Below the pieces are notes generated by a model that worked only from the letters and a program-made list of their open reading frames with translations, did not search any database and had not been told where the DNA came from. From assembly GCA_037447655.1 (NCBI GenBank), contig JBBHKE010001038.1:1-64000 (forward strand): a DNA stretch of 64,000 bases, given 5' to 3'. Made by a program: the position numbers and the translations under genes. This document shows, one piece after another, positions 1 through 64,000 of this stretch; position 1 is the stretch's first letter; every line of letters starts with the position of its first letter. Source of the DNA: Zygnema cylindricum. Taxonomy: Eukaryota > Streptophyta > Zygnematophyceae > Zygnematales > Zygnemataceae.

Positions 1-42
1 GCAGGAGGGAGGAGGGAGGGAGGGAGGGAGGGAGGGAGGGGT
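1..42. repeat. GGGA-type microsatellite
   Basis: The window opens in a run of GGAG/GGGA units. It is simple sequence with no coding value, and its true length is cut by the window edge. Confidence 0.9.
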
Positions 43-195
43 GTGCACTTGGGAAGACCATTCATGCTATTGTTTTAGGTTGGCAAAAGTGTCTCTCGAC
101 TATATGAAGGAAATGTGTTAGTTTATATGAAAAACGATCTTTGTTTTAAATGATTGTCTTAAGTAATTCTGGGAAATGATTGTCTTGAATAACTA

Positions 196-749
196 CACCG
201 TGAATCGCTATTAGCGTTATGAAATAATTAGGGTTAAAAAACAATTAGCATTATTAACGCTTATTTGGGATTTTCAATTTTTATAGAAAAAAAAATAACT
301 CTAATTTATCAATAACTCTAATTTGGGATTTTCCCTGTGATAATTGTTGGCCATTAAGATCTTTAAAATGCTCGAAATCGTACGCCGTCGCATGATTCTG
401 ACATCCGCACGTGACGGCAATGTGCCGGCAATTTTCACTCAGTTAAATGTTAACGCTACACCGTAAATCGTGTAACGTCACACTTTTTTTGAGTGCACAT
501 TCACATGCATGCGCGACTGTATTAATTTTTTTTTTGTACTTTTTTACTTATTTAAGTACAAAATGGTACTGAACGGTCGGTACGCCACACTATTTAAAAC
601 GACACTATATTACAGTTATTAACCCTAATAACTGTGGTACCTAAAATAACGTTAAAAACTTTTTAGAATTATTAACTCTATTTAAGAATTCGGGTCAAAA
701 TTTGGGGGCGCCGAATTAGCGTTATGAACGCTAATAGCGATTCACGGTG
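196..749. mobile_element. MITE, TA target duplication (Tc1/mariner-like), long subfamily
   Basis: The left end reads CACCGTGAATCGCTATTAGC and the right end is its reverse complement, ending CGATTCACGGTG. Both ends are bordered by TA (194-195 and 750-751). No transposase frame is visible. The interior shares blocks with decayed relatives near 18916-19532 and 33700-34050, including a TACTTTTTTACTTATTTAAG-like stretch followed by a CGGTC motif. A TA duplication with short inverted ends fits Tc1/mariner-type non-autonomous elements; the superfamily is inferred only from that duplication. Confidence 0.8.
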
Positions 750-959
750 TAGTTGTCGTAATAACTGTCAAAGTTATTGTTGATGAATGAGGAGGACAGA
801 TATGAGAATCTACTATATGAAAGATATTTGCTAGTTTATATAAAAAATCATTATTTTAAGCCATTGTCTTGAATGATTGTCTTGAATAATTGTCACAATT
901 ATTGTTGTTTTTGATGGGGAGAACTCATATGACAATCAACCATATGAAAGTATATGTTA

Positions 960-1177
960 CACTGCGAATCGTTATTAGCGTATATAACGCTAATTCGGTT
1001 CCCCCAAATTTTGACCCAAATTCTGAAATAGAATTATTAATTCTATTTTAAATTTTGAGTAATTTCTAATTAGAGTAAATGATTTACCCTAAAATTTTAA
1101 AATTCCCATATAGTGTTAATAACGCTAATTATTTTTTTACGCTATTTAAACTTTGACGCTGATAACGATTCGCGGTG
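960..1177. mobile_element. MITE, TA target duplication, short subfamily
   Basis: Inverted ends CACTGCGAATCG...CGATTCGCGGTG are flanked by TA at 958-959 and 1178-1179. The element sits inside the 115-bp tandem repeat. Sister units at about 1290 and 1400 show the uninterrupted sequence (TATGCTAGTT), so the empty site is visible in the same array and the TA duplication is confirmed directly. At 218 bp with no open frame it is non-autonomous. Close relatives are at 7983-8196 and 35139-35355. Confidence 0.88.
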
Positions 1178-1501
1178 TAGTTTATATGAAAAACCAATCT
1201 CTTAAATCATTGTCTTGAATAATTGTCATAATAATTGTTGTTTTTGATGGGGAGGCCAGATACGATAATCGACCATATGAAAGATATATGCCAGTTTATA
1301 TAAAAAACCATTGTTGTAATTCATTGTCTTGAATGATTGTCATAATAATTGTCATTACTTTCGACAGGGAGAACCCATATGACAATCGACTATATGAAAG
1401 TTTATGCTAGTTCATATGAAAAACCGTTTTCTTAAATCATTGTCTTGAATAATTGTCACAATAATTGTTGTTTTTGATGATATGAATTTTGTTTTTGACA
1501 G

Positions 1502-1619
1502 ATACGACAACTGGTTCACCCACGAGATGAGCGAGTCAAAGTATCGATCGGTGGTCGACGCGAGCGATGCGATCACAAGCGTCCATTTAATGCACTCCTA
1601 TCGACACCTGCTATCCCAG
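1502..1619 (+). CDS. Candidate upstream exon of the glycosyltransferase gene
   Basis: After a TTTTGACAG acceptor, 118 bases read as open, non-repetitive coding sequence. The peptide begins YDNWFTHEMSESKYRS and ends YRHLLSQ, directly before a CAG/GTAGGAG donor, leaving phase 0. The phase fits the phase-0 exons at 3073 and 3565. I see no recognised domain in it. It could be the N-terminal stalk region of the downstream glycosyltransferase or part of another transcript. Transcript evidence would be needed to join it. Confidence 0.35.
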
Positions 1620-1806
1620 GTAGGAGAGGAGAGGAAGGGAGAGGAGATGAATCGGAAAACTATTTTTTTATGTTTTTGATACCCTTTTTGAATGCGAATA
1701 TGGAAATGTTACTATCCCAGGTAGGAGAGGAGACGAGTCGAAAAAACCATTTTTTTTATTTTTTTGATACCCATCTAAATGTTACTCTCCCAGGTAGGAG
1801 AGGAGA
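1608..1806 (+). repeat. Three tandem copies of an exon end plus 5' splice site
   Basis: The string CTATCCCAGGTAGGAGAGGA at the end of the candidate exon (1611) recurs at 1712 and, as CTCTCCCAGGTAGGAGAGGA, at 1785. The copies are separated by similar T-rich spacers containing TTTTTGATACCC or TTTTTGAATG. Each copy carries a plausible splice donor. Confidence 0.8.
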
Positions 1807-2299
1807 GGAATTGGAAAACTATTTTTTTTATGTTCTTGTTTGGTACCTTTTTTGATGTGGATATGTAAATTGTTAAGATTTGCTCAAAAACCCATGTTTT
1901 ATTTGCTCGTTTTATGGTTTTTATTTGCATGCAAATATGGGACAAAAACCAAGGAATGAGTGGAGATGAACTGAAAAACCTGTTATTTAAAAAATATTTC
2001 CCCCAAAAAAAAGGGTTTGCCTGTTTTTTTTTTATTATTATTTTATATATAGAAACAAGAAACAACTCAAGTTGTAAATAAACAGATAGTTCTTTTTTTA
2101 TAATAAACGACTAATAGCTCCCCTATCCTCTCCACTTTAGAAGGATACAGGGCTCCTATTGATTCGGTATACGGTAATTTTTGAACATTATATTAAAAAA
2201 AAAATATTGTGAATTTTCAAAAAAATTATAACTAACGACTTCGATAAAAAAAACATTATATCTAAAATCACCGATAAAAAAACAGTCCTAAAAAGGCTA

Positions 2300-2385
2300 A
2301 TTCTCTTTCTCTCTCTTTCTCTCTCTTTCTCTCCTCTTTCTCTCTTTCTCTCTTTCTCTCTCTCTTTCTCTCCCTCTCCTCTTTG
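2300..2385 (+). repeat. CT-rich microsatellite
   Basis: A run of TCTCTCTTTCTCTC units lies directly upstream of a TTTGATAG acceptor-like site at about 2390. It may act as the pyrimidine tract of that acceptor if the exon that follows is real. Confidence 0.8.
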
Positions 2386-2390
2386 ATAGG

Positions 2391-2630
2391 ATGCAGAACT
2401 CCTCAGGCAATTTTTGGACCATAAATAAAAAAAAAAACTGGGAAACTTTTGCGAATATTCATCTTTCGAGAACCGTGGGAACTTTCAGTTCTCAAATGGG
2501 AACTGCGATGCATCTTCCTTTCAAACTTTCTTCCTGCGAGGAACCTTCGAGCGATAATATATGTATCTCTCGAAGGATTAAACCGTTTTCCTGTCGATGC
2601 GAATATTCTCCCTTTGTCGCAAACACCCAG
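2391..2630 (+). CDS. Possible exon, product not recognised
   Basis: Two forward frames stay open across this stretch up to an ACACCCAG/GTGGGT donor. I cannot decide which frame is used, and neither gives a recognised domain. The last ~60 bp, donor included, are repeated about 130 bp downstream (donor at about 2775). Position and strand suit an upstream exon of the glycosyltransferase gene, but the intron phase is ambiguous (0 in one frame, 2 in the other). It could equally be intron sequence. Confidence 0.25.
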
Positions 2631-3072
2631 GTGGGTTTTTTCTTTATTTTTATTTTTTTGGGTTTTCTTTGTTTTTTGGGTTTGTTTGTTTTTCCTTATG
2701 TTTTAAATTTTTTCTCAAAGAATTAAACCATTTCTTGTCGATGCAAATATTCTCCCTTTGCCGCAAACACCCAGGTGGGGAGGGAGGGAGGGAGGGAGGG
2801 AGTTCTTTATTTTTGGGTTTCTTTATCTTTAGGTTTCCTTTTTTCTTAAGTTTGTTCTTTTCCTTCGTTCACTTTTCTCGAGTTTTTTTGAGATTATATC
2901 GATTCTTGTCAGTTTCCATTGTTTCGAAGCTCGGAAGTAAGAGAAAATGTTGACGTTTCTCGGAGGAGATTTGCTCGATGTTATAACGAAACGAAAAGAA
3001 ATTTGCCCTAATTCAATTAATGTTTTTTTTTCTTTTGCTTTTTGTTGTCTTCTTGTGGATTGTTGGCCACAG

Positions 3073-4705
3073 AGTGAACCTTCCCAAGTTGGGAAAAAAC
3101 TACATTGTGGGAATATTGTTGTGGATAATGATATTGAACTTCCTGTCACGACATCGGCAGGTCCCGTAATTCCGGGATTTCCACATACTTTGGAGCAATT
3201 ACTGAGTCAGGTAAGGGAATGATTTGACGATTACTGATTTGACTTTTTAATGATTTTACGATTTTACTTTTTGATGATTTGACTTTTTGACGATTTTACT
3301 TCTCGAAGATTTTGCTTTTTGATGATCTTACTCTTTTACTTTTTGATGATTTTACGATTTTACTTTCTGATGATTTGACGATTTTACTTTTTGATGATTT
3401 GACTTCTTGACGATGTTACTTCTCGACGATTTTGCTTTTTGATGATTTCACGATTTTATTTTTTTGCTGGTTTTCGATTCGACGAAATTCTCGACTTGAC
3501 TATTAATGATTTGACCGTGTGTCACCAAATATTAACGATTTGACAGTCGATGATTGATTGCCAGGTGGCAGATTCTCATAGGACAGTCACTCTCGTCGCG
3601 GCTACGAGTCGTTATCGGGAACTTGTGGTCGATTTCAGTTGTCGAATGACTTCTCTCGGAGTCACAAATCTCATTATTGCCGCAATGGACGAGGATTTTT
3701 ATCGGTATGCTTTTACTCAAGGATTACCAGTATACTTTGAAGGAGGTCCTTTTTTTCCTTCGGAAAATTTGACAACTCACGAGGCAATTTCGGATTGTGA
3801 TCACGGATCTCCGTGTTTCCATCATTATCGTCAGGTAATTTCGGGATTGATTTATTTGGGTTTTTATCTTTTAATCAAATTTTTAAAACAACAAGTACTC
3901 GAATAATTGAAAAAGAACGGGCAATCAGAAAGTGTATAAAGAAACCTCATCCACGGTAGTTTGTTTTTTTATCACCTGCCTTTTTTTTGGGCAGAGTTTT
4001 TTTTTTGGGGCAGAGTTTTGTTTTCTTCGGGGCAGAGTCTTTGATTCTTGGAAGGAAATAACTGGGATGCAGGTGAAATTTTACGCGATTTTGCAAATTT
4101 TGAAACGAAATTATTCGGTCGTGTGGAGTGACGTGGATATAGTGTGGTTGAGAAATCCTCTCTCTCACTTACAAACTTTTTGTGAAGGTTGTGTCCTCCT
4201 CCAAAGCTCTCTCTCAGATTCCTCCCTTGCTCCCAATGGTCCACCGGATATTTCCGATTCCGGAGGACTTATATTCGCTCGTCCACTATCCCTTATAATC
4301 GATTTATTCGAGGATGTTTTGCACATTTTAGCGAGAAAAATTACCACGACAAGGTACGCAAAAAACGATCATCCTTTGTACTCGATCGGTTGTGGAGAGA
4401 GAGGAGAAAATCGAGCTCCGGCATTAGATGAATGTCAATTTAGAGAAAAATTGTCGGTGGTTTTTCTCCCGAGGGAAGAATATCGGACGGTCTCGAATGG
4501 AAGAGTTTGGAAAAGGAGAGATGTGATTGGAGAGTGTTTTCAAGCCGGATGTTTCGTCCTTCATAATAGTTTGAGGAGAGGAGGGACCGCAGTAAAAATG
4601 AGAAAATTGGAGGAAACAGATTTGTGGAGATTTCAAGCCGAACAACGAATGTGTCGACATAATTGGACCGCAAAATCGGACGCTTTTCAAGCTCTATCCA
4701 CGTGA
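3073..4705 (+). CDS. Nucleotide-diphospho-sugar transferase (PF03407/GT77-like), C-terminal exons
   Basis: Three exons join in phase 0: 3073-3210, 3565-3834 and about 3995-4705 (TGA), giving 372 residues. The second exon encodes VTLVAATSRYRELVVDFSCR and IIAAMDEDFYRYAF, which match the N-terminal strand/helix pattern of the PF03407 fold. The third contains the DxD-type metal/nucleotide-sugar motif in NYSVVWSDVDIVWLRNPL and a later DHPLYSIGCG stretch. Family members are Golgi type II proteins that transfer sugars to cell-wall polymers or glycoproteins; the donor and acceptor are unknown here. The acceptor at 3995 was chosen because it is the only upstream AG that keeps phase 0; a second in-phase AG at 4073 would remove FDSWKEITGMQ, which looks conserved. 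The membrane anchor and start codon should lie upstream and were not identified. Introns carry minisatellites. Confidence 0.8.
3222..3545 (+). repeat. Intronic minisatellite, GATGATTTGACGATTTTACT type
   Basis: The intron between the 3073 and 3565 exons is almost entirely diverged repeats of TTTTGATGATTTGACGATTT units, interleaved with TTGACGATTTTACTTCTCGA. No coding frame is seen. Confidence 0.85.
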
Positions 4706-4985
4706 ATAATAGTGACAATTGTAACTATTTTAATGATTCTAACGATTGGAACAATGTTTTAACAATTTCTAACAATTTCAACAAATGTAACGATTTTAAC
4801 GATTCTAACAACTTCAACAATTTCTCGACAATTTCAACAATTTCTCGACAATTTTAACAATTTTAACAATTTCTCGACAATGTTAACAATGTCAACAATT
4901 TCTAACAATTTCCAACAATTTTAACAATTTTAGTAGTTATAGCAATTTTGAGGAACGATTTGACAAATATAACAATTTTTTGGAG
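4706..4985 (+). repeat. AACAATTTC-type minisatellite after the glycosyltransferase stop
   Basis: Directly after the TGA the sequence becomes a degenerate 9-10-bp repeat (AACAATTT, AACGATTCT, TCGACAATTT). It falls where the 3' UTR would be. Confidence 0.8.
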
Positions 4986-6107
4986 GTTTGGGGGTTTGGA
5001 AGGTTCTTGGGGAGGAGGTTCGGGCGATTTAGAAAGTTTAGTATTGGAAATGAGAATTGGTATATAGCGTGGTAACTTAGGATATTCACGCATTCTTTTT
5101 TATTAGAGATTCTTGTACATCATTTAATTTAATTTTCAATGTTCAGCGAATATTGAAGTTAACTAATACTGATTTAATGTACAGGAAAAATCTTGGCGAG
5201 TACAATAGTATTGGATGATTGTTAGAGTGGTGATTCCCTTCTTTTTTTTGTTTTCCTTTTTTTCGCTTTGTGGTTTTATCGAATGATCGGACCAATGATA
5301 CACTTTTGGTTATTGCTTTTTTTTGAAGGGAACATGCAACAAATAAAAAACAAAAAAAAAGGTAAGCAAAGACTATGCACATGCTCGAGATGTTGTGTAT
5401 GTGTATGTTTTTGCCTGTTTCTACTCAAATAGTACAATTTATCTACAAACGTCATCGCCAGATTGATTTTTTTTGCAACAATAAGGTGCCTTGAAGCACT
5501 AGTGTTTATAGTTATTATATGTATTAATATTAGAATGTTATATAATATGGTAATAATACAACAGTGTAATAATACATTAGTGTTTGTGCTAGTACTAATC
5601 ATTGGTTTGGACTGCTAGAATGGTCATAAATATGACAACAATTTTGTCGGCTTTATTGAAATCTGATAAATGAAACCAACATCGAATCCAATGGAGCCAT
5701 CCCCAACTAAACAAAGCGTTTTATCAGTATTACTATCTTTATAATAAGTACTTATTAATAGCATTAACTACAAACAATACTATATTTAATTAGTACTTAC
5801 AACCTCACCCAAGTTTCTAAGTGGGATAGGATGTCAAGTTTCCGGCCTCTCCTTTACAGAACAAGAAGTCATTCGAGAGTCGATAACCAAAATGTTGCGA
5901 GATTATATCCTCTGAATGATTTTGGGCGCTTTTTATCCTTTTAACATCCAGTGAGGAAGTCTCGAAGGCGGCATTGTGTTTTGCTCAAACCCCCAAAACC
6001 CCCAAAACCCGCCTGCGCACAGAGCCTGCGTTAGGAGCCTTGGCTGGGAGTGTGCAAGGGGAGGAAACATTGCGCATGGCACCACTATGTAGTGTGACTA
6101 TTATAGG
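4986..6107. other. Intergenic, no gene seen
   Basis: AT-rich DNA with no supported exon on either strand. A short GC-richer segment at 5985-6090 begins with a CCCCCAAAACCCCCAAAACC run and has an open frame, but that frame runs straight into the 11-bp minisatellite and I do not call it a gene. Confidence 0.5.
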
Positions 6108-6149
6108 GGTGATGTATGGCTGTTATATGGACTTTACACGTGTATTACA

Positions 6150-6320
6150 GGGGTATTATATCAGTATTTTATGGGTATTGTATGGGTGTTATATGGGTAT
6201 TGTATGGGTGTTATATGGGTATTGTATGGGTATTGTATGGGTATTGTATGGGCATTGTATGGGTATTGCATGGGTATTATATGGGTACGATATCCGTAGT
6301 ATGTGGCTTTTATATGGATA
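6150..6320 (+). repeat. 11-bp minisatellite (GGGTATTGTAT)
   Basis: The 11-base unit GGGTATTGTAT/GGGTGTTATAT is repeated about 11-12 times. Because 11 is not a multiple of 3, the apparent peptide repeats every 11 residues (33 bp) and stays open on both strands. This explains the open frames here without a gene. Confidence 0.9.
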
Positions 6321-7502
6321 TCATTAATATTATTCCTTAAAAACACTCATAATGTTAACATTCCTGTTACCAGATAAAGCATTTGCACTTTCTTCTGCAG
6401 TTTTCATCTAATTGGCGCATTGTGCAACACTATATTGGTAACATTTTCTTCGTCATAGCGACCATCGAATTCTTTTGAAAAAGTTTTCTGTGTCAGTTTT
6501 CCAATTTTCTTTCCTTTTTTTTCCATGGACTCAAATGAAATTATTATTATTGATGTCTTTACTATTATTGAATTATTGTTTACGTGTCCCTATCAAATGA
6601 CTTAAATCACTACAGATTACAAGGGTTTTTTTAGGGCTTTTAAGAGGTTTTAGGGTTTTTCTTCACCTTTCACACCTCACCAGAGAAGAACAAATTTTGG
6701 AAAAAAAAATCTCATTGTCAATCAAAAAATATATATATATATACTTAAAAAAGATACAATACAGCAAATGGATAAACATCACCAAAAAAGTTTTTTGGTC
6801 CAGGCATCGATAATGAAAATTTACTCAACACTACAAACTTTCCAAAAGAGAAGAGAAAAAAATTGAGTTAACATTCTCATTCTCTCCCCCCCCCTCTCTC
6901 CCTTCCCCCCTCTCCATCCCTCTACCCCGACTACTTCCATACAGGCATCGAAACCTCACAAACCTCACAAAAAAACTTTTTTTTGCCCAAGTAACTCTCA
7001 CGGGAGAAGGGGAGAAGGGGAGAAGAGGTGAGAGAGTAAGAGGGAGAGAGAGAGGAAGAGGGAGAGAGAGGGAGAGGGAGAGAGCGGAAGAGGGAGAGAG
7101 AGAGGAAGAGGGAGAGAGAGGGAGAGGGAGAGAGCGGAAGAGGGAGAGGGAGAGGGAGAGGGAGAGAGGAGAAGGAGAGGAGAGAGGGAGGGAGGAGAGG
7201 GAGAGAGAGGGAGAGAGAGGGAGAGAGGGAAAGAGAGAGGGGAGAGGAAGAGGTAGAGGGAGAGGGAGAGGGAGAGGAAGAGGGAGAGGGAGGGAGAGGT
7301 AGGGAGAAAAGGCGAGATTATGCTCCAGAAGATTCTTTTTTCTTCTTTCTTTCGTGTTTACAATAAAACCAGTTAAACATTTTGCTAGTAAAAAACTTAC
7401 GCGCACACCCTATATATCCCTAAGACCGCTACTTTTAGACATTTTTTTCTTTTCTTTTTTCTTTTAAGATTAAGTTTCTTACCACATTAATATCGATAAC
7501 GA
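6321..7502. repeat. Intergenic: purine-rich microsatellite 3' of UTP4
   Basis: 6321-6998 shows no gene; a short AT run lies at about 6728-6742. From about 6999 to 7310 the plus strand is nearly pure GAGAGG/GGGAGA. The long Leu-Pro-Ser-rich frame on the minus strand comes from this composition. The block lies within 200-500 bp downstream of the UTP4 stop codon. Confidence 0.8.
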
Positions 7503-10500
7503 TCATTTTCCGTACTTGTGGTAGTAAAACGGAGCCGGTAACTTCATCGCAACTTCCTCCCAAGGCTTTTCTACGACTAATAGAGACTGATCTCCTAAGT
7601 GATGGAGAAAAAGGACGTGGTTTCTAAAGGAAATTTTCTTTAGTCTCCGGTTTCCATCGACTAATTCCCTCCCTCCTCCGTTCCCCGACTCCATTCCCTT
7701 CACATTCTCCAAATCTTGTACCTCTTTTTGTTGTTTTGTCGTTTTATTCTTGTTTTTTGAGTTTATTTTTTCGGTCTTTGTAGTAATTTTTTGTGTGCCT
7801 CGGGGCTCAGTTTCCTCCTCAGTAAGAGGTAAAGAGAGATCAATATGGAGCATTCGTCTGAGATTCCCCCAAAGATTCCCATGGAAAAAAAATGTCAATA
7901 TAAAGTTTGATCTGTTAACCAACTGATTCCCAAAAAGCGCTAAACAGACAATACCAACACGGGAAAGTGACGATCCAAATTACACCGCTAATCATTATTA
8001 GTGTAAGAGTTTTTTTCACCACTTAAAACATTGTTTCTCCGTACACGCTTGTCGGATTGTCCATCCGTGGTTGCTATTGGAAGGCAAGATTCTCACTTCC
8101 CTATTGGCAGTCTCCGATTGACAACCGGGCAAGTGTGCACGGAGAAAAGATGTTTGAAGTGGCGAAAAAAACTAACGTTAATAACGATTAGCGGTGTAGT
8201 TCCTGCTTAATTCAATTGTTCCTATATGGACACTAAACCACCAGAAGGACAGATGCCTCAGTTTTAAAACAGCTAAAATAGTATCTACCGAAATAAAGTC
8301 GATAAAAGAGTCGTAACTTGTACATATGTTTTTCGGCCTCGTATTAATATGCTTGCCAATTGTTGGTGGTTTATCCCTCTTTAAAAACAAAGATTTGCAA
8401 AGGTTTTGTTTTGTTTTTTCCACTTTTAGACTCTACTTTCTTTCACTTTTGAATGGTTGTTGTACGTTTTGTGCTGCCACATTTAACAATGTTTTTCTGA
8501 GTTTCCCCTTGTATCGCTAGTAGCGTTTATATCTTTATTTTCATATCGTCACTTAATCACATCAGGATACCACGTTTTCAAGGCCAGCAGGACATCAACC
8601 AAGGATTTGAGAACTTGAGAAGTAATGAATTCCTTTCAGCAAGGTTTCCTCTCCTTTCAAACCCACTAAACGAGTTCTATCGTTGAAAATAAATAAATAA
8701 ACAGATAAAAAACCACCAGATTTGCCCATCTGGGAATGTGTACTCTCATGAGCCAAATTAAGTTACCCAAAAAAAAACCCAGTTGAAAAATTACACTCAC
8801 CTTGAGCCATAAACGATAAGTATGTCACTCGTCCCATCTAGTGACATGGAAAGCCCCGTAATCCCACCTTGCAGTTCCAGTAACTCCCTCGGGTACTTTC
8901 CATCTATTGCTTTCGACCAACCAGTAAAATCATTTCTCTCCACATCCAATACATGGATCTCATTTGAAGCCGTTGCCACCACCAATTCAGACCGAGTCGG
9001 ATGGAAAGCCACAGCTGTCGGAAGAGAGCCGCCCGGTGAAGGGAGAACCCAGTGATGTCTGGAAGGAAAAACACTGCATATGGGTCAAATAGATGTGTCA
9101 TATGAGTCGAATGGGTAAATAGGTGATGGACGGGTGAGTTAGGAACATAGCTCAAGTGTACAAAAACAATCGTGACTCCGGACAAAAGATATATTATACC
9201 CGAAAGTAAACCGTACAATATGCGTATTGTACAGACTAGCCGCATATATCGATTCTGATTGTTTTGCACATTTGAGCTATGGTCAGAGCAGATATAGGAG
9301 CGAATCAGATTCAATTTTTACAGCATCCCCCAAAAAAGCAAAGACAGGATGCATAATCAAGAAAAGCACATTTCTCTCAAAATAACCACAACCATTTGGA
9401 AAAACACCCGTCGTGCCAAATATATGGAGGAAGCCTCAGGATCAAAGTTTTTGGTTTATATATGATTGACATCCACTGGCTTGCCGTCATGCTTAAGAGT
9501 CATCATAGGCTCCCTCCACTTTTGAACAGAAGATGTATAAAAAAAAAAATGTCACATACTCATTGATCTTGTGCAATACACATTTGAGACTTTAGCAATG
9601 CCTGCAGTCCGTGCTCATACTACCAACCGTTTTGATACACAGTATTAATCAATAATAAATAACATCTTAGAATAATCCACATAATAGCCTCTCAGGTTAA
9701 GAAAGAGAAAAACAAGGTCCAACTGGCGGGCATCCAGAAATGACCTGGCAAGCTAGTAAAACTGCCACTGATCTCATCATATCTTCAAGTGTAAGTTAAA
9801 AATATATGTTTCATTTGAGACTATCAAAGATGAGCCTTTGGTGAAGTTCTACACATTGATGGTTTCTGCTAAAGCTTCTCCTGGTGGCCTGTCTATAGAA
9901 TCCTTACAGGGGAAGGCTCAGACATACCTCATATTTTTCAAATCGTATATACTAATATGGCCACAGCTGTCTGTCACTCCGAGCCATCTCCCGTTGAGAC
10001 TAACAACCATTATTGTGATAGCAGGTGGAAGTTGATCGCTGATACTACTATCAAAGTCTGGGCAACCGGAAGGGAAACGATTAACAATTTTTGAACTTTC
10101 AATGTCTACAACCTGCGAGAATCCATCCGGCCCCCGGAATAATTATTAGAGTTCTTTAGCTTATTTAAGATTCAGTATTCATTAAGTTTGATTACTAGTG
10201 GTTCGTATTTCCTCAAATCTATTTGATTTCTCTTCTTTTCACTTTCGTTTTACCTGGATTGAGGCCGATCTTTTCTCTTTAAAGTTGTAAACGTAAATAA
10301 ATAACCAGTTGTAAGTGCAGAAAACGAGAATTAATGACAAACAGCAATCAATTGGAAGCTAGGAAAATGTGTGAAATCAATTCAATATTGTCAGGATTGT
10401 TTATTAGATCCTCTTACCAATATGCTTCCTGTTCTGTTAGCAAGCAACAACTTCGACGAGTCCACAGTAAAAACCAGTTTGTGACTCGGAGGTAAACCAA

Positions 10501-13500
10501 AAGGGAGTTTTCTTTTTTTAATGCCACATGGGCGTTTCCCAATATTTGTTTGTTCCAATTCATAAAGTCGTACTTTCCCCCAGTCAGAAAATGCCAATAA
10601 TTTTCCATTCGGAGATATGGCACTGCAAGATATATGTTGTACTGCATTAGACTTTATTTGTGCCAAAAGAACTGGTGGGTTACTATTCATAGGAGAACAA
10701 TCTGGTTTTCGGGTTCCCTTCGGAACCGAGTTCCTTCCTTCTATTCCATTGCTAAGTCCCATCTCACTTTCTCCTTTATGCTTTTTAGTCATTTTCTCCT
10801 CGATCTCTCCACTTCCTCCCTTCCTTTTCCCAAGAACTCCATTACCAAGTGTTGTGCTTACTTCCAAGTGGCCAGTTCCATTACCCATGATTGGGTGCCT
10901 TCCCTCCCTCCCCTTCTGTTGTAATTCTAACAATTGTTCTTCTTTCTCATGGACCCCAAATCCTTGCGTTCCCAAATTTCTCAATCCACCTCCCTCCAAT
11001 CTCCATACATCAATGGATGTTGGTTGTTGTACCATCAACAACTGCTTTCCATACTCCGTTTTCTCGTCCGTAAGTTGCATGTATGGGATTTGAGGCGATG
11101 GGCAAACAGGATATGGAAGATATTCCATAAAATAATTTGCCGCGTAAGTAAAAAGCTGCGTGTCATTTCCTCCCGAAATAAGCATGGGAACGTTGGGAAT
11201 TTTTCGAGCCTTTTTTTTCCGTTGACCGAAAGAAAAATTCTTGTCCTTTTTCTGCCTCACAGGGAGAGACTCTGGAACCACCCCACCTCAACTTGTAATG
11301 TCAAAAATAAAAAAACCTCATACGGTGATTATATGTACAAGATTACTGGAGATACCAGCCAGTAATAAACGTAATCATACAGAAAAATGTATTTTTTTTA
11401 TAATCGTACAGTTTTCTGTACAAAAACTGTAATGCTCTGCCAGAATTGATCACCATGATGGTACAAAAAAAGGTGTTTTTTACATAAACGTACAGTTTTC
11501 TGTGATTACAGGTCTGTTGATAATAGCTTCAACGTCCATTCATCATACAGCAAAAATAAAAAAAACAAATACGTCCCCCGAATGTACAGAGATGAAGAAA
11601 ATAAATCAAACATCAGTCTCACATTAAACAAACACATTTCTATTGATTTTCTGCAATCGCCCTACTAAACGATCCAGCATGTTTTAAAACACAATTTCAA
11701 TCAAACATTTATTTATCTTGACAGAATCAGATAATCAGATTCGATCAAATCAATCAAAAATCAGAACATATTGGAACCTTCATGTCATTGGGCCATTGTT
11801 CTTCTCAACTTGGTGGAAAAGAATAATTAACCGCTCAACATGATTCCCAAAAGTCGTAACTCCTACAGAAATCTTTAGGCATCTCATCAGCTAAATACAA
11901 AAACCTACAGTATTGCCTCTACAACCCAGGTAAGAAAGCCTAAAGGAGCTCTAGCAAATAATTTCAAAAAACTCTAAGAAACCATTCTTCCCTTACCTTC
12001 GTCAGTGGCCGGTGGAAAAGCAATCGCAAGAGCTCTCACATCATGAGTGTGGGCTTTTCTCCCTCCCACAAAAACCCATGGACCAGCGCCTCCCACAGCC
12101 ACTCCTTCGGCCCCTCCCTCCCTGTCTTTGATGCGGTGGTAGAGAATTACCTGCAATAACAAAACATTTTCTCATTAATACGACACGAAGTAATACATAT
12201 TACAAAGGAATTGTCCGTTCAAACGAATAAAATAACGAGTAAATCTTCCAATTGCCCGTCATAACTGATAAAACGACAGAAGGAATGGATCCAACAAACT
12301 ATTTATCTGTCTTAACCGATAACACGACAAGAGGAGTTTAACACACGACATATTGCCCATCTTAACAGATTAAACGAAGAGAGGAATACATCTAATTAAC
12401 TGCTTGTCTGTCGAACCGATGAAGTGAGGAGAGGAATACAACACACAAACTATTTGCCCTGCCTTGACCAATAAAAAAACGTCATTATTAGGAACATCTC
12501 TCATAGATCTCTCCCTCCCTCTCTCTCTCTCTCACACACATTCTCTCTTCCGCTCCCACCGATCTCTCACACTCCTCTTCTAATAAAGTGTTACCGCTAG
12601 CAATTCACAAAATCTAATAGTGATGACCGGTGTACTTTACCTGTCCATCAATGCCGGCTGAAAAAACATTCTCATGAGAAGGGGCGGCTGCCAATGCCAA
12701 AACATCGGCCTTATGTCTTGTATGAGCCTGGATGAGAGTCCCTTGTCTTCCGTCCCAAAACTGAGTACAACCACTTCCATCTCCACTAACTAGTGTATCA
12801 TCTCTGTTCCCATCCAAAAGCAAATTATCCCTCAAGCCTCAATTGAAATTGCACATACAGTGGAGTCCAATTTTGTAGACCAAGTTTGACATTTTGTAGA
12901 CAAAGTTTTAGACATCAAATAAAACAATCGGAAAAAAAAAAGTTCCTCAGCTTGAATAAAGATTGCACATGATGGTAAACCAGCATATCGTACAGACAGT
13001 TTCTTCTTTAATAGAAACACAAAAGCAAACCCTCAGCTTCAGTTGCAGATGCACATAACATAGAACTAACGCTTTACGAGAAGAGTTTCTTATTGAATAA
13101 ATGAAGAAAATTTTGCCAAACTTACACTGCCGTAATGATACTATTATTATTATAATAACAGGAATCATACAGAAGTGTACAATTCGTCTATATTATGTAC
13201 AATTACTGCGATTACTGTCTAAAATTGACACTAATTGTACAGAAAAGCATACAAGTCGTCCACATTTCTGTATGATTACAACAATCAGGAGTAATGACCC
13301 AATTAACAGTAGAACATTCATAGACCAGTGAACCTGACACACGAATACATATCAAACAGCTTACAACTGCCCACCAATAAAAAAACAGAGCAAAATAACT
13401 TAGAATATTATTGCTCAAAGTCGTATTTTAATGGACGATAATGGAATCAGAGCAATAGAGTAACCAATAATAATGCTGAAAGCCATACTTTTAAGAAGCA

Positions 13501-16500
13501 GAAATATAAAATTGTCACTCAAAAGTGACATTTCTAAGGGAGTCATTATTTTAAGAGGCAGTAATCTAAAACTATCCCATGAAAGAATATGTAATTGTTG
13601 TTCTTAAGAAGCAGTAATCTAAAACCATCCCATGAAAGAATAAGGAATAATTGTTCTTAAGGGGCGGTAATCTCATCACCCGCTGACCTGAGCACAATCA
13701 GTGCCCATATGCAGAGGTCGTCCGCCCTCGCACTCCCGCCTGCACTCACTGTCATTCGGTACACCTCCCGCCCCGACCCTACCTCCCAGCATCGGATACA
13801 CCTGGAAACACGCCAAGCAAATAAGGAGAACAATTTCCATTTAGACAATTTGAATAAATCATATCATTAATTGATCAGATCGTTAATAATAACACTAATA
13901 CATCATTGATTAATATATTGATAATGATATATCATTAACCTCCTGCACCGATCCGACCTCCCAACACCAGATACACCTGAAACACTCCACAAAAAAATAG
14001 GGCATTTAAACCTCCAGATCCACCTGTTATGCCAATCAAAAAAAGGAAAATAGTTTCCACTACAACTTAAGCAGCTTTAAGTTAACTTGAGTTAGTCAGA
14101 TCACTGATCATATGAGGGAGGAACGATAGACCTTCGGATAATTGAGACCTAGGATTCAGTTTTGAGGTGTAACAGCATAACAACAAAATCACATAAAAAC
14201 TGCAGTCTCAATTGCACTTCCTTCACAATATTTTCCCCTCCCCTTCCCCCTCTTCCTCTCGCTCCCCCTCATGCAGTAACCTTTTACGTTTTCTCGAAAA
14301 AAACCAGTCCAAAAACCTAAAAACCTTTTTCAGAGACATTCACTTTCGCTTGTCGAGTCACTCACGAGCCCAGTCAGGAAAGGAAGGGAGGGGAAGGGAA
14401 GGAAAAGGAAAGAAGGGAAAGGGATTTACCCATCTGAGCCTCCACTAAAAATGCGACTCCTGTTCGTACTCCAAGCTACCGACAACATTCTTCCTGAAAC
14501 ACGATATTACAATGACAACAGTTTAGGAAACAAGTTATTTTCTCGGTATGACCTTCTTGGGAATATAAAGCTTGGGAAAATTACATTCAACCCTCTGAGC
14601 TTAACAATCAAAAAGAGACACACCTGAAATTGTTTACATTTTTTTAGGGACTCTGGCTTGCGGCTACACCCTACCTCAGTACTCTGAGTTAGTGAATTAT
14701 TAGTGTTGACACCTTCTCAGTATTGATTATGTTCAGATAAGTGGCTCTTAATGGACCACTTAACAAAACAGGATTAGTTAAGTTTCATTTATAATTTTAG
14801 GTCAAAGAACCACACACTTGAAAAAGAGATATTAACCCAAATAGAGATAGGCAGTGTAACCTGTAAATCATAATCTAGACCACACTAATTTATGTTCATA
14901 AGAACTTATTCACTAAAAATGTAGAATCCCCACCATAGACCCCTTTTAAGCATTACATAAAGAGTATTGTGAATGTTGAAATTAGGGAGGAATGGAGGGA
15001 AGGAGTGAGGGAGTGGGGGAGAGAGAGAATCATACCAGCCACTTTTGGAAATGCTTTTGTAAATTGAAGCCCATTTGATTGATCCACAGTAAATAATCGT
15101 ATGCATCCATCATCGCATGCCACAGCAATCCTCTCCTCCTCTCTCTCTCTCTGCCTCCCAACCTTCCCCTCCCCTTCATCTCCCCTACTTGTATCCTCGT
15201 CTGACATGTCCTCCGAATCCTCACTCGATTCTTCACTTTCGGCGTCACTTTCATCAAAATTCTCAGGTCTAGAATCACCGGAAACGCTACTTCTGGTTGA
15301 AGTGGACTGAATTCTCGGTTCCACTGCCATACCCCAAACAGCTCCACCATAAGAGTCCGACACAGCCTGCGAAGAAAAAGGGGTCCAACATGTAAGTTGG
15401 GTTAAAAACAGTTAAAGGATGGCTGAAGTCGGTTGCAAATGTTAAAAATGGCAAAAAGATGATTAAAAATGGTTACGAAAACAGTGTGTTTGGGTTTTAC
15501 CAATGAGTTAAAATAAACCTTCCAATTAAGATAAAAAACTTCCTTTAACTGAGATGGTCATTGGCTAAAGTCCACCTTTTAATCGATGTCAGAGTCAATT
15601 CTGACTCAACTGAATCTGAAACAGTCGTGGGTTTTTTACAATCCAGATTCATTTAGGTAGCTAACACTCGTTAAAGGAGTTGTGGCTCAACTGGTCCAAA
15701 GTCGTCCAAACTAAAAATAGTTCTGTTTCACACTTATCATACCTAATAATGATTACAATAATCAACCTTCATAAACCTTCATAATTCACAAACTCTAATA
15801 GCGATGAAAGGTGTAATTTGATTGAAATCGACAAAAAGAATAACCCTACTGTAACTGGTGAGAGTAAACAGTTTCCGGTTCAACGGTATACATCCATTTC
15901 GGACTTTATCTATTGACAGAAGGTTCAAAATAATGTCTGTCTACATAATATCTGACAGTTTATAAAAAGAAAGGGTTCAAAATAATGTCTTTCATATCTT
16001 ACTTGCTAAAGATTTGAAATAGATGACTGCATAACCTTTGACAATTAAAAGGGTTCAAAAACTTGTCTTTTAGAAAAATGCGAAAAATGCCTTCCAGAAA
16101 ATGTACTTAACACCTCACTAGATGAAAATTCAAATAGGATCACTGTCTCACCTTTGACAGTAAAATGGGCAGAGAAATAAAGGTTACAAGAAAATGTCTT
16201 TTGATGAACGGCTTTTAGAAAAATATCCAAAATACCTTACTTGAATAAAATTTACGTACAAAGATTGCACAATATTCGACAATTACAATGGTTAATAAAA
16301 TGAAAGGGTTTACAGAAATGTATTTTCTAGCCTTTTTTTACAGCTAAGATTTAGTGAAACTCCTTTCAAAGAAAGGTCTCTAAGAACAAATCTTTCAAAG
16401 GAATGTCTTTTATGGTTAACTTGCAGGAGAAAAAAATACATAATTCTTGACAGTAAAAATAGTAAAAAAAAAGAAAGGGTTCCAAAAAATGTGTTTTAAG

Positions 16501-18032
16501 TAATAAAATTTCATACTTCTAATACAGAATACCAAAAGTATCATTTTTACCTTAGGATTTAGTGATCCAAAATCCCACTCCGTAATACGGCCGTCCAGTC
16601 CGGCCGAAAACAGGCGGTCAAATGGAGATGAAGGGGTCCCAGGGGTCCACACTAAAGACGAAATCGCAGATTCCTTCCGTCCGGGAATTCGCTGGAAAAC
16701 AAATGTTTTGCCCAAATTTTCATTTCAAAATTCATCCAATTTTTCATTCATTCAAACATTCATCCAAAATTTATTCATGTCAAAATTAGTTCCAAGTGAA
16801 TTCAAAAACTGGTTCAAAATCCATTAGAAAAGCTAATTCACTCCATATTTTCAATTCGAAATTAAATAAAAAATCAATTCATTCCAAACTGTCATGCCGG
16901 AATTCAGTCATTCCAAATCATCTTTTCAAAATGATTCCAGAATTCATTTGTTCCAAAATCCCAATTCACAGGTTTATTCAATTTTCCCCATTTCAACAGG
17001 GCTCGGAATTTGGTTCAAGATTACACCCTTTGTCAGCACAAAAAAAAAAAAAAAAAAACATTCTCCAACAAAAAGGAACTTAGAACAGACTAACAAATAC
17101 AGTCTTAACAAGAAGCCGTAACAAAGTTTCAATTTTCAAAGAGTCAAAATTTTCACCTTTAAGTCAATAAAATAAAAAATCAAAAATTTAAAAGGCAGAA
17201 AAATACAGTAAGCCCAAACAAACAAACAAACAGAAACAAAAACAAACAGGCAAACAGACAGCGTGACAAGCGTGACTCCTCTCACCAGCTGACACGCCCA
17301 TCCAGTCGATCCCGCCGCTACTGTCCAAACCTCAACGTCACCACTGTCACGCGCTACCGCCAACCTATCCCCGCCAATACTAGGAGAGAGAGCCACAATG
17401 GGAGAGGGAGACCAGTCTACGAGGCGACATCGGTGAAGTTCCACCATGGAGCTTGACTTAACTACAGACGCCTCTGGCTCTGAACCCTGGAGATGATTGG
17501 CGATATTCAACTTCAAATTAGGGTTTTGGCAAGTAAATTGGCAACTGCTGCTGAAGGTTGAGGTAAAATCAGACAGTCCTTCGAGATGTTTGGAGATAGA
17601 ATTAGGGTTTTGGAAAGGGACTGTGCTATTGGGAAATTGGCTGGGATTAAGGTTTCTGCAAGTCGGTTGGGAGATGCTGTATAAGCTGGGGTCAGGGTTT
17701 GGCCCTGAACCCTGAAGGTGATCGGAGATTGAATTAGGGTTTTGGAAAGGCAATTTGTAACCGCTGTTAAAGCTTGAGTTAGGTTTTTTGCAATTACTGT
17801 TGAAGCTCAAAATAGGGTTTTGGAAAGGAGCTTTGTCGCTGTTAGTTGAGTCCAAATCAGGGTTTTGGACAGAAATTTTGGAACTGCTGTTGAAGTCTAC
17901 GTCGGAGTTTTGGCAAGTCAATTTAGAGGTGCACGTTAAGCCTGGAGCTGTGAGGTCTCTGGAAGAGAAGGACGGAGAAGAGAAGGTTCCTGGAAAGACG
18001 GTGAAGGCGTCGTCGTCCAATTCTGGAGGCAT
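7503..18032 (-). CDS. UTP4: UTP4/cirhin-type WD40 protein of the SSU processome
   Basis: Eleven exons join without a frame break: 18032-17286, 16691-16551, 15366-15036, 14493-14430, 13801-13688, 12803-12641, 12150-11997, 11271-10418, 10112-9928, 9058-8801, 7857-7503 (TGA). All introns are GT-AG. The sum is 3366 nt, or 1121 residues from the first ATG and 926 from the internal ATG at 17447, where the family's usual start ([16 protein letters not shown]) lies. Colinear family landmarks are [78 protein letters not shown] and the C-terminal [26 protein letters not shown]4 belongs to the t-UTP/UtpA subcomplex of the nucleolar small-subunit processome, needed for pre-18S processing. It has two beta-propellers. 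Lineage-specific inserts are an acidic Ser/Glu loop in the 15366 exon and a basic KKHK/KKRK segment in the 11271 exon. Several introns hold MITEs. It is single-copy-like and apparently intact. Confidence 0.93.
7983..8196. mobile_element. Fold-back MITE (TA duplication) in the last UTP4 intron
   Basis: The ends CACCGCTAATCATTATTAG and TAATAACGATTAGCGGTG are flanked by TA at 7981-7982 and 8197-8198. The 214-bp element has long internal inverted repeats (CTCCGTACACGCTTG... pairs with ...GTGTGCACGGAG), so its RNA would fold into a hairpin. It is intronic and non-coding. Confidence 0.82.
9146..9281. mobile_element. Small hAT-like MITE in a UTP4 intron
   Basis: Inverted ends CATAGCTCAAGTGTACAAAA and TTTTGCACATTTGAGCTATG frame 136 bp. 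The flanks GTTAGGAA and GTCAGAGC may be a decayed 8-bp duplication (5 of 8 bases agree). The end resembles the CATAGTTCAAAAGTAGG end of the element at 20671-21172. Confidence 0.6.
12560..12632. mobile_element. MITE end beside a UTP4 splice donor
   Basis: The terminus ...CTAATAGTGATGACCGGTG ends at 12632 and is followed by TA (12633-12634). It matches the TA-duplicating MITE family end. On the gene's strand the element begins 8 bases after the last base of the 12803-12641 exon, so the donor GTAAAG is followed at once by MITE sequence. The other end was not located. Confidence 0.6.
13159..13285. repeat. Inverted repeat in a UTP4 intron
   Basis: AATCATACAGAAGTGTACAA near the left and the complementary ...ACATTTCTGTATGATT near the right form a hairpin-like pair. 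Related AATCATACAGAAAAATG sequence lies in the intron at about 11378. It is probably a small transposon family. I could not define target duplications. Confidence 0.45.
15740..15813. mobile_element. Decayed end of a TA-duplicating MITE (UTP4 intron)
   Basis: TTCACAAACTCTAATAGCGATGAAAGGTG, read in two parts, resembles the right terminus of the MITE family at 196-749 and 7983-8196. The left end is not clear. A related end occurs near 53160-53195. Confidence 0.45.
17448..18032 (-). repeat. Repeat-derived N-terminal extension of UTP4
   Basis: From the first ATG (18032) to the usual UTP4 start (17447) the frame stays open for 195 residues. It is built from degenerate units around [17 protein letters not shown] and [10 protein letters not shown], rich in Ser, Asn, Pro and Phe. 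At DNA level the units are diverged copies of an AGGGTTTTGGAAAGG-containing minisatellite. No UTP4 family member I know has such an extension. Either translation starts at 17447 and this is 5' UTR, or a minisatellite has been taken into the protein. Confidence 0.65.
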
Positions 18033-18189
18033 GGCATTGTTACGAAACTGGAAATAAATTGGCGAAGAAAAAAAAAAGAAAAAGAGTAGTAGAAGGAAAA
18101 CACACGTCGAGATTGCAAATTCTGAGGCAGAGGCAAAAGAACAGGGAGAAAAATAGAAAATGTATGTGTAAATGGTGAAAACCTCATAC

Positions 18190-18695
18190 AAATGTTAAAC
18201 CCTGATGCATTCTCGGGAAGATCTTGAGGAGCAAATCGTGACCGTCTGTTTTAACATGTACTTCATGACGCTAGGAAGATCTTCAGGAGACAATCTCGCC
18301 CGTTCGTCAGAATACTTTCAGCGTGGCAAAACTTTCAAACTGGGCGGATGCGCTGTCAGTCCTATGGGACAAGAAGAGCAGTCATGCAAGTGGTCATCTA
18401 GCGGCGCGACCTTGGCTGCTGCGACGGTACACATTATATTGCTGGTACGGTACGGTAAAGTTAATAGTACCACAATTTATAGTGCGGGTTCTGAAACCTT
18501 TTTAATCCAGAACCATAAACCGCCATAAACTACAGTATTTTAGTGTCATTATCACCATTTGATTCAGTGGTCCAAAATGAGCCATTGCAAACACAATATA
18601 GCGTAGCTGATTCCAGATGTGCACAATAATTCACTAAGGGTATGTCCCCATGTGCATAAGAAGGGATTTTTTCTATCGTTTTCCTGTAAAACTTA
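18190..18695. other. UTP4 5' flank, no other gene seen
   Basis: This holds the presumed UTP4 promoter on the minus strand. No TATA-like or other named element stands out. The right part (18537-18640) resembles a stretch at 53050-53200, so it is itself repeat-derived. Confidence 0.4.
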
Positions 18696-18913
18696 GGGTG
18701 TGTCCCCATGAACTTGTAACTTAGCGAAATTACTTTGTATTTTAGCGCGGATCCGCCGGACCCGGTTTTCAAGTGTCCCTATGTCTGTAATGACGAAATC
18801 GCAACTTACGCTTGTGACGATTGTATACGTCGACAATACCTGTGACGGTTGTCAACGTCTATAATCTGTGGTCGCACGATATTTTTTGTACCTGCGTGTG
18901 ACGTCGCATGTCT
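18696..18913. mobile_element. Partial PIF/Harbinger-like MITE (GGGTACGGCCCCATG family)
   Basis: Starting right after a TTA, GGGTGTGTCCCCATGAACTT opens a stretch that runs parallel to the start of the complete copies at 21401 and 34449 (…AGCGGACCCGG…, GACGATTGTATACGTCGACA). It stops where another element begins at about 18914. A second fragment of the same family, inverted, is at 32815-32995. Confidence 0.7.
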
Positions 18914-18915
18914 TA

Positions 18916-19532
18916 CCGTGACATTGTAGTTAGAGTAATGAAAAAATTAGAGTAAAAAAACAAAAAAAAACAATTAGAGTAATTGACGCTAATTTATGTG
19001 ATAGAGCTTTTTCAACTATGAAGTTTACTCTAATTTATTTAGTTATTCTATATTGGGTTATGTCGGCGAAAATTATGTGCGCGATAATTATGAACACTAA
19101 ATTACGTAGACGTACAAAATGTGTCAGTCCCGTATAGTACTGACGTCATTATGACGCTAATAATATTTGTCGCATTGAATGTCAGTTGATGTTCACACTG
19201 ACGACGATGCTGTCGACGGACGAGAGTTATGCGAACGGCTTTTTTTCGATGTGATTAATTTTTTTGTTTAGTGCGATTTCACGTGCGAGAGCGATTCTAT
19301 CAAATCATTAATTTGTAACTTTTACTTATAAAAGTACAATTCTGCACGGTCAGACGTCGTCCGTGCTCCACACTATTTAAAAATAACCTATATTATAATT
19401 TTTTACGCTAATTAAACCTCACCTAAATTAGAATAATGAAAAAATTAGAATCGATTACTCTATTTGATGTGATAGAGTCGAAATTTCGAGCGACCGAATT
19501 AGAGTAATTTACTCTAATTACGATTCGCGGTG
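18916..19532. mobile_element. Decayed long MITE, TA-duplicating family
   Basis: The right end CGATTCGCGGTG is followed by TA at 19533-19534. The left end is eroded near TACCGTGACATTG. The interior repeats blocks seen in 196-749 (TTTTACTTATAAAAGTAC, then CGGTC, then ACACTATTTAAAA). Confidence 0.6.
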
Positions 19533-19709
19533 TACACATTTACCGAATTTTTATAATAGATTTAAGCGAAACGGACGTACTATCCGCGCGCTAGTTTCGT
19601 GCGTACTATGCGATTTGAACGACTATGGTATGAGAGTACATGGTACGCAAATGAAGATTTCAAAATTTTACATTAAAATTGGTCGGTTTGTAAAATACTT
19701 GACGATTTA

Positions 19710-20512
19710 GGGTAACCTTCCATCAGGCGTTCCCAATAATAGTACGAACACGTTTAGTGGCAGTAATATTTGTAACACCCTTCCATCAGGTCGTGTCAGT
19801 GAATGAGGTGTTAGATTGCGATTGGTACCACGTAGGACCTGTTGAGTCGCCGGGAATAATCATCATTTCCAAAAGGACAAAATCGCAGCTGCGTATGTGT
19901 ACGGGCAGACGCCGATTAAAATATCTAATAGTGTCACGCTAATGTACAATCTGAACGTTCTTAGGGTTGTTGTGGTATCAACGGCCACGAAAACCGTTGC
20001 AAAATTAAAGTTTGTACAAATGTCCAAGAATGTACCATTTGAATGTGAATCGCTGTATCGCACATTTATGAAGGAGACGTCACAGGATGTCCTACAACCA
20101 CGTTTTTTTTGTCGTCGAGCAGGCTGGCTATACAACCAAGATTTTTTTGTCGTCGAACAGGCTGGCTTTGATGTCACACGCTACACTCTATTTGCCACAT
20201 GTAAGTTTATTGCTTCACGTCTGTCGTGGATCAACTCTGACTTTATAAGTGGACCAAAACACGCGTCCAGTAATCACAAACTCTCCTCCCGAGGACAGTC
20301 AGAGGAGACTAGCTACTTATTGGAAACAAGAAGCGTTTGCGTCGAAAATTGAAAATCGGACGGTGGTATTTTTCTCCAAGAAGTCTGGATAATCTCAACT
20401 AATTTTTTGTAAACATCTTTTGAAAAAAAAAAAAAAAAAACAGTACGGCATAGTACGAAAGGGTACTTTCTCCAGTAAACAAACCCACTTTTCGCCTGAT
20501 GGAAGGTTACCC
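19710..20512. mobile_element. PIF/Harbinger-like MITE, 20-bp perfect inverted ends
   Basis: The left end GGGTAACCTTCCATCAGGCG and the right end CGCCTGATGGAAGGTTACCC are perfect complements. TTA flanks both sides (19707-19709, 20513-20515). A 3-bp TWA duplication is the hallmark of PIF/Harbinger. Relatives with GGGTGACGTTCCATCAGGCG ends are at 35426 and 36246, and partial copies lie at about 23000-23300 and 62530-63010. An ~85-residue frame inside shows no transposase motif. Confidence 0.85.
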
Positions 20513-20670
20513 TTAAGATAAAGCCGTTACCTTCGTCCTTACCTGTAATGTACAGTACACGATCCCCCCCTCGTCGAAAACATTACCGCCAATAATGTTG
20601 ACCGTACAATTGAGAAGCCTCCCGATGGAACTTCGACCTAATAGCAAAGAAAAGGAAAATCACTCCCACC

Positions 20671-21172
20671 CATAGTTCAAAAGTAGGCGTTTTTATGGTA
20701 GGCCTTTGGTAGGCGCACAAAACTTAGCACAAAACTCGCGCAGAGTAGGCATACTGCATGTTTGTGCGTTGTGCACACTCTTGTACGAACGTACGAATCT
20801 GAGGTATAATCTTAGTACATTGCACGCCACGGACAATTAACTGCAGACGCTAATATGACAGATAGTCCTATCGTAAGTTGTGTTATGGGCTTTTCATGTG
20901 ATATTCTAAGATCGCTACATTGATCACCGACCATCCAAATCTGACAGTTTAAATGAAAAATACCTCAAAACTCACAGATTTATTTTTTGTCTGAATGTTT
21001 TTCAAAATTTAGACAATACGCTTAATTCTCTATCGATCGATGTGCAACTCAACCCTGTTACTATTTTTTTTCATTTTTCGACCAATACAACATGGGTCTT
21101 AAGGTCATATTGTATGTTTTGCATATAATAGGCATATTGTATGGGCCTACTTTCACCTACTTTTGAACTATG
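20671..21172. mobile_element. hAT-like MITE with 8-bp target duplication
   Basis: The ends are perfect 17-bp inverted repeats (CATAGTTCAAAAGTAGG). CTCCCACC is duplicated on both sides (20663-20670, 21173-21180). The paralogous repeat at 34080-34260 carries a single CTCTCCCACC with no insert, which is the empty site. An 8-bp duplication fits the hAT superfamily. No transposase frame is present in its 502 bp. Confidence 0.9.
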
Positions 21173-21400
21173 CTCCCACCTTTTAAAATTAAGCACTTTA
21201 CACCGTTTGTACATACAATTCGGGTAAAATGTACAACTTTTCATCTGTTGACTTTAACAAAATTGTGACCAGTTACGTTCAAACGGTAACACTACGGCGA
21301 GTTGCACGAATGTATCGGGATCGCAAATGGGTGTCAACCGATGTGCTCAGATTTGTTTTCTTTGGCATTGACGGTAGAACAAATATCAATATTAGCATTA

Positions 21401-22155
21401 TGGTACGGCCGCATGTACTCGTAACTTAGTGAACTTACTTTGTTTTTTAGCGCAAATCCAGCGGACCCGGATTTCAAGTGTCCCTATGTGTAACAGCGAA
21501 ATTGTCACTTAACGGTGTGACGATTGTATAAGTCGACAATGTCCGTGACGACTGTCAACATGTAACATATCTCTCGCCACACCTTATTTTTCGAAACTTT
21601 TTGAACAATCGCAAGACACATCCTAATTTTTGAAACGATTTTGTATGCCACGTGTCATTGCGTGACATCGTAGACGTACAGCCTTGCAGCCGTGGCTGTA
21701 CGACATGCCTTTGCATAAACCTCTCCTGATTGGCCGCCATGACTTCGCAGATTTTTCACCTTCACAATTTTTCCACCAATTCGTGAAATGACACTGCCAC
21801 ATCGAGACCCCTACAAAAAAAAGGTGCAAGATGCAAGCGGACAAAAACAATCAGCCTTATATTTTTTTTCGTCCTCGAAAACTTCTAAAACCTTTCACAC
21901 GTGGTAAAATGTTTACTTATTTGTCAAAGTGTTTTTAGTTTATTTAAAACACATCGTCGATGTGTTTTAAGAAAAGTTTGAAGATGACGTGATAGTGGGT
22001 TGAAAAAACACAAGGCGACGACTTTTCGTACATCCTAAGTTTCGAGGATGGCGTGAATGGTACACTACAATTTTGTGGTTTCTTCGTACAGTTGCAACTT
22101 TAGCAGTACGACTCTAAGTTTTAAAGTCCGTGCTTAGCCAGGTGGGGTCATACTC
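21401..22155. mobile_element. PIF/Harbinger-like MITE (GGTACGGCCnCATG family)
   Basis: TTA (21398-21400) precedes TGGTACGGCCGCATG, and the right end GGTCATACTC is followed by TTA (22156-22158). It is a full copy of about 755 bp, related to 34449-35422 and to 61107-61884 in reverse. It contains a perfect odd palindrome at 21944-21970 with centre CGTCG. Flanking DNA is shared with the 34449 copy on both sides, so the two loci belong to one larger duplicated repeat. Confidence 0.8.
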
Positions 22156-22158
22156 TTA

Positions 22159-23400
22159 GTAACACTCATTCAGCGCTCCTTTAAGCTAATATATCTGCGG
22201 TTTAATCAACGTTTCTAGCTTAAAGGGTCAAGTTCCATCAATCAATTCAGTAATCGTACGGCAAACTCTATGGGCCGGGTCAATTAAGGGTGACCCTAAA
22301 AATAGAGAAAAAAATGTCATTGTTTACTAAAAGTAGACTGATTCGTACAGTGCCGTACCAAAAAAAAATGTTAGAAAACAAGCCTACAGAATGAACAATT
22401 TGATACTCCACGTTTATGGGCGTAATCGTAGACTGTTGGATGCACAATCGGATATGCTACCTGCTAAACCTTGCAATTCGCAACAAGTGACCCGGAGTAG
22501 GTCAATACTAAGCGCCTGAACGTATAGCATCATCACTTTTGGAAAAGTGAACAAATATCCATGACGACCGCGCGACCAAGTGGGTACACGTCGCATATGA
22601 CATGTGCCTTCATCCAGAGGGGATGCGAGGCCCACTGAAAGCCGCAATAAAATCTTTGACGAAAGATATTATTTCACGCGTTTGTTGCCATCTACTTATC
22701 ATTCTAACATTTTCGCATGCTTTTACAAATCTTAAGTTTCTTCCACATGTACAAATTTCAATCAATACGTCGTACGAGTCACTTTTTATTTTCGCTGGTA
22801 CAATTATGTGGTCACACTTTGTTGTCAAATATTCCTCGAAGATTAGCATAATATTATACATCTACTACGTTGATTGAATCAAAGTTTGCCACACAAATAA
22901 GATATCGGTTACTGACTGACACAATGGAATGGTGGCTTAAGTAAACGTATTTTTGACGTTACTGAGACCCCCTAATGGAACAAACCTTTGAACCTCTTCT
23001 CTATCAGGCGCCGACAGTAATCGTACGGAAACGTTTAGTGGTAGTTATATTTCGTTCACTTCTCCATCAGGTCGTGTTAGCAAGGAATCTATCGCGGACG
23101 TGCTTCTTTTCTATTAGATGCACCTAGGTTCATGTTTTGATGGCAAACAATCAAAGATTCCAAAAGCACAAAATCTGAACTCATATCCGTGCATCCAGCC
23201 ACAAAATTAAATTACGTGAATGTACAAGTTGTACGTTCGTGTTTTGTTCATTTTGTATTTTTTTAGGAAAATTCATGTTTCGTCGTGGCGCTGCAAATCG
23301 CGCATGTTAGCAGATGGTGGTGGAGGCGCCACGACACATTCTTCAACAAACATTTTTTGTGGTTTTCGTTTGATTTGATTCCCGCCTGTCCGAATGCGCG
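22159..23400. other. Repeat-derived intergenic DNA, no gene seen
   Basis: Short frames only. About 23000-23300 runs parallel to the left part of the element at 19710 (GTACGGAAACGTTTAGTGG, then CTCCATCAGGTCGTGTTAG). The rest is unclassified. Confidence 0.5.
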
Positions 23401-23560
23401 GGTTTTTTAGGGTTTTTTAGGGTTTTTTTAGGGTTTTTTAGGGTTTTTTAGGGTTTTTTAGGGTTTTTTAGGGTTTTTTAGGTTTTTTTTAGGGTTTTTT
23501 AGGGTTTTTTAGGGTTTTTTAGGGATTTTTTGGGATTTTTTGGGATTTTTTGGGATTTTT
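23401..23560 (+). repeat. Degenerate telomere-like array (GGGTTTTTTA)n
   Basis: Ten-base units GGGTTTTTTA, grading into GGGATTTTTT, run up to the first N gap. They resemble the plant telomere unit TTTAGGG with extra T. The gap means the true array length is unknown. Confidence 0.85.
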
Positions 23561-23570
23561 NNNNNNNNNN
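23561..23570. other. Assembly gap (10 N)
   Basis: Exactly ten N between the telomere-like repeat and unique sequence. This is likely a placeholder, so the adjacent repeat may be longer than shown. Confidence 0.98.
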
Positions 23571-23958
23571 TGAAATCTAGTTCTATTGTTTTAGACTTAA
23601 AAGGATTTTACATTTTCCTTGGATTGCGTTAGCGTACCGCCATCAGCTTGGTGAGAATAGAGGTTAAGGTATCTGAATAACCTGCTATAGGGCACGGATG
23701 CTGTATTCTTTACTTTGTTCTTCTCTCACTCTTACTGTTTAAACCAATCTTTGTCCAATTTTTTTTATTTATTATTATTGAATTCAAAACGTGAGCTTAG
23801 CGTGGGAATTGGAGATAAGAGTGGTTCGACTACCGCCATGCGATTGCGTTAGGTTCCTTTTACATTTTAGGAAAATTCAGATTTTGTTATCTTGATCTAA
23901 AGTGGAATGAGGAGGGGCATAAATTTAGAATCTTTAGAAGAGTTTTATTGTTTAAATG

Positions 23959-24948
23959 TGTTGAAATCACTAGATTTAGGGGAGGTATTTTCTAGGATTT
24001 AAATTAAAATAAAAAGGAAAAGAAAAGCAGCCTGCCCCCACCTTCTCTCTCTGACCCCCACACTTGTTGTAGTCACTAAAGGAAAGAGTGGGCGGTGGTG
24101 CCATGGGTGCCTTAGCTCCATAGGCAGGGCTTAAGAGTGACCTAAGTCACTCTCAACGAAAAAGGTTGAGTCCGGCAAGACTCGATTCTCCGACCGGTAG
24201 GGCAAGGCATAGCCGTCAACCCTTAGAAGTCTGTCGTAGTAGTCCGTTAGGATACATACGGTTCGATAACTATTTAAAAATAGATAGACGACTAATCCGA
24301 TTAACGGAATTACAACTAGGATACATAGAAACTAGTTGGGGAATTTAGTGCGCGCAAAACAAATGTACCGGACATTTGTTTTGAACGGCTGGGAATTAGA
24401 GTCGACTTGGATCCGACGGCTCACATCATCGCCGAGATCCTGGAATGGCCGCTTTGGTGGTTTACGGATGTAACATAACCTGGCGACACGTGGCAATATG
24501 TCATTGGGACGCTGAATCCCAGGGAGCTTGAGGATAAGTCCGGAGGAGACAGACGTCCACTCCATGGCCTTGTCGTACACGGGCCGTACAAAAAGTACAT
24601 TGGCCATAGTACCTTTCTGTACTATACAGTCTTCTTATTGGTTCCGTACATCATTAAATAGGGGTTGTGAGAGGGTTTCGGACTTAGTGGATTGAGGAGG
24701 TAGCCGCCTCTCTCCCAACAAGCTTGTATAAATATTGGCTTCTTTGCCACTCAATAATTAATTGACTGGTTAGGCGTTTTCAGTGATTCTTTTTGCTGTG
24801 GACTCAGGGGAGTCCAAGTGGCATAGGGATGTAGTCAGATTATCTATCTATTTGCTAGGGTAGCAGTTGCTCTCGTTGAAAGTGGGTTAGTCAACAACTA
24901 CCTAGAGGCTTCCTCAATTTCGGTCCAAATGGAAGACACAGAATTGCA
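23959..24948 (+). repeat. 5' LTR of the copia element
   Basis: A 990-bp repeat, TG...CA. It has a TATAAATA box at 24727-24734 and ends after the ATG of gag (24929). No TGGTATCAGAGC-type primer-binding site follows it. Confidence 0.92.
24727..24734 (+). promoter_or_regulatory. LTR TATA box (TATAAATA)
   Basis: TATAAATA sits about 220 bp before the LTR end and is conserved in the 3' LTR at 30082-30089. It is a probable core promoter for the retrotransposon RNA. Confidence 0.65.
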
Positions 24949-25850
24949 AGTTATGGGCCCACCCTCTAGGGTGCCCATATTCAACGGATCTGGATTGATT
25001 TACTGGGAAGCTATGATGACAGGGGCATTATGTGAGAAACGATACTGGGGTATTGTTAGTGGACAAGTGAAACGTCCATCTCAAGGAACTCCACCAAGGT
25101 TTGGAGGAGTGAGGTTTTCTGCAGCAGGATATGCTCCAACGGATAATACATATGATGGGGACAGCAGTGTGTCCGAAAAGGGGAAAGGAAAGGAGACACC
25201 TCTCACTCCTATTGCCATGGCACCCGGAGCGGTGGCCGTGAAGACCGAGGAAAACGACATTCAGATGTGGGAGTACACCAATATGAATGCCAGGCACTTC
25301 ATTCTGAGGCACCTCACCCAAGCGTTGGCAGCTTCTCACCTTCAAATCTTCAAGGCCGAGGAGTTGTGGATGACCTTAGTGGAGATCTATACAGCTGGCA
25401 CCATTTAGGAGCTTCAGCTGGCTGAGCAAAGGCTGATTAGTTACACTTTCAAGGGAGGAAAGATGTTGGACTTTTGCACCGATCTCTCTTGTCTATACAT
25501 GGAGATGGAAACTGTCGGATGGACAAGCACTATGAAGATGAAAATTAACACTCTCATCATGAAGTTGCCGGAGGAGTATGAAAATATAGTGTACCGAGTG
25601 CAACAAATGGATGATAGTGATTGGAAGTGGAGCACCGTGCTTCGAATGATACTTGTACAGGAAAACACCATTGAGATCCGAAGAGGAGGAAAGAGGGTGC
25701 AAGCTCTAGCAGCCGGAACTGACCGATGGAGGAAGGATCCGAAGAAGCCGTACAACAACTTCAAAGGGGAAAAGGACCAATCTCGAGAACCGAGGACTCC
25801 AAAGGGCCTTTGTCATTTTTGCAAAAAAGTCGGGGCACTTCAAAGCTGAT
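24929..25850 (+). pseudogene. copia gag (broken)
   Basis: The frame opens MEDTELQVMG inside the LTR. It shows the gag-like segment FNGSGLIYWEAMMTGAL, is stopped by TAG at 25406-25408, and resumes in the same frame. A CHFC zinc-knuckle start is at about 25811, but an extra base at about 25830 throws the rest of the CCHC knuckle (GHFKADC in the next frame) out of frame. Gag packages the RNA into particles; this copy cannot make it whole. Confidence 0.85.
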
Positions 25851-25925
25851 TGCATCAAGCTATCGGAGCTGAGGCTTCAAGAAAATCTTGGAGGTGGTTC
25901 TTCCGGAGGGAAGAAGAAAGCACTT

Positions 25926-27290
25926 GTGGTCACACAAGTGAAAGGAGAGACCGAGGAGGACGAGTCCTCCGAGGAGGAGGATGGGGAGCTTTTTCTTCAC
26001 GAGAATATAGAGGAGAAGGAGATCCCTAGGAAACAGAAGTGTGCCCTTAGAGCCATTCGAGAAGCACCAAAGGAGGGATGGATAATCGACTCAGGTGCAT
26101 CCATGCATATGTGTCGTGACAAGCACCTCTTCACTAAGCTAAGAAAGATCCCTATTGTGGAAATAGAGTATGGGGATGGAAGAGTAGTTACCCCAGATCT
26201 AGTGGGATCGGTAGATCTAAAAGTCTTAGTGGAGGATAAGACTTCTATTCTCACCTTCTCAGATGTGCTCTACATTCCTCAGTTGAGTAAGAATCTTGTG
26301 TCTACTTCTGTATTAGATGACAAGGATTTTGATACCTTAACTACAAAGGGAGTCTTTACAGCTAAGTATGGAGATGAAGTCTACTTCACAGCAGATAAGG
26401 GTAACCAAGGAATGTTTAAGCTTAACCTGAGTAATGAAAAGAAAAGTGCTTACTATGGTGGTGTTCCGAGCTTGATGATCTGGCATAAGCGTTTGGGACA
26501 TGTGCATTTTGATATCCTGAGAGAAATGAAAAAACAGGGTGTAGTAGAGGGCATTCAGTTTGGGGATAATGAGATGATGGATGACTGTAGTGGCTGTGCC
26601 CAAGGTAAGGCTCACAGACTTCCCTTTCCCAAAACTGCCACATATAGAGGTGAGAAAGTACTAGATCTGGTCCACACAGATATGTGGGGACCATCAAGAG
26701 TGCCTTCGGCTGGGGGAAAGAGGTATATGTTGACAATTACTAATGATTGGTCCAGATATTCCAGAGTCTACTTCTTGAAAACAAAGTTTGAAACACCAAA
26801 ATACTTTAAAGAGTACAAAGCCTGGAGTGAGAAGTTGCACGGAACCCCCATTAAGAGAATAAGGAGTGATAATGGGGAAGAGTACGCCTCTAACAATTTT
26901 GAGTATTATTTCAGAGATGAGGGAGTTTAGTATCACAAAAATGTACCGAATAATCCAGAACAGAATGGGGTAGCTGAGAGGTTAAAACCGGACTTTCGGA
27001 GATATTGTGTGCAGCATGTTAGCAGATAAGAAAATAGGGAGAAGATTTTGGGTAGAGGCCATGAATTGTGCTAACTACATTAAGAATAGAGTCCTCACCA
27101 GAGTTGTTAAAGGAATGACCCCTTATGAGAGATGGGTTGGAAAGAAATCGAATGTTTCCCACTTGAAAGTATTCGGTAGTCAAGTTTACAGTCTTGACAC
27201 AAATAAGAAAAACAGGAAACAAGATGCTAAAGGGAAACCGGATATTTTGTGGGATATGATGAGGATGTCAAGGGATATGGAGTCTATGAC
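25926..27290 (+). pseudogene. copia protease and integrase (broken)
   Basis: The protease active site is IIDSGASMHMC (Asp at about 26088). The integrase zinc region WHKRLGHVHF...CSGCAQGKAH spans about 26475-26620. Core acidic residues lie in VHTDMWGPS, RSDNGEEY and the Glu of NGVAER. A TAG at 26928 and shifts at about 26990 and 27255 break the polyprotein. The linker after integrase continues to about 27660 in another frame. Confidence 0.9.
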
Positions 27291-27689
27291 TTAGCTAAAC
27301 AAGATATCATTCTGGTAAAGCATCTAGTTGTCATGGATGAATGGAAGTCTTTTGATCCCTTCAAATACACTAAGAAAATCAGAATCAGTTTTGAGTCCGA
27401 GAGTGAGGAGGACTTAGATAATCCCAGAAGGGACACTAGTGAAAACATGATTGGAGATTCAATGGAGATAAAAGATGGGGGAGATATACCAGAATCCCCT
27501 CATATTCCTAAACTCTTTGAGGAAAGAGAGGAAGAGGAGTCAAAACCGGTTCCCATGGATAGGGGAGCTGATGAGACAGTTCGGAGGAATCCAAGACTTC
27601 CCTCCAATCCAGCTTCGGACTTTGAGGGAGAACGGAGAAGCAGCAAAAGGTTTTAAGGAAAATAGGTTGCTTGCAAGGTAACAAAACTT

Positions 27690-29294
27690 TCTCATCCAGA
27701 TGAGCCTCAATCATACTCGGAGGCAATGGACAGTCTGGAGAAAGAAAGGTGGGTCAGAGCCATAAATGGTGAGATGGCTTCAATCATGGAGGCAAATACT
27801 TGGGAGCTGGTGGACTGTCCACCAGATAGAAAACCCATTGGGTGTAAATGGGTATTTAAAGTGAAACTGAATCCAAATAACACCATTGAGAGATTTAAGG
27901 CTCGGCTGGTGGCAAAAGGGTTCACTCAAAAAGAGGGGATAGATTATAAGGAGACCTTTGCTCCGGTAGTTTGATTCCCATCTGTAAGGATTCTCCTTAG
28001 TCTAGCAGCAGCGGAAGACATGGAAATTCACCAGATGGATATCAAAATCGCCTTCCTCAATGGTGAACAAGAGGAAGAAATCTTCATGCGGCAACCAGAA
28101 GGTTTTGTAGAGGAAGGAGAGGAAAGCAAAGTCTGCAGATTTATAAAGTCCTTATATGGAGTGAAGCAGGCCCCCAGATAATGGAATAAGAAACTAGATG
28201 AGTTTCCTACCAGTCTGGGGTATATTCGGATCAGTTCTGACCATTCTATTTATATGTTTGAGGATGAGAATGGTGTGATTTTTATTGCAATTAATGTGGA
28301 TGATTTGTTGGTATAGAGTAAGTCTATAGAGAAGATAATTACGCTAAAGAAAGATATGGGAAGCAGATTTGATATGAAGGATTTAGGGGAGGCAAAATAT
28401 ATTCTGGGAATTCAAATGGAAAGAGATAGGGGGAAGAGGATCATCAGACTTACTCAGAAAGAGGCTATAGGAAATATGCTGGAGAAATTTCAGATTGAGA
28501 ATGCAAACAGTTGTACCACTCCCATGGACTTGAAGAAAGTAAGTGATGGAAGTGTAGAAGGAGGAGTGATAATGTTAGATGATCAGATGAGTCCAGAAGA
28601 AAAGCAGTTTATGAAGGCTATTCCTTACAAACATGCTGTAGGAAGTTTGATTTACTTTATGAGTTGTACTAGGCTTGACATAGCTGCAGCAGTTGGGGTC
28701 CTCAGTAGGGGTCTTAATGATCCTAGAAAGAGAGACTGGGAGGCAGCCAAGAGAGTAATGAGATACGTGGTGGGAACTAGGGATCTATGGTTGCATTTGG
28801 GAGGGGAGCACACAGACATCACTACTTGGAGTGATGCCAGTTATGGGGATGCACCTATGAGAAGATGCACTTCTGGGTTTGTATTGTATGTGGGGGAAGG
28901 TGATTGTTGTTGGAGCAGCAAGCAACAAAAGGTTGTTGCTCAGTCCACTATGGAGGCTGAGTACATGGCCTCTTGTTCTGCTGTGAAAGAGCTAATGTGG
29001 GTGAAGTCCTTGTTACAAGAATTGGGGTACATGAAGAAGGGAGTACATGAAGTGTTTTGTGATAATCAGGCTGCAATTGCAATTGCAGCCAATCCAAAAC
29101 ATCATTTTATAGCTAAGCATATGGATATAAGATTGAGCTTTGTGAGGGAAAAGGTGGAAAATAAAATTGTGGATTTGGTGTATAGGAGTGATGGTGAAAT
29201 GGTGGTTGATATGATGACAAAGCCTGTACCATCTCCCAAGCTAAAGTACTGTAGAGAAAAATGTGGATTAAAAGAGAAATTAAAATTAGACTAG
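27690..29294 (+). pseudogene. copia reverse transcriptase and RNase H (broken)
   Basis: RT begins near WELVDCPPDRKPIGCKWVFK and reaches IDYKETFAPVV, then TGA (27972). Further stops fall at about 28180 and 28314. The catalytic box reads NVDDLLV instead of the usual YVDD. RNase H is open from 28356 to 29294, with TWSDASYG, STMEAEYMASC and CDNQAAI. Some stops look like CAA or CGA turned to TAA or TGA, as expected from C-to-T decay of methylated repeats. Confidence 0.9.
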
Positions 29295-29298
29295 AAAA

Positions 29299-29307
29299 TA
29301 AGGGGAG
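29299..29307 (+). promoter_or_regulatory. Polypurine tract of the copia element
   Basis: AAGGGGAG lies directly before the 3' LTR, in the position for plus-strand DNA priming. Confidence 0.7.
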
Positions 29308-30303
29308 TGTTGAAATCACTAGATTTAAAGGAGGTATTTTCTAGGTCTTAATTAAAATAAGAAGGAAACGAAAAGCAGAGACAGCCTGCCCCCACCTTCT
29401 CTCTCTGACCCCCACACTTGTTGTAGTCACTGAAAGAAGGAGAGGGCGGTGGAGCCATGGCTGCCTTAGCTCCATAAGCAGGGCTTAAGAGTGACCTAAG
29501 TCACTCTCAACCAAAAAGGTTGAGTTCGGCAGGACTCGAACCTCTAACCGGTAGGGCAAGGCATAGTCGTCAACCCTTACCAGTCTGTCGTAGTAGTCCG
29601 TTAGGATACATAGGGTTCGATAGCTATTTAAAAATAGATAGACGACTAATCCGATTAACGGAATTACAAATAGGATACATAGAAACTAGTTGGGGAATTT
29701 AGTGCGCACGAAACAAATGTACCGGATATTTGTTTTGAACGGCTGGGAATTAAAGTCGACTTGGATCCGACGGCTTACATCATCGCCGAGATCCTGGAAT
29801 GGCCGCTTTGGCGGTTTACGAATGTTACATAACCTGGCGACACGTGGCAATATGTCATTGGGAAGCTGGAATCCCGAGGAGCGTGAGGATGAGTCTGGAG
29901 GAGACAGGCGTCCACTCCATGGCCTTGTCGTACACGGGCCGTACATAAAGTACATCGGCCATAGTACCTTTCTGTACTATACAGTCTTCTGATTGGTTTC
30001 TTACATCAGTAGATAGGGGTTGTGAGAGGGTTTGGGACTAAGTGGATTGAGGAGGTAGCCGCCTCTCTCCCAACAAGCTTGTATAAATATTGGCATCTTT
30101 GGCACTCCATAATTAATCGTCTGGTTAGGCGTTTACAGTGATTCTTTTTGCTGTGGACTCAAGGGAGTTAACACTGCAGAGGGGTGCAGTCAGCTTATCT
30201 ATCTATCAGCTAGGGTAGCAGTTGCTCTCGTTCAAAGTGGGTTAGTCAACAACTACCTAGAGGCTTCCTCAATTTTGGTCCAAATGGAAGACACAAAATT
30301 GCA
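29308..30303 (+). repeat. 3' LTR of the copia element
   Basis: A 996-bp repeat, TGTTGAAATC...AATTGCA, followed by the duplicated AAATG. It differs from the 5' LTR by scattered substitutions and small indels (for example around 30160-30190). Confidence 0.93.
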
Positions 30304-32408
<2,105 letters not shown>

Positions 32409-32806
32409 GCAGAATGTTATTTTGCGTCTGTTGTACTTTGTGTCCGCCGTCCTTTATCCGTTCCATGTTCACTAGTTAGTCGGTACAGTTTTGTAAGTTG
32501 CCGTAAAGTTCATGTTCAGTTGACCGGCCAACGCTTCCTGTGCTGTGTTTCCCGTAATAATTTTCAGTTAAATAGTTACGGAACAGGTTCGCATACGTGG
32601 CATGCCACGCTATATAATGTAAATTCTAAAATACAGTATATAATAAAGTACTATAGTATGCGTACTACATATTTTTGAAGTTATCGCCGATATGGAATTT
32701 GTTGGTCTCGGACCGATATATCGGGACCTCTGACCGTTCGATAACCGATAACTATCGGTATCGGTGTTATCACGATAACTTTTTTACCGATACACAACAC
32801 TACAAA
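32409..32806. mobile_element. Truncated hAT-like element (TAGTGTTGTGTATCGG family)
   Basis: The sequence runs parallel to 38206-38591, including GTGGCATGCCACGCTATATAAT and the terminus CCGATACACAACACTA. The left half is missing at the microsatellite border. Confidence 0.75.
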
Positions 32807-32814
32807 AAACAACG

Positions 32815-32995
32815 TGCGACCACAGATTGTAGATGTTGACATCCTTCACAGGTATTGTCGACGTATACAATCGTCACAAGCGTAAGTTACGATTTTGTCC
32901 TTACAAACATAGGGACACTTGCAAACCGGGTCCGGCGGATCCGCGCTAAAATACAAAGTAAGTTCTCTAAGTTACAAGTACATGGGTACATACCC
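32815..32995. mobile_element. Inverted fragment of the GGGTACGGCCCCATG MITE family
   Basis: It ends in AAGTACATGGGTACATACCC, followed by TAA, and shares GTATTGTCGACGTATACAAT and the CGGGTCCGGCGGATCC block with 18696-18913 in reverse. Confidence 0.65.
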
Positions 32996-33699
32996 TAAAG
33001 GGAGATTTCCATCATCCAAAGGACTCATGGGACGCCTAGCTTTCACGTCCCAACAGAGAAGTACATTGGGTTATAATTTGTCTGCAACTCTACGTGGAAA
33101 TAGACTAGGACACCGATGTAAGGCTGCGTACTTTAGTCACGTGTGAAGCACGTGCGAGAGCGGTATCCATGCATGCAGAGACGATTTCATGATAGCCATG
33201 CCTAACTAGGGCAGTAGGGCATTTAGTCGCTGTCGCTGTCGAATGCTCGCGAATCTGATTTGGGCGGCTGAAACTTTAGGTGACGGTATAAAGTACAGTA
33301 ACGCAACTACGTACGGTACGCATCAAACGATGTTGAAAAGTCAATAAATGTGTACCGTACTTTGTACTCGTACAATTTTCATAATTTTAAGCACATTGTC
33401 CATGTATGTCCATACTTTTTAGGATTATTTAAGAAGATTTCGGGTTTTAGGGTACATATTCGTACATTTCGTATTTTTCAGTTTAATTGCCTCACATTTT
33501 TCATACAAGTACGTACAGTGTCCGTATTTTTTGTCCTATTAGGGTTATTCATTTTAGGGTTTGTAAGGTACATTTTCGTACATTCCGTATATTTCCGTAC
33601 ATTTTGGATACATTTTTCGTATAGTGTTCGTACATTTTCGTAGTTTTTAGGGTTATTAGAGGGATTTTACTATTTTTGGGCGTAAATTTGGGCACTGAA

Positions 33700-34050
33700 A
33701 ATATCTACTGTAAATTAGGTAGACGTACAGAATGTGACAAAACGTATAATTTCACGTCATTATGACGTTTGTAATTCGCGGTTTGTTAAAACGCAGCTAC
33801 ATGATAATGGCTTGTATTGAATCATTATTTGCACTTTTTTACTTAATAAAGTACAATTTTGCACGGTCAGACACCGACCGTGAGCCACATTATTTAAAAC
33901 GGCACTGTATTAGAGTTATTAACGCTCATTCAAGAAGTACCTTAAATAATGTAAAGAATAATTTAGGATAATGTACTCTATTTCTGGTGATAGAGTCAAA
34001 ATTTGGGGTGACGAAATTAGCGTACATAACTCTAATTACGATTCAAGGTG
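33700..34050. mobile_element. Decayed long MITE, TA-duplicating family
   Basis: It shares TACTTAATAAAGTACAATTT, the CGGTCAGAC block and ATTATTTAAAACGGCACT with 196-749. The right end CGATTCAAGGTG is followed by TA (34051-34052). The left end is unclear. Confidence 0.55.
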
Positions 34051-34448
34051 TAGTGAGTTGTGCAATAACGATGGCATGTGCAGTACACGATGGCCCCCTC
34101 GTCCAAGGTATTATCGCCATTAATGTTGACCATACAGTTGAAGAAGCCTCCCGATGGAACTTCAACATACAAGCAAAGAAAGGAAATTGAAAATCTCTCC
34201 CACCTTTAAAAATATGTATTTTACACCGTTTGTGTATACAATTTCGGTAAAATGTGTAACTTTTCATGCGTTAATTCAACAAAATTGTGACCAGTTATGT
34301 TCAAACAATAGCATTACGGCGAGCTACAAGAATGTATCGGGATGCAAATGGGTGTCGACCGATGTGCTAATATTTGTTTTCTTCCGGCATTGATCGTAGA
34401 AAAAACTACTCTACTGTGGTACAACGTGAATAATCCTTATTAGCTTTA

Positions 34449-35422
34449 GGGTACGGCCCCATCTACTTGTAACTCAACGAACTTATTTTGTTTTTTAACG
34501 CAGATCCAGCGGACCCGGATTTCAGGTGTCCCTACGTGTAACAACGAAATTATTACTTAACGGTGTGACGATTGTATACGTCGACAATGCTAGTGACGAC
34601 TGTCAACATGTACAATCTCTCTTGCCGCACCTTATTCTTCGAAACTTTTTGAACCCTCGCAAGACACATCGTAATTTTTGAAACGATTTGTCATGTCGCA
34701 TGTCATTGCGTGACATCGTAGACGTACTGCCTTGAAGCCGTGGCTATACGGCATGTTTTTGCGTAAACCTTTCCTGTTCAACCGCCATGACTTCACACAT
34801 TTTTCACCTTCGCAAATTTTTCACCATTCAGTGAAATGACCCTGCCGCATCATATACAAGTTGCAAGCGGACAAAAACAAACAACCCTGTATTTTTTTTC
34901 GTCTTCAAAAACTTACGAAAGCTGTTCACACATGGGAATATGTTTTCCTATTCGTCAAAGCGTTTTTAACTTGTTTAAAACACATCGTCGATGTGTGATA
35001 AGATAAGTTGAATATGATATGACAGTGGGTTGGAAAAACACAAGACGACAACTTTTCGTACATTCTGCATTTTGAGGATGACGCGAATTGTACTCTACAA
35101 TTTTGCGATTTCTTCGTAAAGTTACAACTTTAGCAGCACACCGTGAATCGGTATTGGCGTAATGGACGCTATTTAAGGTACCTTTTTTTTTTTTGCAAAT
35201 TCTCAAATTGAATTATCCACACTATTTAAAAAGTCCCTAATTCCTAATTAGAATAAACGATTTCGTTGAAAATTTCCAAATTCTCAATTAGCGTAAATAA
35301 TGGTAATTGTTCCTACACGCTAAAGAAACCTTTACGCGAATAACGATTCACGGTGTAGCGCGCCAAGTTTTAAAGGAAAACAAGAGAAAAAAGCCCGTAC
35401 TTAGCCACATGAGGTTGTACTC
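34449..35422. mobile_element. PIF/Harbinger-like MITE with a nested MITE
   Basis: TTA (34446-34448) then GGGTACGGCCCCATCTACTT; the right end GAGGTTGTACTC is followed by TTA (35423-35425). Without the nested 217-bp insert at 35139-35355 its length matches the 21401 copy. Both flanks are paralogous to those of the 21401 copy. Confidence 0.8.
35139..35355. mobile_element. Nested TA-duplicating MITE
   Basis: CACCGTGAATCGGTATTGGC...CGATTCACGGTG lies between CA (mutated TA, 35137-35138) and TA (35356-35357). The 21401 copy shows the empty site GCAGTACG at the matching place, so the insertion is directly visible. Confidence 0.88.
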
Positions 35423-35425
35423 TTA

Positions 35426-36125
35426 GGGTGACGTTCCATCAGGCGAAAAGTGGCGTAGTTTACAGAAATCCGCGACCCTCCGTACCAAATCGTACCGTTT
35501 ATTTTGTTTTTATACGAAAAACAACATTACAGAGAATCTTGCTGATACTCTCCAAAGGTCTTGGAGGTAATACTGGCCGTTGGATGTTCATCTGCGAGGA
35601 GATCGCTTCATTTTTTTCTGATACAGAAAAAAAAATCGTGACACGCTGGACGATTGAGCTTCATGTCATGATGGAAAACCAACGAAAAATTTTCAGATTT
35701 GCACATGACACGCGGTTTCCAAAATACAACCGAAAATAAAAACGAAATTTCGTAACATTCCCTCATCACGCTATTTTCGGTAACTTTTGTTTGTCACACT
35801 ATTTCTCCCAAAGGACTTTCGTTATGTTCCAAAATTGAAACCCTAAAAAATGAGCTGGCGTACAGACTGGCGTCTGCAAAAAGTATAAAAAAATTGTCGT
35901 ATGATTACTTCGTACGCATGTACATGGTACGTAAGTCAAGACTTGAAGTTAAGTTTGTCGGTTCTAAAAATCTGAAAGATACTCAATATCGGATTGTAGT
36001 ATGCGTGGCGCCAATCGATTTAGAACACGTGGCTTACATACTCTACATCATGGAACTTCGACTCAATCGACCCGGTCTGTAAAGTTTGCCGTACAATTAC
36101 AGAAACTTATGATGGAACTTCACCC
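35426..36125. mobile_element. PIF/Harbinger-like MITE (GGGTGACGTTCCATC family), copy 1
   Basis: TTA flanks the element at 35423-35425 and 36126-36128. Ends are GGGTGACGTTCCATCAGGCG and TGATGGAACTTCACCC. The sequence after it (GTAACACCCATTCAGCGC) continues the flank seen, uninterrupted, after 22158. That gives the empty site. Confidence 0.87.
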
Positions 36126-36245
36126 TTAGTAACACCCATTCAGCGCACACAAATTTTGACCCTAAAACCTGAAATAGAGTTGATAATTCTATTTTTTTTC
36201 TTTACGCTAATATAAGTACAGTTCGATCAACGTTCATAACTCTAA

Positions 36246-36973
36246 GGGTGACGTTCCATCATACGTTTCTGTAATTGTACGGCCAACTCTACAGACCGGG
36301 TCGATTGAGTCGAAGTTCTATCACGTAGAGTCTGTAAGCCACGTGTTCTAAATTGACTGGCGCCACGCAAGCTACGATCCGATATTGAATATCTTTCAGA
36401 TTTTAAGCACCGACAAACTTAACTTCAAATCTTAACTTACGTACCATGTACCTGCGTACGACGTGACCATACGACAAAACTTTTATACATTTTGCAGACG
36501 ACGCCAGCTCAATTTTTAGGGTTTTAGTTTTCGAACATAACAAAAGTCCTTTGACAGAAATAGTGTGACGAACAAAAGTTACTGAAAATAGCGTGACGAG
36601 GGAATGTTACGAAATTTCGTTTTTAGTTTCGTTTATATTTTGGAAACCGCGTGTCATGTGGAAATCTTAAGATTTTTCGTTGGTTTTCCATCATGACAAG
36701 TAGCTTAATTGTCCACCGTGTCACAATTTTTTTTTTCTGTTTATGCCAACCCACCTCGTCGAGGTGGGTTGAGTGTAACAGAGAAAATTGAAGTGAACTC
36801 ATCGCAGATGAACATCCGACGGCCAGTATTACCTCCAAGACCTCCGGAGAGTATCGGCAAGATTCTCTGTAATGTTGGTTTTCGTATAAAAACAAAATAG
36901 GCGGTACGATTTTGTACGGAGAGTCGTGGATTTCTGTTAGAAACGCCACTTTTCGCTTGATGGAACTTCACCC
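36246..36973. mobile_element. PIF/Harbinger-like MITE, copy 2, inverted to copy 1
   Basis: TAA flanks it at 36243-36245 and 36974-36976. It reads as the reverse complement of copy 1 and is only 120 bp away. It contains an extra short segment with a perfect palindrome (36747-36771) absent from copy 1. Confidence 0.85.
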
Positions 36974-36976
36974 TAA

Positions 36977-37631
36977 GGCCTATGTTCCATTAGGAAATTT
37001 TGAATTTGTACGGCCAACATTAAAGGATGTTACATTTTGAACGATGTTCTATGAATCCACGTGTTCGGAATTTAGTGGTAAGTTAAGATTTGATACAAAA
37101 AATCGTCAATGATATTTACACCGACCAATATTAACTAAAGATCTTCATTTGCGTACCATGTGTGTGCGTGCCATCCTCGTACGTCACAAATTTTGTACTC
37201 TTTGAAGACGTTTTGTCATAACAACTCATTTTTTAGGGTTACTGTTTTTTCGGTTGACGAATGAGCGCTGCTAAAAATAATGTGACGAAAGTGCATTACG
37301 AGATTACTTTTGTGATTTCGGTTTGATTTTTGAATGCATATATCATGTGCGAAATTTTTTTATTTCCGTTGGTTGCCGTCCTGACAGGTATGCTCATTTT
37401 CCAGCGTGGCACGGCTCATTTTTTTTGTAAATGGTGATGCATCTCTTCGAGGTAAATTTTGAAGCGAATGCTTCGCGAATGAATATCCAGTGTTCAATGT
37501 TACCTCCCAGACCTTTGGAGCATATTGACAAGATTCCATATAATGTTATTTGCGGATAAAAACAAAATAAGAAGTACGGTGTAGTATGGAGAGGTACAAC
37601 TTTCTGTAAACAACCTCACTTTTCTTCTAAT
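36977..37631. mobile_element. Degenerate relative of the GGGTGA/GGCCTA MITEs
   Basis: It starts GGCCTATGTTCCATTAGG right after the TAA shared with copy 2 and ends ...CTAATGAAACTTCACCC. Interior blocks parallel copies 1 and 2 (ATTACCTCC, TGTAATGTT-like). Its ends differ from each other, so it may be a chimera. Confidence 0.55.
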
Positions 37632-37701
37632 GAAACTTCACCCAAATTTGGGCGATTTTAAATAGTATAGTGTACGAAATGTTTCATTCTGCACTAAAAT
37701 T

Positions 37702-38591
37702 TAGTGTTGTGTATCGGTAAGCATTTACCGATAACCGATATGGACCTTTTTTAGGGTTCCCGATAATCGGTATATTGGTTCGATATATCGCTATCGGTCT
37801 TATCGCCGATAAATAACCGATAATATCGGGTACTTATCGGCGATAACACCGATAACAATAACTATCGGCGATAAATGTACGGTCCGTACAGATAACATGT
37901 ACACTCAGCTGTAAGTCTTATTCCCCGGACGCGCAGAAAGTACAGTAGCCGCCATGACGTCTGTACGGTTTTGGTACGAATCCAATATAAACGATGTACC
38001 TTTCACATCCGACGCCATGGATTTGTCCCTTTATTCCTTGGGATCCACAGGACACCTGCCACGTGTCAATCTGTCAGTTTTTTGTCAGTTTTTTTGGCAT
38101 AAGCTGCCAAAAGAGCCATTCTGGGATGCCAGCGCTCACGCTGGCCGTCCGCTCGTACTTTTTAATTCCAAGTCGTCCGTTCGATTCCGGCGGCGCGCAG
38201 AATATTATTTTACGTCCGTTGTACTTTGTGTCCGCCGTCCTTTTTCCGTTCCATGTTCACCAGTTTGTCTGTAAATTTCGTACGTCGCCGTAAAAATATT
38301 TTGTTCAGTTAACCGGCCAACATTTTCTGTGCTGCGTTGTCCGTAATAATTTTCAATTAAATAGTTACGGGACAGATTCATATACGTGGCATGCCACGCT
38401 ATATAATGGAAGTAGTTTAATACAGTATTTAATATGGTAATATAGTATGCGTACTATATATTTTTATAGTTATCGCCGATATGGAATTTGTTGGTCTCGG
38501 ACCGATATATCGATACCTCTGACCGTTCGATAACCGATAACTATCGGTATCGGTGTTATCGCGATAAGTTTTTTACCGATACACAATACTA
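37702..38591. mobile_element. hAT-like element, 8-bp duplication CTAAAATT
   Basis: TAGTGTTGTGTATCGGTAA opens the element and TTACCGATACACAATACTA closes it. CTAAAATT is found on both sides (37694-37701, 38592-38599). Subterminal zones are packed with TATCGGCGATA/CGATATATCG motifs. No transposase frame is seen in 890 bp. Relatives are at 32409, 50514, 57230 and 58801. Confidence 0.88.
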
Positions 38592-38599
38592 CTAAAATT

Positions 38600-40214
38600 A
38601 TTGCTTGTTTTCATGTACAGATGTACATTGCTTGTTTTCATGTACAGATGTACAGAAACATTTTTAAATAACGACGTCGAGACGGGAAAGTGAGTGGCGC
38701 TGCCATGGGAAAGCGCCCTCGGATTTGATTTCAAGTAATAGAGAAGGGAGAAAATCACGTGAGCGTGTTCGCACATGTTCAAACGTCAACCATGTGAACC
38801 CAGCAAATAGCGGCTACATTATGGGAATGTGTATCCAAATTAGTTTTAGATGTATAAATTAGCGTTAATGTTTTGTTGGGCCCATGAACCTAAAATAGAA
38901 TTAATAACACTAATATTCCCTTTAAACAAATTATTTCTTAACACTATTAGTTATTCACGGTGTAGTGTAGGGAAATAGTTCAAACTTTAATGCAATGTAA
39001 CATTGGATTTTTGGATTGTGCCTATGGAATGTGTTGGGAGCTGGCTAAATGACAAAACGACCAAGTGAAACTTCCGTAGTTTTAGTAAATCCATTCCGTG
39101 GTTACAACAATCCCCATACATTTGTTGTTTTTCATTCTGAAAAATGTAAAGCTGGATTTTATCATCGGCCCTACCTATTGAGTCAGAGACTTCAGAAAAA
39201 TATCATCACAACATGCTTCCGCGTCGTGCCAAACATATGCCCACTTAAAGACTAACCCAATTATCTTACACCATTTCGAAAGACCTACAATTAATCCCTT
39301 TCTATGTTCTCGTCTAGGATTATGGTCATTCATCATCTGCACATTCCATACTACTGCTGGATACAAAACATTTATGCGACATTTCTATACGATCTACCGC
39401 CAATTGCACATATATCATGCATTAAAAATCTCATTTCATCGCATTACGTCAACGTACGTGTGACATGCATCTTAATAAGCTGGATTTAGGCCCCTACAAA
39501 GTAAAAAAAAATCGGTCACAATTCCATTTACAACCCGTTAAATGTTTTATCAATTTTTCCATGTGTTTTTCAAGAGAGAAAGACACTGATGGAACATGAC
39601 AATGAAGTTTGCTAAAAATTTTGTCTAAATTGTGCACATTATAAGATAATTATTATGATTATTTTCTTTTTTATACCTCCAACATCCCAATTACTCTAAT
39701 GTATCTGAGACTACCTTTTCTTCCATTGTACTATATTCTGCGTGCAACTGACACATTTTTACAAATCATTTGACACTTTTTATACATTGAACATATTTTT
39801 TTCCGTTTCATGCTATTATATAGACATTCTTATACAGAATTGTGTCGAAACACAAAGATGATTAAAGTTAGAGAAAAAAAATACAAAATTATTCACCGAC
39901 ATAAACCAATCATAAGCACTTTGTGATACACAAGGAATACAAATAAAGACCACAAAATTCATATGTTAACACTACATCAGGTAGTTCCAAAGAAATAACA
40001 TAAACTGACTACATACTCACTATCAATGTAAACATCAACAAGACTTCGACAAATGTTTGAAGCAACGAGTAAAATAAATCTTCCATAACCACTCGCAACT
40101 CAAGAAGTTATATAAATTATGATATGCGTAATAAACCATCATTACAAGGTTTCCAACCATTAAGATATGATTCCACTACATCAAACTTTTTTTTTTTAAC
40201 TTTATGATGCAAGA
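38600..40214. other. Intergenic, 3' of the LRR-lectin gene; no gene seen
   Basis: 38640-38790 is related to the repeat at 63401-63750 (GTGAGCGTGTTCGCACATGT-like). A decayed MITE end TTATTCACGGTGTAG lies at about 38950-38966. The rest is AT-rich with no supported exon. Confidence 0.5.
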
Positions 40215-41365
40215 TTAGTAGCTTGTGAAGCTCCATTGACGAATCTCGTGGTTATCGGAACCGGAACTTGTTGAAGCAGTAAAACCAATATATGCCGATG
40301 TTACTTGACTGCAAGTGACACATTGTGTTGGTCGTAAGAGACTACAAAGTGCCCTTTTGTACGTCACCAAAGGTTGACGAGGTTTGTTAACCGAGGAACC
40401 AAAATAGACCTTCCAAGTGGTCGAGGTATCGTTGTAGTCCACCCAAGCATATAACGTTTTGTTAAAACGGTTGAGAGTTGTAGAAACTGTAGGAACAATA
40501 GAAGCCGAACGAAAGGATTCACGAAACGCGACATTGCGTTGACGAAGTTCACCAACATTGAAGAAGGTGTCAAAGGCTACAGCCACACTTCCGGGTAGAG
40601 GACTTCCACTATAACTATACCCAAGTGTCTCCCCAGCTCCATTGCCGAACCTTTTCAAGTTCGCATTGGACGCCAAAAGTAAAAAGGTCAAACCTTCTCC
40701 GATTTCCGGTGCATAATTACGTATCCTAAAACTGAATGATGTCTGGAATGAAGCTCCTTGACAGGTTTTTGCAGCATTCGTGCGTAATAGTTCGATCGGA
40801 GAAGAATACAATGTTTGTCCATGCTGCATGGCCAAGGGCGGGGTGAGACGCAACCATGGAGACCATAGGGATGCATCGTTGAGATAAATAATTGGTGAGT
40901 TTCTTTGGAAAGATATAAAGGTGAAATTGGTAGGCGGTTTAGGTTTCACTTGTGGAGGTGGAGCTCGTGGTGGTGGTGAGGGTGGTGGGGATGGAGGGGT
41001 TGGAGGGGGTGGAAGGGGTGGAGAGGGTGGAGGGGGTGGTGAAGGTCGTGGTGGTGGCGAGGGTGGTGGAGTTGGTAGGCGTGGTAGGGGGGGTAAAGAA
41101 ATGGGTGGATATTTGTTTTCCATAATTGGTGGAAAGATAACTGGTGGTGGACGCATTTCAGGAGGTATCACTAGTGGAGGTGGAGGTGGTGAGAATTTTG
41201 GTTGAGGTGGTGGTTTTCCATTCGGTGGTGGGCTAACGATGTTTGGAGGTGGAGACACTCTTTTAGTGGGTGGCGGTGGAAGGATAACCGTTGGCGGTGG
41301 AGGAATTTTAGAAGGAAATAGATTTTGTGGCGGTGGTATCTTCCGCGGCGATGGGGGAAAAAGAC
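40215..41365 (-). CDS. Last exon: proline-rich hinge and L-type lectin domain
   Basis: After an ACGCAATAG acceptor the exon gives 383 residues. Residues 1-146 (41365-40929) are a hinge of PPPP, SPPP, PPSPPP and KPPP blocks, extensin-like and a likely hydroxyproline O-glycosylation substrate. Residues 147-383 (40928-40218) follow the legume lectin pattern: NFTFISF, YLNDASL, LRLTPPL, TLYSSPIEL, ASFQTSFSFRIRN, GEGLTFLLLASN, SVAVAFDTFFN, YAWVDYND, AYIGFTASTSS, HEIRQWSFTSY. The conserved metal-ligand pair, usually VEFDT, reads VAFDT, and the usual NHVGID ligands after it are not seen, so classical Ca/Mn-dependent sugar binding is doubtful. The protein stops right after the lectin fold. Confidence 0.9.
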
Positions 41366-44300
41366 CTATTGCGTCAGCAAGCAATTTTTGAAATCAATAA
41401 CTTTTCAGATTGATTTTAATTCTTGGAAAGGCTAAGCATATACATGAAGCACATTCGAAATTAAAATTGCAAAGGAAACAATAAAATCTTTGATGTAACT
41501 GGCTCAGACTGAACGCATTCGAAAACTAGAAACACAATAGCCATCAGTTTTGGTTAAATCCGACAATTTTATTTTAAGTGTTTAATTTCATCAACAGCAA
41601 TGTCGCACAAGTTTTGTCAAAGCAACCTACCCCAACCATCTCAAAATCCCAATCTCAAAAAAAAATTATTCTAACCAAAAGCCGAGGTATAATTAGGAAT
41701 ATCAAAATAAACAACATCGTCCAAAAATTCTATCTTTGTGAAAGACATACCCCATAGAAAGTCTCAGATGTTCGAGGACTTACCGACGCATGCAAACTCA
41801 TTATCCAAATTATTGTAGCCTTTGTCACAAGTGCATTTAAATGTATTTTCATTCGTACGATTAGAGCATATTCCGCGTCCTCCACAAGGTCCTCCCACTT
41901 GTGTGGCGTCGCAAAATGCTTCACATTCTTCTTTTGTACGCTGATCTCTGGGAGGGCATTTGGACGGAAGGTTGTTACCAAGCAAGCAATTGGTCATCAA
42001 CTCATTGCATGCTGGATGTCCATTGACAGAAGCCACTGGTCCTGTCAAATAGTTGCTTGTAACGTTCCTGATACGTCCAAACAAACATGAAAAAACAGAC
42101 AGTTAGAGATCCAAGAGAACATTGCAAAGTTTTTCTCTGGCCTGAGGGAGTCAAAAAAAACTTAAGCAGGCAGGAGGAAAAATAAAAAGGAAAACAAGAC
42201 TTGAACAAGGATTAGGTTATCATATCCAAATGATAGTTGCTAATTGAAATTCTTGTTTAAAAGACACTCTCTAGTTAAACCCTTGAAAAACCCTTGTAAA
42301 TTGCCTGCCGTGTTCAGCAGTATTGTGAGAAAATATAGTGTCCATCACTAGTTATCAGTTATCCTCTTTCCATTCACTGGCAAAGATTAAGATGATATTT
42401 GCCATACTTTACGGCTTCTTTATACAAGATAATAAAATGTAAACAGTGCAAAATAACGAATCGACTAATACACCATCCAGGTTATGAACAAAAGTTCTTT
42501 TGTCTGAACCTCGAGACAGGAGGCAGTATTTGTTAGCAGAAAAAGCAGAATTCAGAATAAAATTTAGAGCTGCGATAGTAGTTAAGTAAAAATTAGAGTA
42601 GTTTATAAACATGAAGTAATCCAATTAGGTTCATTGTCTTTGGTCTTAACATCAACAAAACTGTATTGTAGATTATTGACCTCACAACTATTGGTGATAA
42701 TGTTTCTATCTTTGTAATTTAAAAGCAACAACCAACATGTTCAGATAGTGCACCAACTATTCGGCGCGCATCTTAAATAAACTTCTCGCCCACATTTGGT
42801 GTAGATTTATCACAGAGAATCCAGCTTCGGCCAAATCTCCAAAATGTCACCGTACGGTTCCAATGCCTCGTACACAATGTTTTTTGTTCAATGTCTACGT
42901 GATATGTAAAATCTTTGTACATATGTGAGGGGATATCTTCGGTGACGTGGACGGCCGCGGCCGTCGGCAGTCAGACCAATACGCGTGGTTTTAATAGTCC
43001 GCGGCGGTACGGAAGCCGTACCATCGTGGCGAGTCTAGTATATGGGCCAGGTAGCGCGATTAGCGGTACGGCGCCGTTCAGTTTCAGGTACATATGGTAC
43101 GGAAGTACCCGACGGCCATGTCCATGCTCCCCTAATTCCGTTTTGGGGACTGGCGGGTTCAAATGTATCCGTCGCCCGGACAAAACGCCAAGTCGGGGAA
43201 AAATCGACCGATTTCGTCGGCCAATACCATAGGAGTTATTCGACTCGAAAGGAAAAAAGGCTTCGGAGATACTCAAAGGGTATTAGGTGTTATTTATGCT
43301 TAATTTTAGCTGGCTCGTCTCTAGTATTACTATGTGAAATAGAGCCATAAGGAAACATGTAATTTCCAGAGATGTATGAACACGCGAAGAATACAAAAAA
43401 TGTGAAGCTCCAAAGAAAAATATCCGGGCTTAAAACTTTGGACAAATATCAACCGATTGATAGACTTCTGATACACAAGAAATAGAAGCGCATATTGGTC
43501 ATTCTATCTATTGGTCATGAAAGTTGACATTCCTACACTGTAGTGGAAGTATTTGATAAATGAAGAAACACTCATGGTCCCCCGCTCATGGTAAGGCAAA
43601 AATTCCAAAGTAAAACATGCTCAGAAATAGATGAGATAGACATTGTTAAAAACGTTTTTTTATAGAGAACGAAATTGGCATGGAGACTTTCAATAAACGA
43701 GACACTTAAAACTTAATTGTCCTTACAAGTATTGGAGGAGCTTCAATTTAGTGATGGACTTTGGAATGCCTCCACTCAATTGGTTGTCGGTTATAAGACT
43801 ATCACGCCACCCAAACCAACCACGCCAACATCCATTATTAGTGATGAAAAATTAGGTTTTGGATAAAATACATAATCCACAACTTCAGCAAACGTTTCAA
43901 ACTAAACGACACTGATGTGGGGATATTCATTCTACAAAAAAAAACATCGTTGAATGTGCCTTACACGATTACAAGAGACTTCAGTTGACCGATACATTCT
44001 GGAATTCTTCCACTCAGTTGGTTTCCAGACAAAGATCTGTGATATTCCCCATTCCCACCGCCTACCTATCCTCATCAGTAGAAATCGAGTATTGCAAAAA
44101 AAAAAATTATGGAATCTAGAGTAGAAACAATTCCGTACAAATTCAAAAGTTACAATAAATAGTTAAACAAAATTAAATAATTCAATTCCAATTATATAGT
44201 TAATTCAAAAACAAATAGTTAAAAAGGCAGCAACGACCTCAAGCAACTGAGTACCGATAGCGAGAAAAAGACAAGTGAAATAAATTGAGAGAATTTCAAT

Positions 44301-47300
44301 GGATAACCCATTTTTAATGCGGCTTACAGGGAATTGAGGAGAGTCAGTTGACAAAAGAAATCTGAGAAGCTTCCACTCAATTGGTTGTAACCTAAACTTC
44401 TGTAAAACCCCACATCCTAGAGGAGAAAAACATTGAAGATCTTCTCCCAAGCATATCAAGATAAAATAATTGACATAATCATGATAAGATTACTACAATT
44501 TTTTTCTCAAAAACATTATAGCACATGTTGTCAACCGAAAAGAACAACGGCAAAAAATGACCTTATTTTTGGATGTTGTTAACGACTTTAGGTGGATTCA
44601 TTATTTATGAATTTCCTTAACAAATAAAATTGACATAAACCTTTTTGATAAACAAAAAATTAACAAGTTAATTCCTTACAGAAACTTGAGTGACGAGTTC
44701 AACTCACGGAAAGAATTTGGAATGCTTCCACTCAATTGGTTCATAGTAAGTGACCTGTGGCACTTTCCCCACCCCCCTCTCAATTCCTTTAAACCAGCGC
44801 AAATCACTGATTTCGAGTTTAACATAGTCAAGTCTTGAATGACTATTTATTCTCTTTACTCTTTATTTTTTTCTTTTACAAAGAATTTAACTACGATAAC
44901 GCATTTCATTTAGATAAAACCATTTCCTTTTCAGCCCCTCGACACCGTCAAACCAGAGCGGATTGTAGGTTAAGGAAAAATAAATAATGAATAATTAAAT
45001 GATTACAGTTAAACATTATTCTCATTTTAGTAGAGAATGGAACTGAGGTGAAAAATTCACTGAGGTAAAAAAGTTTATAAGGTAAACCATAATTCTTTCA
45101 GTGTGCCTTACAAGAGTAGGAGGGAACTCAATTGACCGAAGGACTCCGGAATGGTCCCATTCAACTGATTGCCCGAAAGATCTCTGTCATACTCCCTCTC
45201 TCTCTCTCTCTCCCCCACACCATCAATTCCCGCGTTAGTTAGCAATTAACGCAGTTTTTACGATAAAGTATAAAGAACAGATGTAAATGATTACATAGAT
45301 GTCGATAATTTATAAAACTAATGTAAACATTTTGAATAGATAATACACTTATGCTTTTTACCATCAACTTGCTAGAAATATTGATATTACCGGATTTAAA
45401 TGTGTAGAAATAAAATGAAATTTAAACTTTTCAAGCAATAGTGAACACTTTCGGTAAACAATAACATGACCACATATTGTTCCTTACAAAGTTCTGAGAG
45501 ACTTCAATTGACCAATGGAGTCTGGAATGGGTCCACTCAATTGATTTATTCGAAGTTCTCTGTCACAAACACCAAATCTCCCATATTAACTCATGATAGG
45601 CAAATGGAGAAAAGATCAAGAATGTTTTTATGGAGAGTAAAATTAAGTGAAAAAGTACAATACGCCATGGGATGCTTCTTACAATTTCTGAATAGACTCC
45701 ATTTGACCGATAGAATTTGGGATGCTTCCACTCAATTGGTTGTTGTAAGCAGACCTGTGACACCCGTCACACCATCTTTCCCATGTAAACAACTAAGCAG
45801 AAGATACTTCATTTAATATACTACGAACAATTAGAATGGGATTCATTCGATATACTGAACACTTTTGATCAAGAAAATCACAGTCTTGATGATAAAAAAT
45901 TAATTAGCGCTTTACGAATACAATTTGAGAACATTCACTCTAATATAGAATAGCACTCTTATACATGGGAGACTAACAAGTCATGTTTTTTGTCGTTTAC
46001 CACCATTCGAGGGACGTCAATTGACCGATGGAATCTGGAATCTCTCCACTCAACTGGTTGTTATATAGATGGCTGTGACACCCTCTCACCACCAATTCCC
46101 CCCACCCAAGATACAAATTAAAGCACATTAGAGGAATCTGTATAAGGTATCATAAATTGGTAAACAAACTTTCTATCATCTGATGGGTCTTACAACTGTT
46201 GGAGAGACGTCAATTGACCGATGGAGTCGGGAATGCTTCCGGTCAATGCGTTGTTGTGAAGATATCTGTGGACACCCACAACACCAAACTCCACTTCATC
46301 GGTACGGATCGAGGAAACCAACGTAATGCGTGATGGAGAATACTTATCAAAATTAGTAGATACACCACAATAGGGAACAAAGCTGGCACGGAGACTTCTA
46401 TTTGAAAAAATAAATTTTGTCTAATGTGACTTACAAGAATTGCAGGAACCTCAATTCACCGATGGACTCTGGAATGGGTCCACTCAATTGGTTGGAAGAT
46501 AGACGTCTGCCTTGCCCCCACAAGCCCTTTTAGAATGGTAACATAAAGTAGGATGAATCGAAGTATAAGTGATTAGGTAGTTTATAAAATTAGAGTAGAT
46601 ACCGACCACATTCATACTTATGGTGATTCCCAACATTGCTACGACGTCGAGTGACACAATTTGATGAAATATAGCCAATTTCGTACATTAAAAAAGTACA
46701 TGACAGATTGTCACACATGAACAGGACACGCAGTATGTTAGTTCATTTGCTGAAGTTACTTTGGTCTATCTAATGTGACGTTTTGAAACGTCCGGCGAAG
46801 TTACGGGTATCGTTTCCTTAACTTCAACAAATTATTCTCATCAACTTTGTGCTGCCTTCCGTCCGTCGTTGTTAAACATGGGTTGAAAGAACAGATTCCT
46901 TACAGCTGGGCCAGTATAGATACTTTTTTATACAGTATTGGTTCCACAATGTAAAAATAACAAAAAGCACATAGAAAATGTAGGTTAAAATCGGGAATTA
47001 CCGCAAACATGCGCAAAGCTAGTTGAAATTATCAATAATTAGGACAACAACACCATTCACCTCCTCCGTTCCCTCCCAAAAGCATTTTCTTTTAATATGA
47101 TAAACAAAAACCCATCATTTTAAGGTGTCATACAAGTATAAAAGGGACTTCAATTGACCGATGGAATCTGGAATGCGTCCCGTCAAGTAAAGTTCACCGA
47201 GGTGCCTGTAATAACATCCGTTCCCACCCCCGAAACCCTTTTTAGTTGGTATAAATCAGAATTTTTCTTGAGCCCCCTTTCTCGAATCCACCTCCCAAAA

Positions 47301-49501
47301 ATAATTATTACACTCTACCAAAAAAAACAATACTACCTCTTTTATCTAATTTTGACAGTTGAGAAACTTGGAGAAAATTTGTCTTATGTTTACTCACAAG
47401 CGTGTCAATTTAGTGAGGTTGCCAATCTCCGGCGCAATAATCCCATGAAGAGACGAGAAATACCTATTTTTTCCACCCATACCTCGATAATTGAGTTTCT
47501 ATGAAGAAAACATGAAAATGATCACACATACACACAAGTTTGATTGGCAGAAGCACTGAAGAAAAAATCCCAATGGAATTAATAAGAGAACTTATGCGCA
47601 ATTAAAGTTATCCTCTTGTTTTACGTCATTTCTCGCATATAAATACGTTGTCACTGTGCAAACATGAAGCTGATTGGTTCACGAATCAGGAAAGAAATTC
47701 TGTGAAGTACACCTCACTCAATGTATATGCCAGAAAATGCAATGGAAAATATCCTATGTAATCTCTTGGTGCGTCTACGTTTACTGAAGAGCAACCTAAA
47801 CGCATTTTACTGTACTGCCCTTTAGTTTTACTAACGTTCATTAGCTGGTATTCACTGTTATTGAAACTCCAAATAGCATAGTAAAAATACAGGTTCAAAA
47901 CTGACCATTAGGTGTCCGTATAAACATGTAAGGAATGAAAAGTTGTTTTTTCGCTTTTTTCATGTTTTAAAATGGTTAGTTTTGTCAAGTTTTCAGTGAC
48001 AATGCTAACACCGCAATTCCTACAGCGAAGGCGTCGACCAATTCACATTTCCGAATCTCATGTTGCCTTTTAAAATTTTTCTTGAATTAATGTGGCTTTG
48101 ATAGGGAAAAGCATATTAACTGGTAAGTAACGTGTGTCATTCCAAAACCACCATTTGATCATCCAATATTGGCCATACAACAGTTGACGTTTCCCAGAGA
48201 TGTGAAGAACGTGTTTCTGTTTCACACAAAACTTAGTCGCCCATAATCTGATCTATACTCAACGCCGTCATTTTAATTTTTGTCTTCTTCTCGAGTAGAG
48301 CCTTCCGAGGCTCAAGTCTCACCTGTCGTTTGGCTTTATTTCCCTTTGTCTTCAGTTTCACTCTAGTCTCTTTTCATAATGCTCATTCTTCAAAGTTCCT
48401 TTGGTCAACTTATGAACAAGAATAGCTCGTAAATTTGCAAATTGCCATAAATAATTTTTCCTTTATAAAAATATTAACTTTGCGCAAATATTTTGTAATC
48501 TTATCTGTTGGGGTGGCAATGACCAGGAAGGCTCAAGAATGCTCCAACCAATGTCCAACAATGTCGAACAGCTCCCGACCATGTCAGTCAAAGGTCCAAG
48601 AATGTCCGACTATGCATACAATGCAATTCCATGCCTTGTACTTATACCCAATCTAAATGCCCAATAATATCTTGCAATGTCATCAATGTCCCAAAATGTC
48701 AGAAAATGCCCGGCAATGTTGATGCTGATGTCTAGTAAGGTCAAGCGATGTAAGACAAAAAGAAAAATGCGCATTAAGGATACCTGGAAAATCACAGAAA
48801 TTTACATCTAGAATGTACAGTAATGTCCAATGAGAAGAAGAACCACACAAGTAAGAAAACACGCCGCAATGTCCACAAAATTCCGGATGCTCATCAAGGT
48901 CATCCAGGCCCAGTAGTGTGCACTTCCAAATGTACATTTATATCCAGAATGCGACAAATGTCCCACAGCGTGCACCAATGTCCACCGATGCGTGACAATG
49001 CGAAGAAACATTGTTGGCAAAGCTTCATGAAAACATTTCGATGAAATTGGCAATGTAAGGCGGCAGGCAACAGGGTCCACAAAGTTTGGGATACCGGGGA
49101 AGGACCAGTGACGCACATTTTAGAAGGGATAATCGGATCTGATCCGGACCGGAAACACGTCGATGATTGACCCTGATTTTGCTGGCATGACGCCAGCCGC
49201 CTGATTTGTCTGATCTTCAAAAAAAAACGACGATAACGAACAATTTATGTTCCCTCGACATTGATAATCAGGCACGTGTCGAGTGACATCGCACGTGTGA
49301 CAGCACATTTGGCCAGTGGGAGGGAAGGAACACCCCGCACGTGTGAGTGGCAAAGGAGGGATGGGGAATGCTGGGAAGGAGGAGAGAGAGGGAAGACGTA
49401 CGGTCGGAGGGGTCCATCGCGACAGTGGCGGCGCTGGCGCACACGAGCGCCACGTGGCACATGGCCAGAAGCGTCGCCGCGGTGGCCGTCGTGGTCGCCA
49501 T
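40215..49501 (-). CDS. Secreted LRR / EGF-like / Pro-rich / L-type lectin protein
   Basis: Exons from 3' to 5': 40215-41365 (TAA), 41784-42067, 43727-43798, 43965-44036, 44328-44399, 44680-44754, 45112-45183, 45488-45559, 45683-45754, 46001-46072, 46194-46265, 46435-46506, 47134-47205, 47398-47463, and a probable signal-peptide exon 49402-49501. From 47463 to the stop the frame holds through every GT-AG junction (765 residues). The order is about 13 LRRs, a Cys-rich EGF-like module, a ~146-residue proline-rich hinge and a ~237-residue legume-lectin-like domain at the C terminus. No membrane segment or kinase follows. It is predicted to be an extracellular or wall protein. In plants LRR-extensins join LRR to Pro-rich tails, and lectin receptor kinases put the lectin first and a kinase last; this arrangement matches neither. 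The phase mismatch between the signal exon (phase 1) and 47463 (needs phase 2) shows that at least one exon, probably the N-terminal LRR cap, is missing from my model. Confidence 0.85.
41784..42067 (-). CDS. Exon: last LRR and Cys-rich EGF-like module
   Basis: The exon enters in phase 2 and leaves in phase 1. It starts NVTSNYLTGPVAS, completing the last LRR, then HPACNELMTNCLLGN (LRR C-cap-like Cys pair). The Cys-rich part follows with KCPPRDQRTKEECEAFC, GGPCGGRGICSN and FKCTCDKGYNN...FACVG. The CxxxGxC...CxCxxGY spacing is that of an EGF-like fold. It links the LRR solenoid to the proline-rich hinge. Confidence 0.85.
42068..43726 (-). other. Largest well-defined intron of the LRR-lectin gene
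   Basis: It contains a GC-richer block at 42940-43210 (GGCCGCGGCCG, several GTACGG motifs) unlike its surroundings, perhaps an old transposon. No exon was supported there. Confidence 0.5.
43727..47463 (-). CDS. LRR exon array (12 symmetric exons)
   Basis: Twelve consecutive exons begin with the last base of a codon and end after the second (symmetric phase). Ten are exactly 72 bp, one is 75 bp (44680-44754) and the first is 66 bp (47398-47463). Each encodes one plant-type extracellular LRR of the form xLxxNQLSGxIPxSIGQLxSLxxL, for example YLHNNALTGSIPDSIGQL and DLSGNQLNGTIPESFGQL. The exons are very alike in sequence. This is the mark of repeated exon duplication. The intron lengths range from about 120 bp to about 630 bp. 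The array gives the concave ligand-binding face of the protein. Confidence 0.9.
47464..49401 (-). other. Long 5' intron(s) of the LRR-lectin gene; missing cap exon
   Basis: At least one exon (phase 1 in, phase 2 out) should lie here. A Cys-containing open stretch at about 49050-49220 on the minus strand is a candidate, but I see no LRR-cap signature. 48530-48990 is a degenerate AATGTCCAACAATGTC-type repeat. Confidence 0.4.
48530..48990 (+). repeat. Degenerate ~10-bp repeat (CAATGTCC)
   Basis: CAATGTCCAACAATGTCGAA, AATGTCCGAC, CATCAATGTCCC and similar units recur with drift over about 450 bp. It explains the many short frames on both strands. Confidence 0.65.
49402..49501 (-). CDS. Probable signal-peptide exon of the LRR-lectin gene
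   Basis: The ATG at 49501 opens MATTTATAATLLAMCHVALV followed by CASAATVAMDPSD: a short Ala/Thr n-region, a Leu/Ala/Val core and small residues before a possible cleavage after CASA or ATVA. A GTACGT donor follows at 49401. It lies on the right strand 1.9 kb upstream of the first LRR exon. Linking it to that gene is inference, and the phases show an intervening exon is still missing. A long opposite-strand frame covers the same DNA but looks like a shadow. Confidence 0.5.
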
Positions 49502-50513
49502 GTCGCAGTGCGCAACCGTCACGTCACGCTGCTCGGGAGAGGGCTGGAGAGAAAGAGAAGCTACCCGGATGGGATTTTCTTATTTTTTTGTTTTGTCCTT
49601 TTTGTTTCTTTGGTTCCATTCTTCGAGAAGCGTCCGTACGACGCGCGTGCTTCCTTTCGCGCCTTCCGCGGGTCTTTCCTCCAAAGCGGCTGCGAGTCGC
49701 GACCTTTAAAGGAGAACATGACGGAAAGAGAAGTATGTCGTCCAAAACAATAAGGAAACGAAAAACGGTTAGCTGCTGCTAATCTGTTAGTGAGGGTTTC
49801 CGTGTTCTTTTGTTTTATTTAAAAGGAAAAAGTTTTCGTTTTTAGCGTATGGAACGGGCGTGTACAGGTACAGTACTTTACAGTATAGAAAAGGTACAGT
49901 GCCGTACAGTACCTTTCCGTCGGAGTATTTCCACTTTTCTTGGATCGTAGCGATCCGAAGGCGACGCTACGATTGAATAACATTCGAAATGGCCGCGGGC
50001 AGCGCGCACCTCTACCGCATACAGCGCTGCCACGTGTCTCGAATGAGTCATTCACTGTCCTTCAAATATCGTCACGTCTCCAAGTGACGTCGCATCGCCA
50101 CGTTCACGCGAAAACAAATTTGCGGCAAAAGCAGATTCTCGAAAAGTTGGCCGATCTATCCATTTGTCACGCTGGCATTTACGGAATAGATTGGATTCTG
50201 TAAACATGGAAATGCCGTAATGAAAATTTTGGAAGCGAATACCTTTGGATCGAAGATATGGCCTCCACCGTGGAGTCACGCCTTAAGCTGCTCGCAGAAC
50301 CCGACAGTCCTCTTTCTGCGAGACAATATATCGTACACGTAGTTCGGTGCACGTGACGCTACTTTGTGATGTCATCAAAAAAGGTTGAAAGCGCCACGTC
50401 GGACATCGAGATTTTATCTTGACTTTGTCGGTACAGTTCTGTAGTGTGCACCCTTAGAAACAGTAAAGGAGTGTGCCCATGCAGCCCACACTTTGAACTG
50501 GCATTGCATTGCA
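49502..50513. other. 5' flank of the LRR-lectin gene
   Basis: GC-richer near 49500-49720, then AT-rich. 49865-49920 holds repeated GTACAG/CTGTAC palindromic words around GGTACAGTGCCGTACAGTAC. No gene was seen. It is the presumed promoter region if 49501 is the start. Confidence 0.4.
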
Positions 50514-51352
50514 TAGTGTTGGGTATCGGGTAGATTCATATCGCGATAATCTCGATATTCGATATATCGAATATCGATAGAGGAGGATCCTCGATATATC
50601 GTACCGAGACCAACATAAATCATCGCGATATATATCGCGATATATAGTATTTTTTAAATATTTTATTTTTATTTTTTTATATAATATGTTATTTTAGCGA
50701 AAAAGTCAAATTGTCTAATACGCCACGTACGCCGTGATTTTCGTTCCGTGACTTAAAGGTAGACGCCGCAAAATGTAACCGACAAAAAAGTACTAATTCT
50801 GAAATTCTAATGATTAATTATTTGGGGTATGGTTACACGAGGAGGTCTCTGTAATAGTACGGACTGCAAAATTTATGTATTACAGAGGTCTCGGGTACAT
50901 CGCGTATCTTTTGTCAAAAAGTTTTACATACGTGTTCTGATATGAGTGGTTTCACGTAAGCTGACTACCAAATCTCAAAAATCATCGAATATCTGGAAAC
51001 CGACCTTTTTCGTCTGGAAAATCGTACTTGCGTATGATGTACATGTACTTCACAAGTGTACCTCGTCAATGTACCTCAGAGATCTCCTTCACTCTGCTGA
51101 CTTTCAGGAAAAAACTGTATTTCTTTCCGGCAAAGATTTTACAGTCACTTTGTCCGAAGTCACGAGACTTTGAAAACCTGTGGGAATTTTTTTTTAGCTT
51201 CGATATATTGACGATACGATATATCGGCGATATATCGGCGATATATTGCGATAATTTGAAATTCGATATATCGAAGCGATATATCGAATATCGGGTACCT
51301 GAAATTCGATATATATCGAATATCGGCAATGGGTCCTCGATACCCAACACTA
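50514..51352. mobile_element. hAT-like element rich in CGATATATCG motifs
   Basis: Ends are TAGTGTTGGGTATCGGG and GATACCCAACACTA. Dense CGATATATCG/TATCGATA words occur at both subterminal zones (50530-50650, 51195-51340). The 8-bp flanks do not match, so the target duplication is lost or a rearrangement occurred. It lies in the direction where the Myb gene's 3' exons should be. Confidence 0.75.
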
Positions 51353-51356
51353 CAAA

Positions 51357-51482
51357 TTACCATAATTAAACAATTAGAATGTATGTTTTTTTTCAAAATT
51401 TTCAAATTCTTAATTAGCGTAAACCACGGTAATTATTCATATACGCTAAAGAAACTTCTACGCTAATAGCGATTGGCGGTGT
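51357..51482. mobile_element. Partial TA-duplicating MITE
   Basis: It ends ACGCTAATAGCGATTGGCGGTG followed by TA, read in two pieces. Its left part (AATTACCATAATTAAACAAT) recurs at 59846-59915, where it is cut by a GA repeat. Confidence 0.6.
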
Positions 51483-51554
51483 ACTATATGCCCATGGGTA
51501 ATTAAAAAAATGGTTTTTAGAGCTCGTTCATTTCATACCAGTGTTGTCGTGTTT

Positions 51555-51564
51555 NNNNNNNNNN
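51555..51564. other. Assembly gap (10 N)
   Basis: Ten N directly before a GA microsatellite. The true distance is unknown, and the Myb gene's last exon(s) could be affected. Confidence 0.98.
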
Positions 51565-51785
<221 letters not shown>

Positions 51786-51925
51786 AACGACTTGGACTGA
51801 ATAACTTTGAATCGAATTCCACGTTTTTTTATGTTCTGGATGCGCTTAAACATGAGGTTTTCCAGGCTTGTTTCCCTTAACCATCAAAATCCCTAAAAAC
51901 TAAAACTTTCATTCGAAAAGCCTAC

Positions 51926-54900
51926 CATTGTAAATAACAACCGTTCCTCCTCCGAGTTGCCATTTTTTCTGTAATTGTACGCCAATCAAGGTTATCGGAA
52001 AGCTGCAAAAACCAACCAATTTGGTGTGTGCCACCTGGCAATCAAAAGGTTTGCCCTCCAAATAACTTCCCATACTTGCCTTTGATTAAACGAGTTTTAA
52101 CATTGTTACCATAAAAACGCATTATGTAGACTTCAATTACTATAAAACACACTCTTCTTGATGAGCAGTAACAAAGGTGTTCCCACTGGTTACCAAATAT
52201 AAGTCCTAGGATTTAGAGCAAACACCTCCAAATAAAACTACGTACTATTTATTACAGAATTACAAAAATATCAAGATTTTCCTATTCTCGTAGCACACAA
52301 CTATTAGCTGTCATATAGAAGGAACTACAAAAAGTCAAAAAAGGGGCAGAAGTTTGAACCCCTGAAATAAAACGACAAACATAAACAAAAAATATCTTGG
52401 GCAAAATTTTTGCATCCAATGAGAAAATGCTATACATTAAATATTTAAGGTCTTAAACATTTTAGAACTATGCCTTTCATGTGACTTAAGTACTTGTTTA
52501 GACTTAAGTACTAAACATCTTAGAACCAACGAACATTTTTGGGCAGTCAAATGCATTTGACCCTATGATCAACCGTTCGATTTTTGTTTCGAGGCAAGTG
52601 ATCGTGATGTCACGATTGAAAACCGGAAAAACTCTGTGATGAGAGAAAGTACTTTTGACTGCTTGAAAAATGTCTAACAATAACAATGATGGGAAGTGTA
52701 GTTTTACTGTACTTATCATATCAGTTGTAGTTGTAGTTTACAATGCAAAGAAGGAGAAGAAAGAGAAGGAGGAGGAGAGAAGTCCAACCCTTCGTGCTCC
52801 TGTATGTACAGTCACATTATTCGCTTCCCTAATTGCAATTTGCTCTTGAACGATAAAACTAAGTTTCTCCATGTCTTCATTTTTCCATTTACCTGAAAAA
52901 AAAATTGCTTCACTGGTAGTCCCGTCATCTTCCGATTCCAATAACGCTATTAACAGATTATTGTCATTGTTATTTTATTCTATTTTCCAATGAAGCTTTC
53001 AGGTTTCAGGACCTCCATTGCCCATCACTCTTAGAGTTAATGATTCTGATTCCCGTGAGTGCTGTTTTGACCCAAAATCGTAAATTAGTGCTATAACAAT
53101 AAGTGGCCCATAATGAGCCGCATTGCAAAACATAATTTAGTGTGGTTAATCTTAATAAAGTGATAACGTTAATAATTCACTAACTCTAATAGCAATGGGC
53201 AGTGTTCTATTATAGTAAAAGGAGAGGTTTTCTGATTTCGAACCTAAATTCAGGAAGCCTTCCCATTGGTTTCAGCAAAGATTTGTACAAAAAGATTTTC
53301 TTAAGTAAAAAGATTGAAGTCATGGTCATGGTTTAGAAATCCTTCTTTGCCATACTAGGAAATTAATAAAAACCACAAGTACGGAACCCGGGATTTAAAA
53401 GCTTTCTTTCCTTACCGCTTTCGATTTGGTCGTCATGCTTCATATCAACCCATTTGTTACTAATGGAAGAACTCCACCTTCCCATAACTTGTTCAAATTT
53501 GGCCCATTTGGGTCCGTGTTCCTTATAGAGCCTTGAAAACACATGCAACAAAAAAACATTTAATTTTCAACGTTCTAAACTAAACAAAAAGAATAAATAA
53601 AACACATCCGACGTTGACAAAAGAACGTCAAATAGATGTTTTTAAATCGCAAGTTTTGAGCAACATCGTGCAAGTAACACCAATACATGGACTTTCAGAC
53701 GATGGCATTCATTAAAATAGTACGCAACTACAACGAATACACCTCTTTCGGGTTACCTTTTTAGGGTTTCCTCTTCCTCCTTACTCCATGGACCCATGTG
53801 ATTTCCCGGATGGAGAAGCCCAAAGGCACGCTGACGCAAGGAATATATTGTGCGGTGAGGTAAACAAGAGGCTGCAAAACAAAAAACATAAAAACTCGGT
53901 AAATCGTGCATGAGTTACAAAAAAGGCCACAAATCTAGGATTTTAAAGCAAAAGCAAAGGACATTGTTACTTTCCTATGACGGCTTACATCTGATCCGAA
54001 CTTCAAAAGAAAAAAGTGGGAAAACAACTCAGGTGAAAGAAAACAACAATTTGCTTTCCTCGCAACAAAGTCCATTCAACTCCAGGAAAGGATTTTTAAT
54101 CGAAAGGACAGAAAATAAGGTTGGCAAACTAAGGCGATACAGAAAAGGAGGACAAACAACAATTCAGAACAGTCGAGCACCAGCAAAAAATAACCTTTGC
54201 TTGCATTTCTATGAAAAGATAGTGTTCCAGACCAATTTGTTTCCATAAGAAGCCTTTAAATCGGTCCTTTTAATTAGGAGAAAATAAGCCTTCTTCGAGT
54301 GACCGATTATGCTCCTGCATAGATTTCACAGAAAGGAAAACATATGTACACGCTCATTCCAACATGGTATGAGAAAAGCGTTTAAAAACGTCTAAAAAGC
54401 ATTATAATAGAATGTAGAAGCGTTTAGAAAGCTTCATTAATTTCAATACAGAGAAAGATTGCAATTGACATTGAAGATCCCGAAAACCGGTTTGGTTGCA
54501 ATTAGCTTGGACATGCCAGCAACAAAAAGTGCAAGAGGGAGGGAGGGAGAGGGGGAGAGGGAGAGAGAGAGAAAGAGAGGGAGAGAGGGAGAGAGGGAGA
54601 GAGGGAGAGAGGGAGAGAGAGAGAGGGAGAGAGATAGAGATACCCGATGTAATTGGTAAATTGCTGCTAGGAGAATTTTTTCCTCCACTTCATCAAATTT
54701 GCCATGTTTAAAGGGAACCGTGTCCTCTTTAACTGTCGACTCCCTGCGAAAAAAAAACACTTCGGTAGGAAGATCCTCTAAGCTATATGATTTTCCTTTC
54801 GAAGCTATGAGCATTTCCAGTCTCTTGGCAAAATGTGTATGTGAAAAAGTGCCATCCTTCTTACCTTCAAAATTATCTCTTTCAAAAATATTCTGAGCCT

Positions 54901-55540
54901 CAATGGATGTCTTCGGTACCTGGTTTTCTTCCTTTTCCTTTCCCAATTTTTCTACTTTAGATACCCGATTTTTTATTTTTTTTCTATTTCCCTTTTCCTT
55001 TTTACCTCTCTTTTCCACCTTTTCTCCGCCTTCCCGCTTTTCTCCCTCTTCCTCTCCATTCCTGACCGATTTTTCTTCCATCCTTATCTCGTTCGCCACA
55101 GAGAATGACTGATTCGTCCCTAAAAACACAGCTCTCTCCCCTCTCGCTTCTCCTTCCTCCCCTTTTTCTCTGTTTACATCTTTCACAATTTTGTCGACTA
55201 CGGAGCTTTCTTTCTCCATCTTTTTCTTTTTCTTCTGAAGTTTCTTTTCTCTCTTTTCAATCATGACCTCTTCAAACTCTTCTCTCTCTGCTGTTTCGCT
55301 CTCTATCTCCTCACTCCCTCCTGTAACCTCTCCACTCCCTCCACTCCCTCCTGTACCCTCTAGCTCGCCTCTCTTTTTTTCTTCCATTCTTTCTTCAATC
55401 CTTTGGAACTCAATACTCCCTTTCTCCCTAGTTTTTCTCTTTACCCTCCTCTCCCTCTTTTCATTTCGCCGACTCTCTTCCATCTCAACTCCCACAAGAT
55501 CCTGTTTTGAGAAACAATATTTATCCAACTTCTCCGCCAT
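51926..55540 (-). CDS. Myb/SANT DNA-binding protein, REB1/TTF1/DMP1-like (partial)
   Basis: Exons: 55540-54644, 54314-54233 (or 54266-54233), 53871-53757, 53531-53416, 52892-52810, 52002-51926; the phases agree at each junction. The first exon is a 299-residue, highly charged Glu/Lys/Arg region ending in the first Myb repeat (FKHGKFDEVEEKILLAAIYQ). Later exons give LWKQI then SCLPHRTIYSLRQRAFGLLH, HMGPWSKEEEETLK then LYKEHGPKWAKFEQVMG, NKWVDMKHDD, GKWKNEDMEKLSFIVQEQ and NLDWRTITEKMATRRR. Spaced Trp residues and LPxRT are typical of REB1/TTF1-type Myb proteins, which bind rDNA terminators or promoters; that target is family knowledge, not shown here. An in-frame TAA lies in the longer form of exon 2. 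The exon after 51926 was not found. The start was taken as the first ATG in frame (55540). Confidence 0.78.
54270..54272 (-). other. In-frame TAA in an ancestral Myb exon
   Basis: With the acceptor before GAGCATAATCGG (54314), the exon reads EHNRSLEEGLFSPN, TAA, KDRFKGFLWKQI. Four bases after the TAA, a second acceptor (TTTTCTCCTAATTAAAAG, exon start 54266) restores the same frame and leaves the stop out. Confidence 0.7.
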
Positions 55541-55966
55541 TATCCTCTCTCTCTCGTTCTCTCTCCCTCGTTCTCCCTCTCTCTCTCTCTCTCCTTCCTC
55601 TTTTTTCTTTCCCACATACGTATAACTCGCTTACTCTAATATTTATTCATGTCCCTTTTTCCTCTTCTTTTCTCCCCTTTGTTCTTTAACCACCACCTTC
55701 CAGGTCCCCGACGTCGTTCTATCCCTCTTTTTATCTCTTTCTCTCTCCTTCTCTCTCCTTCTCTCCTTCCCCTCTCTTCTTTTCCTCTCTCTTTCACTCT
55801 CTATCTCTTCTCACTATTCTTCCTCTCCTTTCTCCTCGCTGTCATCTCATAAATCCCAAACAAACTGCCTGTTATTTTATTTTTTTGTATTCTTTGTTCC
55901 TCACTTCGCAAAGTTGTTATCTTGTGAGTTGTCACTCTTGTTGACTTCTATTTTTTTTTTTTTTTC
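55541..55966. other. 5' flank of the Myb gene, CT-rich
   Basis: CT-rich simple sequence at 55545-55600 and 55730-55810. No second gene was supported. The 18-bp minisatellite starts just beyond, so it lies within 450 bp of the presumed start codon. Confidence 0.5.
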
Positions 55967-56908
55967 GTTAGGTCTTGTTTAAAAATTAGGTCTTGTTTCA
56001 AAATTAGGTCTTGTTTCAAAGTTAGGTCTTGTTTAAAAACTAGGTCTTGTTTAAAAATTAGGTCTTGTTTCAAAATTAGGTCTTGTTTCAAAATTAGGTC
56101 TTGTTTCAAAATTAGGTCTTGTTTCAAAGTTAGGTCTTCTTTCAAAATTAGGTCTTGTTTCAAAATTAGGTCTTGTTTCAAAATTAGGTCTTGTTTCAAA
56201 GTTAGGTCTTGTTTCAAAATTAGGTCTTGTTTCAAAATTAGGTCTTGTTTCAAAATTAGGTCTTGTTTCAAAGTTACGTCTTGTTTCAAAATTAGGTTAT
56301 GTTTCAAAGTTAGGTCTTGTTTCAAAATTAGGTCTTGTTTCAAAATTAGGTTATGTTTCAAAGTTAGGTTATGTTTCAAAGTTAGGTCTTGTTTCAAAAT
56401 TAGGTATTGTTTAAAAAATAGGTCTTGTTTAAAAATTAGGTCTTGTTTCAAAATTAGGTCCTGTTTCAAAATTAGGTCTTGTTTCAAAATTATGTCCTGT
56501 TTCAAAGTTAGGTCTTGTTTCAAAATTAGGTCTTATTTCAAAGTTAGGTCTTGTTTCAAAATTAGGTCTTGTTACAAAATTAGGTCTTGTTTCAAAATTA
56601 GGTCTTGTTTCAAAATTAGGTCTTGTTTCAAAGTTAGGTCTTGTTTCAAAATTAGGTCTTGTTTCAAAATTAGGTTATGTTTCAAAGTTAGGTTATGTTT
56701 CAAAGTTAGGTCTTGTTTCAAAATTAGGTATTGTTTAAAAAATAGGTATTGTTTAAAGATTAGGTCTTGTTTCAAAATTAGGTCCTGTTTCAAAATTAGG
56801 TCTTGTTTCAAAATTATGTCCTGTTTCAAAGTTAGGTCTTGTTTCAAAATTAGGTCTTGTTTCAAAATTAGGTCTTATTTAAAAGTTAGGCCTTGTTTCA
56901 AAATTCAG
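55967..56908 (+). repeat. 18-bp minisatellite with 324-bp higher-order unit
   Basis: GTCTTGTTTCAAAATTAG (18 bp) repeats about 52 times with point variants (GTTATG, GTCCTG, GTATTG, TTAAAAA). Because 18 is a multiple of 3, frames stay open on both strands (LKQDLI-type on minus, CFKIRS-type on plus). A variant string starting GGTTATGTTTCAAAGTTAGG at 56349 is repeated at 56673, exactly 324 bp (18 units) away, with the same order of variants after it. Confidence 0.95.
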
Positions 56909-57199
56909 ACGTAAGCGCTTGATAATGATCATTAGTGTGATACAATTTTGTCAAAAGGAATAGTTTTTGGTTTTGGGAAAATCTCGGTCGTCGGGCGTCC
57001 GAAAAGACGAAAAGTGAAGCTGGATACTTGGCTTGTCCACTGGTTGCGGTGCATCAGAGGTCGCAAAAGTCAAAATTTTACATAACCGAAACCGGCCGTT
57101 TTTTCTTTTCAAAATTTGAGTAACCGACGCCCGACCGGGTTATGTCACGCTCCAAAATTGTTAACCGTTAACCGACCGGCGTTTACGAAAATAAAAGTT
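56909..57199. other. Spacer, no gene seen
   Basis: GC-richer spacer with GGTCG/GACCG words at about 57085-57180. No exon was supported. Confidence 0.4.
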
Positions 57200-57232
57200 A
57201 CATTAGAAATGCACCGGGTGCATTTCTAATGT
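57200..57232. repeat. Perfect 33-bp odd palindrome
   Basis: Sixteen-base arms (ACATTAGAAATGCACC and its exact complement) surround a single G at 57216. It would form a perfect hairpin or cruciform. Confidence 0.95.
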
Positions 57233-57910
57233 TGTGTCTCGGTCAAAAACTAATCGCGATAGAACCTATACCAATATTTATCGCTTATCGAACATTAGGG
57301 GTCTCGATATGTCGGTCAGAAACCAACAAATTCCTTATCGGCGAAAAGTGAAAAAAAATAGAGTATGCTGTATAATGGTACTTTGTATTATATCGCATTA
57401 TATTTTTCATTGTATAAAGCGTGGCATGCCACGTTTGACAATCTTTTCCGTACTCTATTTAACGGAAGAAAGGAAGTTCAGCACACCGAAATAAGTCGTA
57501 CATATATATGGTATGAACCGTCCAATTATTTGCCGATAGTTATCGAACCGGTTTATTGCGATAAGAAACTGAATATAGGTTTCTCCTTGTGAAAAAACCG
57601 CCACCAATATATTGTGCCAATTTATCGTTCATCGATAAGCAAAAAAAAGGACCATATCGGTATCAGCATATGGCTAACGATACATAACATTATTTTCAAA
57701 GGGTTTGAACTTTTAGATGCATGGGGCAAAAACCAACTGAGCCCCAAGAATACAAGTTTGTACTATTCTGCTACCATTCTAGTAATATTGGCAATATTCG
57801 GTGTAGTGTTGTTTCAAGATAAAAAATTAAAAACAAAATAAGAGGTACGACGTGGTACGGAAAAGAATGAATTTCTGTAAAGTACCACAATTTTCGTCTA
57901 ATGGAACTTC
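57233..57910. mobile_element. Decayed hAT-like copy and a Harbinger-like MITE end
   Basis: TCTCGATATGTCGGTCAGAA, GCGTGGCATGCCACG and GTATAATGGTA-like blocks match the hAT family in reverse. The right part ends ...TAATGGAACTTCACCC followed by TAA (57913-57915), the end of the GGGTGAAGTTCCATTA MITE type. The borders between the two are unclear. Confidence 0.5.
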
Positions 57911-57915
57911 ACCCT

Positions 57916-58781
57916 AATTCTACCAGTTTTGCAAAATGGATTTGGTAACCGCATTTTTTGCTATATAATTACAGTACTGTAGTTTATTACGATCCACGAT
58001 GTATTGTGCACCCCTAAACAACGTGTCTTTCGGCCGACGCCAACAAACGAGTAACGTTGCCCCTCGACCCACGTCAGCAAACAGGTAGCGTTGTCCCTCA
58101 GCCTACATCGGCAAACGGATAACTTTGTCTATTTGCAAACGTCAACAAACGGGTAATTTTCAAAGTACTCCTTCGGCAATCGTTCTTGACCGTCAAAGCT
58201 TGGCTCGATCCTGTCAATAAATAAAGATGAAAGTCGCCACGTGCACTAAAGAGTCTTCAACCGTCAATCGTTCGTTCGTGAGCGTTTGATTATAGAATGT
58301 TGGCAGTTCAAAAGCTAGCTGTCCTTTTCAACAAGTACGATTTCGTGTCCTAAATTCTTTGCCCGATTTACGTTAATCGTTGTGTTGATTTGGGTCGCGT
58401 CTATAATTATCCATATGGACGACTTGAATAATATAATAGTACTAAGACGTTTTGATAAATAGGACACGGTCCATGCCCGTGTAACGGGCATGACAAACTG
58501 GCATAATAAAACAAAACACGGTCCATGCCCTTGTAACGGACTTTGATTTACCACTAGACCAAATGTTAAAAAACGAATGGGACCGTAGTACGTGAGCAAA
58601 CTTTAATTCTTTTCAAATTGTTTCTCTTTTCCTTTTCGTATTTTCATTTTTTTTACAATTTTTTTTCATTTTCGTTTCCCTTTCCATTTTTTCTTTTTAA
58701 TCAGGTATAGGATGCATGTACTATGGGCTAGGCACATGTGGCGACCATTTCCATCGTTTTCGCACAATTTGATCTTTGCTA
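57916..58781. other. Intergenic, no gene seen
   Basis: Three diverged copies of a CAACAAACGGGTAACGTTG-like ~45-bp unit lie at about 58018-58160. A pair of CACGGTCCATGCCCKTGTAACGG units is at 58462 and 58515. No exon was supported. Confidence 0.45.
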
Positions 58782-59362
58782 CACCGTGTATCGCTATTAG
58801 TAGTGTTGTGTATCGGCAAGGTTTTGCCGATAATCGATGTATTGGCACGATATATCGACATCGGTGTTATCGCCAATAGAAAACTAATAACATCGGTTTT
58901 TCATCGCGATAACACTGGTAATGATAACTATCGGTGATAATTGTACGGTTTACAAATTGCTACAAGTGGCATGCCACGCTATATACAGTGGACAATATAG
59001 TACACTATATTATAAAGTGCTATTTTATAACGTAGTATAATTTTTTCACTTATCGCCGATATAGAGTTTGGTGGTTTGGGGGCGATATATTGAGACCCCT
59101 GACCGCTCAATAACCGATAGCTATCGGTATCAGTATTATCACGATGGATTTCTTGCCGATACACAACACTACAGTCTCTTTGTCACATAAAACATTTTTC
59201 CCCCGTACACACTTCTCCGATTTTCACATGGAGACCGCCCATAAGAAGGTGAGAATCTAGGATTTCAATCACAACCGTCCGATCCACATGCCGACAATCC
59301 TGTTTGGAAAAATGTTTTAAGCGTAAAAAAAAAAACATTAACACTAATAGCGATGCACAGTG
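58782..59362. mobile_element. TA-MITE split by a nested hAT-like element
   Basis: The outer left end CACCGTGTATCGCTATTAG is preceded by TA, and the outer right end is CTAATAGCGATGCACAGTG. Inside, 58801-59171 is a 371-bp hAT-like element (TAGTGTTGTGTATCGGCAAG...CTTGCCGATACACAACACTA). The outer element after the insert (CATAAAACATTTTTCCCCCG) parallels the MITE at 7983-8196. The 8-bp duplication of the inner element is not preserved. Confidence 0.7.
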
Positions 59363-59929
59363 TTCCAAATTATAATATGTACCGCAGTATTGTACAATAC
59401 AAGACTACAGTACAATCCAGTACTGAACTGTACATTACTGTACTGTACCCCCCCAATCGCTATTAGTGTAGTGTACGCTAATTTCCGTCCCGCTTTTTTT
59501 TTTCTTTCTCAAATAGCGTAGTTTATTCTATATTCTTCTTTACTCTATTTAGGGTTATTTTCCAAGTACCGTACGAAACGAAAGTACGTTGTCTCTTAAA
59601 TAGAGTGGTGTACGGTCCGTATCAGACCGTACATAATAAATTAGTTTTAGTAACCGTGTACGCATGAGAATGCGAGGTCTAAAAAGGGAAAAAAACCAGA
59701 TCGTAAAAAATCTCGTTCGCACATATTCGTCCGACAACCGCGTTTGACCTTGTTAACATACGATTTGTGTACAATTTGTCTGATTTTGTACGGAGACCTA
59801 TATTAGTGTAAGCTTGTTTGCGAACAACATTTTTTTTTTCAAAGATCCAAATTACCATAATTAAACAATTAGAATGTATGTTTTTTTTCAAAATTTCCAA
59901 ATTCTTAATTAGCTTAAACCAAGAGGGAG
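59363..59929. other. Repeat fragments, no gene seen
   Basis: GTAC-rich stretch at 59370-59450, including TACTGTACTGTACCCCCCCA. MITE-derived block 59843-59920. Confidence 0.45.
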
Positions 59930-60125
59930 AGAGGGAGAGAGGGAGAGAGGGAGGGAGAGAGGGAGGGAGGGAGGGAGGGAGGGAGGGAGGGAGAAAGACG
60001 AGAAGAGAGGGATAAAAGAAGAGCGAAAGATAGAAAAGAGAGAGATATAGAGACAGAAAGACGAGAAAGAGAGAGAAGAGAAAAGGGAGGGATAGAGAGA
60101 GCGAGAGAGAGTCGAGAGAGAGATG
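59930..60125 (+). repeat. GGGA/GAGA microsatellite
   Basis: GAGGGAGAGAGGGAGA passing into GGGAGGGA then GAGAAAGAG. Frames across it are compositional. Confidence 0.9.
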
Positions 60126-61106
60126 TTGAAAGTCATCATTTTGTATATTTTTGTTCCTCGACTGTTTGGGTTTTGTATTTTTTTCTTAAAATCTCGAGTT
60201 TTCCAGTGTACAGTTGGGATAGTTTTTTTCGTATACAAGTTTTTTTTTCCACTTTTTTTGGTGTATACTTTTTTTTGGAGGTTAGAAAAGACAAGTCGTA
60301 TATAAAACAGTTTTTTGAGGAAGGCCAAAAATGAGGTTACATATGTTTCTCAGTTTTTTGTAGTATAGTTTTGAGAAGTTTAGGTTTTTGAGAAAACTAG
60401 AACCACTCTCGTCAACAGCGGCTCAAATATATCGTTCATGATTGACGTTGCGTTTGCTCAACCAAAAGACAAAAATTTAAACAAAAAATTCATAATTAGT
60501 GTTTGAAACATAGTCTTTGGCACACCAGCCTGTGTTGTGTGAATCTAAGGATAGCCATACGCCAAGTCAAGGGATGTGAAGCAGTAAAAACCCTGAAGGT
60601 AACTTGGCAAATAATCAATCGGAGGAAAAGCGTATCGTTTCTTTAACGCTATTTTGACAAACACGATGGTCCACATGGGGAGTAACCCTTCTTGAGACCA
60701 AAGAGAATCTAAGCACAAACTCTTTGAGGTTTCAAACTAGCCCTTGTCCAAAAAAGAAGCTATTTAGATCTTCATTTCTTCGTGCTCAAGGGCATAGCAA
60801 TAAGGGTGGGAAATGGTGGTTTTATATACATTCTTTTGTATTGAAGACATATTAGTTACGTGCGTAGTCTTCAGTGTGAACACACAATAGAAGTACGGAA
60901 AATGGGAAGAAAAAGAGGGAATTTTTGATAAGATTTACGAAAGTTATTGACAAAGATACGACCGGCAGCATCAATTCGGGAGTACAATCTATAACACATG
61001 GATTCATTGAAGGTACGGAACGCGCCTAAAAAGTACTCGGGTTCGTACAGCTTTTGCTACGTGGCGCAATATATTGAGCACATGGAACCGTGCGGCTTCG
61101 GGGTAA
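60126..61106. other. Intergenic, no gene seen
   Basis: AT-rich with several T runs. No exon or recognised element. It ends at the TAA that flanks the next MITE. Confidence 0.45.
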
Positions 61107-61884
61107 GGGCACGTCCCCATGTGGCTAAGTTCGAGTTTTTTTCTTTCATTTTCCTTTCAAACATAGCGCCGTACTGCCTAAATTAAAACTGTACGAAGAA
61201 ATTGCAATTTTGTACAGTACAATTTGCGTCATTCTCGAACTTAGGATGTACGAAAATTTGTCGTATTGTATTTTTTTCGACCCATTGTCATGTCATTTTC
61301 AAACTTATCATAAACCACATCGACAATGTGTTTTAAGCAAAGGAGAACTGTTTACAAAAATAGGAAAACATATTCCCACGGGTGAAAAGTTTTCAAAAGT
61401 TTTTGACGACTGAAAAAAGTACAGGGTTGTTCGTTTTTGTCCGCATGCACCTTGTATAGATTTTTTTTCGCAGGGGTCTTGAGGCTGCAGAGTCGTTCAC
61501 GCAAAGTTGAAAAATCTGCGAAGGTGAAAAATTTGTGAAGTCATGGCGACCGGACATGAGAGGTTTACGCAAAGGCAAGTCGTACAACCACGGGTGCAAG
61601 GTTGTACGTCTACGATGTCAGGTAATGACATGCGACATTCCAAATCGTTTCAAAAATTTTGTTGTGTCTTGTGACGCTTCAAAAAGTTTCGAAAAAATAC
61701 GGTGCGGCAACGACAAATTGTACAAAGTGACATCCGTCACGGGTATTGTCGACGTATACAATCGTCACAAACTAAAGTAACAATTTCGAGTAAACACATA
61801 GAGACACCTGAAATCCCGGTTCGCTGGATCAACTCTAAAATACAAAGTAAGTTTGCTAAGTTGCAAGTACATGGGGCCGTACCC
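61107..61884. mobile_element. PIF/Harbinger-like MITE, reverse copy with TAA duplication
   Basis: TAA flanks both ends (61104-61106, 61885-61887). The left end is GGGCACGTCCCCATGTGGCT and the right end is GTACATGGGGCCGTACCC. It is the reverse complement of the 21401/34449 family. The central palindrome is eroded here. Confidence 0.88.
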
Positions 61885-61887
61885 TAA

Positions 61888-63010
61888 AACTCCATTAAAC
61901 GAAAAGTGGGGTTTGGTTACTGGACGCCGTTCGTTTTAGTACAAAATTGTACAATAATTTTTTTTTGTCAGAAAATAATCTCATACTCGTCGTGTACCAT
62001 TGGTACACCTGTAAAAGCAAAAGAATATCCACTTTGAACAAGCGATAGCGATCACATGCCTACACGTCATATAGGCCATGTGCCTCCAGTGTCGTATAGG
62101 CCATGTGCCTCCTACCACGCTGGATGCAGGTCAACCGACAATATCCTCACACGCTCCGTCTGACCCAACGACCTTCAAAGTTTGCCGTGTCTTTTTGCTA
62201 TTCCGTTTCGAAATTTTGATTTCCATTTTTGATGCGTCTTTTTGCTATTCCGTTTCGAAATTTTGATTTCCATTTTCAAAATCAAAATCTGGCCGCAAAC
62301 TTTTCGCACGAATCATTAACCGATACAGATATTTCATTCTGACTTTCCGTTTGTAATTTTAGTTTGTAATTTTTTTAGGATTTTCAGAATCTGGACTCTA
62401 TCCTATGTGGCGCCAATTATAATTGAGGAAGGTTATTTATTGGCCCGACAAAATGGAGCGGACTCCCAATAAACATTGTCATTAGACGCATCCGTACATT
62501 TACTGGGACCGCCTAATGGAATAGGCCTAAAGGTGAACCTCCATCAGGCATTTATAGTAATCGTACGGACAAGTTTACTGGCAGTAATATTTGCATCACT
62601 TCTCCATCAGGATGTGCCAGTGAGGCACCAATTGCATACGTGCTGGATTGCGATTGGAACCACGTAGGATCTTGTTCAGCCGGCCGGGAATATTAACAGA
62701 TTCGAAAAGCACAAAATCTTAACGGCGTATGTACGGACGAACGCAGATTTAAATATCTAGCACCGCTACGCGAATGTACAATTTGTACGTTCTTGTCATT
62801 TCGTTGTACCAACCGTTTCGAAATCATTTTCAAAATTATTATTTGTGCGTTATCGTTTGCCATTATGTTTTGTACACGAAGTCCTTTCCACGAAGGAAAA
62901 GAGTCGTCAAAAAGATATCCTGCGTTAAATATTTTTTCGTCGCTTTCAACTCCGCCCTGTACGAAGGCACGTGGCCTTTGGCAATTGTGAGGTCGTCATC
63001 GCTCATTCGC
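61888..63010. mobile_element. Two adjoining decayed Harbinger-like MITEs
   Basis: 61888-62529 ends CGCCTAATGGAATAGGCC then TAA. Directly after, AGGTGAACCTCCATCAGGCA starts a copy parallel to the element at 19710, including AGTAATCGTACGGAC and GGCAGTAATATTTGC. Short frames inside show no motif. Confidence 0.55.
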
Positions 63011-63400
63011 CGTGTATGATACCTTTTTTTTCATAGAGGTTTCATTCGTAGTATGCGCACGGTAAAAAACTTTGAAAAAGAATGCATATGCGCATTATTC
63101 AAAATTTCACATTTTTTAAAATGCGTTGACCGACTTTGACTTAATTATAAAATAAAAATACGTAAAATTTCATCAAAAGTACTACTACAACTTAGAGTAT
63201 GTGCCCATGTATTAAAGTAACGGTTTTTTTATAAGCACGAAGGAGAATACTGCCTGTTTTCTTCATTGCACATCACGCGCATGTAAAAAAATTGCAGTTA
63301 ATCAAATTTAACTCAAAAAAAGTTTACATCAACATTGGTACTTTGTAACTAGCGTTAATTACTCTGATGTCGAATATTTATAGATAGTGCAATGTAAAAA
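63011..63400. other. Spacer, no gene seen
   Basis: AT-rich, with an AGAGTATGTGCCCATG motif at about 63195 recalling the Harbinger-like ends. Confidence 0.4.
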
Positions 63401-63690
63401 TGTGCCAGTCCGTACTATAACTGCTAATTATTTCGTACAGACGTACAAAATAAGTGTCAGAGAATAGCGTCGAAAGGGATAATTGAGTGCGTCGCACGGA
63501 AAAGCGTACTCAGATTTGATTCCAAGTCAAAAAGACGAGGCAAAATGTGTCAGTCCGTACTAAAACTGCTCATTATTCTGTACAGACGTACAAAATTAGT
63601 GTCAGATAAGGGCGTCGTTAGGGGAAATTGAGTGCGTCGCATGGAAAAGAGTACTCAAGTTTGATTGCAAGTCATAAAAGACGAGAGAAA
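63401..63690 (+). repeat. 145-bp tandem duplication
   Basis: TGTGCCAGTCCGTACTATAA at 63401 and TGTGTCAGTCCGTACTAAAA at 63546 start two diverged copies of one ~145-bp unit. The second copy continues into a stretch related to 38680-38830 (GCGAGAACGTGTTCAGGCGT...). Confidence 0.8.
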
Positions 63691-64000
63691 ATCGCGAGAA
63701 CGTGTTCAGGCGTCGAATATGTGAACACAGACTTTCGCGGCTACCCTAAAAGCATGGGAAACTGTATCGATTTCTCAACTCTAACAGCGATTCACGGTGT
63801 ACTTTTAACTTTAAAAAAAAATCCGTACATTAAATCCGTACACTATATCCGTACAAGGATAGTATACGAAATTTACGAAAAGTTCAAAAAACCCTAAAAA
63901 TAATGCATAATCGTAAAAATTTCAAAATTTTAACGAATGAAACCTCTATGTTTCCAACCGTCGCAAGTTATACCCACATCTACACCCGTCACATTCCAAA

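What the first reader, a model, noticed from the sequence alone, without database searches (positions are those of the whole stretch)
40215..49501. Secreted LRR, EGF-like, proline-rich and C-terminal L-type lectin protein
Seen: 14 exons in frame encode about 13 LRRs, a Cys-rich EGF-like module, an extensin-like proline hinge and a legume-lectin fold that ends the protein. Known: plant lectin receptor kinases carry the lectin at the N terminus with a membrane segment and kinase behind it, and LRR-extensins lack lectins. Inference: this is a soluble, wall-anchored pattern receptor, adhesive protein or co-receptor with two separate binding surfaces joined by a rod. I know of no family with this domain order.
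Basis: partly seen in the sequence, partly recalled or inferred. Interest (0 to 1): 0.88.

Follow-up and report, generated by a model that had tools for sequence, protein, structure and literature searches.

The report
LRR-extensin-like protein ending in lectin
This gene encodes a protein laid out like plant cell-wall LRR-extensins (leucine-rich repeats, cysteine-rich hinge, proline-rich rod) but ending in a sugar-binding lectin fold; it is one of a small set inside a very large family in the same genome, and is probably a wall-bound sensor or adhesive.

Summary
The architecture is real. On the minus strand, 14 exons (47463 to 40215, all internal edges AG|GT, phases matching) encode 12 LRRs, a 10-cysteine EGF-like hinge, a 146-residue linker that is 51% proline, and a legume-lectin domain that ends the protein (Pfam Lectin_legB 4e-30). 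No membrane helix or kinase was found.

It is not alone. The hinge has 150 scored matches in the same 353-Mb genome; 12 lie upstream of a lectin match, on the same strand (0.26 expected by chance). Four of those, besides the window, were read and have LRR, hinge, Pro-rich stretch and lectin. Four of seven fetched hinge loci without a lectin end instead in a short Pro-rich exon after the same phase-1 intron. A related lectin exon follows a nidogen-like domain.

Best reading: an LRX-like secreted protein that gained a C-terminal lectin by phase-1 exon shuffling, acting as a wall-bound two-headed sensor or tether. Secretion, ligands and signalling are inferred. A 2024 Zygnema paper already reports Lectin_legB in 26 architectures, so I rate it a new variant of a known kind.

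The parts
49402..49501 (-).
47398..47463 (-). LRR exon 1 (66 bp; an alternative acceptor would start it at 47498)
47134..47205 (-). LRR exon 2 (72 bp)
46435..46506 (-). LRR exon 3 (72 bp)
46194..46265 (-). LRR exon 4 (72 bp)
46001..46072 (-). LRR exon 5 (72 bp)
45683..45754 (-). LRR exon 6 (72 bp)
45488..45559 (-). LRR exon 7 (72 bp)
45112..45183 (-). LRR exon 8 (72 bp)
44680..44754 (-). LRR exon 9 (75 bp)
44328..44399 (-). LRR exon 10 (72 bp)
43965..44036 (-). LRR exon 11 (72 bp)
43727..43798 (-). LRR exon 12 (72 bp)
41784..42067 (-). Hinge exon (284 bp): last half LRR and 10-Cys EGF-like module; leaves in phase 1
40929..41365 (-). Pro-rich linker (first part of the last exon), 146 residues with the codon split at the junction, 75 Pro, 7 Ser-Pro(3+) motifs
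40215..40928 (-). L-type (legume) lectin domain and TAA stop (rest of the last exon)

Best explanation
One gene for a secreted, kinase-less protein of LRR-extensin layout whose Pro-rich rod ends in an L-type lectin. Shown: LRR array, 10-Cys hinge, Pro-rich linker and lectin lie in one frame in that order; paralogs keep order and phases; hinge and lectin differ mostly at silent sites between the window and its paralogs. Inferred: the rod is hydroxylated and glycosylated and sits in the wall; the LRR head binds a protein or peptide partner, as LRX proteins bind RALF; the lectin head binds a wall or mucilage glycan, so the protein senses or ties two ligands across the wall. The layout arose by exon shuffling at the phase-1 intron behind the hinge, where a Pro-rich end exon and a Pro-rich-plus-lectin exon alternate between family members.
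For: Gene model and Pfam. 12 of 150 scored hinge matches lie upstream of a lectin match, same strand, within 15 kb; 0.26 expected; the only other pairings are the two cross pairs of the inverted C1498 copies. Besides the window, C1311 (6 LRR exons), C1498 plus copy (5), C1498 minus copy (1 seen) and C2146 (2 seen) were read. dN/dS window-paralog: lectin 0.19 and 0.23, hinge 0.17 where computable. Blastn similarity of the window to C1498 and C1311 falls on exons. Pro-rich end exon with conserved stop behind the same phase-1 intron in L033-L036. LRX layout: PMC7357788, passages; an LRX1-like protein in the Penium secretome: PMC6027541, passages.
Against: First exon and signal peptide unresolved. 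No transcript found. Hinge of window versus C1311: silent sites saturated, ratio not computable; C1311 versus C1498 hinge 0.55 and lectin 0.30, so constraint among the younger copies is weaker. The metal-site Glu is absent and loop-A Asp is Glu in the window, so sugar binding is doubtful. No LRX chain among PDB matches of the hinge profile. Seven of the 12 pairs have 5.7-10.3 kb between hinge and lectin and were not read.
Confidence: 0.6

Rival explanations
1. A structural or adhesive glycoprotein of wall, mucilage or mating surfaces without signalling role: both heads bind matrix partners and the rod spaces them.
For: No membrane or kinase part; Pro-rich rod and lectin suit adhesion; other lectin genes here carry matrix-type modules, NIDO and F5/8C.
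Against: A 12-repeat LRR array of the receptor type (best PDB sequence matches GSO1, FLS2, MIK2) suggests specific protein or peptide binding; repeats also match by composition, so this is weak.
Confidence: 0.25
2. The visible exons are the ectodomain of a receptor kinase whose membrane and kinase exons lie downstream.
For: Lectin receptor kinases exist in streptophytes (P0001; PMC11096116, passages).
Against: An in-frame stop follows the lectin in the window, C1311 and C1498. No scored kinase match lies within 85 kb of any of 150 hinges or 34 kb of any of 83 lectins; that search scored 132 of 659 kinase candidates.
Confidence: 0.05
3. Two neighbouring genes, an LRR-hinge gene and a Pro-rich-lectin gene, read as one.
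For: No transcript evidence; the Pro-rich-lectin exon also occurs behind other modules.
Against: Same order, phases and 284-bp hinge exon in paralogs, phase-1 intron between hinge and Pro-rich exon.
Confidence: 0.05
4. A decaying copy: a pseudogene of an active family.
For: The LRR exon of 75 bp, Asp-to-Glu in the lectin and the unresolved start; some family members hold stops.
Against: 764 residues without a stop over 14 exons; dN/dS near 0.2.
Confidence: 0.05

Closest known systems
LRR-extensins (LRX/PEX) of land plants
   Same: LRR domain, Cys-rich linker, C-terminal region with Ser-Pro(n) motifs, extracellular, no kinase (layout from PMC7357788, passages)
   Different: Ends in a lectin, not in the extensin region; EGF-like 10-Cys hinge; linker is 146 residues with 7 Ser-Pro(3+) motifs and one Tyr; no relation of the hinge to PDB chains of LRX detected
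L-type lectin receptor kinases
   Same: Lectin_legB domain in an extracellular protein
   Different: There the lectin is N-terminal with membrane segment and kinase behind it (PMC11096116, passages); here it is C-terminal, without either
Lectin_legB combination architectures of Zygnema
   Same: Lectin_legB joined to other domains, 26 architectures reported (PMC11096116, passages)
   Different: The passages do not say whether LRR plus Lectin_legB is among them; supplements could not be read
EGF-lectin combinations of algae and bryophytes
   Same: EGF-like module beside a plant lectin domain (PMC6362431, section 12 part 1)
   Different: The lectins named there are GNA and ricin B, not legume-type

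Membership tests
LRR-extensin (LRX) | LRR domain followed by a Cys-rich linker and a Pro-rich region | tested here: met
LRR-extensin (LRX) | C-terminal extensin domain that ends the protein | tested here: not met
   The Pro-rich stretch is followed by a lectin in the same exon
LRR-extensin (LRX) | Cys-rich linker homologous to that of LRX | tested here: inconclusive
   Hinge profile against the PDB up to E 10 lists only two rhamnose-binding lectins; that LRX chains are in the PDB is recalled
LRR-extensin (LRX) | Signal peptide and N-terminal domain before the LRRs | tested here: inconclusive
   5' end unresolved
LRR-extensin (LRX) | RALF binding and wall insolubility | not testable with these tools
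   -
L-type lectin receptor kinase | Lectin_legB domain | tested here: met
L-type lectin receptor kinase | Membrane segment and kinase behind the lectin | tested here: not met
   Stop codon after the lectin, no hydrophobic helix, no kinase match near
Legume-type lectin | Legume-lectin fold | tested here: met
   Model pLDDT 75, best PDB match pea lectin at TM 0.78
Legume-type lectin | Canonical metal and sugar site residues (positions recalled) | tested here: not met
   Glu of VAVEFDT absent in 27 of 27 genome rows; loop-A Asp present in 25 of 27, Glu in the window
LRR / 10-Cys hinge / Pro-rich family of this genome | Hinge exon with 10 invariant Cys, entered in LRR phase, left in phase 1 into a Pro-rich exon | tested here: met
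   10 Cys invariant in 9 of 9 aligned members; exits in phase 1

The most novel reading that the evidence does not exclude
A probable close algal relative of land plants carries 150 or more LRR / EGF-like / Pro-rich genes, a diversified kinase-less recognition repertoire of the wall; in about 12 of them a lectin head was added by phase-1 exon shuffling, giving two-headed sensors that couple a protein- or peptide-binding LRR with a polysaccharide-binding lectin over a Hyp-rich rod. It would be an LRX-like system that grew beside, and not out of, receptor kinases.
Probability: 0.25. Interest if true: 0.75.

Novelty: new variant of a known kind. Interest (0 to 1): 0.5.

Why it matters
LRX proteins link the state of the wall to receptor signalling in land plants. 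An LRX-like layout with a lectin as its far end, inside a family with at least 150 hinge matches in what is probably a zygnematophyte, would show how the sister group of land plants built wall sensing or recognition from shuffled secreted modules, and gives a concrete case (one intron, one phase) of how such proteins exchange their ends.

Tried and rejected
Receptor-kinase reading: set aside because a stop follows the lectin and no scored kinase match lies near (one search was a first check with 44 of the 117 kinase hits).

Relatives elsewhere: the lectin region gave 6 proteins among 1630 candidates, best P0001, a two-lectin receptor kinase from a transcriptome; the hinge region gave none among 7 candidates; a profile of three models gave 4432 matches among 7981 scored candidates, and none of the 120 listed carries PF00139 in its precomputed domains. 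This does not prove absence.

N terminus: translated comparison of 47.1-53.0 kb with the 5' side of C1311 found no shared exon; a genome search with the 5' DNA did not complete.

Structure: the hinge folded alone is useless (pLDDT 45). A guess of PKD or DUF11 domains in L016 got no Pfam match; PAN-like exons seen by eye got a Pfam match in one of four ORFs scanned (L014; none for L009, L010, L026).

Organism: 352.8 Mb, a Copia element in the window and a NIDO domain beside a lectin fit Zygnema cf. cylindricum (359.8 Mb, 29.8% Copia, NIDO in filamentous Zygnema; PMC11096116, passages). This is inference. The assembled Closterium strains whose sizes I saw in PMC10407611 run from 438 to 975 Mb (passages).

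Literature: no paper joining LRR, EGF-like and legume lectin in Zygnematophyceae came up in the searches. Papers seen as passages only: PMC11096116, PMC10834447, PMC10407611, PMC7357788, PMC6027541; PMC6362431 as passages and part 1 of section 12; all others as search listings. No supplement was read.
Full report
Observation. The gene lies on the minus strand. Reading the region and its open frames and joining exons at their splice sites gave 14 exons from 47463 down to 40215: 12 LRR exons (ten of 72 bp, one of 66, one of 75), a hinge exon of 284 bp, and one exon with Pro-rich linker, lectin domain and stop codon. Internal edges are AG|GT, and the LRR exons enter and leave in one phase. Pfam finds LRR_1, LRR_8 and Lectin_legB above cut-off, EGF models only below. 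A repeat profile, built mainly from these repeats, finds 11 places in 11 kb; 10 have AG and GT exactly at the exon edges and the 11th is the 75-bp exon. As a control, 28 AG-72nt-GT windows exist on that strand of the 11 kb, 15 of them open in this phase.

One gene? The genome that holds the window (352.8 Mb, unnamed) has 83 matches of PF00139; 32 of them, the window's included, lie in stretches that I fetched. In the first 20 stretches fetched, one (C1498) showed hinge and LRR matches upstream of the lectin; the other 19 did not. C1311 and a second, inverted C1498 copy (94-95% identical to the first) have the same. C2146, fetched after the hinge search, has two LRR exons, hinge and lectin within 4.1 kb. 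LRR exons seen: 6 in C1311, 5 in the C1498 plus copy, 1 in the minus copy, 2 in C2146. In the three models built (window, C1311, C1498 plus copy) the hinge exon is 284 bp each time and the hinge-to-lectin intron is phase 1. dN/dS between window and paralogs is 0.19 and 0.23 for the lectin and 0.17 for the hinge against C1498; against C1311 the hinge is saturated at silent sites. Between C1311 and C1498, the younger pair, it is 0.30 for the lectin and 0.55 for the hinge, a weaker constraint. Blastn matches of the window to C1498 and C1311 fall on exons.

Family size. The 94-residue hinge gave 150 scored matches out of 455 candidates, the weakest at E 4e-23. Twelve lie upstream of a lectin match on the same strand within 15 kb, where uniform placement predicts 0.26; the only two other pairings within 20 kb are the cross pairs of the inverted C1498 copies. 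The twelve are related genes, not independent events. Of seven fetched hinge loci without a lectin match near (L033-L039), four (L033-L036) have a short Pro-rich exon with a conserved stop behind the same phase-1 intron; L038 with L040 has a longer repetitive Pro-rich stretch whose exons I did not resolve; L037 and L039 are unsettled. Five of the seven show 72-bp LRR exons with a score over 30 in the flank on the near side that was held, plus L037 with four; L038 shows none there (L033, L034, L035, L036, L037, L039 positive, L038 not, thus six of seven). All 10 hinge Cys are invariant in 9 of 9 aligned members. No scored kinase match (117 of them) lies within 85 kb of a hinge or 34 kb of a lectin.

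Shuffling. A tree of 26 genome lectins and the two of P0001 puts window, C1311, both C1498 copies, C260 and C2406 in one clade (100/99), with C260 and C2406 closer to C1311 and C1498 than the window is (99/94); the root is by midpoint and C2146 and the seven unread loci are not in it. C260 has a Pro-rich-lectin exon, but no LRR or hinge match upstream; a nidogen-like domain (NIDO 3.8e-12) lies about 2.9 kb upstream on the same strand. Four of four ORFs chosen upstream of more distant lectins (L009, L012, L022, L026) match F5/8 type C domains. In 10 of 11 other lectin loci a candidate acceptor with the window's phase lies just before the lectin; in three of these (L011, L022, L025) an AG of another phase lies close as well, and L018 has none. 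This fits phase-1 exon shuffling; it is inferred from phases.

The lectin. The AlphaFold model (pLDDT 75, seven sequences) matches legume lectins, best a pea-genus lectin at TM 0.78. None of 27 genome rows has the metal-site Glu of VAVEFDT; the loop-A Asp is kept in 25 of 27, is Asn in L026 and Glu in the window (the roles of these residues are recalled). The fold is sure, sugar binding is not.

Mechanism. The layout is that of LRR-extensins: LRR domain, Cys-rich linker, and an extensin region that anchors the protein in the wall (PMC7357788, passages). An LRX1-like protein was found in the secretome of Penium, a zygnematophyte (PMC6027541, passages). I hold the window protein to be an LRX-like wall protein with an added lectin end that works as a two-headed sensor or tether. 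Shown: anatomy, family, constraint. Inferred: secretion, wall anchoring, LRR ligand, glycan ligand, signalling. Membership in LRX is not claimed: the protein does not end in an extensin region, and relation of the hinge to LRX was not detected.

Novelty. The Zygnema genome paper says Lectin_legB occurs there with other domains in 26 architectures, often lineage-specific (PMC11096116, passages). If, as size, Copia and NIDO suggest, the window comes from that genus, this gene may be among them. What I had not expected is the size of the hinge family and the exchange of 3' ends at one intron.

Noticed in passing
G000, 150 places, e.g. L033-L039: The EGF-like hinge module is a very large family in this genome (150 scored of 455 candidates), mostly without a lectin match nearby; four of seven fetched loci end in a short Pro-rich exon.
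   Followed up: partly
L016 5235-8850 (G000 C260): A nidogen-like (NIDO) domain lies upstream of a Pro-rich-lectin exon whose lectin is 59% identical to the window's: a different N-terminal part with a closely related C-terminal module.
   Followed up: partly
L009, L012, L022, L026: F5/8 type C domains (Pfam) lie upstream of C-terminal lectin exons; PAN-like exons were seen by eye in several loci, with a Pfam match only in L014 of four scanned.
   Followed up: partly
G000 C1498:24084-42000 (L028, L029): Two copies of the LRR-hinge-lectin gene face each other as inverted repeats of 94-95% identity; could be a real palindromic duplication or an assembly effect.
   Followed up: no
window 24929-29294 (+): Copia-type retroelement: Pol_BBD, gag_pre-integrase and RVT_2 domains in separate open frames. 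Described only.
   Followed up: no
window 3932-4705 (+): Open frame with a Nucleotid_trans domain (PF03407, 1.1e-13), the family that includes, as I recall, extensin arabinosyltransferases.
   Followed up: no
window 55948-56523 (-): Open frame made of an LKQDLI-type repeat, probably a minisatellite and not a gene.
   Followed up: no
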